Positions 1-64,000 of a stretch of DNA of 64,000 bases are shown here, one piece after another (the stretch's first letter is position 1; each line of letters starts with the position of its first letter). The stretch covers positions 124,001 through 188,000 of the forward strand of contig DASSCU010000005.1 of assembly GCA_035697485.1 (NCBI GenBank), read 5' to 3'. The notes below the pieces were generated by a model. That model saw only the letters and a list, made by a program, of their open reading frames with translations. It had not been told where the DNA came from and ran no database searches. A program made the translations under genes and the position numbers. The stretch is from Actinomycetota bacterium (lineage in GTDB: Bacteria; Actinomycetota; UBA4738; HRBIN12).

Positions 1-818
1 GCGCGCTCTCGAGGCACGAACGCGCCGAGGCGCTGGGCGAACATCGGGTTCGTCGACAACCCTCCGCCCACCTGCAGGTCGTACCCGAGCTCGCCACCGG
101 GCCCGGCCACGCCCGCGAGCGAGACGTCGTTGATCTCGTGGTTCGTGCACCCGACGAGGCACCCGCTGATCGAGGTCTTGTACTTGCGCGGGAGGTTCGA
201 GAACGCGGGATCGCCGACGAACCGCTCGGCCACCGCACGGATGTCCGGGGTCGCGTCGAACGCCTCGTCGGCGGTGACCCCTGCGAGCGGGCATCCGAGG
301 ATCACCCGCGGGGTGTCGCCGCAGGCTTCCTGCGTCGAGAGCCCCACTGACTCGATGCGCTCCCAGATCGCAGGCACGTCCTCGATGCGGATCCAATGCA
401 GCTGCACGTTCTGCCGGTCGGTCACATCGGCGACGTCGCGGCCGAACCGTTCGCTCGCCCACGCGATCGCACGGAGCTGCTCCGTGGTCATCGCACCGCC
501 GTCGATGCGGATGCGCATCATGAAGAACTCGTCCTCGAGCTCCTCGTGTTCGGCGCTCCCCGTGCGTTCGCCCGGCACGCCCTGCTTCCGCTGCGTGTAG
601 AGGCCCCACCACCGCATGCGATTGCGCAGGTCCTGCTTGCCGATCGAGCGGAAGCCGCGGGGCGCGAAGATGCGCTCGATGCGCTCGCGCACGTTGAGAC
701 CGTCGTCTTCCTTCTTGATCTGCTCGGCCGGGTTCAGCGGCTCGTGATACCCCAGTCCCCACTGCCCCTCGCCGCGACGACGCGGGGTGCGGGTGACGGG
801 GGTCGTGGTGTCGGTCAT
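1..818 (-). CDS. Siroheme sulfite/nitrite reductase (SirA/NirA family), N-terminal part
   Basis: Six-electron reduction of sulfite to sulfide (or nitrite to ammonia) by a ferredoxin-dependent siroheme/4Fe-4S enzyme in the cytoplasm. About 272 residues are inside the window; the C-terminal half with the Fe-S ligands lies beyond position 1. The N-terminus carries the conserved WWGLYTQRKQG segment (about residue 70), then LPRKYK, HEIND and the VGGGLSTNPM stretch, which all match actinobacterial NirA/SirA proteins. The ATG at 818 is preceded by GGAGGT, so the start is well supported. The family cannot be split into sulfite or nitrite users from this half alone; a cysteine-containing leader ORF upstream favours sulfite reduction. 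The gene runs divergently from the gene at 1154. Confidence 0.85.
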   Translation of the reverse strand, partial: MTDTTTPVTRTPRRRGEGQWGLGYHEPLNPAEQIKKEDDGLNVRERIERIFAPRGFRSIGKQDLRNRMRWWGLYTQRKQGVPGERTGSAEHEELEDEFFMMRIRIDGGAMTTEQLRAIAWASERFGRDVADVTDRQNVQLHWIRIEDVPAIWERIESVGLSTQEACGDTPRVILGCPLAGVTADEAFDATPDIRAVAERFVGDPAFSNLPRKYKTSISGCLVGCTNHEINDVSLAGVAGPGGELGYDLQVGGGLSTNPMFAQRLGAFVPRER

Positions 819-853
819 GGGACCTCCGGTGCTGCCGGTCCGGGGAACGCGAA

Positions 854-875
854 GGGCCGCCGGTGGCGGCGGCCC
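854..875 (-). terminator. Attenuator-like hairpin between leader ORF and reductase
   Basis: A perfect 8-bp inverted repeat (GGGCCGCC / GGCGGCCC) with a 6-base loop. On the minus strand it is followed by CTTCGCGTTCC, a weakly T-rich run, and it sits between the leader ORF stop at 900 and the reductase ribosome site. Position and shape fit a transcription attenuator; no alternative antiterminator fold was worked out. Confidence 0.45.
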
Positions 876-899
876 GGGCGATGCGTGAGGTGTGGAGGA

Positions 900-1010
900 T
901 CAGGTCCGCGCGCGCGCGTCGGCGCACGAGGCGCCGCAGGCCGCGGGCATGCCGCAGAGGCGCGAGGGGATCATGGCCCCCACCAGCCCGGCCGTGCGCG
1001 TGCGGATCAC
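900..1010 (-). CDS. Putative cysteine-containing leader peptide of the reductase gene
   Basis: Short ORF in the 5' leader of the reductase gene. From GTG at 1010 it codes for 36 residues; from the in-frame ATG at 974 for 24. The end reads RLCGMPAACGASC followed by an Ala/Arg tail, with Cys codons at positions 7, 13 and 17 of the short form. GAGGGG lies about 11 bases before the GTG. The stop is followed after 24 bases by a GC hairpin and then by the reductase start. Cys-rich leader ORFs that control sulfur-assimilation genes are known in actinobacteria, so a cysteine-sensing attenuator is the natural reading, but the Cys codons here are spaced rather than consecutive. Too short to be certain. 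Confidence 0.5.
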   Translation of the reverse strand: MIRTRTAGLVGAMIPSRLCGMPAACGASCADARART

Positions 1011-1046
1011 GGTGATTCGTACCCCTCAGGTCGGATTTGCAGGTGC

Positions 1047-1076
1047 AACGTATCCGCGTCGCGGAACCGATGTCAA
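1047..1076 (-). promoter_or_regulatory. Candidate sigma-70-type promoter for the leader/reductase transcript
   Basis: Reading the minus strand, TTGACA (1076-1071) is followed after 18 bases by TACGTT (1052-1047). Transcription would start near 1040, upstream of both possible leader ORF starts. This is the best promoter match in the divergent gap. Confidence 0.45.
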
Positions 1077-1153
1077 ACCCGGTTTGCCCGTCGGCTCGAC
1101 CGGGAACCACTCAAACGGTCCGGCCAACGCGTGGGTCCGACGAGGGGGGATCG

Positions 1154-1501
1154 ATGCCGCAGAAGGCGTGGAGCGCTCAGCGGGAACGTCAGTACGAGCA
1201 CATCAAGGAAGGGCTGCGTGATCGCGGCCGCTCCGAAGAGACGGCCGAGGAGATCGCGGCGCGCACGGTCAACAAGGAGCGTGCCCGCTCGGGGGAGGCG
1301 AAGACGAGCTCTCGCGCGTCACGCGAGGACATCTCGAGCGGACGCCGTGGGGGCGTCCGATCGCGCCGGGGTGCCGGCGGTCGTACCCGGGATCAGCTGT
1401 ACGAGGAAGCGAAGGATCTGAACATCGAAGGTCGATCTCGGATGAACAAGGAGCAGCTGCTGCGGGCGGTGAATCGCCGCACCGGTCGACGAAGTCGGTG
1501 A
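1154..1501 (+). CDS. Small basic protein with Rho-N/SAP-like C-terminus
   Basis: 115-residue, highly charged soluble protein. The first 50 residues (KAWSAQRERQYEHIKEG, then EEIAARTVNKERAR) match a family common in actinobacteria and usually named 'plasmid stabilization protein' without functional proof. The last 35 residues (RDQLYEEAKDLNIEGRSRMNKEQLL) have the Rho-termination-factor N-terminal/SAP-like helix pattern that binds nucleic acid. ATG at 1154 follows GAGGGGGG. Its stop overlaps the GTG of the next gene by 4 bases, so the two are likely translated together. Function unknown; nucleic-acid binding is an inference. Confidence 0.75.
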   Translation: MPQKAWSAQRERQYEHIKEGLRDRGRSEETAEEIAARTVNKERARSGEAKTSSRASREDISSGRRGGVRSRRGAGGRTRDQLYEEAKDLNIEGRSRMNKEQLLRAVNRRTGRRSR

Positions 1502-2034
1502 GTGATGTGGCCCAGGGGGGGAGCACCACATCGACCCGGCCCGACGATGCGCCGATCGATCGTCAGCGCCGGTCGCGAGCGATGCGTCGCCTCGGTGTCG
1601 GGGCACTCGGTGCGCTCGTGCTGCTCGGCGCCGCGAACATCGTGGGTGTGCGGGTCGCTCGCTCGTCCGTCGTAGCCGACGGCACGAGCTTGGCGGTGAC
1701 CTACGCGTCCGTCACGAGACCCGGCCTCTCGACTCCGTGGAACCTCGAGATCCGCCGCACCGGCGGCTTCCCGGGGCCGGTGACGATCGTCACCACCTCC
1801 AGCTATTTCGCATCGTTCGACTTCAACCAGTGGTACCCGGAGCCTTCGGACACCGCGGTCCGCGGTGACGACCTGGTGCTGACGTTCGAGCGCCCGGAGG
1901 GCGAGGTCTTCGAGCTCTCGTTCGACGGTCGTGCGACACCGACGTTCAACATCGGCGCGCGCGCCGTCACCGCGATCCAGACCGAGGGACTTCCACCCTT
2001 GTCGGTCGAGTACCGCACCGTGGTGATGCCCTGA
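1498..2034 (+). CDS. Hypothetical single-pass membrane protein
   Basis: 178 residues. A charged N-terminal tail of about 28 residues is followed by one hydrophobic helix (about 30-52, LGALVLLGAANIVGV) and then an external domain of about 125 residues, rich in beta-strand-like sequence. I do not recognise the external domain. GTG start overlaps the preceding stop and its own stop overlaps the ATG of the DUF421 gene (TGATG), giving a three-gene unit. Possibly an accessory of the DUF421 protein; no motif proves this. Confidence 0.65.
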   Translation: MSDVAQGGSTTSTRPDDAPIDRQRRSRAMRRLGVGALGALVLLGAANIVGVRVARSSVVADGTSLAVTYASVTRPGLSTPWNLEIRRTGGFPGPVTIVTTSSYFASFDFNQWYPEPSDTAVRGDDLVLTFERPEGEVFELSFDGRATPTFNIGARAVTAIQTEGLPPLSVEYRTVVMP

Positions 2035-2513
2035 TGGAGATCGTGCTGCGGGCGGTCGTGATCTACGTCTTCCTCTGGATGCTCACCCGAGCGATCGGCA
2101 AGAAGGAGCTCGCCGAGATGTCCGCGTTCGAGCTCGTGCTGATCGTGACGATCGGTGACCTCGTGCAGCAGGGCGTCACCCAGGAGGACATGTCGGTCAC
2201 CGGCGCGATGCTCGCGGTCGGCACGATCGCGCTGCTGGTCGTGACCACGTCGTACGTCGGCTTCCGGTGGCGCGGCTCGAAGAAGGTGATCGAGGGCGTC
2301 CCGATCGTCGTGGTCGACGACGGCAAGGTCGTCGACGAGGCCTTGGTGATGGAACGCCTCACGCCCGAGGAAGTCGTGTCGTCGGCGCGGGAGCAGGGGA
2401 TCGCCGATCTCGCCCGGGTCCGCTACGGCGTGATCGAGCCCGACGGCACGTTCTCGTTCGTGCTGCGAGACCCTGAGCTCCGGCACATCCCGCCGCCGGA
2501 GAAGCCGAGCTAG
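2034..2513 (+). CDS. DUF421 (YetF/YrbG-type) membrane protein
   Basis: 159 residues. Three hydrophobic helices cover about residues 5-80, with the typical RAIGKKELAEMSAFELVLIV segment, followed by the small cytoplasmic alpha/beta domain of the DUF421 family (KVIEGVPIVVVDDGKV, then helix-rich MERLTPEEVV and FSFVLRD). Family length and domain order are as usual. Family members in Bacillus are linked to spore and envelope functions, but the biochemical role is unknown. Ends 4 bases into the convergent dapA-family gene. Confidence 0.8.
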   Translation: MEIVLRAVVIYVFLWMLTRAIGKKELAEMSAFELVLIVTIGDLVQQGVTQEDMSVTGAMLAVGTIALLVVTTSYVGFRWRGSKKVIEGVPIVVVDDGKVVDEALVMERLTPEEVVSSAREQGIADLARVRYGVIEPDGTFSFVLRDPELRHIPPPEKPS

Positions 2514-3379
2514 CTCGAGCCCGACAGTTCCCGGAAGAGCGACAGCACCCGCATCCTCTCGGTGTCGGTGAGCCCGCGCAGGGGGGCTCGCACGTCGGGG
2601 CTGATCAGCACGTCGCGAGCGACGAGGACCTGCTTGAGCGCAGCGTGGAACGGGATGCCTGCGAGCTCGTCTCGCAGGCGGCAGACCTGGGTGTGCGCGG
2701 CCTCGCTCCGTTGGTGCACGAGAGAGGCCGTGAGCTCTGGGAACGCAGCGGCCAGGCCACTCACGCTGCCGACCGCCCCGGCACCCATGCCCTGCAGCGC
2801 GAGTGGCTCCGACCCGATGAAGACATCGAGCCCGAGCCTGAGGTAGGGCTCGACCGCAGTGAACGGCGAGTCCGAGACCTTCATGCCGACGACGTTGGGA
2901 GCCGACTCCCGTACCCGGGTCACGACGGCGAGCGGGATCGCGTAGCCGCTGCGCCCCACGAACTCGTAGACGTAGAACGGCAGAGGGTCTGCGGCGTTCG
3001 CTGCGCTCGCGAAGTGGCGCGTGAGCTCGTCGTCGTCGAGCGGGAAGTACGGTGGTGCGATCACGGCGACCGCCGCGGCGCCGATCTCCTGGGCGTGGGC
3101 AGCGAGTGCGATCGTGTCTCTCGAGGTCTGGGCCCCGGCGTGAACGGCGACCGAGAATCCGTCAGGAGCGTTCGCGACGAAGGCTTCCGTGACCGCCCGG
3201 CGCTCCGCCACGTCGAGGAGCAGGCCCTCGCCCGTCGTGCCGCACGAGAGCACGCCGTCGACGCCGCCGTCGGCGAGGAACCTCGTGAGCTGTTCGATCG
3301 CGTCGACGTCGACCGCGCGGCCACCGTCGCGCATCGGGGTCACGCTGGCAGCGATCGCTCCCTGCAGGCGTCGCATCAT
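2510..3379 (-). CDS. DapA/N-acetylneuraminate lyase family aldolase
   Basis: 289-residue TIM-barrel class I aldolase/lyase. It has the pyruvate-carboxylate loop CGTTGEG (about residue 46), a Tyr in YEFVGRSG, and the Schiff-base lysine in VVGMKVSD (about residue 165). The family includes dihydrodipicolinate synthase, sialate lyase and 4-hydroxy-2-oxoglutarate aldolase; substrate cannot be fixed from the motifs. It lies 33 bases downstream of proline dehydrogenase on the same strand, which makes a role in proline/hydroxyproline breakdown possible. ATG at 3379 (MMRRLQG) is the natural start. Confidence 0.75.
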   Translation of the reverse strand: MMRRLQGAIAASVTPMRDGGRAVDVDAIEQLTRFLADGGVDGVLSCGTTGEGLLLDVAERRAVTEAFVANAPDGFSVAVHAGAQTSRDTIALAAHAQEIGAAAVAVIAPPYFPLDDDELTRHFASAANAADPLPFYVYEFVGRSGYAIPLAVVTRVRESAPNVVGMKVSDSPFTAVEPYLRLGLDVFIGSEPLALQGMGAGAVGSVSGLAAAFPELTASLVHQRSEAAHTQVCRLRDELAGIPFHAALKQVLVARDVLISPDVRAPLRGLTDTERMRVLSLFRELSGSS

Positions 3380-3412
3380 GGCCGGGAGTCTACGAGGGCG
3401 GATGTGGCAGGC

Positions 3413-4321
3413 TCAGACGAGGTTGCGGAGCGCCAGCAGGGTGTTCTCCACGGGCTTCTCGGCGATGCGGCGCATGAACCACGGGTACCAGGACGGGCCG
3501 TAGGAGATGAGGGTGCGGACCTCGTATCCCTCGCGGACCAGGCGACGCTGCTCGTCGGCCCGGATGCCGTAGAGCATCGCGATCTCGAACGCGTCTCGAC
3601 CGCCGACCGCGTCCTCGATGCGAGCGATGAGATCGGTGTCGTGCGAGCCGAGCACGACCCGCCGGGCACCGCCGTGCACGAGGTGCTGCGCGAGCCGGAA
3701 GTAGCTCTCGTCGATCGAGCCTCTCGAGGAGAAGACGAGGTCCTTCGGCTCTCGATACGCGCCCTTCACGAGTCTGATCGAAGGATCGGAGGGCAGCAGG
3801 CGCCGGATGTCGTCGTAGGTGCGGCGCAGGTACGCCTGCAGGCACAACCCGACGTTCGGCGAGCGCTGGAGCGCCGCCTCATAGAGGTCGAGTGTCCCGT
3901 CGACGTAGGGGGTCGATTCGATGTCGATCCAACAGGTGCGGTCGAGCTCGGCGGAACGATCGACGAGACGCTCGACGTGGGTCGCCGTGATCGCCGGATC
4001 CTGGTCGTAGCCGAGCTGCGTGAGCTTCACCGAGATCTCGGCGTCGAGGTCGAGATCCTCGATCCGGTCCAGGAGCCGCAGGTAATCTCCGGCCGCCTCC
4101 GCGGCCTGGCCGAGGTCGGTCGTGTTCTCGCCCAGGCGCGTGAACGTCGCGGGTACGCCGGCGTCGCGGAACAGCCGTTCGGCCGCCTCGAGGGCCTCCT
4201 CGGCTGATTCGCCGGGCATGAACCTGGCGACGGATCGTTGCACGAACCGGAAGCGGGGAAGCCGGGTGGTCATCGTGGGGTTCTGCGACGCCCACAGGAG
4301 GGCTTCCTTGACCGGGTTCAT
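3413..4321 (-). CDS. Proline dehydrogenase
   Basis: About 302 residues, the size of monofunctional bacterial PRODH. Oxidises proline to delta1-pyrroline-5-carboxylate with FAD and passes electrons to the quinone pool. Motifs seen: EISVKLTQLG, CLQAYLRRT, IRLVKGAYREP and the C-terminal YGPSWYPWFMRR plus Pro/Asn ending, all parts of the FAD and substrate site of the family. Start chosen at ATG 4321 (MNPVKEALLW), where family similarity begins; an in-frame ATG at 4345 preceded by GGGAGCGGGG is also possible. No P5C dehydrogenase gene is visible in the window. Confidence 0.88.
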   Translation of the reverse strand: MNPVKEALLWASQNPTMTTRLPRFRFVQRSVARFMPGESAEEALEAAERLFRDAGVPATFTRLGENTTDLGQAAEAAGDYLRLLDRIEDLDLDAEISVKLTQLGYDQDPAITATHVERLVDRSAELDRTCWIDIESTPYVDGTLDLYEAALQRSPNVGLCLQAYLRRTYDDIRRLLPSDPSIRLVKGAYREPKDLVFSSRGSIDESYFRLAQHLVHGGARRVVLGSHDTDLIARIEDAVGGRDAFEIAMLYGIRADEQRRLVREGYEVRTLISYGPSWYPWFMRRIAEKPVENTLLALRNLV

Positions 4322-4568
4322 CGCCCGGCATCCTACGTCGGCCATCCCCGCTCCCGCTGGGGACGACGTCAGGCGGCGTGGATCGTCGGCGGGGTCGGGA
4401 CGGGCGACGGCTGCGGGGTGGGCTGGGGGGGTGGTGGCGGAGTCGGCGGCGCCGGCGGCCGGGGTGGGGGCATCGGATCGTGCCCCCGCCCCCGGCTCGG
4501 CGCGTGCGGCAGGGGGGGCCGCCGCACTCCCTTCGCGGAACCGGGATCGTTCGAGTCGGCGAGGAAGT

Positions 4569-4877
4569 TCAAGACGTCCTCCCGGGTCTGGGGCCGGGTC
4601 TGGGGCCCGGTCTGGGGCCGGGTCCGGCTTCCGGGCTCGGTCCCGGCGTGTCCGGCGAAGTGTCCTTGGCGTCCTTCCGGCGCTTCCGAGGCGCCTGAAG
4701 CACGTAGGCGTGTGGTTGCTCGTGCTGCCAGCACCAGCCCGTGGCGTTGTAGATCGACAGCACGGTCTCGCACGCCGGCTCCTCGCAGACCCGACCGGTC
4801 TCGTGCACCTGGCTGCTCCGAGCGTCGCCCGGCGCCATGCGGCCTCGCAGCGCGCGCTCGGGACTCATCGTGCTCAT
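4569..4877 (-). CDS. Small Cys/His protein with Pro-rich tail, hypothetical
   Basis: 102 residues. The core CEEPACETVLSIYN...CWQHEQP has a C-x4-C-x11-C-x2-H pattern that could hold a metal ion. The tail is PGPR repeats coded by a 12-bp tandem repeat. GGGAGGTCC stands before the ATG at 4877. The core resembles short actinobacterial hypotheticals; I cannot name a function. Another reading frame over 4369-4570 continues with Pro-rich, protein-like sequence, so the true C-terminus is uncertain. Confidence 0.6.
   Translation of the reverse strand: MSTMSPERALRGRMAPGDARSSQVHETGRVCEEPACETVLSIYNATGWCWQHEQPHAYVLQAPRKRRKDAKDTSPDTPGPSPEAGPGPRPGPRPGPRPGRTS
4584..4628. repeat. 12-bp tandem repeat (GGGTCTGGGGCC), three units plus a partial
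   Basis: Units at 4584-4595, 4596-4607 and 4608-4619 (first base changed), followed by a partial degenerate copy. As the unit is 12 bases, copy changes keep the reading frame and add or remove a Pro-Gly-Pro-Arg block in the small minus-strand protein. Confidence 0.8.
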
Positions 4878-4949
4878 CGGATGGACCTCCCTGTCTGGGC
4901 GGAATCAGGACGGCCGATACCCGAGGGGTGAACGATCGAAACGTGGGGA

Positions 4950-5363
4950 TCAGCGATCGGGCGGGCCGGTGTCGCCGTCGGCGAGTTCGAACCAGACACG
5001 ATTGGCGCCGTCGTGATGCACCCCCCAGCGGTCGGCCAGTCGCGAGACGAGGAAGAGCCCCCATCCCGTTCCGTCCGGCGAGTCGGTCGTGCGTGCCTCG
5101 GGGGTGAATCCGGGACCCGGGTCGCACACCTCCACCCTGAGGAGGCCGGCGACGAGGGCGACCGAGAGCTCGATCCGCTGGCCCGACTCGATAGCGCCGT
5201 GACGCAGGCCGTTCGTGACCAGCTCACTCACCATGAGCCGGGCATCCTCGAGCACCTCGGGGGAGAGCCGGTCCGCCAGCCGGTCGATCTGCTGCCGGGC
5301 GAGCCCGACCGCCGCGGGGGTCGCCTCCAGATGGATCACGGAGGACGCGTTCACCGGATCCAC
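4950..5363 (-). CDS. HATPase-type anti-sigma/serine kinase (RsbW-like)
   Basis: 137-residue GHKL-fold protein of the kind that phosphorylates STAS anti-anti-sigma factors or binds sigma factors. It keeps the ATP-site boxes: ELVTNGLRHG (N box), DPGPGF (G1) and GTGWGLFLV (G2). It lies on the minus strand 90 bases downstream of the degenerate HATPase gene and STAS gene. As the only protein of the cluster with an intact ATP site, it is the best candidate for the kinase of the partner switch. Confidence 0.82.
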   Translation of the reverse strand: MDPVNASSVIHLEATPAAVGLARQQIDRLADRLSPEVLEDARLMVSELVTNGLRHGAIESGQRIELSVALVAGLLRVEVCDPGPGFTPEARTTDSPDGTGWGLFLVSRLADRWGVHHDGANRVWFELADGDTGPPDR

Positions 5364-5453
5364 CTCCGAGTCGTCGACGTCGACAGTTCGTTACCGAGAA
5401 TGGGCTCGTTCCAAACCATCCGTGGGGCGACCACGGCCCGTTCTTCGTCCGCC

Positions 5454-5810
5454 TCAGACGGACAACGACATGCGGAAGCGCACGGCGTCGTCGCGGAGCC
5501 ACTCGATGTCGTCGGCGAGCGCCTCGAGGAGCTGCGCCCGCATCGCGTCCTCGTCGTCCTCACCGGGCGGGGCAACGCCCTCGCAGGTCAGCGTGCATCG
5601 GGCCTGGTCGACCTCGATCGACACGATGGTGTCGTCGCCGCGCATGCGGCCACACGCCTCGCCGACCGCCACACGGACGTCGTCGATGCGCTCGGCGTCC
5701 GCGTACCGGGCGAGGAACCCGCCCACGAACGCGCGCACGGTGGCGAGCATCGCCTCGTGGGAGGGAACCCGGAGGGACGCGCGAAACGAAGGCTCTGCGG
5801 ACGCGGTCAC
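5454..5810 (-). CDS. Degenerate HATPase-like regulator
   Basis: 118 residues starting at GTG 5810, which overlaps the STAS stop (GTGA). The opening (LRVPSHEAMLATVRAF, then DDVRVAVGEAC) has the beginning of the RsbW/SpoIIAB fold, but the N-box Asn is absent (EACGRM) and no DxGxG box follows; instead it continues as CEGVAPPGEDDED. It is therefore unlikely to bind ATP in the usual way. Coupled translation with STAS suggests it acts on the same switch, perhaps as a non-catalytic partner. Function is inference. Confidence 0.65.
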   Translation of the reverse strand: MTASAEPSFRASLRVPSHEAMLATVRAFVGGFLARYADAERIDDVRVAVGEACGRMRGDDTIVSIEVDQARCTLTCEGVAPPGEDDEDAMRAQLLEALADDIEWLRDDAVRFRMSLSV

Positions 5811-6139
5811 GCCGGCAGGTCGGCGAGCGAAGACTCGATCGTGAACGCCGAGTCGAGTCCGGTGAGCGCGATCACCTTGGCCGGCGAGCCCTGCACGCCC
5901 ACCAACCGCAGCTCGCCGCCGCGTTCGCGCGCCTCCTTCAGGCACGAAACCAGGACCCCGAGGCTGCTCGAATCCATGAAGGAGACCTCGGTGAGGTCGA
6001 CCGCGACACGCGGGGCGCCCTCCCCGAGTGCTGCGTCGAGCGCGGCTCGCAGCTCCGCCGACGTCGACAGATCGAGCTCACCCCGCACGTTCACCACGGT
6101 CCATGTTCCATGGGTGTGCGTTTCGAACGATGGCTCCAC
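5807..6139 (-). CDS. STAS-domain anti-anti-sigma factor
   Basis: 110 residues from the GTG at 6139, chosen because AGGAG lies 8 bases upstream; longer frames would run into the divergent gene. Full STAS fold: WTVVNVRGELDLSTSAELR at the N-terminus and the phosphorylatable serine region FMDSSSLGVLVSCLKEA. In the known partner-switch scheme the unphosphorylated form binds the anti-sigma protein and frees the sigma factor. Diverges from the gene at 6215 with about 75 bases between starts. Confidence 0.85.
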   Translation of the reverse strand: MEPSFETHTHGTWTVVNVRGELDLSTSAELRAALDAALGEGAPRVAVDLTEVSFMDSSSLGVLVSCLKEARERGGELRLVGVQGSPAKVIALTGLDSAFTIESSLADLPA

Positions 6140-6214
6140 GGAGAACTCCTCTATCGTGACGATCGGCACAGACGGGACGTCGTGCCGCCGGGCGACCAGT
6201 ATAGGAAGGAACGA

Positions 6215-6601
6215 GTGGATCACCTCGACGCAACCGTGCACCTAGGACTTCCCGCCGACCCCGCGTCGATCGCGGTGGTGCGTGCCGTCGTGGCGAGCGT
6301 GGCCTCGAGGCTGGCGCTCGCATACGACGCCGTGGACGACCTGCGGATCGCCGCCGCCGAAGCGTCGGCCCTGCTGCTGTCCTCCGGGTCGGAGGGGAGC
6401 CGGCTCTGCGTTGACCTCCAGCCGAGCGATGCCGACCTGCACCTCACGATCTGGGTCGAGGGGGCTGCCGCCGCCCCGGAGCTCGCGCGGCGAGAAGGGC
6501 TCGCATGGCAGGTGCTGGAGGGCCTGACCGACGAGGCCGACGTCCGGGAGGTCAACGGCAGCCCGGCGATCGAGCTCCGTCTGCGGACCGTGGCACGGTG
6601 A
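6215..6601 (+). CDS. Second degenerate HATPase-like regulator, upstream of sigma gene
   Basis: 128 residues from GTG 6215, preceded by AGGAAGGA. The pattern LGLPADPASIAVVRAVVASVASRL followed by DDLRIAAAEASALLL is the start of the SpoIIAB/RsbW fold, again without the N-box Asn, and no GxGxG box follows. The stop overlaps the sigma factor GTG, the classic rsbW-sigB arrangement, so this is the likely cognate anti-sigma protein even though its kinase site looks lost. Confidence 0.7.
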   Translation: MDHLDATVHLGLPADPASIAVVRAVVASVASRLALAYDAVDDLRIAAAEASALLLSSGSEGSRLCVDLQPSDADLHLTIWVEGAAAAPELARREGLAWQVLEGLTDEADVREVNGSPAIELRLRTVAR

Positions 6602-7365
6602 CCGATCGCGATCCGAGCGCACGCGCGGGAACGACCCGCGGCCGTCCTGACGAGGCGGAGGTCGAAGCCCTGTTCGCGCGGATGCCCGATCCGGCCGCCC
6701 GAGACGAGATCGCGACGAGATTCGTGCCGTTCGCGGAGTACCTGGCACGCAGGTTCGCCGGCCGGGGCGAGTCGATCGAGGACCTCACGCAGGTCGCGAT
6801 GATCGGCCTACTGAACGCCGTCGACCGGTTCGATCCGTCGCGAGAGGTTCAATTCTCGACGTACGCGGCCGCCACGATCGTGGGTGAGCTGAAGCGGCAT
6901 TTCCGCGACAAGGGATGGGCCCTGCGGGTCCCGCGTCGGCTACAGGAGCTCGCCGTTCGCGTGAATCGTGCGCTACCGGAACTGACGCAGACGCTCGGGC
7001 GGTCACCCACGATCCCGGAGCTCGCCGAACACCTCGGGGTCAGCATCGACGAGATCGCCGACGCGATGGACGCGGTCCAGGCCTACTCGACCAGCTCGCT
7101 CGACACGCCGGTCGGGGAAGAGGGGCAGGCGCCGATCGATTCGCTCGGCGAGGACGATCCCTCGATCGCCTTGCTCGACGAGTGGTCGTCGCTGGCTCCC
7201 GCGGTGGCCGAGCTCTCCCCGCGCGATCGGCGCGTCCTCTACCTGCGGTTCTTCCGAGGCCTGACCCAGAGTGAGATCGCGGAGGACGTCGGGGTGAGCC
7301 AGATGCACGTGTCACGCATCCTGACGCAGACCCTCGAGAAGCTCCGGGGGGCGGCGAGCGCCTGA
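6598..7365 (+). CDS. SigB/SigF-type general stress sigma factor
   Basis: 255 residues from GTG 6598 (GTGA overlap). Region 2: ARRFAGRGESIEDLTQVAMIGLLNAVDRFDP and STYAAATIVGELKRHFRDKGW; region 3: VPRRLQELAVRVNRAL; region 4: LSPRDRRVLYLRFFRGLTQSEIAEDVGVSQMHVSR, the helix-turn-helix for the -35 element. The RDKGW-VPR signature is typical of the SigB/F/G group. Held by the upstream anti-sigma-like protein and probably controlled by the STAS and phosphatase genes nearby. Confidence 0.92.
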   Translation: MTDRDPSARAGTTRGRPDEAEVEALFARMPDPAARDEIATRFVPFAEYLARRFAGRGESIEDLTQVAMIGLLNAVDRFDPSREVQFSTYAAATIVGELKRHFRDKGWALRVPRRLQELAVRVNRALPELTQTLGRSPTIPELAEHLGVSIDEIADAMDAVQAYSTSSLDTPVGEEGQAPIDSLGEDDPSIALLDEWSSLAPAVAELSPRDRRVLYLRFFRGLTQSEIAEDVGVSQMHVSRILTQTLEKLRGAASA

Positions 7366-7419
7366 GGCGCGCTCGCCGGCAAGGGTTTCGTCGGAGGGCG
7401 AGGTGGGCAAGCTCTTCCC

Positions 7420-8445
7420 GTGCCACGATTGCATCGAGTCGACCCGTCTGCGCCGGGCCTCACCAGGCGCCGCCGCGGGACGGGCTTCTCCTACGAGGAC
7501 GATCTGGGGTGCCCCGTGCGCGATGAGGAGGTCCTTGCGCGCATCCGAGGACTCGCGATCCCACCCGCGTGGACGGATGTGTGGATCTGCGCCGATCCGC
7601 AGGGGCACCTGCAGGCCGTGGGCGTCGACGCCGCTGGCCGTCGGCAGTACCGGTACCACCCGAGCTGGCGTGTGCGACAGGACGTTACGAAGTTCCGCCG
7701 GGTCGAGTCGTTCGCCCGCGCGCTGCCCGTTCTCCGCGAGACAATCGTGCGGGACCTCGGGCTCGACGGCGCCCCGAAGGAACGCGTGATGGCCGCCGCC
7801 GTGCGCCTGCTCGACCGAGCGACGTTCCGGATCGGTTCGGAGGAGTACGCCGATCGCCACGGTTCCTTCGGGCTCGCGACGATCCGCAAGAGCCACGTTC
7901 ATGTCGAGGGGTCGGTGCTCACGTTCGACTACGTCGCGAAGGCCGGCGTGCGGCAGGTGCACCGGATCGACGACCCGCTCCTTGCGCCCGTGGTCGAACA
8001 GCTGAAGCAGCGCCGGAGCGGGGGACACGAGCTCCTCGCGTACCGCGACGGTCGGCGCTGGCGCGACGTGCGCTCGGCCGACATCAACGCCTACCTCAAG
8101 GAGCTGCTGGGCGAGGAACATTCCGCGAAGGATTTCCGAACCTGGCACGCGACCGTGCTCGCCGCGATCGACATCGCACGGGTCCCGGCTGCGGGTGACG
8201 GCGGACGCGCCGCGAAGCGCAGCATCGCGACGACCGTGCGCCGCGTCGCCGATCATCTGGGCAACACGCCTGCGGTCTGCCGGGCCTCTTACATCGACCC
8301 CCGGGTGTTCGACCGGTTCCGAGAGGGGCGGACCGTGGCGCCGGCGCTCCGCCGGGTCCCCGCCGACGACGACGAGGCCAGGGAAGCCGTGGAGCTGGCC
8401 GTGCTCGATCTGCTCGGTGACGAGGGCGCGACCCTCGCCGCCTGA
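7420..8445 (+). CDS. DNA topoisomerase IB
   Basis: 341 residues, GTG start. Relaxes supercoils by cutting one strand through a 3'-phosphotyrosine. Poxvirus-type/bacterial TopIB fold: N-terminal beta domain (GFSYEDDLG, IPPAWTDVWIC), then catalytic domain with RIGSEEYADRHGSFGLATI, KDFRTWHATV and the active-site Tyr in CRASYIDP (about residue 288). Family length is normal. Start has only a weak ribosome site. It stands alone next to the stress sigma factor, so stress control is possible but not shown. Confidence 0.9.
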   Translation: MPRLHRVDPSAPGLTRRRRGTGFSYEDDLGCPVRDEEVLARIRGLAIPPAWTDVWICADPQGHLQAVGVDAAGRRQYRYHPSWRVRQDVTKFRRVESFARALPVLRETIVRDLGLDGAPKERVMAAAVRLLDRATFRIGSEEYADRHGSFGLATIRKSHVHVEGSVLTFDYVAKAGVRQVHRIDDPLLAPVVEQLKQRRSGGHELLAYRDGRRWRDVRSADINAYLKELLGEEHSAKDFRTWHATVLAAIDIARVPAAGDGGRAAKRSIATTVRRVADHLGNTPAVCRASYIDPRVFDRFREGRTVAPALRRVPADDDEAREAVELAVLDLLGDEGATLAA

Positions 8446-8475
8446 TCGTCGTCGGGCACCTCTGGACGGCCCCGG

Positions 8476-8709
8476 CTAGCGCTCGGGGTCGACGGTCTGA
8501 TCCGACGTCCTGCGTTCGACGTCGAGTCGCTCCTCGTCGGCGGAGGCGAGCGAGGGGCCGACGACCAGATGTCCGCACGAGAACTCGATCACCTCGCGGC
8601 TGTCGGCTCGTTGGGCTGGCTCCCGGCTCGCGGGATCGGCGTCGTACTCGATGTCGACCATCGTGCCCTCTCGGCAGACCGGGCACACCCGATCGATCGG
8701 CTCGCTCAC
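8476..8709 (-). CDS. Small zinc-ribbon-like hypothetical protein
   Basis: 77 residues, GTG start at 8709 overlapping the stop of the gene before it. CPVCREG near residue 9 and SCGHLV near residue 44 give two Cys-containing knuckles. Acidic, soluble, function unknown. Co-translated with another small Cys protein. Confidence 0.55.
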   Translation of the reverse strand: MSEPIDRVCPVCREGTMVDIEYDADPASREPAQRADSREVIEFSCGHLVVGPSLASADEERLDVERRTSDQTVDPER

Positions 8710-8948
8710 AGCAGGGGCTCCAGTCGTGCGCGGTGGGTGAGGGCGTCGTCGGGCACTTCCACGAGCCGCTCGTTCATGCGGCGGTGCTCGGGCTCGTGCA
8801 CTCGCAGCGGCAGGGCGACGACCGCGGGACCCGTGTAGGCCCAGCCATCCCCGTCGCGGTGGGCCACGGATCGAGTGCAGTCACAGCGCACCTCGTCGCC
8901 GTCGAGGGGAACGCGATCGTCGCAGGCGAGGCAAACCAGACGTCTCAT
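8706..8948 (-). CDS. Small Cys-rich hypothetical protein
   Basis: 80 residues. LVCLACDD and VRCDCTRSVAHRDGDGW hold four Cys and a His that could bind zinc. The second half is basic and acidic without known motifs. First gene of a two-gene unit with the protein at 8476-8709, just downstream of a small membrane protein gene. Function unknown. Confidence 0.55.
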   Translation of the reverse strand: MRRLVCLACDDRVPLDGDEVRCDCTRSVAHRDGDGWAYTGPAVVALPLRVHEPEHRRMNERLVEVPDDALTHRARLEPLL

Positions 8949-8953
8949 GTCGC

Positions 8954-9304
8954 TCAGCTCTCCTGGGGCGTCGTCGCACGGCGACGCTCGCCGTAGGGCA
9001 CGGGGTCACCCAGCTCTTCGCGGACCAGACCCTCCCGGTCGGCGATCGGGCGTTCGGTGTCGGACGGCTCATGACCGGGGTCGGGAGATTCGAGGCTGGA
9101 GTACCCGGCCCACAGGAGGGCGAGGAGCGTCCCCGCGATCACGGCCGCGACCAGCACCATGACGCTGCCCCGCTCCCTCGACTCGAAGGCTGCGGCGGCG
9201 ATCGCTGCGCCGACCGCGAGGCCGACGAGCGGTCCGACGATCACGGCGGTCACGATCCGTCGGCGCAGCCTGGCGCCGATACGGCCGATGGATGGGTCGC
9301 TCAT
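8954..9304 (-). CDS. Small two-helix membrane protein, hypothetical
   Basis: 116 residues from ATG 9304. Two hydrophobic helices (about 17-41, IVTAVIVGPLVGLAVGAAIAA; and about 49-68, VMVLVAAVIAGTLLALLW) are followed by a charged cytoplasmic tail. Glycine/alanine-rich helices; no known family seen. Ends 5 bases before the start of the next small gene, so the three short genes 8476-9304 probably form one transcript. Confidence 0.55.
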   Translation of the reverse strand: MSDPSIGRIGARLRRRIVTAVIVGPLVGLAVGAAIAAAAFESRERGSVMVLVAAVIAGTLLALLWAGYSSLESPDPGHEPSDTERPIADREGLVREELGDPVPYGERRRATTPQES

Positions 9305-9366
9305 GGGTCCTGCGTTCCCCGACGACCCGTGATCCAAACGCGTCCATGGAGGACCCGGGATGCTCC

Positions 9367-11421
9367 TCAGCGCTTCTTGATCACGACCAGGGCGACGTCG
9401 TCGTCGAGCGCGATCGGCTCGATCAGGGCACGCTGGACTCGGGCGACGATCTCGTGGGCGGATAGCCCGGTGCAGGTGGAGAGCAGCTCCGCGAGGCGGG
9501 TCTCGCCGTCGTCGATGTTCGCTCCGCGCCGCTCGACGAGTCCGTCGGTGTAGGCGACGATGACCTCGCCCGGCCGCAGGTCGACCGCCACGTCGTGCAG
9601 CTCCGGGTCCTGGAACGTGCCGAGGAGCGTGCCGGGGGCCCCCACGTGCTCGACGCGCCCGTCGGCGCGCAACGCGAACGGCATGGGATGCCCCGCCAGG
9701 CAGATCGTGACCCGCAGGTGGTCGTCGTCCGGATGCAGCCGCATCTCGCACGCCGTGCAGAAACGCTCGGTCGCGACCCGCTCGGCCCGCAGCAGCTCGC
9801 TGTTGAGGGCGCCGAGCACGGCGCTCGGTCGCTCCTCGTACCGAGCGAGCGTTCGCACCGTGTGTGCGGCGAGCCCCATGACGGCGGCGGCATCGGGCCC
9901 CTTCCCCGAGACGTCCCCGATCACGACGCCCCATGTACCCTCCCCGTGCGGGAAGACGTCGTAGAAGTCGCCGCCGACCTCGTCGTTCGGGGAGAACGGC
10001 AGGTACAGAGCGGCGAGCTCCACGCCGTCGATGTCGGGCATCGTCGCCGGCAGCAGGCTCCGTTGCAAGGCTCGAGACATCGCCGCTCTACTGTCGTGGA
10101 GCGAGGCGCGTTCGAGGGCAGAGGTGATGCGGTTCGCGGCCAGCTCGAGCAGCTCGACGTCGTCGCTGGTGAAGTGACGAGGCTCGTGCGTGGCAACGTG
10201 GATCACGCCGCGCACCTGGCCCCGGTAGACGAGCGGCACCCCCATCAGGGACGACATCATGTCGGTGAGCCAGTGCCTGACCACCTCGTACGTGGAGACG
10301 TCGTCGATCACGAGGGGCGAGACGGTGCTCGCGATCTTCCCGGCGATGCCTCGTCCGATCGGGACCGCCGCGGCCGGCCCGTCGGTCTCCACGCCGACGG
10401 TCGTGTGCTCGATCAACTCGGTGCCCGTGCGATCGAGCAGGAGCAGCGTCGCCGAATCGGTGCCGAGGATCTCCCGGAGCGTGTGCAGGAGCTGGTCCGC
10501 GAGGTCGTCGAAGTTCAGCTGGGTGAGGGTCGCGTCGGTGACCGCCTGGATCTGCTGCAGACGCTTCGTCAGGTGCAGGAGCCGCTCCTGCGTCTCGATC
10601 CGTTCCGTGACGTCCTGGAACACCGTGACGGCCCCGGCGATCGAGTCGTCGTCGCTCCTGCGGATCGGAGCGGAGTCCACCTCGATCATCACGGTCGTGC
10701 CGTCGCCCCGTTCGATCGACATCGGCTCCCCGATCACGACGGCTCCCGTCCGGATCGATCGACTCATCGGGTAGTCGCGCGGCTCGTACTCGCCGCCGTC
10801 AGGCCGGCGCGCGACCCATGGGAGCGCGAGGTGAGGCGAACCGATCCTGGTGCCGAGCGGGTACTCGAAGTCCAGGATCTCGCGCGATCGCGCGTTCTGC
10901 ATCGTGATGGCCCCCGCCGCGTCGGCGACCATGACCCCGTTGGGCATCTGCTGGAGGATCTGGTGCATGGTGTTCCGCTCGGCGGCGAGCGCGCGCGCGA
11001 GGGTCTCGATCTCGACCCGGGCGTCATCCGCCTCATCACGCGCCGCCTCCTTCAACGCGAGGGAGTACGCGACGATGAACGAGAGCGCGACGAACACGCC
11101 GACCGCGATCAGATCCTGGGGTCGGGTCGCCCCGATACCCGTCTCCGGGTTCACCGCGAGCACGGAGACCAAGACGCCCGACGCGGAGGTGGCGATCAGG
11201 CTGGCGCCGAGCCGCCCGACCAGCGCGGCCCCCACCGTGGCGACGAGGAACGGCACCCCGGGGAAGTGATCGAAGACGTACAGGTCCACCGCCATCCAGG
11301 CAGCGACGCAGGGCAGGATCACCGCGAGCACGAGGCCGAGGACGAACTCCCTGTTCTCCGGCGGTCGCCACAGCCTCCGCCCGAGGGGGGCTCGCGGTCG
11401 CTGGCTCGTCCGTTCGCTCAT
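9367..11421 (-). CDS. RsbU-like PP2C phosphatase with membrane, PAS and GAF domains
   Basis: 684 residues. Domain order: four hydrophobic helices (about 25-125, DUF4118/KdpD-like sensor), short coiled coil, PAS domain (about 145-275, MPNGVMVADAAG and VTVFQDVTERIE), GAF domain (about 290-440), then SpoIIE/PP2C phosphatase (about 465-684) with DEVGGDFYDVF, VIGDVSGKGPDAAAVMG and VAYTDGLVERRG, the metal-binding motifs. Such proteins dephosphorylate STAS anti-anti-sigma factors. With STAS, HATPase and sigma genes 3 kb away it completes a partner-switch circuit. Signal sensed is unknown. Confidence 0.9.
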   Translation of the reverse strand: MSERTSQRPRAPLGRRLWRPPENREFVLGLVLAVILPCVAAWMAVDLYVFDHFPGVPFLVATVGAALVGRLGASLIATSASGVLVSVLAVNPETGIGATRPQDLIAVGVFVALSFIVAYSLALKEAARDEADDARVEIETLARALAAERNTMHQILQQMPNGVMVADAAGAITMQNARSREILDFEYPLGTRIGSPHLALPWVARRPDGGEYEPRDYPMSRSIRTGAVVIGEPMSIERGDGTTVMIEVDSAPIRRSDDDSIAGAVTVFQDVTERIETQERLLHLTKRLQQIQAVTDATLTQLNFDDLADQLLHTLREILGTDSATLLLLDRTGTELIEHTTVGVETDGPAAAVPIGRGIAGKIASTVSPLVIDDVSTYEVVRHWLTDMMSSLMGVPLVYRGQVRGVIHVATHEPRHFTSDDVELLELAANRITSALERASLHDSRAAMSRALQRSLLPATMPDIDGVELAALYLPFSPNDEVGGDFYDVFPHGEGTWGVVIGDVSGKGPDAAAVMGLAAHTVRTLARYEERPSAVLGALNSELLRAERVATERFCTACEMRLHPDDDHLRVTICLAGHPMPFALRADGRVEHVGAPGTLLGTFQDPELHDVAVDLRPGEVIVAYTDGLVERRGANIDDGETRLAELLSTCTGLSAHEIVARVQRALIEPIALDDDVALVVIKKR

Positions 11422-11537
11422 CGCTCCACCTGATCGGGGCGTTCAGGATACGCGTGGGCGCGCGGGAAGACCGGTGGATCGCGGACGTCACCCGGCGCCG
11501 GAGCGATCGATGCGCCGCCGCAACGGGCCGGAACCGC

Positions 11538-12833
11538 TCACTCCTGGAACTGCGCCTCCTCGGTCGAGCCCTTGAGCGCGAGCGTCGAAGAGCTGCCGCC
11601 GCTGATCACGGTCGAGACCCTGTCGAAGTAGCCGGTCCCCACCTCGGCCTGGTGCCGCGTGGCGGTGTAGCCCTCGGCCTCCATCGCGAACTCGCGCTCC
11701 TGCAGTCGCACGTACGCGCTCATGCCTTCGGTGGCGTAGCCGCGCGCCAGCTCGAACATGCTGGCGTTCAGCGCGTGGAATCCGGCGAGCGTGATGAACT
11801 GGAACCGGTAGCCCATCGCTGCGAGCTCCTTCTGGAACCGCGCGATCGTCGAGTCGTCGAGGTGCTGCTTCCAGTTGAACGACGGACTGCAGTTGTAGGC
11901 GAGCAGCTTCTCGGGGTACATCGCGTGGATGCCTTCGGCGAACGCCCGCGCCTCCTCGAGGTCCGGCGTCGAGGTCTCGCACCAGATCATGTCGGCGAAG
12001 GGCGCGTAGGCCTGGGCCCGTGCGATCGCGGCCTCCATGCCGTTCGTCACCTGGTGGAACCCCTCGTGGGTGCGCTCACCCTTCACGAACCGCCGATCGC
12101 GCGGGTCGATGTCGCTCGTGAGCAGCGTCGCGCCGAGGGCGTCGGTGCGGGCGACCACCAACGTCGGCACGCCGGCCACGTCGGCGGCCAGCCGGGCGGC
12201 GGTGAGCGTGCGGATGAACTGATCCGTCGGCACCAGCACCTTGCCCCCCAGGTGCCCGCACTTCTTCTCGCTCGCGAGCTGGTCCTCGTAGTGCACGCCG
12301 GCGGCGCCGGCCTCGATCATCGCCCGCATCAACTCGAAGGCGTTGAGGGCGCCACCGAACCCCGCCTCGGCATCGGCCAGGATCGGCACCATCGAGCGGG
12401 TCTCGGCACCTTCGCTCCACGCGATCTGGTCGGCCCGGCGCAGCGCGTTGTTGATGCGACGCACGACCGCCGGAACCGAATTCGCCGGGTACAGCGACTG
12501 GTCGGGGTACGTCTGCCCGGCGAGGTTGGCGTCGGCGGCGACCTGCCATCCGCTCAGGTAGATCGCCTGCAAGCCCGCCTTGACCATCTCGACGGCCTGG
12601 CCGCCCGTCATCGCCCCCAGAGCGTTCACGTACTCGGTCTCGGTCACCAGTTCCCACAGACGCTCGGCGCCCCGTCGGGCGATCGTCTGCTCGACCGGGA
12701 ACGAGCCCCGCAGACTGATCACGTCCTCGGCGGAGTAGTGGCGCTCGACGCCGCGCCACCTCGGCGCAATCTCCCACTCACGCTCGAGCGCGTCGGCCTC
12801 TCGTGCGATGCGTTCCTCGATCGTCTCGCCCAT
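11538..12833 (-). CDS. aceA: Isocitrate lyase
   Basis: 431 residues from ATG 12833, preceded by AAGGGGGT. Splits isocitrate to succinate and glyoxylate, first step of the glyoxylate shunt. Active-site loop [11 protein letters not shown] (about residue 187) with the catalytic Cys, [12 protein letters not shown] for metal, [12 protein letters not shown], and NCSPSFNWK are all present. Length matches actinobacterial ICL. A longer reading frame to 12914 has no family similarity. No malate synthase is visible in the window. A 6-bp palindrome upstream may be its operator. Confidence 0.95.
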
Positions 12834-12960
12834 CTCGATGACCCCCTTGTCGCGTTCGCCTACCCCGGAAACGAAAGGACCCCCCGTTCGACGAGAGGTC
12901 CCCCTGGCGCGCACGGACGCGGATCGCGTCCACGAGCGCCCCTACGCGCTCGATACGTTG

Positions 12961-12976
12961 TTGAATGCTGATTCAA
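12961..12976. promoter_or_regulatory. Palindrome TTGAAT-N4-ATTCAA upstream of isocitrate lyase
   Basis: Perfect 6-bp arms with a 4-base spacer, in AT-rich sequence unusual for this region, 128 bases before the aceA start. On the minus strand a TTGACA sits at 13019-13014, with CACAAT 19 bases further. The palindrome lies just after that weak -10, where a repressor or activator would act. The binding protein is unknown. Confidence 0.4.
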
Positions 12977-13052
12977 ACATCTACGTGGATTGTGCCACAT
13001 GGCCCCGGGGGGGTGTCAAACGCGGGCTTGGAGTCGCCGTGGCCTGCGCAGG

Positions 13053-14330
13053 TCACGAGCCCAACAAGCGGGTGACCGCGAACCGACGACGCCCTCGGTC
13101 GAAGGCTTCACCCGCGACGACGATCCGGCCGTTGTCCTGGAGGGCCACGTCTCGAGCGGTGTCGCTCCCGCCGGCGAAGTCGACGATCACCCGGCCGTCC
13201 TTCGAGAAGCCCTGATCGTAGGAGCCGTTGGACTTCAGGCGCACGATGCCGAAGTGGTCCTTGCCGGACCGCCTGATGCGCCCGACCACCACGATGCGCC
13301 CGTTGGGTTGTACCGCGACAGACTGCGCGAACTCGTAGTCCGATCCGAACGCCAGGATGCGGACCCCGTCGCCGTGGAAGGTGTCGTCGAGCCGCCCGTT
13401 CTGGCCGTAGCGCAGCACCCCCCAATCGGCCTTGCCGCCGTTCGCGGCGTGGCCGACGACCACGAGCTTCTCGTCGGGCTGCTCGGCGAGCCCGTACGCG
13501 GTGTCGGACCCGTTCGCGACGTCGGTGATCTTCACACCGCGCTTGCCGAATTCGCGGTCGAGCGTCCCCCCGATCAGGAACCGCGCGATCGCGATGCGGG
13601 GAGAGAGTCCGGATTCGGCCGAGCCGACCGCGACGACCTTGCCTCCGGCGGCGATCGCCAGGTCGTTGATCTGCTCGTCGCTCGCCGTGAGGTCGACCGT
13701 CACGCGGCCGTCGCCACCGAAGTCGCGGTCTCGCGGGCCTTTCGGACGCAGGCGGGCGAGCGCCCAACGGCTCGTCTCGCCGTTGGATGTCGACCCGCCG
13801 ATGACGATCTTGTCGTTCGCGCCGACCGCCACGGCGTTCGCGCCCTGGAGCTCCTTGCCGAAGTCGACGAACGTGATCCCGTCCTCGGAGAAGTCGCTGT
13901 CGAGCACGCCGCGCGGCCCGTAGACGGCGACCGCCATGAGGCTGCCCGACGGGCGCACGCGTTGTCCGGCCACCACGATGCGCCCGTTCGACCCGATCGC
14001 GACGTCGAACCCGTAGTCGGTGCCCCCGAGGTCGGTGGTGACCCGCCCGTCGCCGCCGCCGAAGTTCCGATCGAGGGTGCCGTCGAGACGGAAGCGGGCG
14101 AGCGCGAAGTCGGTGTCGTCGTCGAGGGTGTACCCGGCGACGAGGATGCGTCCCTTGCCGTCGATCGCGACCCCGAACCCCGTGGCGCCCTTTGGGAACG
14201 CGGTGGCGCGTCCGTCGTTCGAGAACGAGCGGTCGAGCTGGCCCGCCGCTGCCTGCGCGGGAAGTCCGTGCGCGAGCACCACGAGCCCGGCCGCGATCGA
14301 CGCGAGGCTGCGGACCCGTCTGCCCTGCAT
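13053..14330 (-). CDS. Secreted delta-60 repeat beta-propeller protein
   Basis: 425 residues from ATG 14330, with GGGGAGGGG upstream. Signal peptide (SLASIAAGLVVLAHGLPAQA, cut near residue 28). The mature part is seven repeats of about 55 residues, each with the LDRxFGxDGRV plus GRIVVAG pattern of the delta-60 repeat family, which builds a beta-propeller. Family function is unknown; members are extracellular or periplasmic. No cell-wall anchor is visible. Followed by 90 bases and the DUF4097 operon on the same strand upstream. Confidence 0.8.
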   Translation of the reverse strand: MQGRRVRSLASIAAGLVVLAHGLPAQAAAGQLDRSFSNDGRATAFPKGATGFGVAIDGKGRILVAGYTLDDDTDFALARFRLDGTLDRNFGGGDGRVTTDLGGTDYGFDVAIGSNGRIVVAGQRVRPSGSLMAVAVYGPRGVLDSDFSEDGITFVDFGKELQGANAVAVGANDKIVIGGSTSNGETSRWALARLRPKGPRDRDFGGDGRVTVDLTASDEQINDLAIAAGGKVVAVGSAESGLSPRIAIARFLIGGTLDREFGKRGVKITDVANGSDTAYGLAEQPDEKLVVVGHAANGGKADWGVLRYGQNGRLDDTFHGDGVRILAFGSDYEFAQSVAVQPNGRIVVVGRIRRSGKDHFGIVRLKSNGSYDQGFSKDGRVIVDFAGGSDTARDVALQDNGRIVVAGEAFDRGRRRFAVTRLLGS

Positions 14331-14419
14331 CTCGTACACCCCTCCCCGGTGGGCTGCCCGGCGAGGGTATGGGCGAGACGCGGTGCAGGTCAAGGCACCC
14401 GGTACGCCCTCCGGATCGC

Positions 14420-15217
14420 TCAGGCCGTCGACACGGCCCGCTCCGGCGCTCGACGGATCCGGATGTCGCCGCTCACGCTGGTCGCCACGATCTCGAAGTC
14501 GGCGCCGGCGTCGCCTTCGGCACCGACGTCCAGCTCCGAGACCGCATCTCCCGAGGTCGACGAGACGTCGAACCAGACGCGCATCCCCATCGGCACCCCG
14601 ACGGCGATGTCGCCCGAGACGGTCCGCAGCCACACGGTCGATCCTGCCGAAGCGATCGAGATGTCCCCCGACCCCGAGGCCATGCGTGTGGAGCCGGTCG
14701 TGGCCGCGACCTCGACGTCACCGGAGGCGGTCCTCGTCTCGAGATGCCCACCGACCGAGCCGACGGTGATGTCCCCCGAGGCGGTCGTGACGGTCAGGTC
14801 GCCGCCCACCTCGTCGATCTGCACGTCGCCGCTCGCGCTGCGCACTCGCGCGTCTTCCGTGACCCGCTCGACGAACACGTCGCCCGAACCCGACTGCACG
14901 TGCGCGTTCGCCACCTCGACCTCGACGCGCACGTCGCCCGAGCTGGTCCCGACGTCGACCGTCGCGCCGACGGGCACCGCGATCGTCGCATCGACGGTGC
15001 GACCGCGGAACCCCCATCCGTCCTTGCGTTGGGTGACCTCGAGGCGGGTGCCGCGTTCCGCCGCGTCGTGTTCGATCGAGACCTCGCCGGGGTCGCGCGC
15101 GCCCGCGATCGTCACGGTCGCGCGGTCGTCGGTCGCACGCTCGATGCGCACGTCGCCCGAGCGCATACGGACGCGCAGCTGCAGGATCCCGGTCACGGCG
15201 TACGTCATCGATGCCAT
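14420..15217 (-). CDS. DUF4097 beta-strand repeat protein
   Basis: 265 residues made largely of SGDVxIxx repeats (RSGDVRIE, TSSGDVRVE, SGSGDVFVE, SASGDVQID, TASGDITVG and so on), the right-handed beta-helix-like DUF4097 (putative adhesin) pattern. No signal peptide or membrane helix is seen, so it is probably cytoplasmic here. It is the third gene of a small operon after a ribbon-helix-helix protein, which is probably its regulator. Function unknown. Confidence 0.8.
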   Translation of the reverse strand: MASMTYAVTGILQLRVRMRSGDVRIERATDDRATVTIAGARDPGEVSIEHDAAERGTRLEVTQRKDGWGFRGRTVDATIAVPVGATVDVGTSSGDVRVEVEVANAHVQSGSGDVFVERVTEDARVRSASGDVQIDEVGGDLTVTTASGDITVGSVGGHLETRTASGDVEVAATTGSTRMASGSGDISIASAGSTVWLRTVSGDIAVGVPMGMRVWFDVSSTSGDAVSELDVGAEGDAGADFEIVATSVSGDIRIRRAPERAVSTA

Positions 15218-15238
15218 CGTTGCCTCCTCGTGTTCGTC

Positions 15239-15691
15239 CTAGCCCTGCCCGAATCCGGTCAGGCGGCTGCCGACCGCGCGGCGACCGCGGTGGTCGAGCG
15301 CCTTCGTCACGGCGGCGACGAGCCATGCGTTCGTCGACCGGCCATCCCGAACCGCCGCCGCTTCCACCCTCGACTTCAGCGACGCCGGCATGCGAAGCGT
15401 GAGCCGGCTCGTGTCGCCGTCGTCCGCGTCGAGCGCCGCGTCGGGGAGCGACTCGTCGGACACGTACACGAGCTCGACGTCCCGCCCCGCCAGGCGCACC
15501 TCGACGTGCCCCGCCCCCATCTGGTCGCTCAGCTCGAGCGCCGCCTGACCCAGGGCATCGAACAGGCGGAGCTGCAGCGACGATCGGAGTACGGCCGCGA
15601 GGCGACCGGCCGCCATCGACGCCTGGTCGTCGCCCGACGTCACCGACTCGAGGTCGGCCTCGACCGCATCGAGGAACGGCGCGGTCTCCAC
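15239..15691 (-). CDS. Ribbon-helix-helix (HicB/Arc-like) DNA-binding protein
   Basis: 150 residues, GTG start 1 base after the stop of the 46-aa ORF, ribosome site GGGAG. Residues about 95-135 (SRLTLRMPASLKSRVEAAAV then STNAWLVAAVTKAL) form the beta-strand plus two helices of the RHH fold. The N-terminal 90 residues, helical and acidic, may be an oligomerisation or partner domain. Palindromic sites over the promoter of its own operon suggest it represses itself together with the DUF4097 gene. Confidence 0.75.
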   Translation of the reverse strand: METAPFLDAVEADLESVTSGDDQASMAAGRLAAVLRSSLQLRLFDALGQAALELSDQMGAGHVEVRLAGRDVELVYVSDESLPDAALDADDGDTSRLTLRMPASLKSRVEAAAVRDGRSTNAWLVAAVTKALDHRGRRAVGSRLTGFGQG

Positions 15692-15692
15692 T

Positions 15693-15833
15693 TCAGCGCT
15701 CCCGTCGGTCGGTCCACGGGCTCGGCCGGCGGGGCCCGGCGCCTGTGCGCTTCGATCGATGATGCTCCGCGGCCAGCCTCAGATGCTCCATGCGGAAGCG
15801 TATGAGTTCGGTGCGCAGTGTTGGATCCATCAT
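15693..15833 (-). CDS. 46-residue basic peptide, first gene of the RHH/DUF4097 operon
   Basis: Starts at ATGATG 15833 directly after a perfect AGGAGG. Sequence opens MMDPTLRTELIRFRMEHLRL, an amphipathic helix, then a basic Arg-rich tail. No known family. The strong ribosome site and one-base spacing to the RHH gene support real translation. It could be a small regulator, or simply a leader that couples translation of the RHH gene. Confidence 0.55.
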   Translation of the reverse strand: MMDPTLRTELIRFRMEHLRLAAEHHRSKRTGAGPRRPSPWTDRRER

Positions 15834-15843
15834 GGCGTCCTCC

Positions 15844-15901
15844 TGACGTCTGCAGCTTGTCGGCATGACGTCATCATGACGTCATGGCTGTCCGATGTCA
15901 A
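15844..15901 (-). promoter_or_regulatory. Promoter with phased TGACGTCA operators
   Basis: On the minus strand, -35 TTGACA (15901-15896), 17-base spacer, -10 CATGAT (15878-15873). Two perfect 10-bp palindromes ATGACGTCAT at 15865-15874 and 15876-15885 sit on both sides of the -10. A further TGACGTC lies at 15844-15850. The boxes start 22 and 11 bases apart, so they face the same side of the helix, as for cooperative ribbon-helix-helix dimers. Confidence 0.65.
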
Positions 15902-15941
15902 CCCGTGCGAGACGAGAAGGGGGTCGAGCGCTCGGAAGCCG

Positions 15942-16817
15942 TCAGGGAACGATCTTGGAGATCGGGAGCTCGAGGATGTCGGTGGCCCCGGCGGCCTTCA
16001 GCTCCGGGATCAGCCGGTTCACGCCACGCTTGTCGACGACCGTCTCGATCGCGTACCCGCCGTCGGCCAGCGGCGACACGGTCGGAGCCTTCATCGACGG
16101 CACCACCGCGAGCACCGCGTCGCGGGCGCCCTCGGCCACGTTGAGCTTGATCAGCACTCGGCCCTCGGCCGCCAGCGCGCCGAGCAACAACGTGGTGATG
16201 TCGTCCATCGCGGCGCGCTTCGCCGGATCGGCTGCGGCGGCTCTGTTGGCGACGAGCACGGGGTCGGACGTGAGCAGGGTCTCGATGATCTTCATGCCGT
16301 GTGCCCGCAAGGTGCTGCCCGTCTCCGTGACGTCCACGATGGCATCGACGATCTCGGGTACCTTCGCCTCGGTGGCACCGTAGCTCCACGCGACCTTCAC
16401 CGGGATGCCGAGCCCGGCGAAGTGTCGCTCCGCGAGGTGCACGAACTCGGTCGAGATGCGCGAGCCGGGGGGCATCTCCTTCGCGCTGTTCGCGGGGTGC
16501 TCGTTCGGCACCGCGAGCACGATCTTCGTGCCGTGGCCGGTCCCCGTCTTCGCGTAGCTCAGCCTCGTGAGCACCTCGACGTCGCTGCCGGTCTCGGCGA
16601 TCCAGTCCTGCCCGGTGATGCCGAGGTCGAACAGACCATCGGCCACGTAGGTCGGGATCTCCTGCGGGCGCAGCACGCTGACGCGTTCGATGCGGTCGTC
16701 GTCGACGCTGCCGTGGTAGTCGCGGCTCGAGGAGCGGCGCACCGTGAGGTCCGCGGCCTCGAACAGGCGCAGGGTCTGCTCCTCGAGCGAGCCCTTCGGG
16801 ATCACGAGCTTCAGCAT
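15942..16817 (-). CDS. hisG: ATP phosphoribosyltransferase (long form)
   Basis: 291 residues; first step of histidine synthesis, joining ATP and PRPP. Long HisG type: catalytic domain ([31 protein letters not shown]), the PRPP loop region [23 protein letters not shown], and the C-terminal ACT-like regulatory domain (about 210-291) that binds histidine. Last gene of the his operon, 26 bases after hisI. Confidence 0.95.
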
Positions 16818-16843
16818 GGGCGTCGGAGTCTACCGGCCGCCGA

Positions 16844-17224
16844 TCAGCCTTCGGAAGAGCCGAGCGAGCGGAAGAAGCAGCTCCGCTCGCCGGTGTGGCA
16901 CGCCGCACCCTCTTGGTGGATGCGCGCGACGATCACGTCGCCGTCGCAGTCGACCCGGAGCTCCTGCCAGTGCTGCACGTGACCGCTCGTGTCGCCCTTG
17001 CGCCACAGCTCCCGTCGCGAGCGCGACCAGTACACCATGCGACCCTCGGCGAGCGTCCGCGCGAGGGCCTCGTGGTTCGCCCAGGCCATCATCAGCACCT
17101 CTCCGCTGCCGGCGTCCTGCACGATCACCGGGATCAGGCCCCGCTCGTCGTAGCGCAACGAGTCGAGGTCGACGGGCGAACGGTCGAGGTCCGCCCGTCC
17201 GGTCGGGCGAGCGGGATCGCTCAC
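16844..17224 (-). CDS. hisI: Phosphoribosyl-AMP cyclohydrolase
   Basis: 126 residues, overlapping hisF by 4 bases. Opens the adenine ring of PR-AMP. Motifs: [34 protein letters not shown], and the zinc/Mg ligands in [21 protein letters not shown]. No HisE domain follows, and no separate hisE is visible in the window, so PR-ATP pyrophosphatase must be coded elsewhere. Confidence 0.95.
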
Positions 17225-17988
17225 AGCCGCACCTCGACGTCCTTGTCGCGCAGGTACTCCTTGATCTCGCGGATCGTGAGCTGGCCGAAATGCAACCGGC
17301 TTGCCGCGAGCACCGCGTCGGCGTGTCCCTCGGTGAGCGCCTCGGCGAAGTGGTCGAGGTGTCCCGCGCCCCCGCTCGCGACGACCGGGACCCGCACCTC
17401 GTCGGCGATCGCCCGCAACAGGTCGAGGTCGTACCCCTCACCGGTGCCGTCGCGATCCATCGAGGTGAGCAGTACCTCGCCGGCACCGCGTCGCGTGGTC
17501 GCCTCCACGGCCCATTCGATCGCGTCGCGCCCGGTCGGCGTGCGGCCGGCATCGACGAAGACCTCCCAGCCGTCGTCGTCGGATCGCCGCTTCGCGTCGA
17601 TCGCGATCACCATGCACTGCGCGCCGAACCGATCCGCGCAGCGCTGCAGCAGCGAGGGGTCGCGCACCGCCGCGGAGTTCACGGCGACCTTGTCGGCGCC
17701 GGCGCGCAGCAGTTCATGCGCGTCGTCGTCTCGCTTCACGCCTCCCCCGACCGTGAGCGGGATGAAGACCTGCTCCGCGGTGCGGGCGATCACGTCGAGC
17801 GTGGCGGCCCGTCCCTCGACCGTCGCGGTGATGTCGAGGAAGACCAGCTCGTCGCCGCCCTCCCGGTCGTAGTGCGCGGCGAGCTCGACCGGATCGCCGG
17901 CGTCGCGAAGCTCCTGGAACCGCGTGCCCTTCACGACCCGACCCGCGTCGACGTCGAGGCACGGCATGATGCGCTTGGCGAGGGTCAC
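17221..17988 (-). CDS. hisF: Imidazole glycerol phosphate synthase, cyclase subunit
   Basis: 255-residue TIM barrel; with HisH makes imidazole glycerol phosphate and AICAR from PRFAR and ammonia. Starts [21 protein letters not shown] with the catalytic Asp of CLDVD; second catalytic Asp in [15 protein letters not shown]; phosphate loop VVASGGAGH. Seven bases separate it from hisA upstream. Confidence 0.96.
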
Positions 17989-17995
17989 GGCCGGA

Positions 17996-18697
17996 TCACC
18001 CCCTGATCACCTGGGCAAGCTTCAGGGTCTTCTCGTAGAGCGCCTTGCCGGTCACGACCGCCTCGCACCCGAGCTCGCGGAGCGCCCACACGTCGTCAGC
18101 GTCGCGGACGCCGCCGCTCGCGATCAGCGGGGTCTCGGTCAGCTTCAGCATGTGCTCGTAGAGCTTCGTGTCAGGCCCCTTGAGGGTGCCGTCGCGCGCG
18201 ATGGAGGTCACCAGATAGCGGGGCGCCCCCGCCTCGTCGAGCGCGGGCAGGGCATCGTCGAGGGCGGGGCCCTCCTCTTGCCAGCCCCGTACCATGACGT
18301 GGCCACCACGGACGTCGACCGCCACGACGATCGCTTCGGCGTGTTCCTCTACCGCCCGCCGGACGAACGCCGGGTCGGCCGCCGCAGCGGTGCCGAGGAT
18401 CACGCGCTTCGCGCCCGCTTCGAGCAGCGCGACGATGTCGTCGTTGGACCGGATGCCCCCCCCGACCTGCACGGGCACCTGCACGGCCCGGCAGATCGCC
18501 TCGACACGTTCGTGGTTGTGCCCGTCCCCGAGCGCCGCGTCGAGGTCCACGACGTGCAGCCGCCGCGCGCCTTCCTCTTGGAACCGAACCGCGACCTCGA
18601 CCGGATCGGCCGCGTAGGTCGTCTCTGCGTCCGGGTCGCCCTGCATCAGGCGAACCGCCCGCCCGCCGCGCAGGTCGATCGCGGGGATCACGATCAT
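17996..18697 (-). CDS. hisA: Phosphoribosylformimino-AICAR ribotide isomerase
   Basis: 233-residue TIM barrel from ATG 18697 ([17 protein letters not shown]), overlapping hisH by 4 bases. Catalytic Asp in PAIDLRGG and in [22 protein letters not shown] phosphate loop. In many actinobacteria this enzyme (PriA) also works in tryptophan synthesis; with no trp genes in view, double use is possible but cannot be judged here. Confidence 0.95.
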
Positions 18698-19299
18698 GCG
18701 AGGGACCCCACGAAACGCTCGTACACGTGCAGGCCGGCGTCGCCGGACTTCTCCGGGTGGAACTGCGTCGCGAAGACGTTGCCGCTCGCGACGGCTGCCG
18801 AGAACTCGACGCCGTACGACGTGGTCGCGACGGTGCGATCGCCGACCGGCGGCGCGTACGAGTGCACGAAGTAGAAGCGCGTGCCGTCCGGGAGCCCGTC
18901 GAGGTACGGGTGTGGCGCCCTCCAGGTCGTCGTGTTCCAGCCCATGTGGGGCACCTTCACGTCGTCGTCGAGCCGCCCCACCCGTCCGGGCAGCACCGCC
19001 AGGCCGGGCTCGGGGTCCTCGTCGCTGCCCTCGAAGAGCACCTGCATGCCCACGCACACGCCGAAGACGGGGCGTCCGCTCGACCGGAAGTCCGAGATCG
19101 CCCGGTCCATGCCGTGGTGACAGATCGCTCGCATGCAGGCGCCGAAGTGCCCGACGCCGGGGATCACGAGCGCGTCGGCCCCCGCGATCTCGTCGGCGTC
19201 GCGCGTCACGAGCGCGCTGCCGCCCACGCGCGCGATCGCGCGCGAGACCGAGTGCAGGTTGCCGGAGCCGTAGTCGACCACGGCGATCGTGTGGGTCAT
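18694..19299 (-). CDS. hisH: Imidazole glycerol phosphate synthase, glutaminase subunit
   Basis: 201 residues from ATG 19299 (MTHTIAVVDYGSGNLHS). Class I glutamine amidotransferase: nucleophile Cys in FGVCVGMQVLFEGS, His and Glu of the triad in FATQFHPEKSGDAG. Supplies ammonia to HisF. Thirteen bases after hisB. Confidence 0.95.
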   Translation of the reverse strand: MTHTIAVVDYGSGNLHSVSRAIARVGGSALVTRDADEIAGADALVIPGVGHFGACMRAICHHGMDRAISDFRSSGRPVFGVCVGMQVLFEGSDEDPEPGLAVLPGRVGRLDDDVKVPHMGWNTTTWRAPHPYLDGLPDGTRFYFVHSYAPPVGDRTVATTSYGVEFSAAVASGNVFATQFHPEKSGDAGLHVYERFVGSLA

Positions 19300-19312
19300 C
19301 GAGGTCCTCTGA

Positions 19313-19897
19313 TCAGAGCGTTCCCTTGGTGGAGGGCACGCCACCCGGTCCTGAGAGGCTGCAGGCGTCGCCGAGTGCCCTGGCCATCGCCTTGAACTGC
19401 GCCTCACAGATGTGATGGGGCGACCTGCCGTACCGAAGGTGCACGTGGATCGTCATGTTCGAGGCCTGGGCGAACGCGCGCACGAAGTCTTCGAGCAGGC
19501 CGGTGTCGAAGCCGTCGATCGTCTCGTAGGGCACGGGCACCTCGTGCACGACGAAGTTCCGGCCGGCCAGATCCAGGGCCACCTCGACCGCCGCCTCGTC
19601 GAGCGGCACGGTGATGCTCGCGAACCGGCGGATGCCGGCCTTGTCACCGAGCGCCTCGGCGAGCGCGGTGCCGATCGCGATGCCGCAATCTTCCACGGTG
19701 TGGTGCCCGTCGACCTGCAGGTCGCCCTTGCACGTGACATCGAGGTCCCAACCTGCGTGCTTGCCCAGCTGCTGCAACATGTGGTCGAAGAACGGGATAC
19801 CCGTGTCGGCGCTGGACGAGCCCGATCCGTCGAGGTTCAGTTCGACCGCGATGTCGGTCTCCTTCGTCGTGCGGCCGACGCTCGCGGTGCGGCTCAA
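19313..19897 (-). CDS. hisB: Imidazoleglycerol-phosphate dehydratase
   Basis: 194 residues from a TTG start at 19897; the TTGA overlaps the hisC stop and AGGAGGTG sits 9 bases upstream, so this start is favoured over any internal ATG. Motifs: TGIPFFDHMLQQLGKHAGWDL, VDGHHTVEDCGIAIG and YGRSPHHICEAQFKA, the two manganese sites of the family. Monofunctional; no histidinol phosphatase domain. Confidence 0.95.
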   Translation of the reverse strand: MSRTASVGRTTKETDIAVELNLDGSGSSSADTGIPFFDHMLQQLGKHAGWDLDVTCKGDLQVDGHHTVEDCGIAIGTALAEALGDKAGIRRFASITVPLDEAAVEVALDLAGRNFVVHEVPVPYETIDGFDTGLLEDFVRAFAQASNMTIHVHLRYGRSPHHICEAQFKAMARALGDACSLSGPGGVPSTKGTL

Positions 19898-20958
19898 GCT
19901 GACAACACCTCCTGCAAAGCGGACAGGAACAGGTCGACCTCGTGCTCGGCGCCCGCCGTGACGCGCAGCGCGTTGGGAATGACCGCCGTCAGGTCCCGCA
20001 CGAGCACCCCGCGGTCGAGCAAGCCCTGCCAGATCTGCGTCGCGTCGTGGGGCGTCGGGGGTACGAACAGGACGAAGTTCGCGTCGCTGGGGAAGACGGT
20101 CAGCCCGGGCACCTCGCCGAGCTCGCGAACGAGGCGATCGCGCTGCGCCCGGATCGAGTCCAGCAACGACAGCGCCTCGGTCGTGTGGCGCAGGGCCACG
20201 ATCCCCGCGGCCTGGCCGAGCGCCGACATGTGGTACGGCAGCCGCACCCGCTGCAGGTCGGCGACGACCTCGGGGCTCGTGAGCACGTATCCGAGCCGGG
20301 CGCCCGCCATCGCGAACGCCTTCGAGAACGTGCGCACGACGGCGACGTTCGGGTGGTCGGCGACGAGCTTGAGGGCGCTCTCGCCGCCGAACTCGATGTA
20401 GGCCTCGTCCACGATCACGAGCGCGCTGGTGCGCTCGGCGAGCGAGGTCACCGCCTCGAGTGGTTGGGCGTTGCCGGTCGGGTTGTTGGGCGAGCAGACG
20501 AAGACGACGTCGGGGTCGAGCTCGAGCGCCCCGGCGATCGTGTGGTCGTCGATCGCGAACGGCTGCTCGAGCTCGAGCGGGATCACCCCGGTGTGCGTGA
20601 GCCACGACAGCCTCGAGTGCAGTAGGTAAGTGGGCTCGAACACCACGGCGGTCCGCCCGGGGCCCCCGTAGGCCAGCAGCAGCTCGGTCAGCACCTCGTT
20701 CGAGCCGTTAGCCGTCCACGTGCCCTCGAGCGTGTGACCGTGGTGAGCTGCGAGCTCCTCGCGCAGGCGGGTCATCTGTCCGTCGGGGTAGCGATGCAGC
20801 GGGAGGTCGCGGACGGCCTCGGCGAGTTGGGTGAAGAACCCTTCCGGAAGCGGGTGCGGGCACTCGTTGGTGTTGAGCCGCGCGGCGACGTCGAGTTGGG
20901 GCGAGACGTAGGGCTCAACGTCGCGCACGCCGGGTCGGGGTTCGGCGGCGGGGGTCAC
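19894..20958 (-). CDS. hisC: Histidinol-phosphate aminotransferase
   Basis: 354 residues from GTG 20958 (GTGA overlap with hisD). PLP-dependent fold type I: LNTNECPHPLP, ANGSNEVL, VCSPNNPTGN, IVDEAYIEF, and the Schiff-base Lys in RTFSKAFAMAGARLGY. Converts imidazole acetol phosphate to histidinol phosphate. Confidence 0.95.
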   Translation of the reverse strand: MTPAAEPRPGVRDVEPYVSPQLDVAARLNTNECPHPLPEGFFTQLAEAVRDLPLHRYPDGQMTRLREELAAHHGHTLEGTWTANGSNEVLTELLLAYGGPGRTAVVFEPTYLLHSRLSWLTHTGVIPLELEQPFAIDDHTIAGALELDPDVVFVCSPNNPTGNAQPLEAVTSLAERTSALVIVDEAYIEFGGESALKLVADHPNVAVVRTFSKAFAMAGARLGYVLTSPEVVADLQRVRLPYHMSALGQAAGIVALRHTTEALSLLDSIRAQRDRLVRELGEVPGLTVFPSDANFVLFVPPTPHDATQIWQGLLDRGVLVRDLTAVIPNALRVTAGAEHEVDLFLSALQEVLSA

Positions 20959-22247
20959 GACTCGACGACCTCGGCGCGGCTCGCGCGCGCGTCCATCGCC
21001 TTCGCGTGACCGACGAGCCCCTCGGCGTTCGCGATCGCCGAGGTACCGGGAGCGAACCGTGCCGCGCTCCGCTCGTCGAGTTCGACCACGGAGCTCACCG
21101 TCACGTAGTCCGAAGCGCGCAGCCCGCTCGAGAAGCGAGCGGTGCCGGCGGTGGGCAGCACGTGGTTCGACGCCACCCCGTAGTCGCCGAACGGCACCGC
21201 CGTCCAGCGGCCGAGGAAGATCGCACCCGCGTTCCGCACCTTGGGCAGGAAGGCCTCGGGCTCGGGCAGCAGCAGCTGCACGTGCTCCGAGGCGAGGTCG
21301 TTCACCACCTCGGCCGCCTGGTCGAGGTCGCGGACGATCACCGCCTTCGTGTAGTCGAGGGCGGCATCGACGATCTCGCGACGGCCCGCATCCTCGAGCG
21401 CCGTGTCGAGCGCCTTCGCCACGCGGTCGACGAGGTCGGGGTCGGGGGTGATGAAGAACGTGCGCGCCTCGGGGTCGTGTTCGGCCTGTGCGATCAGGTC
21501 GAGCGCAGCCATGTCGGTGTCGACGTGGCCGTCGGCCACGATCGCGAGCTCCGAGGGTCCGGCGAGCCCGTCGATCCCGACGCTTCCGGCGACCTGGCGC
21601 TTGGCCTCGGTGACGTAGGCGTTGCCGGGGCCCACGATGCGGTCGACCTTCGGGATCGACTCTGTGCCGTAGGCCATGGCCGCGACGGCCTGGGCGCCGC
21701 CGGTCTTCGCCACGTAGTGCGCGCCGGCCCTCCGCGCGGCGTAGAGCACCGACGACGGGATCGAGCCGTCGGACTGCGGCGGAGTGCAGAGCACGATCTC
21801 GTCGACACCGGCGACCACGGCCGGTACGACGGTCATGCAGACCGACGACGGATAGACCGCTCGTCCGCCCGGCACGTAGCAGCCGACCGACTGGAGCGGG
21901 CGGACGATCTCGCCGAACCGCACGCCGTCGCGTTCGTCCCACCATCCGCGCGGGAGTTGACGGACGGCCAGATCCTTCAGACGTTCGATCAGGTCCTCGA
22001 GGGCGGCCCTGAGCTGCGGGTCGATGTCCGCCGCCGCCGCCTCGAACTCGGCGTCGGTGACGAGCACGCCGGTGCCGCTGAGGTCGGCACCGTCGAAGCG
22101 GTGCGCAAGCTCGATCAGGACGTCGTCGCCCTCGACGAAGACGCGCTGGAGGATACCGCTGACCGTGTCGGCCACGGTGGGGTCGGTCTCGAGACGAGTG
22201 GCGTCGAGACGCTCGCCCCGCTCACGCAGGTCGAGGAGCTCGAGCAT
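20955..22247 (-). CDS. hisD: Histidinol dehydrogenase
   Basis: 430 residues. Zinc-dependent double oxidation of histidinol to histidine. Motifs: GCYVPGGRAVYPSSVCMTVVPA, GNAYVTEAKRQVAG, GPSELAIVAD, ASEHVQLL and SNHVLPTAGTARF. First biosynthetic gene of the operon; one base separates it from a small membrane-protein gene upstream. Confidence 0.96.
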   Translation of the reverse strand: MLELLDLRERGERLDATRLETDPTVADTVSGILQRVFVEGDDVLIELAHRFDGADLSGTGVLVTDAEFEAAAADIDPQLRAALEDLIERLKDLAVRQLPRGWWDERDGVRFGEIVRPLQSVGCYVPGGRAVYPSSVCMTVVPAVVAGVDEIVLCTPPQSDGSIPSSVLYAARRAGAHYVAKTGGAQAVAAMAYGTESIPKVDRIVGPGNAYVTEAKRQVAGSVGIDGLAGPSELAIVADGHVDTDMAALDLIAQAEHDPEARTFFITPDPDLVDRVAKALDTALEDAGRREIVDAALDYTKAVIVRDLDQAAEVVNDLASEHVQLLLPEPEAFLPKVRNAGAIFLGRWTAVPFGDYGVASNHVLPTAGTARFSSGLRASDYVTVSSVVELDERSAARFAPGTSAIANAEGLVGHAKAMDARASRAEVVES

Positions 22248-22248
22248 G

Positions 22249-22419
22249 TCAGCGCTCCTCTGGAACCTCGTGATGTCCCGAGGCGCCGGTCGCGACGGGG
22301 GAGAGCGAGTGGCGGAGCCGTCGATCGCGCGCGAGCAAGATCCAACCGCTCACCCCGACCGCGAACGCGGCGACGGTGAGCATCACGATGGCGACGAGGA
22401 GCAGGGTCTCGCGATCCAT
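22249..22419 (-). CDS. 56-residue single-helix membrane protein before hisD
   Basis: ATG at 22419. One hydrophobic helix (about 5-30, TLLLVAIVMLTVAAFAVGVSGWILL) then a basic 26-residue tail. Ends 1 base before hisD, so it would be co-translated with the his operon. Ribosome site is weak. No known family. Confidence 0.5.
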   Translation of the reverse strand: MDRETLLLVAIVMLTVAAFAVGVSGWILLARDRRLRHSLSPVATGASGHHEVPEER

Positions 22420-22442
22420 GGAAGGGTCCCAGGGTACCGAAA

Positions 22443-22504
22443 CGGACCCGGCGTCCGCCGGGTCCGAGCATGGGAGCGGGCCGGCGCCTTCGGCGCCGGC
22501 CCGC
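22443..22504 (-). terminator. Two adjacent GC hairpins after the HU gene
   Basis: Hairpin 1 (first met after HU): 13-bp perfect stem 22476-22488 / 22492-22504 with a 3-base loop. Hairpin 2: 11-bp perfect arms 22443-22453 / 22456-22466. There is no T-run, as often in high-GC actinobacteria. They separate HU from the his operon. Confidence 0.65.
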
Positions 22505-22529
22505 GGTGGTACGGAGAAGGGTGTGGTGC

Positions 22530-22802
22530 CTACTTCACGCTGCTCTTCAGACGCGCGCCCGCGGTCACCTTGACCGTCGCGCTCGCCGGGATGCTGATCG
22601 TCTCGCCCGTGCGCGGGTTGCGGCCCGTGCGCGCGGCGCGCTTCACCTTCTGGAACGAGATGAAGCCGGGGATCGAGATCTTGTCGCCCTTGGCGACCTC
22701 GGCCTCGATCGTCTCGGTCATCGCCTTGATGACCTCGTCGACCGTGGACTTCGCGATGCCGGACTTGTCCGCGATCGCGTCGACCAGCTCTGCCTTGTTC
22801 AT
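22530..22802 (-). CDS. hup: HU-family DNA-binding protein
   Basis: 90 residues, standard HU length without the long Lys/Ala tail of mycobacterial HupB. MNKAELVDAIADKSGIAKSTV helical base, then the beta-arm with KISIPGFISFQ, ARTGRNPRTGE and IPASATVKVTAG. Bends and compacts DNA as a homodimer. Good AGGTG ribosome site. Monocistronic, closed by two hairpins. Confidence 0.96.
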   Translation of the reverse strand: MNKAELVDAIADKSGIAKSTVDEVIKAMTETIEAEVAKGDKISIPGFISFQKVKRAARTGRNPRTGETISIPASATVKVTAGARLKSSVK

Positions 22803-22897
22803 GCGAACACCTCCCCAGGTGTAGTCGGAACCCGAGCAGCCTACCCGGATTCCGCATGTTTCCGCGGATTTCCGGGGTTTTCCGCCATCTCCGCAGG

Positions 22898-23938
22898 TCA
22901 GACACCCTGCGGATCCACCGACCGCTCGGCGCCCCGAGCACCGTCGAACGTCTCGTCGGCGTGGGGAGCTTCGTGGTCGAGACGATCCCCGAGCGCCTCG
23001 TCGGCGAGCCGGAACGCCGTCGCGCTGACGTCGAGATCCTCCCGGTTCGCGAGCACGATCACGGTCGTGCGCTCGGTCGGGAAGCGCACCATCTTCGCCT
23101 CCCAACCGGGGAAGTTGCCGCCGTGACTGACGATCGGCACGCCCCGATGGCTGCGCACCGACAAGCCCCAGGCGTAGTGGATCGGCGTGCCGTCGTCGAG
23201 GGTGCCGCGGGTCGTGAGCCGATCGGCGAGCCATCCGTCGGTGAGCCGATCCTCGTCGAAGTTCCAGCTCCACGTGGCGAGATCGGCGACCGTCGTCCAG
23301 AGCCCGCCGGCGCCGACGGCGTGGAAGCGCGCCGGCTCCTCGTAGACGTTCCCGTCGTGCGCCTCGAAATGTCCGCGCACGGCTCGCTCGGGGAGCGGCG
23401 TCTCCGTCTCACGGAAGAACGTGTCCCGCATGCCGAGCGGCTCGAAGATGCGCTCGTGCGCCACTTCTGCGAGCGATACCCCGCTCGCGGCGGCGACGAC
23501 CTCGGCGAGGAGCAGGTAGCCTCGGTTCGAGTAGCCGTATCGTGAGCCCGGCTCGAAGTCGAGCTCGGCGATCCGGCGGAGCTCGTCGAGCAGATCGGCG
23601 TTCCCCCAGCCGGGCACGCCTTCGATCGGGACGCCCGGGCCGGTGCGCCGCCGCTCCTTCACGCCTCCCGTATGGTGCACGAGGTGCCGGATCGTGACCC
23701 GATCGCCCCACGGAGGCAGCCGCGGCACGAACCGCGAGACGGGGTGATCGAGGCGGAACGTGCCGTCGTGCTCGAGCAGTGCGACGCATGTGGCCACGAA
23801 CTGCTTCGCGATCGATCCGACGTAGAAGATGGCTTCGGGGTGGAGCTGATCGCCGGTGTGGCAGGACGGCGCACCACGAAAACCGAGGTCGATCGTGTCG
23901 CCGCGGACGACCGCGGTGACCGACCCCGGAGACGTCAC
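22898..23938 (-). CDS. Serine hydrolase of the class C beta-lactamase/PBP-like family
   Basis: 346 residues. Acyl-Ser motif SIAK (about residue 42-45), YSN-type YSNRGY (about 134), and HGG (SHGGNFPGWEAK, about 272), in the right order for the beta-lactamase/esterase fold (Beta-lactamase Pfam). No signal peptide is visible, so cytoplasmic esterase or peptidase activity is as likely as cell-wall work. Overlaps the ThyX-like gene by 4 bases. Not a proven resistance gene. Confidence 0.8.
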   Translation of the reverse strand: MTSPGSVTAVVRGDTIDLGFRGAPSCHTGDQLHPEAIFYVGSIAKQFVATCVALLEHDGTFRLDHPVSRFVPRLPPWGDRVTIRHLVHHTGGVKERRRTGPGVPIEGVPGWGNADLLDELRRIAELDFEPGSRYGYSNRGYLLLAEVVAAASGVSLAEVAHERIFEPLGMRDTFFRETETPLPERAVRGHFEAHDGNVYEEPARFHAVGAGGLWTTVADLATWSWNFDEDRLTDGWLADRLTTRGTLDDGTPIHYAWGLSVRSHRGVPIVSHGGNFPGWEAKMVRFPTERTTVIVLANREDLDVSATAFRLADEALGDRLDHEAPHADETFDGARGAERSVDPQGV

Positions 23939-25569
23939 GCCTCGGTGGTTCCTTCCCGCATCGCCTTGCGCTTCTCCTCGGTGCGGCGTTCCGCCTCGAG
24001 CCGCTCGAGGTCGACCTCGTCGTCACTCACGTAGCTGAACGTCTCCCCGATCGCGGGGTGCACGTCGGTGATCAGTCGGTGCATCGTCTGTGCGACTCGC
24101 CGGTACACGGGATGCCCGGCCGGCTGCGACCGCAGCTCGGTGAGGTGCATCGCCTCGCGCGCGGTCATCTGCATCACGAACCGGATGCGGTAGGCCATCG
24201 ACACGGCGTACTGGGCCTGCTCGGTGAACCCGGCGTCGAGGAGCGCGCGCTCGGTCTCGGCGCTCGCCTGCATCACGCGTTCCCAGTCGGCGCGCAGCCC
24301 GGCCTCGTCGATCTGCGGCGGGGTCTGGTACCCGTGTTCGGTGGTGAGCCGCTGCCACTCGATCGTGAGCGGGCGGTGCCGCTGCAGGTCGCGGAACGCA
24401 CCGTAGTCGCACAGCACGTCGAAGCGGTAGCTCGTGCGCTCCCAGGAACGACCCGGCTTGTGCCGCCGGTTCGACCGATCGCCGACGCTCGCGCGCAGGA
24501 TCTCGGCGACCTGCTCGCGTGGCATCGAGCGTGCGAGCGCGAGCAGTTGGTCGTCGGGCATCGCCGACGCCCCGTAGAGCACCGCGGCGGCGATCTTCGT
24601 CTCGCCCTCGGGGTCGAAGTCGACGAGCGTCACCTCGTCGCGGTGCTCGGGTTTCGCGCCGGCGTCGGAGAGCACGCGGGCGGTGAGGTCCTCGACCCGC
24701 TCGCGGTTCGCGTCCCAGTACCTCGACCAGGCCACCCCGCGTTCCTCGACGTCGACCCGCTTCAGGAACTCGGGGATGACCTTCCGCAGCTCGACCTTCA
24801 TCAGCTCGCCGTACTCCCGCATCTCGGCGAGCGGATGCACGGCCAGCCGCATCAGCAGCTGCTCGTACGACTGTCCGGTCGCGTAGATGCCCAGGTTCGA
24901 CCGGGTTCCCGCGGGGAGCAGCACCCGCAGCGTGTCGCATGTCTTCGCCAGGATCGTCTGGCGGTAGACGAAGTCGCTGTCGCCTTCCTGCTTCGGGTGC
25001 CGTTCCTTGAACCAGGTTGCCATCGGCTCGTACATGCGGCCGTACGTCGTGAACGCCTCGTCGAGGAAGGCCTCGTACCGCTCGCCCGCCGGGGTGCCGT
25101 CGAGCTCGGGCGGCAAGGTGGCCCGCCAGGCGCCGCCGGGTCGGTCGTCGTAGCGCATGTACCGCGTCGACTGCTCGAGGTAGGCGGCGAGCCGTCCCCA
25201 CTCGAGGGCCTTCGCGAGCAGCTGCGACGACTGCTCGCACGCGAGGTGTACCCCGCCGAGCTGGGCGACCGAGTCGTCGCCGTACTCGACGAAGACCGAG
25301 TCGTAGAGGCGGGCCGCGCGTTCGCTGCCGGCGGTCGACGAGGCGCCTGCGTGTGCACCGGCGATCTCGTCGGTGTATCCGGCGAACTCGTCGAGGAAGA
25401 GCCGCCGTAGCGGCTTCGTCGTGCGCGAGTAGCGCGCGAACAGCGCGCCCTTGACCGCCTCAGGCAGGTCGAGGAGCGCGAAGACCGGGCCCTCGAGGTT
25501 CGTGAAGTGGCGGGCGAGCACCGCTCGCTCGTCGGGCGTGAAGTCCTCGGTCACGTAGGCGAGCGTCAT
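23935..25569 (-). CDS. Double-length ThyX-like protein (tandem FAD thymidylate synthase domains)
   Basis: 544 residues, about twice a normal ThyX (220-250). Two ThyX-like halves can be read. Half 1 (about 1-270) has EYGDDSVAQLGG, WGRLAAYLEQSTRY at 124-137 and TCDTLRVLLPAGTRSNL. Half 2 (about 300-510) has HKPGRSWERTSYRFDV, DLQRHRPLTIEW at 395-405, and REAMHLTELRSQPAGH. The canonical signature RHRxxSxNExSxRY is divided: half 1 keeps ExSxRY but has WGR and Ala for the Ser; half 2 keeps RHR but loses the rest. ThyX methylates dUMP with FAD and folate; whether this form does so is open. No thyA is seen in the window. Confidence 0.8.
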   Translation of the reverse strand: MTLAYVTEDFTPDERAVLARHFTNLEGPVFALLDLPEAVKGALFARYSRTTKPLRRLFLDEFAGYTDEIAGAHAGASSTAGSERAARLYDSVFVEYGDDSVAQLGGVHLACEQSSQLLAKALEWGRLAAYLEQSTRYMRYDDRPGGAWRATLPPELDGTPAGERYEAFLDEAFTTYGRMYEPMATWFKERHPKQEGDSDFVYRQTILAKTCDTLRVLLPAGTRSNLGIYATGQSYEQLLMRLAVHPLAEMREYGELMKVELRKVIPEFLKRVDVEERGVAWSRYWDANRERVEDLTARVLSDAGAKPEHRDEVTLVDFDPEGETKIAAAVLYGASAMPDDQLLALARSMPREQVAEILRASVGDRSNRRHKPGRSWERTSYRFDVLCDYGAFRDLQRHRPLTIEWQRLTTEHGYQTPPQIDEAGLRADWERVMQASAETERALLDAGFTEQAQYAVSMAYRIRFVMQMTAREAMHLTELRSQPAGHPVYRRVAQTMHRLITDVHPAIGETFSYVSDDEVDLERLEAERRTEEKRKAMREGTTEA

Positions 25570-25590
25570 CGCCTCACGGTACCCCGAGGC

Positions 25591-27267
25591 TCAGACGTCG
25601 CCACCACCACCCCGGAACACGGTCACGACCGATCCGGCCTCGACGAGCGTGCCGGGAGCCGGCTCCTGTCCGATGATCCGGCTCGGGTTCGGGCAGTCGG
25701 GCGTGGACGGCGCGGGCTCGCCCTCCTCGAGGAGCAACCCGAGGGGGCGGAGCAGCTGGTTGGCCCCGCCGACCGAGAGACAGCCGGTCGACACATCGGG
25801 TACCTCGACCATCTCGGGCCCGGTCGAGACGTAGATGTCGACCGCCGAGCCCGGTTCGACCTCGGCGTCGACCGCCGGCTCCGATCGGATCACGAGCCCT
25901 TCGTCGATGTCCGCGCTCGCTTCCTGCAGGGTGGAGCCGAGGGTGAGATCGGCAGCCCGCAGTTCCGTCTGAGCCTGCGACACGGTGAGGCCCTCGAGCG
26001 ACGGAACGGCGACGGTGTCGGGCTCCACGGCCACCGTGATCGTGACGGTGGATCCGCGCGCGACCTCCTCGTCGCGTCGGGGGTCCTGAGCCACGACCGT
26101 GCCGGGCTCGGTCTCGTCGGGGTCGACCTCGCGGCGGCGGACGTCGACCTCGAGGCCGAGCTCCTCGAGCTCCGCCTCGGCCGCGGCCTGCGTCTCGCCG
26201 ACGACGTTGGGCACGATGACCGTCACGGTGCCGCCGCTGTCGTCACCGGTCAGGCTGTCGACGAGCAGGTAGCCGCCGCCGGCGAGCAGGGCGAACAGCA
26301 ATAGGCCGATCAGGATGCCGAGCCAGACCTTCCTGCCCGACCCCTTCGGCTCCTCGGGGGGCGGCAGCACGGCGGTCCGCGACGACGGTCGTGAGATCAC
26401 CTGGGTGGCGTCGCCACCCCCGGCGGCCATCAACGGGGTCGCCTCGACCTCCTGCCCGGCGACCACCCGTGCCAGGTCGGCCGAGAACTCGTCGGCCGTC
26501 TGATATCGATTCGAGGGGTTCTTCGAGAGCGCCTTCATCACGACCGCGTCGAGCCGTGCCGGCACGTCGGGGTTCAGCGACGAGGGCACCGCGGGGGTCT
26601 CGTTCACCTGCTTGTAGGCCACCGCGACGGGAGTGTCACCGGTGAACGGTGGGCGACCCGTGAGCAACTCGTACAGCACCGCGCCGAGGGAGTAGATGTC
26701 GGTGCGGGCGTCGACCGGGCCACCCTGGGCCTGCTCAGGGGACAGGTAGGACGCGGTGCCGAGCACCGCGCTCGTCTGCGGCGCGGTCTCGGGGCCGAGC
26801 ACCCGGGCGATGCCGAAGTCCATCACCTTGATCACGCCCTCGCGCGTGATCATCACGTTGCCGGGCTTGATGTCGCGATGGATCACCCCTTGCGCGTGCG
26901 CGGCGGCGATGGCGGCGCAGATCTTCTGGGCGATCTCTGCGGCTTGCACGGGGGTGGGGCGACGGCCCGTCGCCATGAACTCGGCCAGGGTGCGACCCTC
27001 GATGAACTCCATCACGATGTACTGCGTGCCGTCGTCGGAACCGGTGTCGTAGACACCGACGATGTTGGACTGGTTGAGCCGAGCCGCCGCTTGGGCCTCC
27101 CTGCGGAACCGCTCGACGAAGCTCGTGTCGCGCGCCATCTGCGGCAGCAGCACCTTGATCGCGACCGTGCGGTTCAGCACCGGGTCGAAGCCCCGGTAGA
27201 CCTCGGCCATGCCTCCGGCGCCGATGCGCGCCTCGACCTGGTAGCGGTCGCTCAGCACCGACTTCAT
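25591..27267 (-). CDS. pknB: PASTA-domain Ser/Thr protein kinase (PknB-like)
   Basis: 558 residues. Kinase domain (about 8-270): GAGGMAEVYRGFD, catalytic HRDIKPGNVM, DFGIARV, APE-like YLSPEQ. One membrane helix (about 315-340). Then three PASTA domains outside, which bind muropeptides; the last contains two Cys (STGCLSV, PDCPNP) that could form a disulfide. Controls cell-wall growth and division. Last gene of the fhaA-fhaB-pstP-ftsW/rodA-pbpA-pknB unit. Mycobacterial PknB has four PASTA domains; here three are seen. Confidence 0.93.
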   Translation of the reverse strand: MKSVLSDRYQVEARIGAGGMAEVYRGFDPVLNRTVAIKVLLPQMARDTSFVERFRREAQAAARLNQSNIVGVYDTGSDDGTQYIVMEFIEGRTLAEFMATGRRPTPVQAAEIAQKICAAIAAAHAQGVIHRDIKPGNVMITREGVIKVMDFGIARVLGPETAPQTSAVLGTASYLSPEQAQGGPVDARTDIYSLGAVLYELLTGRPPFTGDTPVAVAYKQVNETPAVPSSLNPDVPARLDAVVMKALSKNPSNRYQTADEFSADLARVVAGQEVEATPLMAAGGGDATQVISRPSSRTAVLPPPEEPKGSGRKVWLGILIGLLLFALLAGGGYLLVDSLTGDDSGGTVTVIVPNVVGETQAAAEAELEELGLEVDVRRREVDPDETEPGTVVAQDPRRDEEVARGSTVTITVAVEPDTVAVPSLEGLTVSQAQTELRAADLTLGSTLQEASADIDEGLVIRSEPAVDAEVEPGSAVDIYVSTGPEMVEVPDVSTGCLSVGGANQLLRPLGLLLEEGEPAPSTPDCPNPSRIIGQEPAPGTLVEAGSVVTVFRGGGGDV

Positions 27268-27300
27268 CTCGTCACGCCCTTCGCCGTCTCCACCTCATGC

Positions 27301-28824
27301 CTACAGATACGCATCGATCACCTGCCTCGCGATCGGTGCCGACACCTGTCCGCCGGTGGCCTCGTTCCCGAGGTTTCCGCCGTCGAGAACGATAACCGCC
27401 ACGGCGATGCGGGCCTCGTCACCCGGTCCGGCCGGAGCGAACGCCGTGAACCAGGCGTTGGGTGGCCGGTTCTCCCCGTTCGTGGCCGTGCCGGTCTTGC
27501 CCGCCACCGCGATGGGGAAGCCCGCGAATGCGCTCGACGCCGTGCCGCCCTGGGTGACGGAGAGCATCATCGCCCGCATCTCCTTCGCGCTCTCGTCGCT
27601 GATCGGTTGGCCGTACTGTTCCTCGGAGAATTCGCGCACGGGCTTCCCCGTCGGATCGCGCACCTCGGTGATCAGCCGCGGTTGCATCATCACGCCGTCG
27701 TTCGCGATCGCCGCGGCGATCAGCGCCATGTGCAGCGGGTTCGTCAGCACGTTGTCGAGCCCGATCGCCGAGAACGCGAGTTGCGGCTGCCGGTCGGCGA
27801 AGTACGACGGTTCCGGGAAGCGTCCGTTGGCCCACGGCAGCACGAACGGGATCGTCGGCTCCTCGCACTCGACCTGCGTCGGCGGGTCGGTGGGGCAGAA
27901 GCCGTAGGCGAGCGCCTGCTCGCTCATCTCCTTGGCGCCGATGTCGAGTCCGATCTCGGCGAACGTGACGTTGCACGATTCCTGGAACGCCTCGGCCATC
28001 GAGACCGTCTGCGACCCCCCCTTGCAGAGCGATCCGCCGAAGTTCTCCAGCGTGTTCGTCGTCTGTGGCAGGTCGAGCACCCGCGGGTTCGGCCACTGGT
28101 CGGTGACCGGGTCGACACCGTTCTCGAGGGCGGCCGAGGCGGTGATCAACTTGCCGGTCGACCCCGGCAGGTAGAGCTCGTCCTTGGCCCGCGAGATCAA
28201 GGGCTGCTCGGGGTCGGTCGAGATCGCGTCCCAAGCCTCCGTGATGTCCTCGTCGGTCCCCGACGAGATCGAGTTGGGGTCGTACGAGGGGTTCGCGACC
28301 AGCGCGAGCACGTCGCCGGTCTCGGGTTCCACGGCGACGACGGCGCCGGGCAGGTCGCCGAGCGCGAGGGCGGCTGCTTCCTGCAGGTCGCTGCGGATCG
28401 TCGTGAACACCGCGCCTCCCTTGCGCTCCCGCCCGAGGATCAGGTCGGTGAACGTCGACACCGCGAGCTCGGGCGCATCGCCCGACAGGAACGGGTTGGC
28501 CGCCTGCTCGAGCTCGGCGCGCCCGTAGATGCGCGAGTAGTACCCGGTGAGGCCGGCGTAGAGCGGCCCGTCGGGATAGACCCGGCGGAACAGCAGCTCG
28601 GAGCGCCGCTCCTGGTTGCGCACGCTATGTGCCAGCAACTCCCCGTCGGCCGACAGGATCGGGCCGCGCTCGACGCGGTACTCCGCGATGATCTGGCGGC
28701 GAGCGTTCGCCGGCTGCGCCTTGATGTCGTCGGCCGCGATCACCTGCACGTAGGAGAGCTGCGCGAACAGCAGCGCGAACAGCACGACGAGGCCGATGCC
28801 GAGCCGGCGGATCCGCCTATCCAT
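27301..28824 (-). CDS. pbpA: Penicillin-binding protein 2 family transpeptidase (PbpA)
   Basis: 507 residues. N-terminal membrane helix (about 8-30), PBP dimerisation region, then transpeptidase domain with SxxK as PGSTGK (about 218), SCN-like QESCNVTF, and KTG as AGKTGTATN. Cross-links peptidoglycan with the partner FtsW/RodA coded just upstream (8-base overlap). Confidence 0.92.
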   Translation of the reverse strand: MDRRIRRLGIGLVVLFALLFAQLSYVQVIAADDIKAQPANARRQIIAEYRVERGPILSADGELLAHSVRNQERRSELLFRRVYPDGPLYAGLTGYYSRIYGRAELEQAANPFLSGDAPELAVSTFTDLILGRERKGGAVFTTIRSDLQEAAALALGDLPGAVVAVEPETGDVLALVANPSYDPNSISSGTDEDITEAWDAISTDPEQPLISRAKDELYLPGSTGKLITASAALENGVDPVTDQWPNPRVLDLPQTTNTLENFGGSLCKGGSQTVSMAEAFQESCNVTFAEIGLDIGAKEMSEQALAYGFCPTDPPTQVECEEPTIPFVLPWANGRFPEPSYFADRQPQLAFSAIGLDNVLTNPLHMALIAAAIANDGVMMQPRLITEVRDPTGKPVREFSEEQYGQPISDESAKEMRAMMLSVTQGGTASSAFAGFPIAVAGKTGTATNGENRPPNAWFTAFAPAGPGDEARIAVAVIVLDGGNLGNEATGGQVSAPIARQVIDAYL

Positions 28825-30139
28825 GCACTCGCTCCATCGGCCCGCTCGAGACCCGGATCAGCAGGGCGAGCATGATGAAGGTCGCGACCCGGCTCGAGCC
28901 CCCGTAGCTCACGAGCGGCAGCGGCACGCCGGTGAGCGGGATCAGGCGCGTCACGCCGGCCACGATCGCGAACGTCTGCAGCGCGAAGATCGTGGTGAGA
29001 CCCGTGGCGAGCAGCTTGCCGAACGTGTCCTGGCGCTCCATCGCGATGCGGAGGCCCCGGGCGATCAGGATCAGGTACAGCAGCAACAGCGCGACGGCGC
29101 CGATCATGCCCAACTCCTCGCCGAACGCAGCGAAGATGAAGTCGCTGCCGACGTAAGGGATCAACGTCGGCGAGCCCTGACCGAGGCCCGTGCCGACGAT
29201 GCCCCCGGTCGCCATCGCGAACCATCCCTGCGCGAGCTGGAAGTAGCCGAGCCCGGTCACCTTGTCGGGGTCGAGCGCATATAGCCAGGTGTCGACGCGC
29301 GCCTGCACGTGGGCGAACGCGAGGTAGCCGAACCAGGCGCCCGCCGCGAACATCACGAGCCCGAGCCACAGGTAGGCCGCTCGGCCGCTCGCGATCCAGA
29401 GCATGACGACGAAGACGCCGAAGAACAGCAGCGAGGCGCCCATGTCGCGCTCGAGGAACAGCACTGCGAGCGAGGCACCCCATGCGAGCAGTAGCGGCCC
29501 GAGGTCCTTCGCACGCGGGAGCCCGAAACGGCCCGAGCCCGCGGCGAGCAGCTCCTGCTTGTCCGTCAGGTACGACGCGAGGAAGACGACGATGAAGATC
29601 TTCCCGAACTCCGCCGGCTGGAACGAGAACGGCCCCACCTGCGCCCAGAGACGGGCCCCGTTGATCTCTCTCCCGATGCCGGGCACCACCGGCAGCAGGA
29701 GGAGCACCACGCCGATCAGGCCGAGCGTGTACGTGTACGCATTGAGCTGGCGATCGTCGCGCACGAGCCAGAGCGTGAGGCAGAACGCCGCGAGTCCGAC
29801 CAGCAGCCACATCGCCTGCTCCCGGGCAATGGTCGATTCGCCGCGCGCGACCATGATCCGGTAGAGCATCGCGATGCCGAGGCCTGCCAGCACCGTGGCG
29901 GTCGGGTAGAGCACCGGGTCGGCCCGAGGCGCGGCCCACCGCACTACGAGCCACCCGGCCACGAAGGCGCCGGTGAAGACGAGGCCGTAGACGACGAAGT
30001 CGCGGGGCGTGCGCCCCTTCAGGCCGAGCCCCGCCATCGCGTACGCCGCGAGCGAGATCGCGATCGCGACGATCAGCAGCCAGAGTCCCGTGACCGGTCG
30101 CCGGGCCTCGGTCGCGGCGGGGAGGGCGACCTCGCTCAC
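28817..30139 (-). CDS. rodA: FtsW/RodA/SpoVE (SEDS) glycosyltransferase
   Basis: 440 residues with about 12 membrane helices. SEDS motifs: ARLWAQVGPFSFQPAEFGKI with the catalytic-region Glu, FLASYLTDKQ, and PLVSYGGSSRVATFI near the end. Polymerises lipid II into glycan strands. GTG start overlaps pstP. The neighbouring pbpA points to the elongation (RodA) partner, but FtsW cannot be excluded. Confidence 0.9.
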   Translation of the reverse strand: MSEVALPAATEARRPVTGLWLLIVAIAISLAAYAMAGLGLKGRTPRDFVVYGLVFTGAFVAGWLVVRWAAPRADPVLYPTATVLAGLGIAMLYRIMVARGESTIAREQAMWLLVGLAAFCLTLWLVRDDRQLNAYTYTLGLIGVVLLLLPVVPGIGREINGARLWAQVGPFSFQPAEFGKIFIVVFLASYLTDKQELLAAGSGRFGLPRAKDLGPLLLAWGASLAVLFLERDMGASLLFFGVFVVMLWIASGRAAYLWLGLVMFAAGAWFGYLAFAHVQARVDTWLYALDPDKVTGLGYFQLAQGWFAMATGGIVGTGLGQGSPTLIPYVGSDFIFAAFGEELGMIGAVALLLLYLILIARGLRIAMERQDTFGKLLATGLTTIFALQTFAIVAGVTRLIPLTGVPLPLVSYGGSSRVATFIMLALLIRVSSGPMERVHG

Positions 30140-31227
30140 CCGGAGCCGCCTCCGTCGACGGGCTGAACCTGGTCCTCGACGTCGGTGCGCATCCGCTCGA
30201 CGATCGCGAACGCGTCCTCACGGCTCTCGGCGCTGATGCCATCGGGAAGGTCGCGATAGATCACGAGCGCGACGACCTCGTCGGAGGGGATCTCGGTCTG
30301 CGTGTCGACGTTGCTGAGCGTGATGCCGAGCGGCCGCGCTGGGATGCCCCGGAACACCGCGACTCGTCCGTCGGCGTCGCCCACGTACCACTGACGGTCG
30401 ATGTAGGCGCGCACCGCGAACAGGGCGCCGACGACCACGACGATCGTCACGAGCGTGCCGACGACCAACCGCGCGGCGCTCGGTCGTCTCGAGATCTTCG
30501 GGAGCTCGCCCGGCGGCGGGTCGCCGTCCTCGGCATGTGCATCGAGCACCAGCACCGTGATGTTGTCGATGCCGCCGGCACGGTTCGCCGCCTTCACGAG
30601 GCGGTCGGCGGCGCGCTGCGGATCGGGCTCGGCCTCGAGGATCGCCTGGATCTGCTCCTCCTGGACCATCGAGGTCAGGCCGTCGCTGCAGAGCAGTAGC
30701 CGATCGCCATCGAGCAACGGCACGGTGTCCTCGTCGACGGCGACCGTGGGCTCGGTACCGATCGAGCGGGTCACGACGTTGCGGTGAGGATGCACGGCGG
30801 CCTCCTCGGGGCTGATCTCGCCCGCCTTCACCATGCGCGCGACGAGGGTGTGGTCGCTCGTGACCTGCCGCAGGTCCGCGGCTCGCAGCAGGTAGGCGCG
30901 GCTGTCGCCGACGTGGGCGAAGCGTGCGTTCCCGTCCTCGACCATCACGGCCGTCAGGGTGGTGCCCATGCCGCTGACCTTGCGGTCGGCCACCGACCGT
31001 TCGTGCACGGCTCGGTTCGCCTCGCGCACCTGATCGGCGAGGGAGCCCTCCCGTTCCCGGAAGAGCGACTCGACCGTCTCGAGGGCGAGGCTCGACGCGA
31101 CGTCGCCGCCCCGGTGTCCGCCCATGCCGTCGGCGACCGCGTACAGGGGGTCCTCGACCAGGTAGGCGTCCTCGTTCACCTCGCGGACGCGGCCGATGTC
31201 GGTGGCGGCGCCGACCTCGATCCTCAT
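30136..31227 (-). CDS. pstP: PP2C-type Ser/Thr phosphatase (PstP-like)
   Basis: 363 residues from ATG 31227 (ATGA overlap with fhaB). Catalytic domain about 1-235: VREVNEDAYLV, VADGMGGHRGGDVAS, FAHVGDSRAYL, LLLCSDGLTSMV and GGIDNITVLVL, the metal-binding aspartates of PP2C. A membrane helix (about 258-280) and a roughly 80-residue outer domain follow. Reverses PknB phosphorylation. Confidence 0.93.
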   Translation of the reverse strand: MRIEVGAATDIGRVREVNEDAYLVEDPLYAVADGMGGHRGGDVASSLALETVESLFREREGSLADQVREANRAVHERSVADRKVSGMGTTLTAVMVEDGNARFAHVGDSRAYLLRAADLRQVTSDHTLVARMVKAGEISPEEAAVHPHRNVVTRSIGTEPTVAVDEDTVPLLDGDRLLLCSDGLTSMVQEEQIQAILEAEPDPQRAADRLVKAANRAGGIDNITVLVLDAHAEDGDPPPGELPKISRRPSAARLVVGTLVTIVVVVGALFAVRAYIDRQWYVGDADGRVAVFRGIPARPLGITLSNVDTQTEIPSDEVVALVIYRDLPDGISAESREDAFAIVERMRTDVEDQVQPVDGGGSG

Positions 31228-31712
31228 CGCCGGAGCTCCAGCACGGTGGTGCCGACCCGCACGCGGTCGCCCGGCTGCACCATCGCCGGCGCGGCGAGGC
31301 GTTGATCGTTCACGTACGTGCCGTTCGTGGAGCCGAGGTCCTCGACGTACCAGGACCCGTTCTTCGCGAACAGACGGGCGTGCTGCTGCGAGATGAACGT
31401 GTCGTCGAGCGACAGCTCGCACTCGGGCGCTCTGCCCATCACCATGTTGCCGCTCACCGGCACCGTGCGTGGCTTCGCGCCCTCGGCGTGGATCACGACG
31501 GCCGACGGACCTGGTGGCACGGCCGGCTCGGCCGCGGCTCCGCCCTTCCTCGCGGAGCGGCGCGACGAGCGTGTCGCCGTCTCGACGCTCAAACCCCGCA
31601 CTGCCCAGCGCATGGCACGCCAGATGAACAACAGCAACAGCGCGAAGAGGCCGTACTTCAGCGCCGACAGCGCGAACGGCGTCACGCTCTGCGCGACCAG
31701 GCGAAGCATCAA
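31224..31712 (-). CDS. fhaB: FHA-domain protein with N-terminal membrane helix (FhaB-like)
   Basis: 162 residues. Membrane helix about 16-36, linker, and FHA domain about 72-162 with VMGRAPECELSLDDTFISQQHARL and LGSTNGTYVN, which bind phosphothreonine. Recruits phosphorylated kinases or their targets to the division machinery. Confidence 0.9.
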   Translation of the reverse strand: MMLRLVAQSVTPFALSALKYGLFALLLLFIWRAMRWAVRGLSVETATRSSRRSARKGGAAAEPAVPPGPSAVVIHAEGAKPRTVPVSGNMVMGRAPECELSLDDTFISQQHARLFAKNGSWYVEDLGSTNGTYVNDQRLAAPAMVQPGDRVRVGTTVLELRR

Positions 31713-32398
31713 GCGGACCCCCGGCGGAACACGAGCACGGTCGTCCCGATCGAGATGCGGTCGCCGTCGTCGAGGGCGGCGCTCTGGACCGAGTGGCCGT
31801 TGACCTCGGTGCCGTTGGTCGAGCCGAGGTCGGTGAGGGTGGCGGCGCCGTCCTTCACGCGGATCTGAGCGTGACGCCTCGACGCTCCGCGGTCGGCGAG
31901 GGCCACCTCACACTGGGGGAGCCGGCCGATCGTCGTCGTCTCGCCGGTGAGCGTGACGGTGCGTTCGACGCCGTCCTCACGGATCACGAGCGTCGGCGCC
32001 GGCGCGGTGGCGGGCTCGACCCTCTCCGGCCCCTCCACGAGCGTCGCCACGCAGCGGATGTCGCCCTTCTTCAGCCGCTCGTCGACCTCGAAGGTCACCT
32101 CGGGAGGTCCGACCAGCCCCCACCCGCGCTCGCTCGCGTTCTCGCGGATCACGGATCCGAGTTCCTTCGCGATCGCGGTCCCGGCGTGCTCGAGTCGCTC
32201 GTGATCGCCGGCCGAGAGCGAGAACTCGAAGTGGTTCGGCGCCCAGACCTCGTTGACGCCCACCGTGCGTCCGGCGTCCATCTCCTTGATCAGGCGCTTC
32301 GCCAGCTCGACCGGCTGCACGCCGGACCGGAACGTCTTGGAGAAGAGGCCCTCCACGAGGCCCCCCAGACGTCGTTCGAAATCGCGGAGGTTGGGCAC
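31709..32398 (-). CDS. fhaA: DUF3662 plus FHA protein (FhaA-like)
   Basis: 229 residues. N-terminal DUF3662 domain (about 1-125, FERRLGGLVEGLFSKTFRSG, LIKEMD) and C-terminal FHA domain (about 145-229, TTIGRLPQCEVALADRGASRRHAQI, LGSTNGTEVNG). Mycobacterial FhaA has a long unstructured linker between these; here it is short. First gene of the cell-wall kinase unit. Confidence 0.9.
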   Translation of the reverse strand: MPNLRDFERRLGGLVEGLFSKTFRSGVQPVELAKRLIKEMDAGRTVGVNEVWAPNHFEFSLSAGDHERLEHAGTAIAKELGSVIRENASERGWGLVGPPEVTFEVDERLKKGDIRCVATLVEGPERVEPATAPAPTLVIREDGVERTVTLTGETTTIGRLPQCEVALADRGASRRHAQIRVKDGAATLTDLGSTNGTEVNGHSVQSAALDDGDRISIGTTVLVFRRGSA

Positions 32399-32445
32399 AG
32401 GCGTCGTGCACGGGGCGTGCGGGAGCCCCGTTCCCGGCGCCTATG

Positions 32446-32814
32446 TTACGCCCGGGGGTGTGGCGAGCCCGTTGCGGCCGTGTCGGTCGTTCCGGCGTCG
32501 CGCCCCGGAGCCTCGGCCGTCCCGAGCTCCGACGTCCGCGGGCGCTCGGCGAGCGGGTTCGAGAAGCCGAATCGCTCGTCGGGCGGCAGCTTCCCCCAGC
32601 GCCACTCGCGCACCTCCCAGTAGGTGCGCCGCGCGAACACCAGGATCAGCACGGCCAACAGGAACCGCAGCGTCGCAGGCGGAGAGACGGCGACGTAGCC
32701 GGAGATCACGCCGACCGACGAAGCCATCACCCAGGTCGAGAGCGCCACGAAGCCGGTGACCGTCAGCGCCCTCATCAGCTCGTCGAAGTCGATGTGCTGC
32801 GAGCGTTCGGTCAT
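32446..32814 (-). CDS. Two-helix membrane protein, hypothetical
   Basis: 122 residues. Two hydrophobic helices (about 16-40 and 46-62), then a cytoplasmic tail starting with RRTYWEVREWRWGKLPPDERFG and ending in low-complexity Ala/Thr/Pro. I do not recognise the family. Placed 47 bases before fhaA on the same strand and could share its transcript. Confidence 0.55.
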   Translation of the reverse strand: MTERSQHIDFDELMRALTVTGFVALSTWVMASSVGVISGYVAVSPPATLRFLLAVLILVFARRTYWEVREWRWGKLPPDERFGFSNPLAERPRTSELGTAEAPGRDAGTTDTAATGSPHPRA

Positions 32815-32935
32815 GGCAGAACGGGGTATCGGCAGCTACCCGGTTCCGGGTACATCGGACGAAGGGTTGGTTCTCGTGGTCACTCGTTCGGGGGACGTCG
32901 CGCGACGACGTCTTGTTACGATGCCGGTTCCGCTC

Positions 32936-33022
<87 letters not shown>

Positions 33023-33161
33023 CCTCTGACGTGCGTCAGCGGCGTCGATCCCGCGATCTCGTGGCACGGGCGCCGTGCCGGAAACGACGTTGCGCATCGC
33101 ATCCCCGAGCTCGAAGGTCGCTCTCGTTGGGCAACATGGATGGGACGGTAGGCTGGCCGCC

Positions 33162-34775
33162 ATGTCGACGCGGGCCGCGCACGGGCAAGCATCCGACGAC
33201 GCGTGGTGGCGAACCGGGGTCCTGTACCAGGTGTACCCACGTTCGTTCGCCGACTCGAACGGCGACGGCCATGGTGACCTGCAGGGGCTGATCGACCACC
33301 TGGATCACCTGGCCTGGCTCGGCGTCGACGGGATCTGGCTGAACCCGATCACCCGTTCCCCGAACGCCGACTGGGGCTACGACGTCGCCGATTACACGTC
33401 GATTGATCCGGCGCTCGGCGACGTTGCGACGCTCGACCGTCTCGTGACGCAAGCGGGTGAACTCGGGATCCGCGTGATCGTCGACCTCGTCCCCAACCAC
33501 ACGAGCGACCGGCATCCCTGGTTCGTCGACAGCCGCTCCGACCGCTCGTCGGCACACCGGGACTGGTACGTGTGGGCCGACGGCGCCCCCGACGGCGGTC
33601 CACCGAACAACTGGCGGTCGGTGTTCGGTGGCCCGGCGTGGACCTGGGACGAGCACACGGGGCAGTACTACCTGCACAACTTCCTCCCGGAGCAGCCCGA
33701 CTTGAACTGGTGGCACGAGGAGGTACGAGTCGCGTTCGACGCCATCCTTCGGTTCTGGCTCGACCGCGGCGTCGCGGGGTTCCGGATAGACGTGGCACAC
33801 GGGATCGTGAAGGATCGAGACCTGCGCGACAACCCACCCGCGACCGTCGGTGATCATCCGTCGATCAGTGCCGGAGGTCTCCGTCCGGTCTACAACATGA
33901 ACCGATCCGAGGTCCACGACGTGTTCCGCCGATGGCGCGCCATCACGGACAGCTACGCCCCACCGGGCGTCCTCATTGGGGAGACATGGGTCCCCGACCT
34001 CCCGTCGCTGATGCGCTTCTACGGGCGCGGCGACGAGCTGCACCTCGTTCTGAACGTGGCGTTCGTGTTCGCGGACCTGGGACCCGAAGCCAAGGCGATC
34101 GTCGAGGCGACCGAGACGGCGCTGCCTCCCGGGGCGTGGCCGATGTGGAACGCGTCGAATCACGACGCGGGGAGGTTCCCGACCCGATGGTGCGGCGGCG
34201 ACGAGCGACGCATCCGTGCGGCGCTTGTCGTGCTCCTGACCCTTCGGGGCACACCTCTCCTGTATTACGGGGACGAGATCGGAATGCGAGAGGTTGACGT
34301 GCCTGGGGACCGGCGCCGGGACCCCGTGGGCCTGCGCGGTGGGCGCGACGGGCCCGGTCGCGACGGCGCTCGCACACCCATGCCGTGGACGGCCGAGGCC
34401 GGCCGAGGTTTCACGTCACCCGGCGTGGAGCCGTGGTTGCCGTTCGGCGACCCCGTGGCAGGGAGCGCGGCCGAGCAGCGTGGCGAGCCGGACTCGGTGC
34501 TCCATCTGTGCCGCGACCTCATCGAGCTCCGTCGTGGTCGCGACGACCTTCGCGGCGGCGGCTACGAAGGGATCGCTGCGCCAGAGCACGTGTGGGCGTT
34601 CCGGCGCGGGGACGACACGGTCGTGGCCATCAACCTCTCCGACGCCGCTACCGAGGTCGAGCTCGGCGCCGGACGGATCCTCCTCGGCACCGATCGAGGA
34701 CGCGATGGCGTGACCGTGGCGTCCCCGACGCGTCTCGGGCCGTGGGAGGCGATCGTGCTCGCGGCCGATGGCTGA
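33162..34775 (+). CDS. GH13 alpha-glucosidase
   Basis: 537 residues from ATG 33162. Amylase-type barrel of the oligo-1,6-glucosidase/alpha-glucosidase subfamily: VYPRSFADSNGDG, DLVPNHTS, nucleophile Asp in GFRIDVAHG, acid Glu in LIGETWV, third Asp in NASNHDAGR, and LLYYGDEIGM. No signal peptide, so it acts on sugar after uptake. Starts the glucoside locus with ABC transporter and GH1 enzyme. Ribosome site is weak. Exact substrate (maltose, isomaltose, sucrose) not readable. Confidence 0.9.
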   Translation: MSTRAAHGQASDDAWWRTGVLYQVYPRSFADSNGDGHGDLQGLIDHLDHLAWLGVDGIWLNPITRSPNADWGYDVADYTSIDPALGDVATLDRLVTQAGELGIRVIVDLVPNHTSDRHPWFVDSRSDRSSAHRDWYVWADGAPDGGPPNNWRSVFGGPAWTWDEHTGQYYLHNFLPEQPDLNWWHEEVRVAFDAILRFWLDRGVAGFRIDVAHGIVKDRDLRDNPPATVGDHPSISAGGLRPVYNMNRSEVHDVFRRWRAITDSYAPPGVLIGETWVPDLPSLMRFYGRGDELHLVLNVAFVFADLGPEAKAIVEATETALPPGAWPMWNASNHDAGRFPTRWCGGDERRIRAALVVLLTLRGTPLLYYGDEIGMREVDVPGDRRRDPVGLRGGRDGPGRDGARTPMPWTAEAGRGFTSPGVEPWLPFGDPVAGSAAEQRGEPDSVLHLCRDLIELRRGRDDLRGGGYEGIAAPEHVWAFRRGDDTVVAINLSDAATEVELGAGRILLGTDRGRDGVTVASPTRLGPWEAIVLAADG

Positions 34776-35373
34776 AGATCGCGACCTGGTCGCCGCCGTC
34801 ACGGAGGCGCTGATGAGTCATGCGAACGTGCGCGCGGTCGAACTCGTTGGCTCGCGCGCGATCGGGAGCGCGTTACCGCTCTCGGACTGGGACTTCGTGG
34901 TCTCGATCGACGCTGTCGATGCGGTCCTCGCCGCGCTCCCCTCACTCGTGGCGCCGTTGCATCCGCTTGCCCAGCAGTGGGATCCGCTCGGCCCTACGAC
35001 CTACCGATGCTTCATGCTGATGCTCCGCGGGCCGGTCAAGGTCGATCTGATCTTCCCGGGCGTTCCGCACGAACCTGCCCCACCTTGGACGCCGGCGCCC
35101 GGGACCCTCGAGGCGATCGATCGGCACTTCTGGGACTGGATCCTGTGGCTCACCTCCAAGGAGCAGGGCGGCCGGGACGACCTCGTGCGGGAACAGCTCG
35201 CGGTGATGAGCCACCACCTCCTTCGTCCGCTGGGCGTTGAGGACGTGCCCGGGACGATCCCCCGCGCGACGCTCGAGTACGTCACGGCACGCGATCGGCT
35301 CGCCGAGCGGTACGGGATGCGTGTGCCGCTCGCACTGGAGCACGAGGTCCGGCCGGCGCTCCCGACGGGTTGA
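34768..35373 (+). CDS. Nucleotidyltransferase-fold protein
   Basis: 201 residues. Pol-beta-type active site: LVGSRAIGSALPLSDWDFVV (Gly-Ser and Asp-x-Asp) about 25-45, and the third Asp in GPVKVDLIFPG about 91. Resembles the aminoglycoside/small nucleotidyltransferase group in size. Overlaps the alpha-glucosidase gene by 8 bases, so it is co-translated within the sugar locus, which is an odd place for such an enzyme. Substrate unknown; not proof of antibiotic resistance. Confidence 0.7.
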   Translation: MAEDRDLVAAVTEALMSHANVRAVELVGSRAIGSALPLSDWDFVVSIDAVDAVLAALPSLVAPLHPLAQQWDPLGPTTYRCFMLMLRGPVKVDLIFPGVPHEPAPPWTPAPGTLEAIDRHFWDWILWLTSKEQGGRDDLVREQLAVMSHHLLRPLGVEDVPGTIPRATLEYVTARDRLAERYGMRVPLALEHEVRPALPTG

Positions 35374-35455
35374 CCGGGCTCGACCCGGACGTCGGCTCGA
35401 CCCCGACGAGGTTCCTGGAGTTGAATGACGGAAGCCATCCATGGAGGGAGACGCC

Positions 35456-36676
35456 ATGGCAGGGATCGTGATGGACGATGTGTCCAAGGTGTATGCCGAC
35501 GGAACCATCGCAGTCTCCGAGCTGGAGCTCGAGATCGACGACGGTGAGTTCGTCGTGCTCGTCGGGCCCTCGGGGTGCGGCAAGACGACGGCGCTGCGAC
35601 TGGTCGCCGGCCTGGAGGTCATCAGCCGGGGCACGATCACGATCGGCGATCGCATCGTCAACGATGTGCCGCCGAAGGAGCGCGACATCGCGATGGTGTT
35701 CCAGAACTACGCGCTCTACCCGCACATGAACGTCTACGACAACATGGCGTTCGGCCTCAAGCTCCGTAAACTCCCGAAGGACGAGATCGACCGGCGGGTG
35801 CGCCATGCGGCGGACATCCTCGGCCTCGAGGAGCTCCTCGGGCGCAAGCCCAAGGCGCTGTCTGGAGGGCAACGTCAGAGGGTCGCGATGGGCCGGGCCA
35901 TCGTGCGCGAGCCCAAGGCCTTCTTGATGGACGAGCCCCTGTCGAACCTCGACGCGAAGCTCCGGGTGCAGATGCGCACCGAGATCGCGCGCATCCAGCA
36001 CGAGCTCGCGGTCACCACGATCTACGTCACGCACGATCAGGTCGAAGCGATGACCATGGGTGACCGGGTGGCCGTGATCAGGAAGGGTGTGCTCCAGCAG
36101 GTCGACACCCCGCGGGTCCTCTACGACCGCCCGAAGAACCTGTTCGTGGCCGGATTCATCGGCTCGCCGGCGATGAACATGGTGGAAGCGACCCTGACGC
36201 GCTCGGACGGGGCGGCCTCCGTGGAGTTCGGGGGCCTCCGACTGGAGGTCCCGGGCGAGACGTTCGCCGAGCGGCCGGGCCTCGCGGCCTTCGACGGGCG
36301 CCAGGTGATCGTGGGCATCCGGCCCGAGGACATCGAGGATGCCTCGCTCGTGTCGGCGGCACCTCCGAACCGCACGATCAGATCCGAGGTCGCCCTCAGT
36401 GAGGCGCTCGGTGCCGATGTCCTGGTGCATTTCTTCGTGCAGGCCCCAACCGTGCTGACCGAGGACGTGAAGGAGCTCGCACACGACGTCGGCCAGGAGG
36501 CGCTCGAAGCCGTCGAGCTGGGTGCCCGGTCCGGCCGATCGAAGTTCGTCGCGCGTCTGATGCCACGAACCAGCGCCGATCAGGGCGGCCACATCGAGCT
36601 CGTGGTGGACGTGCATCGGCTCCATTTCTTCGACCCGGACACGGGGCTGGGGATCTACGAGGGAGAGCTGAGCTGA
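35456..36676 (+). CDS. Sugar ABC transporter ATP-binding protein (MsmK/UgpC type)
   Basis: 406 residues from ATG 35456, preceded by GGAGGGAG; an in-frame ATG at 35441 overlaps that site and is less likely. Walker A GPSGCGKTT, Q loop FQNYALYPH, signature LSGGQRQR, Walker B FLMDEPLSNLD, switch YVTHDQ. C-terminal TOBE domain with VIGIRPEDIED. This ATPase type often drives several sugar permeases. Coupled to the GH1 gene by a CTGA overlap. Confidence 0.93.
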   Translation: MAGIVMDDVSKVYADGTIAVSELELEIDDGEFVVLVGPSGCGKTTALRLVAGLEVISRGTITIGDRIVNDVPPKERDIAMVFQNYALYPHMNVYDNMAFGLKLRKLPKDEIDRRVRHAADILGLEELLGRKPKALSGGQRQRVAMGRAIVREPKAFLMDEPLSNLDAKLRVQMRTEIARIQHELAVTTIYVTHDQVEAMTMGDRVAVIRKGVLQQVDTPRVLYDRPKNLFVAGFIGSPAMNMVEATLTRSDGAASVEFGGLRLEVPGETFAERPGLAAFDGRQVIVGIRPEDIEDASLVSAAPPNRTIRSEVALSEALGADVLVHFFVQAPTVLTEDVKELAHDVGQEALEAVELGARSGRSKFVARLMPRTSADQGGHIELVVDVHRLHFFDPDTGLGIYEGELS

Positions 36677-38052
36677 GCAGCCCAGCAGGGGCCGGGCCTT
36701 CCTTCCCCGAAGGCTTCCTCTGGGGGGCCGCGACGTCGGCCTACCAGGTCGAGGGGGCGGTGCACGAGGACGGGCGGGGAGAGTCCATCTGGGACACGTT
36801 CTGCCGCATCCCGGGCGCCGTCCGCGACGGGGACACTGGCGACGTCGCGTGCGATCAGTACCACCGCTACGAAGAAGACGCCACGTTGATGGCCGACCTC
36901 GGCATCGGCGCGTATCGCTTCTCGGTGGCCTGGCCCAGGATCCAGCCCCACGGCCGCGGCCCCGCAAACCAGCGGGGGCTCGATCACTACCGGAGACTGG
37001 TCGATGCGCTCCTGGTCCGCGGCATCACACCCGTGCCGACGCTCTACCACTGGGACCTGCCGCAGGCGCTCGAGGACATCGGCGGGTGGCCGGCTCGCGA
37101 GACCGCCGACTGCTTCGCCGAGTACGCGGCGATCGTGGCCGAGGCGCTCGGGGACTCGGTGCCCATGTGGATCACGATCAACGAACCGATGGTCGCGGCC
37201 TGGCTCGGGTACGCGAGCGGGGTCCACGCACCGGGCCGGCACGACGAGCGGGCCGCCCTCTCCGCCACCCACCATCTTCTGCTCGCCCATGGCCGCGCCG
37301 TCGACGCGATCCGTTCGACAACGTCGGCACGGGTGGGGATCGCGCTCAACCTCTACCCCTGTCGCCCGGCGAGCTCCTCATCCGAGGATGAGCGCGCGGC
37401 CGAGCGTGCCGACGAGCAGCTGAACAGGCTCTACCTCGATCCCATCTTCGGTCGCGGGTACCCGCCGGTGCCGCTCGAGGGCGCCGACCTCGGGTTCCTG
37501 CATGAGGGCGACCTCGTCGAGATCGCCCGGCCAATCGATCTCCTGGGCGTGAACTACTACTCGGCGCACACGATCGTCGGACGGGAGCCTCCCACCCCCC
37601 GCCCGAGCGAGCTGCCGGCCTCGCTCGACGCGTGGTCAGTCACTCCACCCGATGCGGCGGTGACGTCGCTGGGATGGCCGATACACTCGGACGGCCTGAC
37701 GGAGATGCTCGTGCGCGTGCATCGCGAGTACGGTCCACCCTCCGTCTTCGTCACGGAGAACGGCGCGGCCTTCGACGACCGGCCCGAGTCCGACGGGTCG
37801 ATCCACGACGCGGATCGCGTCGCGTACCTCGGCGCGCACGTGGAAGCGATGCGCGACGCCCTCGCGGCCGGGGTGCCCCTGGGGGGGTACCTCGTGTGGT
37901 CCCTCCTCGACAACTTCGAATGGGCCGAGGGCTACGAACCGCGATTCGGGATCGTCCGGGTGGACTTCGAGACGCAGGCGCGCATCCCGAAGGACAGCGC
38001 CCGCTGGTTCCGAGATGTCATCAGCACGAACGGAGGGCGTTGGGGACCATGA
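36673..38052 (+). CDS. GH1 beta-glucosidase with apparent CTG start
   Basis: 459 residues if translation starts at CTG 36673, which overlaps the ATPase stop (CTGA) with GGGAG 8 bases upstream. The GH1 N-terminus FPEGFLWGAATSAYQVEGA lies before the first GTG (36760), so that GTG would cut an essential strand. Catalytic acid in TINEPMVA, nucleophile in FVTENGAAF, WSLLDNFEWAEGY near the end. No signal peptide: cytoplasmic hydrolysis of imported beta-glucosides. Confidence 0.9.
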   Translation: MSSPAGAGPSFPEGFLWGAATSAYQVEGAVHEDGRGESIWDTFCRIPGAVRDGDTGDVACDQYHRYEEDATLMADLGIGAYRFSVAWPRIQPHGRGPANQRGLDHYRRLVDALLVRGITPVPTLYHWDLPQALEDIGGWPARETADCFAEYAAIVAEALGDSVPMWITINEPMVAAWLGYASGVHAPGRHDERAALSATHHLLLAHGRAVDAIRSTTSARVGIALNLYPCRPASSSSEDERAAERADEQLNRLYLDPIFGRGYPPVPLEGADLGFLHEGDLVEIARPIDLLGVNYYSAHTIVGREPPTPRPSELPASLDAWSVTPPDAAVTSLGWPIHSDGLTEMLVRVHREYGPPSVFVTENGAAFDDRPESDGSIHDADRVAYLGAHVEAMRDALAAGVPLGGYLVWSLLDNFEWAEGYEPRFGIVRVDFETQARIPKDSARWFRDVISTNGGRWGP

Positions 38053-38157
38053 GGTTCGGCTGTCCAGGGGGCCGCCCCGCCCAAACCCGTGGTGCGGGGT
38101 TCCCTGCCCTGCAACGGAGATGGCGACCCAACCATGAGGAGTGTGTGATCGATTGAG

Positions 38158-38190
38158 TTGACCCCGGCGGGAACCTATGGATGAAATAGG
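38158..38190 (+). promoter_or_regulatory. Candidate promoter with inverted repeat before the solute-binding protein
   Basis: TTGACC (38158-38163), 18-base spacer, TGAAAT (38182-38187). An inverted repeat CCTAT-N7-ATAGG (38174-38178 / 38186-38190) covers the -10, a place where a sugar-responsive repressor could bind. AAGGAGGA follows just before the ATG at 38218. Confidence 0.4.
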
Positions 38191-38217
38191 CATTCGGACA
38201 CCAAGGAGGAAAGAGCG

Positions 38218-39540
38218 ATGCGCCGACTCCGACTTGTCGCGCCGTTCGCTGTCATGCTGCTGATCGCCGCAGCCTGTACCAGCGATGAGGGCGGCGGCGA
38301 TGAACCGAGCGCCAGCGGATCCCCAGCGGGCGAGGACACGGGCAACGTGAACATCTTGAGCGCGGTGGAACCCGAGGAAGCCGAGGCCGTCCAAGAGGTG
38401 CTCGATGCGGAGGTCAACCCCGACGTCGAATATCAGGCGGAGATCGAGGCGTCGGGGAACTTCGAGGAGCAGCTCCAGATCCGCGCCGAAGGTGGCACGC
38501 TCGACATCGCGTTGCTGCCCCAGCCCGGAAGTGTGCCGGCACAGGCGGCAGCGGGCACCGCGATCGCACTCGAGGACCTGGGATTCGACATCGACGAGCT
38601 GACCGCGACGTTCGGTGAGTCCTTCATGGCCCTCGGCGAGTACGAGGGCAAGCACTACGGCCTGCCGACCAACATCAACCTGAAGAGCATGGTCTGGTAC
38701 CCGAAGGACGACTTCGACGCCGCTGGGTACGAGGTCCCGACCACCTGGGACGAGCTCATGGCGTTGAGCGATCAGATCGCCGCCGACGGGAGCACGCCGT
38801 GGTGCGTGGGGTTCAAGAGCGAAGGCTCGAGCGGCTGGCCGGCGACCGACTGGGTCGAGGACATCGTGCTTCGCACGGCCGGGCCCGATGTCTACGAGCA
38901 GTGGTGGAAGCACGAGATCCCCTTCAACGACCCGCAGATCGTTGCTGCTGTCGAGCAGTTCGGCGACGTGATGTTCCGGGAGGGGTACGTGCTCGGCGGT
39001 CCCGAGAACACGCCGTCGGTCGAGTTCGGCGATGCGCCAGGGCCGATGTTCGAGAACCCGCCGAAGTGTTGGCTTCATCGGCAGGCCAGCTTCATCAACG
39101 CGTTCTTCCCGGCCGATGCGGAGTCCGGCGTGGACTACGACTGGTTCCCGCTTCCCCCGATCGATCAGGAGGGGACGCTGTACGCGGGCGAGATGGCCAT
39201 CGTCGGTCGTGACGCTCCCGAGGTGCGAGACTTCCTCAACCGCTTCATCGGCGTCGACGTCCAGTGCGGGATGGGCGGCATCACGGCCGCGTCGAGGATC
39301 TCTCCGAACGTCAAGGTCGGGCCGGAGTGTTATGCCAACGACATCCTCGCGGAGGCGTCGGAGATCCTGAGCACGGCTTCGACGTCCGGCACCGGCGGAT
39401 TCGATGCATCGGATCTGATGCCACCGGAGGTTGGGCAGGGCAGCTTCTGGACCGGCATGCTGCAGTACATGCAGGAAGGGCCGGACTCGCTGCAGTCGAT
39501 CATGGACGAGATCGAGGCGAGCTGGCCGGCCCAGGAGTGA
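38218..39540 (+). CDS. Sugar ABC transporter solute-binding lipoprotein
   Basis: 440 residues. Signal peptide with lipobox LLIAAAC (Cys at about residue 19), then an acidic linker and the family-1 extracellular binding fold (TLDIALLPQPGSV, YGLPTNINLKSMVWYPKDDF, WDELMALSDQI, GSFWTGMLQYM). Similar in type to AglE/alpha-glucoside binding proteins. Strong AAGGAGGA ribosome site. Delivers sugar to the two permeases downstream. Confidence 0.9.
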   Translation: MRRLRLVAPFAVMLLIAAACTSDEGGGDEPSASGSPAGEDTGNVNILSAVEPEEAEAVQEVLDAEVNPDVEYQAEIEASGNFEEQLQIRAEGGTLDIALLPQPGSVPAQAAAGTAIALEDLGFDIDELTATFGESFMALGEYEGKHYGLPTNINLKSMVWYPKDDFDAAGYEVPTTWDELMALSDQIAADGSTPWCVGFKSEGSSGWPATDWVEDIVLRTAGPDVYEQWWKHEIPFNDPQIVAAVEQFGDVMFREGYVLGGPENTPSVEFGDAPGPMFENPPKCWLHRQASFINAFFPADAESGVDYDWFPLPPIDQEGTLYAGEMAIVGRDAPEVRDFLNRFIGVDVQCGMGGITAASRISPNVKVGPECYANDILAEASEILSTASTSGTGGFDASDLMPPEVGQGSFWTGMLQYMQEGPDSLQSIMDEIEASWPAQE

Positions 39541-39628
39541 CCCAGGCCCGCCTGCTCGGGCACGCGGCGCGGGAGCGGTCGTCGAACGGCCGCTCCCCGT
39601 TCGCGTCGGGTGAAGGGGGGGCCGACGG

Positions 39629-40768
39629 GTGAGCACGGCGACCGGGGAGCCGACCGCGCCGCTCGCGCCGCTGCCGCGCGCGGGTGGGCGTCTCGTGATG
39701 TCGATCCTCAGGATCGCGGGGGCGTTCGCGATCCCGATCGCGGCCTTCTTCCTGCTCTGGGCGACCTTCAACTTCCTGCGGAACGAGGACGCGAACCGGA
39801 TCGTCGTCGTGCTCGTCGCGATCGTCGTCGGGGTGGTCGGTGTCTTCGCGCTCTACTGGGCGATGAACGAGGCCGTCGACCTGCTGCCTTCCCGTTACCG
39901 AGAGGGCGTGCGCCCATGGGTGTTCGTGGGACCCGCGCTCGTGATCCTGGGCGTGTTCCTCGTGTATCCGGTGGTCAACACGCTGCTCACCAGCCTGAAG
40001 GACGCGCGCGGGCAGGAGTTCGTGGGGCTCGACAACTACGCCTTCGTGTTCACCGACGAGAGCATGCTTCGGTCGATCCGGAACACGTTCGGGTGGATCG
40101 TGATCGTGCCGCTCTTCGCGGTGAGCGTGGGGTTGATCTTCGCGACGTTGGTCGACCGGCTGCGACGCGGTGAAGCGATCGCGAAGTCCTTGATCTTCCT
40201 GCCGCTCGCGATCTCGTTCGTGGGCGCGTCGGTCACGTGGCGGCTGATCTACAGCTTCCGGCCCGAGGGCTTCGGAACGAACATCGGACTGCTGAACGGC
40301 GTCATGCAGGGGCTCGGTCAGGATCCGGTCGCGTGGCTCCAGCTCAAGCCGTGGAACAACATGTTCCTGATGGTGATCATGGTTTGGATGCAAACCGGGT
40401 TCGCGATGGTCGTGTTGTCGGCGGCGATAAAGTCGATCCCTGACGAGATCGTCGAGGCCGCGCGCATCGACGGCGCGTCGGAGTGGCAAGTGTTCCGCCG
40501 CATCATGGTGCCCACCATCTTGCCGACGATCGTCGTCGTCACCACGTACATGGTGATCAACGCCCTGAAGGTCTTCGATATCGTCTTCGTGATGGGAAAC
40601 GCCGAGTCGGACGGCACCGAGGTGATCGCGGAACGCATGCTCCGGTGGTTCTTCATCAGTAACCACGACGGGCGCGGGGCCGCGATCGCCGTGGTCCTGT
40701 TCGTCGCGATCGTGCCCGTGCTGATCTGGAACGTTCGCCGGTTCCGTGAAGAGGAGGCGATCCGGTGA
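39629..40768 (+). CDS. Sugar ABC transporter permease (MalF/AglF-like)
   Basis: 379 residues, GTG start after GAAGGGGGG. About eight membrane helices; permease coupling helix EAARIDGASEWQVFRRIMVP (EAA motif) near residue 278. N-terminus has two extra helices (about 25-90) before the conserved core. GTGA overlap with the next permease. Confidence 0.92.
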   Translation: MSTATGEPTAPLAPLPRAGGRLVMSILRIAGAFAIPIAAFFLLWATFNFLRNEDANRIVVVLVAIVVGVVGVFALYWAMNEAVDLLPSRYREGVRPWVFVGPALVILGVFLVYPVVNTLLTSLKDARGQEFVGLDNYAFVFTDESMLRSIRNTFGWIVIVPLFAVSVGLIFATLVDRLRRGEAIAKSLIFLPLAISFVGASVTWRLIYSFRPEGFGTNIGLLNGVMQGLGQDPVAWLQLKPWNNMFLMVIMVWMQTGFAMVVLSAAIKSIPDEIVEAARIDGASEWQVFRRIMVPTILPTIVVVTTYMVINALKVFDIVFVMGNAESDGTEVIAERMLRWFFISNHDGRGAAIAVVLFVAIVPVLIWNVRRFREEEAIR

Positions 40769-41712
40769 GCGCGACCCAACCGCTCCCCAGCATCGACGTT
40801 GGATCGGCGCATGACGACGAGGCTCCCGGCGCGAACCAGCGCGGCTCGTGGTTCGTGAGGATCACGGTGCTCGCGATCGTGCTCCTGTGGCTGATCCCCA
40901 CGCTGGGCGTGCTCGTCACGTCGTTGCGCCCGGAGGAGCTCGCCGACACGTCGGGGTGGTGGACGGCGCTCGCGCATCCGTGGCGGATCGCGGACTGGAC
41001 CCTGGAGAACTACCGGATCGCGCTCACGAAGGAGGGGTTCGGGAACTCGTTCCTCAACAGCCTCGCCGTCGCGATCCCCTCGACCGTGATCCCGATCACG
41101 ATCGCCGCCTTCGCTGCCTATGCGTTCTCGTGGATGGAGTTCCGGGGCCGGTACGTGTTGTTCGTGGTCGTCGTCGGCCTGCTGGTCGTTCCGCTGCAGA
41201 TGTCGCTGATCCCGATCCTGCGCCTGTACACGCAAGGCGCGAGCCTCGGCCCGTTCCAGCTGTTCCCCGACCTCGACCTGAACGGCACGTTCCTCGGGAT
41301 CTGGCTGGCGCATGCGGGCTTCGGGTTGCCCCTGGCGACGTACCTGCTCGCGAACTACATCCGATCGCTGCCGTCGTCGATCATCGAGTCCGCCAAGATG
41401 GACGGGGCCGACCATTTCACGATCTTCTGGCGCTTGATCGTGCCGCTGTCGGTGCCTGCGCTCGCGGCGTTCGCGATCTTCCAGTTCCTGTGGGTATGGA
41501 ACGACCTCCTGGTGGCCTACGTGCTCCTGGGCGGCACGCAGGAGACGCAGGTCCTCACGATCAAGCTCGCGAACCTCGTGGGCTCCCGAGGCGAGAACTG
41601 GCACCTGCTCACGTCGGCCGCGTTCCTCACGATGGTGCTGCCGCTGGCGGTCTTCTTCACCCTTCAGAAGTACTTCGTGCGGGGCCTCACGGCGGGATCG
41701 GTGAAGGGGTGA
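40765..41712 (+). CDS. Sugar ABC transporter permease (MalG/AglG-like)
   Basis: 315 residues, six membrane helices, N-terminal cytoplasmic tail of about 25 residues. EAA-type loop ESAKMDGADHFTIFWRLIVP near residue 210, and the MalG-type C-terminus LQKYFVRGLTAGSVKG. Pairs with the upstream permease and the MsmK-type ATPase. Confidence 0.92.
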   Translation: MSATQPLPSIDVGSAHDDEAPGANQRGSWFVRITVLAIVLLWLIPTLGVLVTSLRPEELADTSGWWTALAHPWRIADWTLENYRIALTKEGFGNSFLNSLAVAIPSTVIPITIAAFAAYAFSWMEFRGRYVLFVVVVGLLVVPLQMSLIPILRLYTQGASLGPFQLFPDLDLNGTFLGIWLAHAGFGLPLATYLLANYIRSLPSSIIESAKMDGADHFTIFWRLIVPLSVPALAAFAIFQFLWVWNDLLVAYVLLGGTQETQVLTIKLANLVGSRGENWHLLTSAAFLTMVLPLAVFFTLQKYFVRGLTAGSVKG

Positions 41713-42275
41713 AGCGGGCGCGGCGGCTCCCGCGAGCGTTCGTCTCCGGCACCGAACCAATCGCTGCGCGGAAGAAGTGGCGCGCGATCCTGCTCTCCAC
41801 CCTGCTGCTCGCCGTCGCCGACTGGTCGATCGTGGCGGGCCTCGTCTCGATGACCGCCGACGGCGGCCCTCGGGCCGGCCCCTTCATCGCCTTCGGCCTC
41901 GCGCTGATCCCGTTCGTCTTCCTCATCCTCGCGTTCGCCTCGGAGCATCCGCGTGCACCTGCGGCGGTCTTGAAGGCTATGGGGCTCACGCTCCTCGTGG
42001 GGATCCCCGTGTCGGCGCTCGCGGCCGACGCGGCGACCGGTCTCGTCGCGGCTGTGGGCGCCGGCGGCATCGTCGCCCTCCGCTCCGATCTCCACCACCA
42101 CGGGAAGGCTCGCGCGCTGGCCGTGCTCGCGGCGACGGCGTGGGTGTTCGTCACGCTTCGGATCGTGCCCGAGGCCGCGCTGCTGCTCGCCCCGATCCTG
42201 CCCTTCACGAGCATCGGGGTCGCGGATCACCTGTGCGAGCGGCGGGCGGAGATCCGTTCCGCGAACGCGGCCTGA
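41709..42275 (+). CDS. Multi-helix membrane protein after the sugar permeases, hypothetical
   Basis: 188 residues from GTG 41709 (GTGA overlap with malG-like gene). Five to six hydrophobic helices, short loops, and a charged C-terminus. I do not recognise the family. The overlap makes it the last gene of the transporter unit, yet nothing in the sequence ties it to transport. Confidence 0.6.
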   Translation: MKRARRLPRAFVSGTEPIAARKKWRAILLSTLLLAVADWSIVAGLVSMTADGGPRAGPFIAFGLALIPFVFLILAFASEHPRAPAAVLKAMGLTLLVGIPVSALAADAATGLVAAVGAGGIVALRSDLHHHGKARALAVLAATAWVFVTLRIVPEAALLLAPILPFTSIGVADHLCERRAEIRSANAA

Positions 42276-42405
42276 CCACCAGGGTCCACCATCCGTCCCG
42301 TCGTTCGGCAAGGGGACCTGGGCCTCTCTGGGGAGATCGGGCTTACCAGGGAGCGGCTCGGGGGCTTCCCGACCAACGGAGTCGGCACCTCGGTATCGTG
42401 CGCCG

Positions 42406-43029
42406 ATGCCCCTGCAGAATCGCGTGACGCCGTTCGGCGAGCTGATCACCGACCCAGCCCGAGGGCTCGTGTACGGCAATCGAGGGTGCCTCCACGACGA
42501 CGCAGGCCGCATCCGCCGTCGGTTCAACGGGAAGCGCTGGATCGCGTGCCGCCTGCGGTACCGCGGCTGGCACCGCTCGCCGTTGTTGCAGCCGGGTCGG
42601 TTCACCGAGCTGTTCTTCCTCGACGAGGTCACCGCGTTCGCCGCCGGGCACCGGCCGTGCGCGCTGTGCAGGCGAGCGGATTTCATCCGGTTCCGCGAGA
42701 TCTGGGGAGAGCTGCACCCGGAACCGACGGGGGCGGACGAGATCGATGCCCACCTCCATGCCGAGCGCTTCGATCCGACGACGAGATCCCAACGCCGTCA
42801 CGAAGCGCCGTTCGGCTCGCTGCCCGACGGGGTCATGGTCGTCGATGCAGAAGCTCCGTTCCTCGTGGCTTCGGGATCCCTGCTGCGATGGACGCCCGCC
42901 GGCTACGAAGGTGCACGTCCACGGCCGACGCGGGGCGCCGCGACGGTGATCACGCCGCCGTCGCTGGTCGAGGTGCTCCGCGGCGACTGGGATCCGTTGG
43001 TCCCCCTGCTTCATCCTTCGGCGGCGTGA
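42406..43029 (+). CDS. Conserved hypothetical protein
   Basis: 207 residues, soluble. Sections such as MPLQNRVTPFGELI, YGNRGCLHDD, ELFFLDEVTAFAAGHRPCALCRRADF look strongly conserved in a family seen in many bacteria, with a CxxC knuckle (PCALCRR) and several Arg/His. I know no function for it. Stands alone on the plus strand, 130 bases after the sugar unit. Confidence 0.7.
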   Translation: MPLQNRVTPFGELITDPARGLVYGNRGCLHDDAGRIRRRFNGKRWIACRLRYRGWHRSPLLQPGRFTELFFLDEVTAFAAGHRPCALCRRADFIRFREIWGELHPEPTGADEIDAHLHAERFDPTTRSQRRHEAPFGSLPDGVMVVDAEAPFLVASGSLLRWTPAGYEGARPRPTRGAATVITPPSLVEVLRGDWDPLVPLLHPSAA

Positions 43030-43110
43030 GCGGCGCCCTGCGATGGCGCGCATGCCGCCCGCGTTTCCCGCGATCCTACCGCCCTCCGAGAGCAAGGGGT
43101 TTCGCCGGAG

Positions 43111-43740
43111 TCACGACCCGGTCGCTCGTGGGCGTGGTCTGAGGAGCCTTTCTCGCCGGACGCGGGCGAGTCCGGAACCGGCGAGCGACACCACGAGCCA
43201 GGCGGTGCCGACCGCCAGCGCCGGGGCGAGCGACGCCCACGGGGTTGAGCCGAGGCAGTCGGCGAGCGAGTCGCCACATTCCCTCGACGCCTCCTGCAGC
43301 ATGGCGTTCGTGACCGCCAGGAATTGCAGCAACCCGGCCGCGATGACCGTGACGATGCCGGCGCGCGCGATCGCCCGTGCGACGAGACGCTCGGGGTGGC
43401 AGCGGCAGAGGAAGTTCGCGAGCAACAGGGCCGTCGCCGCGAGGGCGAGCCAGCCGACCACGAAGGCCGCGACCCTCGCGGGGTCGTGGTGCTCGGTCGC
43501 CGTCAGCCACATCGCCCGCAATGTCGGGTAGCCGAGTAGGAAGCTGACCCACGCGATCGCGAACACGAGGACCCCGACGGCGGGGCCGGTGCCGTCGGTC
43601 GAACGCTGGGTGCGGAACGTCCGCACCGCGAGAGCCCCCGCGGCGGGCAGGGTCGCCTCGAGCGAGAGGAAGCCGGCGCCCGCCAGACCGAGGGCCATGA
43701 TCGCCTCGCGATCGGCGAGCGGGCGGAGCCGTCGTGACAT
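43111..43740 (-). CDS. Multi-helix membrane protein, hypothetical
   Basis: 209 residues from ATG 43740. About five hydrophobic helices, with a Cys pair (FLCRCHPE) and two more Cys in an outer loop (RECGDSLADCLG) that could form a disulfide. Family not recognised. Lies convergent to the preceding gene and upstream, on the same strand, of nothing else in its unit. Confidence 0.6.
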   Translation of the reverse strand: MSRRLRPLADREAIMALGLAGAGFLSLEATLPAAGALAVRTFRTQRSTDGTGPAVGVLVFAIAWVSFLLGYPTLRAMWLTATEHHDPARVAAFVVGWLALAATALLLANFLCRCHPERLVARAIARAGIVTVIAAGLLQFLAVTNAMLQEASRECGDSLADCLGSTPWASLAPALAVGTAWLVVSLAGSGLARVRRERLLRPRPRATGS

Positions 43741-43830
43741 CGTCGTCAACGATAGTCCCGACCGATGACGCCGGGCGAGGAGGGCTTGCGGTTCCTTGCC
43801 GTGCGCGGGGACGTGCTGCGACCGCCAGCC

Positions 43831-45225
43831 TCATGTGAGGCAGAGGAACGGTGTCGCGATGTCGACGGCGTTCGACCACTCGCTCACCCGCGGGCCGTCG
43901 AACGCGCGAACTCGGTACCGGTACGAAGCGTCGACGCCGAGGTCGGCATCCCGGAACGCCTCGGTGTGTACACCGCGCAGCCGAGCGACGAGTGTCCGCT
44001 CACCGGTGCCGCCCTTCCGCAAGATCTCGTATCCCTTCACCGGTCCCGAGCCCGTCCACGCGAGGTCCACGCCGGTCGAGAAGAGGCCGTCGCACGATGC
44101 GGCGCCCACCAGGCCCGTTGGCGCCGGCACCGGGTCGGGACCGGTGACGGTCCCGGCGGGCTGGGGAGTCGACATCGTGACGAACGCCTGGCCGAGGACG
44201 AGCGCGCTCCCGATGGCGACGCCGATGAGCGCGACGACGACGATCGTGCGACCGAGGCGCGCCCCCCGTCGTCTGCGACGTGGGCGAGACCCCACGATGC
44301 CTCGGGCGGGCTCGACGGTCGGCTGCAGCGGCGCGGAGGACCGCGCCGGCTCGGCGACCGGCCGACTCGATGATGCCGACGCGAGGGGGCGAGTCGCGAT
44401 CCGCACGATCGGCTCCGTGCGATCCCGGGCCGGTCGGTGTCGCTCGCCGGTTCGCGGCGTGAGCACCGGGTCGGTGCCCGCCGCGATCGCGTCGAGCGCG
44501 CCGGAGAACGCGGTGGCGGAGGCGAACCGTGCGACGGGATCGGTCGCCGTGGCACGGTCGAGCGCCGCGCGGAGCCGGTGGTCGTCGAGACCACGAGCGA
44601 GCTCCGCGAGCACTGCGCCGAGCGAGTACAGATCGGCACGTGCATCGGCCGTGCCTCCGCGAAGGACCTCGGGCGCGACGTATGCGATCGTGCCGCGCGA
44701 AGCCGCCGACGAGTGGGCGTCGCCGCCGTCACGGGCGATGCCGAAGTCGAGGATCTTCACCGCGCCGTCGGTCGTGACCATGATGTTGGCGGGCGAGACG
44801 TCGCGGTGGACGATCCCGCGCTCATGGGCATGCGCGAGGGCCCGAGCCGCCGCCGCGCCGATGCGGGCGATCCAACGGGGGTCGTGCGCGTCGGCGTCAC
44901 GATCGAGATCCACGAGCGTGCGCCCGGCCACGAACTCCATCACGATGTATGTCCGCCCGGCGTCGTCGCCGATGTCGTGCACCGAGACGATGCCGACGTG
45001 CGCGAGTCCGGCGGCGGTGGCGGCCTCCCGGCGGAAGCGAGCCAGGAACCGATCGTTGGCCGCGAGCTCCTGTCGCAGAACCTTGATCGCGACGGTCCGC
45101 CCGAGACGACGGTCGACGGCCTCGAAGACCTCGCCCATGCCTCCACGCCCGAGCGGCGCACGGATCTCGTAGCGGCCCGCGAGGAGCGAGCCGAGCAGGG
45201 AAGGTTCGGTCAGGGGGGCCGACAT
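43831..45225 (-). CDS. Ser/Thr protein kinase with external fibronectin-III-like domain
   Basis: 464 residues from ATG 45225. Kinase domain about 14-275: GRGGMGEVFEAVD, catalytic loop HRDVSPANIM, DFGIARD, and YVAPEVL. A proline/Arg-rich linker and one membrane helix (about 335-360) follow, then about 95 residues outside that read as a fibronectin type III module (VDLAWTGSGPVKGYEILRKG, YRYRVRAFDGPRVSEWSN) with two Cys (ASCDGLF, FLCLT). Differs from the PASTA kinase at 25591, so it probably senses another surface ligand. No partner phosphatase nearby. Confidence 0.88.
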   Translation of the reverse strand: MSAPLTEPSLLGSLLAGRYEIRAPLGRGGMGEVFEAVDRRLGRTVAIKVLRQELAANDRFLARFRREAATAAGLAHVGIVSVHDIGDDAGRTYIVMEFVAGRTLVDLDRDADAHDPRWIARIGAAAARALAHAHERGIVHRDVSPANIMVTTDGAVKILDFGIARDGGDAHSSAASRGTIAYVAPEVLRGGTADARADLYSLGAVLAELARGLDDHRLRAALDRATATDPVARFASATAFSGALDAIAAGTDPVLTPRTGERHRPARDRTEPIVRIATRPLASASSSRPVAEPARSSAPLQPTVEPARGIVGSRPRRRRRGARLGRTIVVVALIGVAIGSALVLGQAFVTMSTPQPAGTVTGPDPVPAPTGLVGAASCDGLFSTGVDLAWTGSGPVKGYEILRKGGTGERTLVARLRGVHTEAFRDADLGVDASYRYRVRAFDGPRVSEWSNAVDIATPFLCLT

Positions 45226-45368
45226 GGGGGCCCGATGGTAACGCGACCAGGCGCGGGGCGGGTGGGCGTCACGGCATCGCCACACGGGGACCGTCGGGCC
45301 GGGGCCCCGTCGTATAGTGAGGCCCCACCGGGCCGTGAGACCCTCGAACGCTCCGCGAGGACGAGCCG

Positions 45369-45866
45369 ATGACCTTGTCCGACAGCACCCTCACCCTGAT
45401 CGCCCTCGTCGCGATCGGCCTGTCGGTGCTCGCGATCGTGTTCTCGATCGTGGGAGGCGGCGGTCGTCGCGCCAAGGAACCGACCGGGCCCATCCAGATG
45501 AGCGAGGCGCTGCGTGGCGTGCTCACGGGTCACGCAGAGCGCATCGAGCGGCTGGAGCAAGCGGTGCGGGTGCTGAACGCCACGGACAAGAAGCAGCAGG
45601 CGCTGGTCGACGGCAGCGTCAGGCACGTCGCGCTCCTGCGCTTCGACGCGTTCGAGGACGTCGGTGGAAGGCTCTCGTTCTCGTGCGCCCTGCTCGACGA
45701 CCACGGCACGGGTGTCGTGCTCACCTCGATCAACGGCCGGCAGGAGACGCGCGTCTATGCGAAGCCCGTCACCCACGGCGCGAGCTCGTACAACCTTTCG
45801 ACCGAGGAGGCCGAGGCGATCCGACAGGCGATGGCCGGCGACGCCGAGCCCGTGGAGGCCCGATGA
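45369..45866 (+). CDS. DUF4446 family membrane-anchored protein
   Basis: 165 residues. N-terminal membrane helix (about 8-30), helical linker, and the DUF4446 domain (about 75-150: VRHVALLRFDAFEDVGGRLSFSCALLDDHGTGVVLTSINGR, split by loops). Family function unknown. Overlaps the bactofilin gene by 4 bases. Confidence 0.85.
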   Translation: MTLSDSTLTLIALVAIGLSVLAIVFSIVGGGGRRAKEPTGPIQMSEALRGVLTGHAERIERLEQAVRVLNATDKKQQALVDGSVRHVALLRFDAFEDVGGRLSFSCALLDDHGTGVVLTSINGRQETRVYAKPVTHGASSYNLSTEEAEAIRQAMAGDAEPVEAR

Positions 45867-46366
45867 TCTTCAAGCGCGACGACGACGACCCGATCGCCGC
45901 GACGGCGCCCGGCGCCGACGAGCCCGACGCAGGACGGCGGACACGAACCCAGGGAGGCGACATGGCTGAGGACAACGGAGAGGTCACGATCGTCGGCGCG
46001 GGCGCGCGCCTGGAAGGCAACGTCGTCTCGGCTGGCAGCCTGCGCATCGACGGCCAGGTGAAGGGGCAGATCAACGCCGACGGCGACGTCACGCTATCTC
46101 CCCAGAGCCAGGTCGAGGCCGATATCCGCGCGCAGAACGTGAGCGTGGGCGGGAAGTTCAAGGGCAACCTCATCGTCAAGGGCAAGGCACACCTCGCTCG
46201 CGGCGGCCGCATCGACGGCAACATCACGTCGAAGACGCTCGTCGTCGAGGAAGGCGGCATCTTCCACGGGCAGAGCATCATGGACGCCGGCTCGACCGCG
46301 CCCGCGCAACAGGGCCGGAGCGAACAGACCGAGGCCAAGGGCGGCGAGCAGGTCAAGGTGCCGTAG
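45863..46366 (+). CDS. Bactofilin
   Basis: 167 residues from ATG 45863 (ATGA overlap, GGAGG upstream). The central 100 residues are the bactofilin right-handed beta-helix (VVSAGSLRIDGQVKG, VEADIRAQNVSVGG, FKGNLIVKGKAHL, GGRIDGNITSK). Disordered tails at both ends. Bactofilins make filaments that position cell-wall or polar proteins. An inner ATG at 45962 could also start the protein. Four bases before serS. Confidence 0.85.
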   Translation: MIFKRDDDDPIAATAPGADEPDAGRRTRTQGGDMAEDNGEVTIVGAGARLEGNVVSAGSLRIDGQVKGQINADGDVTLSPQSQVEADIRAQNVSVGGKFKGNLIVKGKAHLARGGRIDGNITSKTLVVEEGGIFHGQSIMDAGSTAPAQQGRSEQTEAKGGEQVKVP

Positions 46367-46370
46367 CGGC

Positions 46371-47645
46371 ATGCTCGACATCAAGGCCGTCAGGGACGAC
46401 CCGGAGCGGTTCCGCACCGCGCTCGCACGCCGCAACCTCGGCGACTCCGTCGACCAGCTGCTCGCCGTCGACCGGCGGCGCCGGAACCTCACCGCCCGCG
46501 TCGACGCGCTGCGCGCCGAGCAGAACAAGGCGTCGAAAGCGATCGGGCGTGCCGAGGGCGACGAGAAGCAGCGCCTGATCGACGACGTCGCCCGCGTCTC
46601 CGCCGAGCTGAAGGAGCTCGAACCGCAGCTCGCCGAGGCCGAAGCCTCACTCGCCTCGCTCTTGGCGGCCACGCCGAACCTTCCGCACGAGAGCGCGCCC
46701 GACGGGTTCACCGACGATGATGCGGTCGAGGTGCGGCGTCACCTCGAGCCGGCGGAGTTCGCCTTCGAGCCGAAGGATCACGCCGAACTCGGCGCGCTGC
46801 TCGGCGTGCTCGACGTCGACCGCGCCGTGCGGGCGAGCGGGTCACGGTTCGTCTACGTGCTCGGCGATCTCGTGTTCGTGCAGTTCGCGCTGATGCGTCA
46901 CGCGATGGACATACTGGCGGACAAGGGATTCGTGCCGGTGATCCCGCCCGTGCTCGTCCGGGAAGAGGTGATGTACGGCTCGGGATTCTTCCCGACCGAC
47001 GAAGCCAACATCTATCGGACCGACGCCGACCAGCTCTATCTGGTCGGCACGTCGGAGGTGCCGCTCGCCGCGCTGCACATGGGTGAGATCCTCGACGAGG
47101 GCGCGTTACCGCTTCGCTACGCCGGCTACTCCACGTGTTTCCGCCGGGAGGCGGGCACGTATGGCAAGGACATGGGCGGCATGTTCCGTGTGCACCAGTT
47201 CGACAAGGTCGAGATGTTCTCGTTCAGCCACCCGAGCTCGAGCTGGGACGAGCTCGAGTTTCTCGTGTCCGTCGAAGAGGAGATCGTCGGCAACTTCGAC
47301 CTGCCGTACAGGGTGGTGAACATCGCGGCCGGCGACCTCGGAGGTGCCGCCGCGAAGAAGTACGACATCGAAGCGTGGCTTCCGGGGCAGCAGCGCTATC
47401 GAGAGATCACGTCCTGCTCGAACTACACGGACTACGGCGCCCGGCGAGCGCAGACCAGGATTCGCTGGGGCGATGGAAGCATCGGGGTTCCTCACACCTT
47501 GAACGGCACTGCCACGGCGATCGGGCGAACCCTGATCGCGCTCCTCGAGAACCACCAGCAGGCCGACGGGTCCGTGGTGCTCCCGGAGAAGCTGCACCCG
47601 TATCTGCCCGAACTGGCGCGCGTGCTCCGTCCCACCTCGTCCTAG
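46371..47645 (+). CDS. serS: Seryl-tRNA synthetase
   Basis: 424 residues. N-terminal coiled-coil arm that holds the tRNA-Ser variable arm (about 1-110, LDIKAVRDDPERF), then class II catalytic core: motif 2 STCFRREAGTYGKDMGGMFRVHQF, TSCSNYTDYGARR, motif 3 LNGTATAIGRTLIALLEN. Length as usual. Ends 4 bases into the convergent PAS gene. No T-box leader is seen. Confidence 0.97.
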   Translation: MLDIKAVRDDPERFRTALARRNLGDSVDQLLAVDRRRRNLTARVDALRAEQNKASKAIGRAEGDEKQRLIDDVARVSAELKELEPQLAEAEASLASLLAATPNLPHESAPDGFTDDDAVEVRRHLEPAEFAFEPKDHAELGALLGVLDVDRAVRASGSRFVYVLGDLVFVQFALMRHAMDILADKGFVPVIPPVLVREEVMYGSGFFPTDEANIYRTDADQLYLVGTSEVPLAALHMGEILDEGALPLRYAGYSTCFRREAGTYGKDMGGMFRVHQFDKVEMFSFSHPSSSWDELEFLVSVEEEIVGNFDLPYRVVNIAAGDLGGAAAKKYDIEAWLPGQQRYREITSCSNYTDYGARRAQTRIRWGDGSIGVPHTLNGTATAIGRTLIALLENHQQADGSVVLPEKLHPYLPELARVLRPTSS

Positions 47646-50600
47646 ATCAGGCCCCGATCGACCTCGGTCGCGTCGCCGACGGCGACCGGGAACGAGCCGG
47701 ACGTCACATGTCGCGTCACGTCGATCGACACCCCGTGCCACACGGGCCGGTCGTCCTCGAAGGTGCGTCGGGCATAGCTGAAGATCCAGTGCACCGAGCC
47801 GTCACGGTGCTCCACCCGGTAGAACTGATCCCAGGGTTCCCCGGTGCGATCGCAGCGGTCCGACGCTGCTTTCAACCGTTCCCGGTCGTCGGGGTGGACC
47901 AGTCGGAAGAAGTGATCGGGCTCCGTGAAGAGCTCATGCGGCGTATAGCCGAAGAGCTCCTGAACCTGCGGTCCGATGAAACGGTACTTCCCACGCCCTG
48001 ACGCGGGGTCCATCACCTCCGTCCACGGCGTTGCGGGCATCGTCTCGACCAACGACCGTAGGGTCGCCTCCGACGTCTCCAGCGCCGCGTGCAACTCGGC
48101 CTCCTCTGTGACGTCGAGCATGATCCCCTGGAAGAAGGTCGGCCGACCCTCGGCGTCGCGTTCGATCGCGCGTCCACGGTCGAGCAGCCACACGATCCGC
48201 CCGTCGGCTCCGATCATGCGGAACACGTAGTTCCACGGTCCTCCCGTGGCGAACGCGCGCTGCGCGAGCGGACGCATGCGTTCGACGTCGTCCGGATGCA
48301 TCAGCTCGAACCACTCCCCGAGACTCCCTCCTACCCACAGCGACGCCGGCACGTTCAACAGCTCGGCGGCGGAGGGGCTCAGGTAACGCAGGTGCACCAC
48401 CGGCGGATCGCCATGCTCGAGCTCGAATTGGTAGACGACGAAGGGGCCTTCCTCCGCGAGTCGGCGGAAGCGCTCTTCGGCCTCGCGCGCCTTGGCCTCG
48501 GCCTCCTTCAGCTCGGTGATGTCGAGCATCACGCCCTGGAACAGGCGGGGGCGACCGTGCCGGTCGCGCGTGCGCAACGTCGCCCGGTCCAGCACCCAGA
48601 CGATGCGACCGTCGGCCGCCAGGTAGCGGTATTCGGCGCTGAACGGCTCGCCCGTCTCGATGCTGTGCTCGGCGAGCGGGATGATGCGGTCACGGTCGTG
48701 CGGGTGGAGCCGTTCCTGCCAGAAGCCGGGGCGATGCCACTCCTCACGGGGGAACCCGAGGATCCGCTCGAGCTGAGGGCTGGTATAGAGCGCGGTGTCG
48801 GCCGGCTCGGGGTCGTCTTCCCAGTTGGTCTCCCATGAGTACACCGCGGCCGGCAGGTCCTCGAGCAGCAAGCGGTACCGCGTCTCCGCCTCGCGGAGCC
48901 GGCCTTCGATCCGGCGGCGTTCACCGATCTCGAGGCTCATCATCTCGTTGGCGTCCTCGAGCTCGGCCGTGCGGGTGAGCACGCGCATCTCGAGCTCGTC
49001 CTTGGCCAGGCGGAGCAGCTCCTCGGCATCCTTCTGTGGGGTGATGTCGAGCATCACGCCGAGCCACCGCGATCCCTCGGCGTCATGCACGAGCTGCGCC
49101 TGGTCGTGCACCCAAACCTCACGGCCGTCGCTCGCGATCAGCCGATACTCGCGTTGCCAGGGTTCCCCGGTCTCGTTGTGCCGGTCGTGGGCCGCGAGCT
49201 CCCGCTCTCGATCGTCGGGGTGCAGGAGCTCCACCCAGATGTCGGGCTGATCCAGCCACTCCTGACGCTTGTAGCCGAGGATCGCCTCGACGTGCGGCGA
49301 GACGAACAGGGTCCGACGTTCGTCGTCGGGCCCCATCTCGTACATGATCGCCGGCACCTGTTCCACGAGGGCGCGGTATCGGCGCTCGCTCGCCAGGAGC
49401 CGTTGCTCGGCGAGCCGTTGCTCGGTGATGTCGATCATCACGCCCAGCCAGTACTCGACCGCGCCGTCCTCACCCAGGACCGGCGCGCAGGTGTCGTGCA
49501 CCCAGACCTCGTGACCATCGAGGTGCCGCCACCGGTACTCGATGTCCAGCGTGCGGGTCTCCGCGACGCACCGCTCGAGCTCCGTGCGCACCCGCTCGAG
49601 GTCGTCGGGATGGATCACTCGCTGCCACAGCCCGGGATCGTCGATCCAGCGCTGTGGAGGGATCCCCGTCATCTCGGTCACTCGGGGGCTGTTGAAGGTG
49701 GTGTGCCTGCCCTCGTCGTAGCGATCGAGGTAGACGACCGCAGGCACCTGCTCCACGAGCGCGCGGTGGAGCTGCTCCGACCTCCGGAGCTCCGCCTCGC
49801 TCTGCTTCTCGGCGGTGAGGTCGATGATGACCCCCTGCCACGTAGGTTCTCCCGTCGCCGGATCGACCACCATCCGGGCCTCGTCGCGGACCGGCACGTC
49901 GTGCCCGTCGGGGTGGACGAACCGGTACTCGACCGACCACCCGGCGCCCGTTGACCACCCGTGGCCCCAGGCGGCGAGGGCCCGATCCAGGTCGTCCGGG
50001 TGCAGAAGCTGCTGCCAGAGGAAGGTGCGGTCGAACGCCTCGGCGGGATGGCCGAGCACATCGAGGACGTTGGGGCTCACGTACCGGCTCGCCTCGGCCG
50101 GCCCGTACGCGTCGATGTAGACGATGAACGGCAGGTGCTCGATCAGGTCGCGGTACCGATCCTCCGAGCGGCGGAAGGCGGTCTCCGCCGATCGCTCCGC
50201 GGTGATGTCGAGCAGCACGCCCTGCCAGAACATCGGCAGGTCGTCGTCGTCACGGACGAGGATCGACTCGTCGCGGACCCACACGACGTCGCCGTTCGGC
50301 CGCAGTCGCCGGTACTCCTCGCGGAACGGCCGGCGGGTGCGGACCGACTCGGCCCACGCGGCGCGGATGCGCTCGCGGTCGTCGGGGTGCGTCGAGGCCA
50401 TCCACAGGTTACGGTCGGCGATCAAGGCGTCGGGCCGCATCCCCAGGACCTCCTCGGAGTTCGGGCTGATGTAGAGGCTCATCGGCTCGAACTCGTCGGA
50501 GTCCACGTACACGATCACGGGCAGCCGTTCGACGAGGGCGCGGTAACGAGCCTCGGAGCGCTCGGCCTGCGCCTCGGCGAATCGCTCCGACGTGATGTCC

Positions 50601-51001
50601 TCGGTGAAGCTTTGCCGGTAGCGCACGGTGCCGTCGGGGGCACGGACCGGCGAGGAGATCTCCCGGATCCACCGCCACTCCCCGGTCCGATGCAGGAACC
50701 GGTACTCCTCGCTGAATCGCTCACCCGATGCGACCGCCGAGGCCCAGCGTGCCCCGAGACCATGGGCCTCCTCAGGATGCAGGCGCTCGACCCACAACCC
50801 GGGTTGCGTCAAGAGGTCGTCGGGCGTGAACCCCGAGATCTCCTCGATCCGGGGACTCGCGAACAGCACGCGCGCGGCGGGCTCGTTCGTCAGCAGCACC
50901 ACCGCCGCAGGGGATTCCTCCACGATGCGTCGGTAGAGGGCCTCGTCGTGGAGGAAGTCGGGGGTCTCCGTCACGTCGCGCAGGGTAGCGCGGCCGAGCA
51001 T
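47642..51001 (-). CDS. Protein of eight tandem PAS domains without output domain
   Basis: 1119 residues. Eight PAS_3-type repeats of about 125 residues, each opening with a (Y/F)RxLVExxP-like helix, containing a VSPxVExxLG-like strand and a HPDD(R/L)ER motif, and closing with a GVMLDIT-like strand. A coiled coil (about 655-705) lies between repeats 5 and 6. No kinase, GGDEF, EAL, phosphatase, HTH or membrane segment follows the last PAS; the protein stops soon after. Acts perhaps as sensor scaffold binding a separate effector. ATG at 51001 has no clear ribosome site. Confidence 0.88.
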   Translation of the reverse strand: MLGRATLRDVTETPDFLHDEALYRRIVEESPAAVVLLTNEPAARVLFASPRIEEISGFTPDDLLTQPGLWVERLHPEEAHGLGARWASAVASGERFSEEYRFLHRTGEWRWIREISSPVRAPDGTVRYRQSFTEDITSERFAEAQAERSEARYRALVERLPVIVYVDSDEFEPMSLYISPNSEEVLGMRPDALIADRNLWMASTHPDDRERIRAAWAESVRTRRPFREEYRRLRPNGDVVWVRDESILVRDDDDLPMFWQGVLLDITAERSAETAFRRSEDRYRDLIEHLPFIVYIDAYGPAEASRYVSPNVLDVLGHPAEAFDRTFLWQQLLHPDDLDRALAAWGHGWSTGAGWSVEYRFVHPDGHDVPVRDEARMVVDPATGEPTWQGVIIDLTAEKQSEAELRRSEQLHRALVEQVPAVVYLDRYDEGRHTTFNSPRVTEMTGIPPQRWIDDPGLWQRVIHPDDLERVRTELERCVAETRTLDIEYRWRHLDGHEVWVHDTCAPVLGEDGAVEYWLGVMIDITEQRLAEQRLLASERRYRALVEQVPAIMYEMGPDDERRTLFVSPHVEAILGYKRQEWLDQPDIWVELLHPDDRERELAAHDRHNETGEPWQREYRLIASDGREVWVHDQAQLVHDAEGSRWLGVMLDITPQKDAEELLRLAKDELEMRVLTRTAELEDANEMMSLEIGERRRIEGRLREAETRYRLLLEDLPAAVYSWETNWEDDPEPADTALYTSPQLERILGFPREEWHRPGFWQERLHPHDRDRIIPLAEHSIETGEPFSAEYRYLAADGRIVWVLDRATLRTRDRHGRPRLFQGVMLDITELKEAEAKAREAEERFRRLAEEGPFVVYQFELEHGDPPVVHLRYLSPSAAELLNVPASLWVGGSLGEWFELMHPDDVERMRPLAQRAFATGGPWNYVFRMIGADGRIVWLLDRGRAIERDAEGRPTFFQGIMLDVTEEAELHAALETSEATLRSLVETMPATPWTEVMDPASGRGKYRFIGPQVQELFGYTPHELFTEPDHFFRLVHPDDRERLKAASDRCDRTGEPWDQFYRVEHRDGSVHWIFSYARRTFEDDRPVWHGVSIDVTRHVTSGSFPVAVGDATEVDRGLI

Positions 51002-51127
51002 CTCGTGGAAGGGCCGAAATGGCCTTCGCTCAGGAGGATCAGCGTCGAACTTCGAACCGGCGATGTCAACGACCCTCTGACCGTCGGGTTCAGGCCACGT
51101 TCAGTAGCCCCCTGCCATCCTGGAGCT

Positions 51128-51460
51128 ATGGGAGAACGAAGCGTACTTCCGGGGCGAGCCGACGAGTCGTTGATCGGCGCCGAGATGCAGGCGATGGAGT
51201 ATCAACAGGCCGCCTGGGTCGCCCACGATCGTGATGTGCCGCCACCCGATGCATCGGTCCTTTCCACCGCGTCGTTCGAGGTGATCGAGCGGTACGGCGA
51301 CCTGGACCTTCCTCGAGCCGCGCAGAAGGCGGTCGCGGCCGAGGCGAGACGACGTTCTCGCCTTCATCGTGATGGGGTGACCGACGCGCTGGCCTGGGTG
51401 GCGCTCCTGTTACCGGCGCTGGCGGGCGTCGTGACGATGGGCGTACTGCTGGCCCCCTAG
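51128..51460 (+). CDS. Small C-terminally anchored membrane protein, hypothetical
   Basis: 110 residues, ATG after TGGAG. The first 80 residues are soluble and helical (AEMQAMEYQQAAWVAHDRDV, RAAQKAVAAEARRRSRLHRD); one hydrophobic helix (about 88-108) ends the protein. No family recognised. Diverges from the PAS gene, with about 125 bases between starts. Confidence 0.5.
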   Translation: MGERSVLPGRADESLIGAEMQAMEYQQAAWVAHDRDVPPPDASVLSTASFEVIERYGDLDLPRAAQKAVAAEARRRSRLHRDGVTDALAWVALLLPALAGVVTMGVLLAP

Positions 51461-51507
51461 CGCGGGCGAGGGTCGCGTCGCATCACGCAGCGTCACGGGT
51501 CGCACCT

Positions 51508-51872
51508 CGCCGTGGCATCGTCCGCCGCCGTGATCGAGGACCGTGCCGTCGACCCTCACGAACCTCCATCCGTAGCCCCGAGGGCGCATGACGAGCTCCA
51601 GCACCCCGAGCACGTCGGTGCGTCGCACCCGGTGAGCCGGCGGAAGGCTCCTCTTCGAAGGGATGCGGTGTCCCACCGCCGGTGCCCACCACGAACTCGC
51701 GAAGGCCCGCGGCCTCGTCGATCACTCCGTCGTCGTCGAGGGGCGCGAACCGTTCGTACTGATGGGCGTGTCCGTTCAGCACGATGTCGACGCCTTCGTC
51801 ATACAACAGTGACCAGAGGGCTTCGAGCCGGGGAACAGGGTCGCTCCCCTCGACCGCCCCCGACGAGAAGCG
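51508..51872 (-). pseudogene. Metallophosphoesterase remnant, frameshifted
   Basis: Two reading frames together give the C-terminal part of a purple-acid-phosphatase-like metallophosphoesterase. Frame 1 (51872 to about 51650): PRFSSG, DIVLNGHAHQYERFAPLD (GHxH metal motif), EFVVGTGGG. Frame 2 (about 51620 to 51508): VLGVLELVMRPRGYGWRFVRVDG and CHG. The frame changes near 51620-51650. The N-terminal half with the first metal motifs is missing; only possible scraps are seen up to 51990. The gene is dead unless the shift is a sequencing error, which would not restore the N-terminus. Confidence 0.65.
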
Positions 51873-52123
51873 AGGCGCCGGTCTTCGACTGCTGCGTGTC
51901 ACCGCAGGCTCGGTGTTTCTGCTCCTCGCGGGTCGACGGCGCACCATGCGGTGCCCGAGTGCGCGTGAATGTACCTTGCACGCGAGCATCGAGTGGGGCG
52001 ACACCTCGCCGTGACGCGACAGGTGCGGTTATGTGCTTGATGGCCGGATCTTTCCTCGAGCAAAGGGTGGACCTGAGTGCCTGACAGGCGTTGACTCAGA
52101 GACCCCGGCCGTGAGGAGGAGCG

Positions 52124-53524
52124 ATGGCGACCACGGATCCAGTCCACTTCGACGGGAATGCGGCCGAAGAGTTGGCGTCCATCCTTCGCGGAGAGCTGGT
52201 TCGCTCCGGCGATGTCAACTACGAACAGCACCGGAAGGTGTGGAACGGCTCGATCGACCGGTTCCCGGCGCTGATCGCCCGCTGCACCGGGGCGGCGGAC
52301 GTGATTGCGGCCGTGCGCTTTGCCAGAGCGCACGGCCTTCTCGTGGCGGTTCGTGGCGGAGGCCACAGTTTCCCTGGCTACTCCGTATGCGACGGTGGCA
52401 TGGTCATCGACCTTTCCCTGATGAAGGCGGTCCGGGTGGACCCTGTGGACCGAACGGTCCGAGCCCAGGCTGGCGTCCTCCTTGGGGAGCTCGACCACGA
52501 GACGCAAGCGTTCGGTCTCGTCGTTCCGGCAGGCTTTGTTTCGCATACCGGCCTGGCCGGGCTCACGCTGGGTGGGGGCATCGGGTTCACCATGCGGAGG
52601 TTCGGGCTCACCATCGACAACCTGCTCTCGGTGGATCTGATCACGGCCGATGGAGAACTTATCCGGGCAAACGAGGGGGAGAATGCTGACCTGTTCTGGG
52701 GGGTGCGGGGCGGTGGGGGGAACTTCGGGATCGTCACGGAGTTCGAGTTCCGGCTCCATCCGCTCGGGCCCCAGGTCGTGGCGGGCCCCGTGTTCTGGCC
52801 GATCGACGACGCACCGAACGTCTTGCGCTTCTACCGGGACTGGATCGCTGACTCACCCGACGACCTGATGACGCTGGTGATTGCACGAAGAGCGCCTGCG
52901 ATCGAAGGCATGCCTGCCGATCTCGTCGGGGAGCGGGTGCTCGCCGTCGTGTGCTGCTACGCCGGCTCCGTCGAGGAAGGTGAGAAGGTGGTGCGGCCGC
53001 TCAAGGGGTTCAGCTCACCAGTCCTCGATCTGTGCGAGCCGAGGCCGTTCGTCGAGCACCAGCAGATGTACGACGCGAGCTTCGAGAGCGGGTGGCACTA
53101 CTACTTCCGTTCCTGTGACGTGGCTGAGCTCAACGACGACGTCATCGACATCATGGTGGAGCACGGCCGGCGGATTGAATCTCCGATCAGCAGCGTGGGG
53201 CTTTGGCAGCTCGGCGGGGCGGTGGCGCGGGTCGGCGAAGACGGGACCGCGTTCAACGGCCGTGCCGCGGGCCACACGTTCAACATCAACGGGAACAGCC
53301 AGACGGCCGAGGGATTCGATGAGGAGCGGGAGTGGGCCCGCGGCCTCTGGACGGCCTTGGAGCCCTACCACACCAGCGTCTATGTGAACTTCATGATGGA
53401 CGAGGGTCAGGAACGGGTCCGGCAGGCATACGGCCCAGCGAAGTACCAGCGCTTAACTGCACTGAAGCGGCAGTACGATTCCGACAACTTCTTCCGACTG
53501 AACCAGAACATCCCGCCCGGCTAA
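52124..53524 (+). CDS. FAD-linked oxidoreductase of the BBE/VAO family
   Basis: 466 residues, GAGGAG before ATG. FAD-binding PP loop VRGGGHSFPGYSVCDGG with the His that is usually joined to the flavin; LAGLTLGGGIGFTMRRFGLTIDN; FWGVRGGGGNFGIVTEFEF. C-terminal berberine-bridge motif NFFRLNQNIPP. No signal peptide. Family members oxidise sugars, alcohols or secondary metabolites; substrate unknown. Surrounded by decayed genes, so possibly acquired. Confidence 0.9.
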   Translation: MATTDPVHFDGNAAEELASILRGELVRSGDVNYEQHRKVWNGSIDRFPALIARCTGAADVIAAVRFARAHGLLVAVRGGGHSFPGYSVCDGGMVIDLSLMKAVRVDPVDRTVRAQAGVLLGELDHETQAFGLVVPAGFVSHTGLAGLTLGGGIGFTMRRFGLTIDNLLSVDLITADGELIRANEGENADLFWGVRGGGGNFGIVTEFEFRLHPLGPQVVAGPVFWPIDDAPNVLRFYRDWIADSPDDLMTLVIARRAPAIEGMPADLVGERVLAVVCCYAGSVEEGEKVVRPLKGFSSPVLDLCEPRPFVEHQQMYDASFESGWHYYFRSCDVAELNDDVIDIMVEHGRRIESPISSVGLWQLGGAVARVGEDGTAFNGRAAGHTFNINGNSQTAEGFDEEREWARGLWTALEPYHTSVYVNFMMDEGQERVRQAYGPAKYQRLTALKRQYDSDNFFRLNQNIPPG

Positions 53525-53636
53525 GTGTCGCCGAGAACTTCAGAGGGTTCCTCGTATGCCTGAAGCAGCCAACACCGTCGCCCTGGTCCCAGTAAGGGTA
53601 GGTGCGGATCGCCGACATGCCACGCTTAGCTGGGTG

Positions 53637-53860
53637 TCACACGACAGGCGGTGCGAACAGCTCGGCCAGCGTGACGACTTCCCGCCGCTCGAGGACCTCG
53701 AGTAGATCTCGATCGACCGATTCCCACCCTCTCCCTCGAGGTCCATCCAACAGCTCCGTGTCAAGCTCCTCGCCGTGACTGACGAGCAGCGCGTGAGCCA
53801 GATCGTCGCCGAGCGACTTCCCCGAGCCGGCGAAGGTGATCAGACGGCATCGGCTGTGGC
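53637..53860 (-). other. Uncertain minus-strand reading frame or gene remnant
   Basis: A frame ending with TGA at 53637-53639 reads as protein-like sequence of about 74 residues (CRLITFAGSGKSLGDDLAHA, VSHGEELDTELLDG, LLEVLERREVVTLAELFAPP). It has no good start codon and no ribosome site, so it may be the 3' end of a broken gene. No family recognised. The rest of 53525-53983 holds nothing I can support. Confidence 0.3.
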
Positions 53861-53983
53861 GTCGCGGGGATGTTGAGCGGTGGCAGGACGCGAAGCCTCG
53901 GGTGTGAGCTCTTGTCGAGTGACGGACGGCAGAAGAAGCGCCCGACAGGTTCTCAACCGTCTGTCGAGGAAGGCGCCTCCGAG

Positions 53984-54035
53984 GTGAGTGTTGGTGGAAC
54001 GTGTCTATCCGCGAAGAGACACGTCAGACACTCAC
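53984..54035. terminator. Nested inverted repeat after the small acidic-protein gene
   Basis: Outer arms GTGAGTGT (53984-53991) / ACACTCAC (54028-54035) and inner arms ACGTGTCT (53999-54006) / AGACACGT (54017-54024). It begins at the stop codon of the minus-strand gene at 54032, as a terminator for that unit would. No clear T-run follows. Confidence 0.45.
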
Positions 54036-54178
54036 TCCCCGAGTGCATCCGGGTCAGGTCTTGGCGTGTCCTCTTCGCCACCCTCCGGGAGGCCTTCCTC
54101 CGTCGGCTCCTGGGTAGGAACCTCGTCCGGTCCCTGCGGGTCGGGCATCTTGTCGCCTTCAGGCATCTGGGTCTCCAT
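54032..54178 (-). CDS. 48-residue acidic, proline-rich protein
   Basis: ATG 54178 with AAGGGAT upstream. Sequence opens METQMPEGDKMPDPQGPDEV and continues Glu/Pro/Gly-rich, so it is probably disordered. Four bases after the stop of the frameshifted DUF2188 gene and likely the second gene of that pair. No known family. Confidence 0.5.
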   Translation of the reverse strand: METQMPEGDKMPDPQGPDEVPTQEPTEEGLPEGGEEDTPRPDPDALGE

Positions 54179-54182
54179 CGCT

Positions 54183-54420
54183 CTATCCCTTCGTCCGTCG
54201 CGGATCAGATCCGCGTGGATACGCCCGCTCCTCTTGGACCCGTCCGTCTCGGCGCTGGATGCGACGTGACGCCGAGTCTTGCTGACGAGCGACCTTCGCC
54301 GCTGCCCGAACGACCTCGGGCTTGTGAGCACGGGATGCGATCACGCCGGCATCGGACATCCCTCGCCTCTCAGCCGCCGTCCTTGGAGCTCGATACGGTG
54401 TACAGCTTCCTCTTCGGCAT
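54183..54420 (-). pseudogene. DUF2188 protein gene with a single-base frameshift
   Basis: ATG 54420 after AGGGAGG starts MPKRKLYTVSSSKDGG, then TGA at 54372-54370. One frame over, from about 54369, the sequence goes on to RRIQRRDGRVQEERAYPRGSDPRRTKG (split with the preceding helix KPEVVRAAAKVARQQ). Removing one A turns TGAGAGG into TGGAGG and gives one 78-residue DUF2188 protein with the family's GGW and DGRxQEERxYGxDP marks. So either a recent frameshift mutation or a sequencing/assembly error. DUF2188 function is unknown. Confidence 0.7.
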
Positions 54421-54815
54421 GGAGCCCTCCCTTCGGATGGAGGCGACATACCCATCAAGGGCCGCTTCTACCCTGTCGAAACGGCCGGGGGATACGGCCA
54501 GGGAGCCGACGCCTACCGCACATGAAAGAAGCGGCTGCTTCGAACAGCCGCTTCTTCCTGCTCCGTCGGAGAGGAGCGTCGCCGGGCGGGTGCAGTCCCC
54601 CGCCGGTGCGGGTCACGGCGACGCCGAACGTGTACCCGTGGCTCGACCGACTAAACGGCTTCGTCGCACTCCTCCGGAGGATCGATCCAGCACTTGAGTG
54701 AGACGAGGTCTGCAGCGCCACTACCCCCATCGCGCCTCTACCGGCTAGGTTCCTACTCTCGAGCTTGCCTCGCCAGGATCAATCGCTGAAGGTTAGGCAC
54801 GGAGGAGAACGTTCG
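54421..54815. other. 395-base stretch without a supported gene
   Basis: Contains the ribosome site of the DUF2188 gene, one strong hairpin terminator, and the ribosome site of the DUF1801 gene. Open frames here (for example minus 54455-54730) run straight through the hairpin and show no protein-like composition. Confidence 0.6.
54526..54556. terminator. Rho-independent terminator, usable from both sides
   Basis: Perfect 12-bp stem AAGAAGCGGCTG / CAGCCGCTTCTT with a 7-base loop, A-rich on the left and T-rich on the right. The best classical terminator in the window. Confidence 0.75.
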
Positions 54816-55217
54816 ATGGGGAAGTCACGCAAGCCAAGTACGAGCAAGAAGCCGCCGGTGGCAGCGGACACCCACGCCGATATCGACGATTGGGTCCGGC
54901 GCGTGATGCCGGACCTGCATCCCATCGTCAAGCAGCTCGACGACTCGATCCGCGAGACGATTCCGCGGCTTCAATATGCCGTCAAATGGAAGAAGGCGTA
55001 CTACGGGTTGCCCGAGCTCGGATGGATCATCGAGATGGTCGCCTACGACGTCTCCGTGAATGTCGTCTTCTTCGGCGGCGCGGCATTCAACCCTCCGCCA
55101 CCGCTCGGGACCACGGAACGGACCCGCTACGTCAAGCTCACGACCCTTGAGGAAGCGCAGGGACCGGAGATGCACAAGTGGATCGAGCAAGCGGGGCGCG
55201 TGCCGGGTTGGAAGTAG
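54816..55217 (+). CDS. DUF1801 protein
   Basis: 133 residues from ATG 54816, GGAGGAG upstream. Basic N-terminal tail, then the DUF1801 (YdhG/YjhX-like) fold: DLHPIVKQLDDSIRETIPRLQYAVKWKKAYYG, VSVNVVFFGGAAFNPPPPLG, RYVKLTTLEEAQGPEMHKWIEQA (shown with breaks). Function unknown. Its last 91 bases lie opposite the 3' end of the XRE gene. Confidence 0.85.
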   Translation: MGKSRKPSTSKKPPVAADTHADIDDWVRRVMPDLHPIVKQLDDSIRETIPRLQYAVKWKKAYYGLPELGWIIEMVAYDVSVNVVFFGGAAFNPPPPLGTTERTRYVKLTTLEEAQGPEMHKWIEQAGRVPGWK

Positions 55218-55465
55218 CTCCGCTCGGCCGACCCTGGCGACGCCGCCGTGAACGGGTCCAGCTCGGCGATGCGACGCACGTCTGTGGCCTTCAGGTCGAA
55301 GGCAGAGATCATCCGCATGCGGGCCGCACCCGACAGGCCCCGTTCACCGACCTCGACCCGGGACAGTTCACTCGGGCTGAGGCCGACCAGCAGCGCGGTC
55401 TTGCGCAGACTCCAGCCTCGGGCCTCCCGAAGCTCCCGAACCGAGATCACGTTGTCGCTGTTCAT
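55127..55465 (-). CDS. XRE-family helix-turn-helix regulator
   Basis: 112 residues, AGGAGG 8 bases before ATG 55465. HTH about 8-60: VRELREARGWSLRKTALLVGL, SPSELSRVEVGERGLSGAARM. The last 40 residues (from about SPGSAERS) are coded opposite the end of the DUF1801 gene, have odd composition and no family match, so the natural stop may have been lost. Target unknown. Confidence 0.7.
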   Translation of the reverse strand: MNSDNVISVRELREARGWSLRKTALLVGLSPSELSRVEVGERGLSGAARMRMISAFDLKATDVRRIAELDPFTAASPGSAERSYFQPGTRPACSIHLCISGPCASSRVVSLT

Positions 55466-55501
55466 GGGCTCAGCCTCCTCTGACTGTCAACGGCCTGTCC
55501 C

Positions 55502-55606
55502 CTAATCATCGAAACGGGTCACCTCCAGCCACAGCGTCGCGATCTGCTCGTCGGTCGAGGACGGACGCTCCTGGCGGATGACGTCGTGCACGTCGGCGAA
55601 AGCCAT
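55502..55606 (-). CDS. 34-residue ORF before the XRE gene
   Basis: ATG 55606 to TAG 55502; MAFADVHDVIRQERPSSTDE then IATLWLEVTRFDD reads like a short helical protein, but there is no ribosome site. Could be a small gene, or the end of a broken one. The stretch 55607-55794 shows nothing else I can support. Confidence 0.3.
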   Translation of the reverse strand: MAFADVHDVIRQERPSSTDEQIATLWLEVTRFDD

Positions 55607-55794
55607 GACCCGATGGTCGGGTGCCTGACGAGGGCGCGGGTGGTCATGATGTCCACCCCGGTGCGTCCCGGTGGGGCGGGGGTGGGGTGCATCGACCGCC
55701 GGCGGGGGACAGCGACGCGGGCCACCCGATCCCCACCTAGCACAGCATCGGCATAGGTATCTGGGCCCCTGCTACCTGCCTGCTATCTCGAGGC

Positions 55795-55814
55795 GTTGGT
55801 TTGCGTTGGTTTGC
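55795..55814. repeat. Direct tandem repeat of GTTGGTTTGC
   Basis: Two adjacent 10-bp copies, 65 bases upstream of tRNA-Ser, in a locally less GC-rich spot. No function assigned. Confidence 0.6.
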
Positions 55815-55879
55815 AGTTGGGCCTCGAGCTAATGGGGTGATGGTGGGTCACACCCCTCTCACCTGCGAGGATAGGCAGC

Positions 55880-55968
55880 GGGAGGATGGCCGAGCGGACG
55901 AAGGCGACGGTCTTGAAAACCGTTGGTCCGGGCGACCGGGCCCGTGGGTTCGAATCCCACTCCTCCCG
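55880..55968 (+). tRNA. tRNA-Ser (anticodon TGA)
   Basis: 89 bases, no encoded CCA. Acceptor stem GGGAGGA / TCCTCCC, discriminator G, anticodon stem ACGGT/ACCGT with loop CTTGAAA (TGA at its centre), long class II variable arm (GGTCCGGGCGACCGGGCC), T arm GTGGGTTCGAATCCCAC. Reads UCA codons. Confidence 0.95.
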
Positions 55969-56033
55969 CTTCTCGACGTCAGCACCCAGGAGCGACCTTG
56001 TGCCTCGAAGGGCAACCGCGTAGCGTCGTCGCC

Positions 56034-56564
56034 ATGGCGGCGACGGCGGGCTCCGTGCGTCACCTGTCTCGAGCGGCCGTGGCGGTCTGCCTGATCGTCG
56101 CGGTCGCCGGACCGGCCGGCGCCGGAGTGATCGACCGCGACACGGGCTACGACCCGCGCGACATCGAGCCGGAACGGGACTTCCAGCCCCCCGACGTCTC
56201 GTCGACCACCCGTCGGCTCGCGGCCGTCGACGGCCGGCGGATCGTGGCCATCGTCGTCCGCTACTACGTGCGATCCGCCACAGGGCGAGTCAACGTCCGC
56301 ATCGACGCCTCAGGCGGACGGCGTGTCGACCACCGGATGTTGATCGCCGCGTTCGCGGATCCCGGATGCTGGATCTGGCCAAAGGGTGACCGCGACGCCC
56401 GTGTCACCGGGAAGGTCGGCTGGCGGTCCGAGCGGGTCGCTTGCCGCGTCGCCGCCCGCTTCTTCGAACCCGACAAGGCCATCCGCTGGAAGGTGCTTGC
56501 GGAGGCGAGCGACGGCGGATTCGAGCCCGACTTCGCGCCGGACCATCGGGGCTGGTACTCCTAG
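56034..56564 (+). CDS. Secreted hypothetical protein
   Basis: 176 residues from ATG 56034. Signal peptide about 1-30 (SRAAVAVCLIVAVAGPAGA). The mature part has beta-strand-like sequence with a Cys pair (DPGCWIWPKG, RVACRVAARFF) probably disulfide-bonded. No catalytic motif or known family. Starts 65 bases after tRNA-Ser. Convergent with the PfpI gene. Confidence 0.6.
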   Translation: MAATAGSVRHLSRAAVAVCLIVAVAGPAGAGVIDRDTGYDPRDIEPERDFQPPDVSSTTRRLAAVDGRRIVAIVVRYYVRSATGRVNVRIDASGGRRVDHRMLIAAFADPGCWIWPKGDRDARVTGKVGWRSERVACRVAARFFEPDKAIRWKVLAEASDGGFEPDFAPDHRGWYS

Positions 56565-56572
56565 GCCGGGAC

Positions 56573-57100
56573 TCAGCCTGCCTCGATCGCGGCGACCAGC
56601 TCGCGGCAGAAGTCGGGGATGTCCTCGACGACCCGGCCCCAGACGATGTTCCCGTCACGGAACGCGGGCTCCTCGACCCACGTCGCGCCGGCGTTCTCGA
56701 GGTCGTCCTTGATGCCGATCGAGCCCGTCGCGCGCACCCCCTTCACGATGCCTGCCGAGATGCCCACCCACCCGGCGTGGCAGATCATGCCGACGACCGC
56801 GCCGCGCTCGTGCGCGCTCCGCACGAGGTCCTTCACCGAGTCGTATCGGCGCAGCTTGTCGGGCGCCCATCCTCCGGGCACCACGACCGCGTCGTAGGTC
56901 GAGCCGTCGATCGCGTCGACCGTCGTCTCGGCCGATGCGAGCAAGCCGTGCTTACCGGCGACCTCGTCGGTCGAGACGCCCGCGACCGTGACCTCGGCGC
57001 CTTCCTCCTGCAGCCGCATCAGGGGCACGTGGAACTCCAGATCTTCGAAGCCTTCCGCCAACAACACGACCACTCGCTTGCCGTCCAACCGTCCGCTCAT
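56573..57100 (-). CDS. DJ-1/PfpI family protein
   Basis: 175 residues. GFEDLEFHVP (Glu of the active site), VVVPGGWAPDKLR, and the nucleophilic elbow MICHAGW with Cys about residue 106 followed by His. Members act as glyoxalases, deglycase-like stress proteins or peptidases; type not decided here. Good family length. Diverges from hemE with 76 bases between starts. Confidence 0.88.
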   Translation of the reverse strand: MSGRLDGKRVVVLLAEGFEDLEFHVPLMRLQEEGAEVTVAGVSTDEVAGKHGLLASAETTVDAIDGSTYDAVVVPGGWAPDKLRRYDSVKDLVRSAHERGAVVGMICHAGWVGISAGIVKGVRATGSIGIKDDLENAGATWVEEPAFRDGNIVWGRVVEDIPDFCRELVAAIEAG

Positions 57101-57176
57101 GTCACGTCACCTCCCCGTCAACCCTAGCGACCCGAACGCAGAGGGTTGGGGTCGACCCGCTCCGTAGACTGCAAGG

Positions 57177-58223
57177 ATGAGCTCGGCCCCCTTCCGCGAC
57201 CGATTCCTGCGCGCCTGCCGACTGCAGAGCGTCGACCGCACTCCGGTGTGGTTCATGCGCCAGGCGGGTCGCTACCTGCCGGAGTATCGGGAGCTGCGCG
57301 GGGACCGCGACATCCTCGAGACCTGCAAGGACCCGGCACAGGTCGTCGAGATCACGCTGCAGCCGCTGCGGCGCATGGACGTCGACGCCGCGATCGTCTT
57401 CAGCGACATCATGGTGCCGCTCGCGGGTGTCGGCATCGACGTGCGCATCGAGCCCGGACGAGGACCGGTGGTCGACACGCCCGTCCGCTCGGTCGCCGAC
57501 GTCGATCGGCTCCGTCCGCTCCAACCCGTTCAGGACGTGCCCGAGGCCCTCGAAGCGATCCGGCTCCTGCGCGAGGAGCTCTCGGTGCCGCTGATCGGGT
57601 TCGCTGGCGCGCCGTTCACGCTCGCGAGCTACTTGATCGAGGGCGGCACCAGCCGCACCCACGAGCGAACGAAGGCAGTGATGCACGGCGACCACGTCGC
57701 GTGGGACGCCCTGATGCGCGCCCTCGTCGCGATCGTCGTGCCCCATCTGCGGGCGCAGGTGGAGGCCGGTGCCCAGGCGCTGCAGGTCTTCGACTCGTGG
57801 GTCGGCGCGCTCGACCGCGACGACTACCGACGCCGGGTGCAGCCGCACATGTCGAGCATCTTCTCCGGGCTCGCCGATCTGGGCGTGCCGGTGATCCACT
57901 TCGGCGTCGGCACCGGTGAGCTGCTCGGTGAGATGGCGGTCTCGGGCGGGCAGGTGATCGGCGTCGACTGGCGCGTGCCGCTCGACGAAGCATGGGACCG
58001 GGTCGGCCACGACCGGGCCGTGCAGGGCAACCTTGACCCGGCGGTGCTCGGCGCGCCGTGGGAGGTCGTCGAGCGCAAGACCCTCGAGGTGCTGCGCCGG
58101 GCCGGTGGCCGCGACGGCCACGTCTTCAACCTCGGGCACGGGGTGCTTCCCGACACCCCGCCCGACACGCTCGCGCGCCTCACCGACTTCGTCCACACGG
58201 AAAGCGAAAGGAAGCCCACGTGA
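57177..58223 (+). CDS. hemE: Uroporphyrinogen decarboxylase
   Basis: 348 residues. Makes coproporphyrinogen III from uroporphyrinogen III. MRQAGRYLPEYRELRG substrate loop, FSDIMVPLAGVGI with the conserved Asp, GFAGAPFTLASYLIEGG, and FNLGHGVLPDTPPD. First of four overlapping haem genes. Confidence 0.96.
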   Translation: MSSAPFRDRFLRACRLQSVDRTPVWFMRQAGRYLPEYRELRGDRDILETCKDPAQVVEITLQPLRRMDVDAAIVFSDIMVPLAGVGIDVRIEPGRGPVVDTPVRSVADVDRLRPLQPVQDVPEALEAIRLLREELSVPLIGFAGAPFTLASYLIEGGTSRTHERTKAVMHGDHVAWDALMRALVAIVVPHLRAQVEAGAQALQVFDSWVGALDRDDYRRRVQPHMSSIFSGLADLGVPVIHFGVGTGELLGEMAVSGGQVIGVDWRVPLDEAWDRVGHDRAVQGNLDPAVLGAPWEVVERKTLEVLRRAGGRDGHVFNLGHGVLPDTPPDTLARLTDFVHTESERKPT

Positions 58224-59203
58224 TCGACGCACCACCGATCGGTGTGCTCGTCATGGCCTACGGCACCGCCGCCGGCCCCGACGACATCGAGCGCTACTAC
58301 ACCGACATCCGGGGCGGCCGTCCGCCGACACCCGAGCACCTGCAGGAGCTGAAGGATCGCTACGAGGCGATCGGGAACGTGTTCCCGCTCGGGGAGACGA
58401 CCGATGCGCAGGCGCAAGGCATCGTCGAACGGCTGAACGCCGACGCCGGCGGCAACACGTACCGGGCGTACCTGGGCATGAAGCACTCCCCGCCGTTCAT
58501 CCCCGACGGCGTCGATCGCATGCGCACCGACGGCATCGAGCGCGGGATCGGCATCGTGATGGCCCCGCACTGGTCGGGGATGTCGGTGGAGACCTACGTC
58601 GAGCGGGTGCAGCAGGCCGTCGAGGACCACGGGGAGACCCCCAGGTTCACGTTCGTCCGCAGCTACCACGACCACCCGGCGTTCATCGCCTTCCTGACCG
58701 ATCGTGTGCGTGAGGGGCTCGAGGGACTCTCCGACGACGTGCGCGAGGGAACCGCCGTGATCTTCAGCGCGCACTCGCTGCCGGTGCGCACGCTCGACGA
58801 CGGATCGCAGCGCTGCAAGTACTGCGACTGCGACGATTCGTGCCGATATCGCGATGGCCTGCAGGAGACCGCCGATCTCGTGGCGGTGCGGCTCGGACTC
58901 GAGCACACCCTGATCGCCTGGCAGAGCGCGGGTCGCACGGCCGACCCCTGGTGGGGCCCGCCCGTCGAGGACGTGATCCAGCAGCTCGCGATGCAGGGGC
59001 ATCCAGCGGTGCTCGTCTGCAGCGCGGGGTTCGTCGCCGATCACCTCGAGGTGCTCTACGACCTGGACATCGAAGCCAAGCAGATCGCCGAGGAAGCCGG
59101 GATCGTGTTCGCGCGTACGCGCATGCCCAACGCCGATCCCGAGTATCTCGACGTGCTGGCGCAGGTGGTGCGCGACCATGTGGCGCAGGTGCCGGTGGGG
59201 TGA
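58220..59203 (+). CDS. hemH: Ferrochelatase (coproporphyrin type)
   Basis: 327 residues from GTG 58220 (GTGA overlap). VMAYGTAAGPDDIERYYTDIRGG start, metal-site His in FSAHSLPVR, and AWQSAGRTADPWWGP with the conserved Gln/Ser. The segment RCKYCDCDDSCRY has four Cys within nine residues, a likely [2Fe-2S] ligand set placed inside the chain. With hemY and hemQ next to it, it should insert iron into coproporphyrin III (CpfC role). Confidence 0.93.
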   Translation: MIDAPPIGVLVMAYGTAAGPDDIERYYTDIRGGRPPTPEHLQELKDRYEAIGNVFPLGETTDAQAQGIVERLNADAGGNTYRAYLGMKHSPPFIPDGVDRMRTDGIERGIGIVMAPHWSGMSVETYVERVQQAVEDHGETPRFTFVRSYHDHPAFIAFLTDRVREGLEGLSDDVREGTAVIFSAHSLPVRTLDDGSQRCKYCDCDDSCRYRDGLQETADLVAVRLGLEHTLIAWQSAGRTADPWWGPPVEDVIQQLAMQGHPAVLVCSAGFVADHLEVLYDLDIEAKQIAEEAGIVFARTRMPNADPEYLDVLAQVVRDHVAQVPVG

Positions 59204-60594
59204 GCGCGGCGGGCGTGCGGCGGGTCGCGATCGTCGGCGGCGGGGTCTCGGGCCTCACCGTCGCGTACCGCCTCGTGCAGGCCGATCCGTCGATCGACGT
59301 CACGATCCTCGAGGCGGGCACGCGTCTCGGCGGCAAGCTCGGGAGCGTGGAGGTCGCCGGTCTCAGACTCCCGACCGGCGCCGACTCGTTCCTCGCGCGC
59401 AAGCCGTGGGCGGTCGAGCTGTGCAGGGACCTCGGCATCGACCTGGAGGCGCCGGGTGCGAGCGGCGCCTACCTGTGGACCGACACGGGCCTCGTGCCGC
59501 TGCCGAAGGACGCGCCCTTCGGGATCCCGGGCGACGTCGGCGACCTCTTCCGATGGCCGGGCCTGTCAGCAGCCGGGAAGCTCCGCGCCGCCCAGGATCT
59601 CGTTCGGAAGGCTCGCACGGGCGACGACGACGAATCGCTCGGCTCGCTCCTGCGGCGGCGGTTCGGCGACGAGGCCACCGACCTCGCGCTCGGCCCGCTG
59701 CTCGCCGGACTCCACGCGGGCGACGTCGACCGACTGAGCGTGCGGGCCACGTTCCCCGACCTGGTGACGTGGGAGCGGGCGCAGGGGAGCCTGTTCCGCG
59801 GTTCGCAGGCGACGTCGAAGCTCGCGCGGCGGTCGCAGCTCGGCCCGATGTTCGTGCGACCGCGAGGTGGCGTGCAGCGGCTGACGGACGAGCTCGCGGG
59901 GCGCCTGGACGGACGGATCCGCACGAGCGCCGCGGTGACCTCCGTCGAGAGCGGGGCGGTCGTGCTCGGTGGGAGCGACACGCTCGCTGCCGACGTGATC
60001 GTGCTCGCCACCCCGGCCCATGAGGCGTCGAGGCTCATCGTCGATGCGGCGCCCGCCGTTGCCGCGGATCTCGCCGGTATCGCCTGCGCCTCGACCGGCG
60101 TGGTCTTGATGGTCTATGCCGAGGACACGCAGCCGGGGCTGCCCGACGGCACCGGCTTCGTCGTGCCCAGAGGGAAGGCCCCCATGACCGCCGCGACGTG
60201 GCTCAGCAGCAAGTGGCCGAGTGAGGCCTTCGGCTCCCGGGCGGTCGTGCGGTGCTACGTGGGCGCGGTCGGGGAGGAGGACGTGCTCGATGCCGACGAC
60301 GCCGACATCGTGGAGGCGTGTGCGCGGCACCTCGCGGCCGCCGTGCGGCTCCCCGACATGCCCGAGCAGGCCACGGTCGTGCGATGGCCGGCGTCGATGC
60401 CGCAGTACGAGGTGGGGCACCTCGACCGCGTGGCCCGCATCCGGGAGAACCTCCCTCCGGGTATCGTCGTCGTGGGCCAGCCCTACGACGGCGTGGGCGT
60501 GCCGGACTGCGTGCGTGCCGCCGACGAGGTGGCCGAGCGCCTGATCGCCGCGAACGAGCACTCGCCGAGCGACCACGAGGAGACGGTGCCATGA
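59200..60594 (+). CDS. hemY: Coproporphyrinogen III oxidase, FAD type (HemY/CgoX)
   Basis: 464 residues from GTG 59200 (GTGA overlap). FAD dinucleotide fold VAIVGGGVSGLTVAYRL, ILEAGTRLGGKLGS, and the C-terminal FAD segment VGQPYDGVGVPDCVRAADEVAE. Oxidises coproporphyrinogen to coproporphyrin in the Gram-positive haem route, or protoporphyrinogen in the older naming. Confidence 0.93.
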   Translation: MSAAGVRRVAIVGGGVSGLTVAYRLVQADPSIDVTILEAGTRLGGKLGSVEVAGLRLPTGADSFLARKPWAVELCRDLGIDLEAPGASGAYLWTDTGLVPLPKDAPFGIPGDVGDLFRWPGLSAAGKLRAAQDLVRKARTGDDDESLGSLLRRRFGDEATDLALGPLLAGLHAGDVDRLSVRATFPDLVTWERAQGSLFRGSQATSKLARRSQLGPMFVRPRGGVQRLTDELAGRLDGRIRTSAAVTSVESGAVVLGGSDTLAADVIVLATPAHEASRLIVDAAPAVAADLAGIACASTGVVLMVYAEDTQPGLPDGTGFVVPRGKAPMTAATWLSSKWPSEAFGSRAVVRCYVGAVGEEDVLDADDADIVEACARHLAAAVRLPDMPEQATVVRWPASMPQYEVGHLDRVARIRENLPPGIVVVGQPYDGVGVPDCVRAADEVAERLIAANEHSPSDHEETVP

Positions 60595-61277
60595 CCGAGG
60601 AGCCGACCACGATCTACACGCTGTACCCGGTGTTCAGGGCGACGTCCGCCTTCCGGGAGCGGCTCGCCGATGCCGACGACCTGCGCGACGCCGTCCAGGA
60701 GATCGAGAACCTCTACAAGGCGTGGGACGGCCGCGTCGACGTGCGGGGCACCTACTCCACGGTCGGGTTCCGGGCCGACGCCGACCTGATGCTGTGGATC
60801 GTCGGCCACACGCCGCAGGACGTGCAGCGGTTCCTCGTCGAGTTTCGGCGCACGCGCGCCGGCGGCCTGATGCACCTGTCGTGGACGTTCATGGGTGTCG
60901 TGAAGCCGGCCGAGTTCACGCCCGACCACCAGCCCGCGTTCGTGAAGGGTGTGCCGCCCGAGACGTTCCTCTGCGTCTACCCGTTCGTGCGCACGCCGGA
61001 GTGGTACCTGCTGCCGCGCGAGGAGCGAGGTGAGCTGCTGCGTGAACACGGCGTCGTGGGCCGCGAGTACCCACAGGTGCTCGCCAACACCACGAGCGGG
61101 TTCGGCCTCGGCGACTGGGAGTGGATCCTCGCGTTCGAGGCCGAGCGGGCGGATCATCTCGTCGATGTGATCCGCGAGCTGCGCAACACCAGGGCCCGTC
61201 TCTACACGAAGGTCGAGATCCCGTTCGTCACGGGCATCCGCAAGCCCGTCGCGGAAGCGCTCGACGACCTCGTCTGA
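60591..61277 (+). CDS. hemQ: Coproheme decarboxylase (HemQ/ChdC, chlorite-dismutase family)
   Basis: 228 residues from ATG 60591 (ATGA overlap). Ferredoxin-like barrel with GFRADADLMLWIVGHTPQDVQ, LSWTFMGVVKPAEFT, the catalytic Tyr in RTPEWYLLPREERG, and DWEWILAFEAERAD. Turns coproheme into haem b with hydrogen peroxide. Presence after hemE-hemH-hemY shows the coproporphyrin-dependent pathway. Confidence 0.94.
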   Translation: MTEEPTTIYTLYPVFRATSAFRERLADADDLRDAVQEIENLYKAWDGRVDVRGTYSTVGFRADADLMLWIVGHTPQDVQRFLVEFRRTRAGGLMHLSWTFMGVVKPAEFTPDHQPAFVKGVPPETFLCVYPFVRTPEWYLLPREERGELLREHGVVGREYPQVLANTTSGFGLGDWEWILAFEAERADHLVDVIRELRNTRARLYTKVEIPFVTGIRKPVAEALDDLV

Positions 61278-61294
61278 CCCCGCCGGAGAGCGTC

Positions 61295-61319
61295 GCAGTA
61301 GTCCAACATGGACTACTGC
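61295..61319. terminator. Terminator between hemQ and ppk2
   Basis: Perfect 10-bp stem GCAGTAGTCC / GGACTACTGC with loop AACAT. Lies 18 bases after the hemQ stop and covers the stop codon of the convergent ppk2 gene, so it can end transcription from both directions. No long T-run. Confidence 0.65.
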
Positions 61320-62158
61320 CGCTGCTTCCACTCGTCGAGCACCTCGTCGGCGTGGTCGGGCACGTAGGTGTACATCTCGCGCGGCGGCCGCACGTAGCCC
61401 TCGTCTCGTTGGCGTGGCGGCATCACGATCTCGGGGACGGGCCTCGGCTCGTAGGGGACCATCGAGAGCAGGTGCGAGATGCAGTTCAGTCGCGCCTTCT
61501 TCTTGTTGTCGGCGTCGACCACGTGCCAGGGCGCCTCGGGGATGTCGGTGTGCACGAACATCTCGTCCTTGGCGCGTGAGTAGTCGACCCACTTCGTGCG
61601 CGAGGACAGGTCGGTCTCGCTGAGCTTCCAGCGGCGGAGCGGGTCGTCGATGCGTTTGGCGAACCGGCGTTCTTGCTCCTCGTCGCTCACCGAGAACCAG
61701 TACTTGATCAGGATGATGCCGTCCTCGACGAGCAGCCGCTCGAAGATGGGCGTCTGCCGCAGGAAGCGGTAGTACTCGCCCTGGGTGCAGAACCCGAGCA
61801 CCCGTTCCACGCCCGCGCGGTTGTACCAGCTGCGGTCGAAGAGCACGATCTCGCCCGCCGCAGGGAGCTCCTCGATGTAGCGCTGGAAGTACCACTGGGA
61901 GCGCTCGCGGTCCGAGGGCTTGGGCAGCGCCACGTGGCGGGTGATGCGCGGGTTCGTGTGCTCGGTGATGCGCTTGATCGCTCCGCCCTTGCCCGCCGCG
62001 TCGCGCCCTTCGAAGATCGCAACGACCCGAGCCTTCGTGTCGGAGACCCACTGCTCCATCTTCACGAGCTCCTCCTGCAGCCGGAAGAGCTCACGCTCGT
62101 ATACCTTGCTGGGGAACTTCGCCCTGCCAGAGCCTTCGCGTTCCATCGCCTCGGACAT
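61313..62158 (-). CDS. ppk2: Polyphosphate kinase 2
   Basis: 281 residues from ATG 62158 (GAGG 8 bases upstream); the family core fits class I PPK2. Transfers phosphate between polyphosphate and nucleotides. Walker A FEGRDAAGKGGAIKRI, Walker B LFDRSWYNRAGVERV, and the lid/partner segments YRFLRQTPIFERLL and DPLRRWKLSETDLSSRTKW. C-terminal PPREMYTYVPD as usual. Confidence 0.94.
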   Translation of the reverse strand: MSEAMEREGSGRAKFPSKVYERELFRLQEELVKMEQWVSDTKARVVAIFEGRDAAGKGGAIKRITEHTNPRITRHVALPKPSDRERSQWYFQRYIEELPAAGEIVLFDRSWYNRAGVERVLGFCTQGEYYRFLRQTPIFERLLVEDGIILIKYWFSVSDEEQERRFAKRIDDPLRRWKLSETDLSSRTKWVDYSRAKDEMFVHTDIPEAPWHVVDADNKKKARLNCISHLLSMVPYEPRPVPEIVMPPRQRDEGYVRPPREMYTYVPDHADEVLDEWKQRQ

Positions 62159-62216
62159 CGATCCCACCTCGTGCGTCGGTCGTGGCCCGAGTCTATGTGT
62201 CCTTTACCCTTTGGTG

Positions 62217-62924
62217 ATGCCGCCCTCGAACACCGACCCCGACGTGCTCGCCGACAAGGCGGCCCTGCGGGCGATCCCGATCCACGAGCGACCGAAGCCT
62301 CGCATGCGCGGCCGGCTGCACCAGGGGGCGTTCATCGTGTCGATCCCGGCCGGGTTGCTGCTCGTCCTGCTCGCACCCGACGCGCGCGCTCGTATCGCGA
62401 CGGCGATCTACGCCGTCACGCTCACCGGCCTCTTCGGCGTGAGCGCGGCCTACCACCTCGGCGACTGGTCGGAGGCCGCGTACGCGCGCATGCGTCGGCT
62501 CGATCACTCGATGATCTTCGTGCTGATCGCGGGAACGTACACGCCGTACTGCCTGCTGGTGTTGCAGGGCACGCTCGCGACCGTGGTGCTGGTCGCGGTG
62601 TGGGCCGGGGCGGCCGTCGGCGTCGCGACGAAGTTCTACAGGGTCGACCTGCACGTGCTCTCGGGGTTCATGTACATCGGTCTCGGATGGCTGGTGGTGA
62701 TCAGCCTGCCCGCGCTGCTGCGCGGGCTCGACACCGCCGAGACCGTGCTCGTCGTCGCCGGAGGCCTGCTGTACTCAGTCGGTGCCTTGGCGCTGGCCAC
62801 GAACAAGCCGAACCCGTGGCCGCGCACCTTCGGCTACCACGAGGTCTGGCACACGGCGACGATCGCCGCGGCGGCGTGTCAGTACCTGTCGATCCTGCTG
62901 GTGGTGACCGGCCTTCGCGGTTAG
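62217..62924 (+). CDS. Haemolysin III/YqfA family (PAQR-like) membrane protein
   Basis: 235 residues with seven hydrophobic helices. Conserved family residues: FGVSAAYHLGDWS, MRRLDHSMIFVLIAGTYTPYCL and FGYHEVWHTATI, which together give the Ser/Asp/His metal site of the CREST superfamily. Name is historical; activity is unproven. Start at ATG 62217; GTG 62214 is in frame too. Overlaps the HAD gene by 4 bases at its end. Confidence 0.9.
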   Translation: MPPSNTDPDVLADKAALRAIPIHERPKPRMRGRLHQGAFIVSIPAGLLLVLLAPDARARIATAIYAVTLTGLFGVSAAYHLGDWSEAAYARMRRLDHSMIFVLIAGTYTPYCLLVLQGTLATVVLVAVWAGAAVGVATKFYRVDLHVLSGFMYIGLGWLVVISLPALLRGLDTAETVLVVAGGLLYSVGALALATNKPNPWPRTFGYHEVWHTATIAAAACQYLSILLVVTGLRG

Positions 62925-63586
62925 GCACCCGGGTCGAGCAGCGGTTCGAGCGTCTCGATCGGCCGGTGGCCGTTGAGGTCGAACGGGCGGCCTTCCAGCG
63001 CCTCCTCCGGCCGCAGGATCAGGAACGTCTGCAGGCCGATCGCGGCGGCGCCGTCGCAGTAGCGGACCTGGTCGTCGACGAAGACCGAGCGCGCGGGGTC
63101 CGGGGCGCCCACGCGTGCGAGGGCCTCGCGGTAGATCTCGGGATCGGGCTTCATGACTCCGACCTCGAACGACAAGATCACGGCGTCGAACTCGGCTTCG
63201 AGCCCGAGCCGCGCGACGATCGGGCGGGTGTTGTGGGAGCAGTTGCTCACGAGCGCCGTCGGCACCCCCCGGGCGCGCAACGCCCGCACGACCTCGAGGG
63301 AATCGTCGTACAGCCGCACCGAGGCGCCCATGCGGTCTTCCAACGTGAGGATCTCGGCGATCAGCTCCGGGGTGAACGAGACGTCGGCGGCCTCGAGCAC
63401 CGCGATGAGCTCGGCCTCGGTATCGGGGTACGCACCGACGCTGCGGGCCGGGCGGGTACGACTGAACGCCTGCCCCATCGCCTCGAGGGTGACGCCGAGG
63501 CGGTCGGCGAGCCGGCCCTGCCACGAGTGCCAGTCGCTCCAGACGAGCGTGTCGTAAAGGTCGAGCAGCACCGCATCGTAGGTCAC
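62921..63586 (-). CDS. HAD-family hydrolase
   Basis: 221 residues. Motif I VLLDLYDTLVW (nucleophile Asp about residue 9), motif II TALVSNCSHNT, motif III/IV VMKPDPEIYREALARVG and SVFVDDQVRYCDGAAAIG. Cap domain of the small helical (C1) type. Phosphatase or dehalogenase-like; substrate unknown. The second residue after the nucleophile is Tyr instead of the usual Asp (DLYDT). Confidence 0.88.
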   Translation of the reverse strand: MTYDAVLLDLYDTLVWSDWHSWQGRLADRLGVTLEAMGQAFSRTRPARSVGAYPDTEAELIAVLEAADVSFTPELIAEILTLEDRMGASVRLYDDSLEVVRALRARGVPTALVSNCSHNTRPIVARLGLEAEFDAVILSFEVGVMKPDPEIYREALARVGAPDPARSVFVDDQVRYCDGAAAIGLQTFLILRPEEALEGRPFDLNGHRPIETLEPLLDPGA

Positions 63587-63612
63587 GCCCGCAAGCCTAG
63601 CGAGGCTCGCCG

Positions 63613-64000
63613 CTACTCCGTCCAGAGGCCGGCGAGGTAGGTGTCGACGTCGGCCACCGCCGAGCCGAGGCCGACCACGTCGTCATCGCACGCGTCGACG
63701 GCGGGACCGATCTCGTCGAACGTCGCGCGAACGCCGGACGGCTCGAGGAAGCGGGAGAGCTGCGAGTAGGAGTGTGGGTCGCCCTTGGGTCGGCGGTAGT
63801 AGCGCATCGGCCAGTAGACGTGCAGCGCGTCGCGCGCCCGGGTCATCGCGACGTAGAGCAGCCGACGCTCCTCCTCGATCTCGTCGTCGTCGCCGGTGGC
63901 CATGTCGCTCGGGATCATGCCGTCGGCCGCGTGGATCACGTGCACGACGTCCCACTCGAGCCCCTTGGCCGAGTGGATCGTCGAGAGCACCAGCCAGTCC
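63613..64000 (-). CDS. UvrD/PcrA-type helicase, C-terminal end
   Basis: About 128 residues inside the window; the gene continues past 64000, so the start is outside. Superfamily 1 helicase motifs V (STIHSAKGLEWDVVHVI) and VI (EEERRLLYVAMTRARDALHVYWP) are plain. The end is short after motif VI, without an HRDC or nuclease domain. Unwinds DNA in repair or replication restart. Confidence 0.9.
   Translation of the reverse strand, partial: DWLVLSTIHSAKGLEWDVVHVIHAADGMIPSDMATGDDDEIEEERRLLYVAMTRARDALHVYWPMRYYRRPKGDPHSYSQLSRFLEPSGVRATFDEIGPAVDACDDDVVGLGSAVADVDTYLAGLWTE

Follow-up and report, generated by a model that had tools for sequence, protein, structure and literature searches.

How could a thymidylate synthase work if its active-site residues were shared out between two fused copies of the enzyme? 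The question is raised by a ThyX-like gene in the 64,000-nucleotide stretch of Actinomycetota DNA analysed here (the window), whose reading frame runs on the minus strand from an ATG start through 544 amino acids without an internal stop. A long, overlapping plus-strand frame over 23935-25569 lacked gene support and was rejected. The gene and its two domains are placed as follows.

23935..25569, minus strand: tandem thyX gene, 544 aa plus stop (translation and Pfam Thy1 matches)
24715..25500, minus strand: half 1 (residues 24-285), ThyX domain predicted to supply the dUMP loop (profiles and AlphaFold2)
24010..24636, minus strand: half 2 (residues 312-520), ThyX domain predicted to supply RHR and the R174 equivalent (profiles and AlphaFold2)

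The end of the gene overlaps by 4 bases (23935-23938) the start of a serine-hydrolase-like reading frame (22898-23938, minus strand), while a PASTA-domain Ser/Thr kinase lies 21 bases before it in a cell-division-type cluster (25591-30139) with penicillin-binding protein and FtsW-like genes. Kinase and penicillin-binding protein genes are also adjacent in near relatives (L033-L037), and near relatives keep the neighbourhood of PASTA kinase, penicillin-binding protein, FtsW-like and histidine genes.

Both halves are recognizable as ThyX, in agreement with the initial annotation, which had read the protein as a tandem. Pfam Thy1 (PF02511) matched the protein twice, for a total of 133.6 bits (cut-off 24.8), and each half exceeded this cut-off in the genome search (78.6 bits for half 2 and 53.4 bits for half 1). 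Profiles built from close relatives matched the canonical ThyX profile with E values of 4.8e-13 (half 1) and 2.3e-10 (half 2), and profiles of the diverse family, with distant tandem members included, reached about 1e-23 and 1e-20, respectively. The AlphaFold2 monomer model (pLDDT 87, pTM 0.86) repeats the order of strands and helices in both halves, and its Foldseek matches among solved structures were ThyX, the aligned half not being stated in the search. No solved tandem ThyX was present in the copy of the structure database that was searched, where all ThyX chains found were 216-270 aa long. TIGR02170, the NCBIfam equivalog model for ThyX, scored 48.5 bits against a cut-off of 87.9, which counts against the reading of this protein as a working ThyX.

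The full catalytic set (RHR, E-x-S-x-R-Y, R147 and R174) is present within the polypeptide, but it is split over the two domains and neither half carries all of it. Using alignments of the halves with each other and with canonical ThyX to map residues between the window protein, Thermotoga maritima and Mycobacterium tuberculosis, we located the kept and lost positions.

25159..25176, minus strand: half 1 E132-Q-S134-T-R136-Y137, equivalent to T. maritima E86, S88, R90 and Y91; invariant, except for Y137 replaced by F in one phage
24925..24927, minus strand: half 1 R215, equivalent to T. maritima R147 and M. tuberculosis R172; invariant
25270..25272, minus strand: half 1 S100, equivalent to T. 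maritima T55 and M. tuberculosis S71, the third-subunit FAD contact; invariant
25426..25428, minus strand: half 1 S48, part of an A-x-x-S-R motif that is invariant; probably corresponds to T. maritima S30 (folate loop), by motif comparison only
25192..25200, minus strand: half 1 W124-G125-R126, degenerate RHR position with RH lost (alignment)
24373..24381, minus strand: half 2 R397-H398-R399, the RHR motif (predicted FAD binding), R-H invariant (alignment)
24130..24132, minus strand: half 2 R480, equivalent to T. maritima R174 and M. tuberculosis R199; invariant
24340..24357, minus strand: half 2 residues 405-410 (WQRLTT), degenerate dUMP loop with E, S, R and Y all lost (alignment)
24211..24213, minus strand: half 2 Q453 at the T. 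maritima R147 position, R lost (alignment)

By T. maritima numbering, R78 and H79 are W and G in half 1 of the window protein, and half 2 is without E86, S88, R90, Y91 and R147. Translation confirmed the two motif readings, WGRLAAYLEQSTRY at residues 124-137 and RHRPLT at 397-402. The accompanying claim that half 1 keeps ExSxRY and loses both RH and the serine needs one correction: RH is lost and ExSxRY kept, but the missing serine is only that of RHRxxS (A129), the catalytic-loop serine (T. maritima S88) being retained as S134.

Published structures indicate what such a division could mean. Each M. tuberculosis site draws R95-H96-R97 and R199 from subunit A, S71 and R190 from subunit B, and R87, S105, R107 and Y108 from subunit C (PMC6514825); in PolB, R82, H83 and R193 come from one monomer and E94, S96, R98 and R166 from its neighbour (PMC5003785). 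Across 96 tandem proteins, comprising 84 dereplicated homologues and 12 distant members from other phyla and phages (20-47% identical to the window protein), only half 2 held a complete and invariant subunit-A set, and only half 1 a complete and invariant subunit-C set together with the S71 equivalent. An alignment of 16 proteins (20-73% identity to the window protein) contained 15 invariant columns, eight of which are S100, E132, S134, R136, R215, R397, H398 and R480. Had nine residues each survived in a random half, so clean a split would be expected with a probability of 2 x 0.5^9 = 0.004, a figure that assumes independence of the residues and is a guide only. Because the same split is fixed in the 84 homologues and the 12 distant tandem proteins, it lies far above chance and is not the decay of a single gene. 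The complementary loss proposed at the outset holds in a stronger form than was claimed, with kept and lost residues dividing by the subunit that supplies them in known ThyX sites, and the partition of invariant residues along these published lines likewise supports the companion suggestion of one composite site with the other site dead.

Some residues fit less neatly. Half 1 of close relatives also keeps R126 and R241 (the R80 and R174 equivalents) and position 124 is R in 12 of the 84 homologues, both of which count against our best explanation. The equivalent of M. tuberculosis R190 (subunit B) lies in half 2, not half 1, of actinobacterial members and is variable in other members, which blurs the third-subunit assignment. 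In half 2 of members on Bacillus and Paenibacillus plasmids (L147-L149 and L154) the RHR motif reads RHNR, with an extra Asn between RH and R.

Taken together, we consider it probable (roughly 0.8) that the protein is a functional flavin-dependent thymidylate synthase with two specialised ThyX domains, its dimer forming a predicted pseudo-tetramer with two live and two dead sites. Two polypeptides would pair into a four-domain, ThyX-like assembly in which each working site takes from one half 2 the histidine and arginines of RHR plus R480, from one half 1 the loop residues E132/S134/R136/Y137 plus R215, and from the other half 1 the FAD/folate-facing S100, probably with S48. The opposite two sites would require the RH of half 1 and the E/S/R/Y loop of half 2 and would be dead, leaving the dimer with two live sites, not four, and with both chains required for each. 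Pairing of two proteins is thus probably required for making the thymidine building block. One half 2 plus both half 1 domains per site is the simplest arrangement, because S100 and the E/S/R/Y loop survive in half 1 and RHR in half 2. We infer the activity, the pairing of chains and the placement of the halves, and the use of three halves per site would follow from the four-fold layout of ThyX.

A working enzyme is consistent with thymidylate supply in the genome (3.41 Mb, 96% complete), where profile searches returned no match for ThyA, a second ThyX (Thy1), a DHFR of the PF00186 kind or thymidine kinase PF00265. The genome combines a tandem ThyX with no ThyA match, as when ThyX replaces ThyA, and has neither of the genes (thyA or a second thyX) that the initial annotation had named, together with a missing FAD/dUMP pocket, as evidence against thymidylate synthesis; the tandem ThyX appears to be its sole known thymidylate route. 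Full tandem ThyX genes were found in 58 of 199 genomes of the phylum, of which 57 had no match for another thymidylate synthase, none had a single-domain ThyX and one had a short ThyA fragment, a strong pattern of exclusion even though absence in draft genomes is no proof. In phage Tunturi_5 the tandem gene comes right after one for a dCMP deaminase, and a copy on a Euzebya pacifica plasmid lies near dcd. Both of these enzymes feed dUMP synthesis.

These observations make it very unlikely that the enzyme acts on a different uracil nucleotide (such as the UMP methylated by PolB) or has lost methylation altogether, a change of function that had been raised from the sequence. The ThyX fold can take on a different substrate, as in the UMP/dUMP methylase PolB (PMC5003785), and the position of T. 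maritima H53, a residue supplied by a third monomer (PMC11940539), is occupied in the window protein by D98 (25276-25278). This position is Asp in the close family and His in members from Bacillota, Tunturi_5, LMM01 and a Vibrio phage; the replacement counts against a working ThyX, although most distant members shown keep His. A changed function would nevertheless leave a 96% complete genome without any matched alternative thymidylate synthase, DHFR or thymidine kinase, and would have to accommodate the phylum-wide exclusion of other thymidylate synthases, the nucleotide-metabolism neighbours on phage and plasmid, and the invariance of the whole catalytic set. Only marginally more probable, and still improbable, is that dTMP is made but by one catalytic half, with a homomeric site of unusual residues in half 2 or half 1 and the other half structural. 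The stronger Pfam Thy1 match of half 2 and the retention of R126 and R241 in half 1 of close relatives would suit such an enzyme, but no half has the full residue set, both partial sets are invariant over the 96 proteins, phages included, and a structural half would not keep E/S/R/Y/R147 constant at 20-26% identity.

How the two specialised domains arose is a separate matter. A fusion of two ThyX genes that already differed, in place of duplication with complementary loss, is a tentative possibility that we find less convincing; it is compatible with our best explanation and would lead to the same present-day mechanism. The halves are hardly alike, their profiles matching each other at an E value of 0.0088 that is too weak for dating or rooting a duplication. 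When the diverse profile was used, the best match of half 1 was M. tuberculosis ThyX and that of half 2 was T. maritima ThyX. Best matches are weak evidence at such divergence, however, and a duplication followed by complementary loss is more parsimonious.

Close relatives of the protein occur in metagenome-assembled genomes (MAGs) of Actinomycetota and in Rokuibacteriota. Distant ones are encoded on Euzebya, Parabacteroides, Miltoncostaea, Bacillus and Paenibacillus plasmids, as well as by jumbo phages and cyanobacterial phages; a search of viral contigs with a phage tandem protein gave no match, and the diverse alignment proved too divergent for such a search. Over this range, it is likely that a widespread ThyX lineage has converted the homotetramer into a dimer whose chains are fused, complementary half-enzymes; each site would combine three halves contributed by two chains, and the remaining two sites would have been lost in all members examined. 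One genome (G040) carries two different tandem ThyX genes (L014 and one on contig C5; 65% and 56% identity to the window protein), one of which may be foreign given 5% contamination. Another tandem ThyX (L077), on a contig titled Bifidobacterium breve, resembles those of Acidimicrobiia, and the title of this MAG is probably wrong.

Weak Thy1 matches in five genomes of the phylum were suspected to be split halves, but this was rejected in favour of another ThyX of about 300 aa that is apparently circularly permuted (L155-L159; L156 at 1321-2229). In it, the canonical N-terminal part (ARVSY...HWSPLEH) is placed after the C-terminal part, and this piece matches the profile weakly but is clear by eye. 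L156 was assigned to phrog_85. Because one family (f11) holds both permuted and tandem forms, a tandem intermediate for the permuted ThyX is conceivable.

The tandem proteins, present in bacteria and phages, are a natural example of labour being divided within an essential homo-oligomer. They make the three-subunit ThyX site testable half by half, provide separately mutable copies of FAD-side and dUMP-side residues, and suggest that two of the four ThyX sites are dispensable. The split also explains why TIGR02170 underscores what is apparently the sole thymidylate synthase of many Actinomycetota. The proteins are already known by name, RefSeq using FAD-dependent thymidylate synthase for those on plasmids and the Ma-LMM01 protein being called thymidylate synthase; no description of a tandem or fused ThyX or of a split site was found in the open-access literature searched. 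The ThyX of Chlamydia trachomatis (CT632) is probably also of double length (about 530 aa). Papers describe the Chlamydia enzyme as cloned, assayed and making tetrahydrofolate, and, if it is double length, the activity of a tandem ThyX may already have been shown.

Among known systems, the tandem thymidylate synthases of Microcystis phage Ma-LMM01 (phrog_36506) and phage Tunturi_5 share the two-domain layout and the residue split, and among viral proteins that of LMM01 gave the best fold match along the whole window protein, but both are phage genes with 20-26% identity. The UMP/dUMP C-5 methylase PolB of Streptomyces cacaoi shares the ThyX fold but forms a tetramer of single-domain chains, each of which has all the motifs (PMC5003785). 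T. maritima TM0449 and M. tuberculosis ThyX have in common with the tandem protein the fold, RHR, the E-x-S-x-R-Y loop, the R147 and R174 equivalents and their use instead of ThyA. In these canonical enzymes, however, all residues lie in one chain of 216-270 aa that forms four equal sites, whereas in the tandem protein they are divided over two fused domains with two predicted sites.
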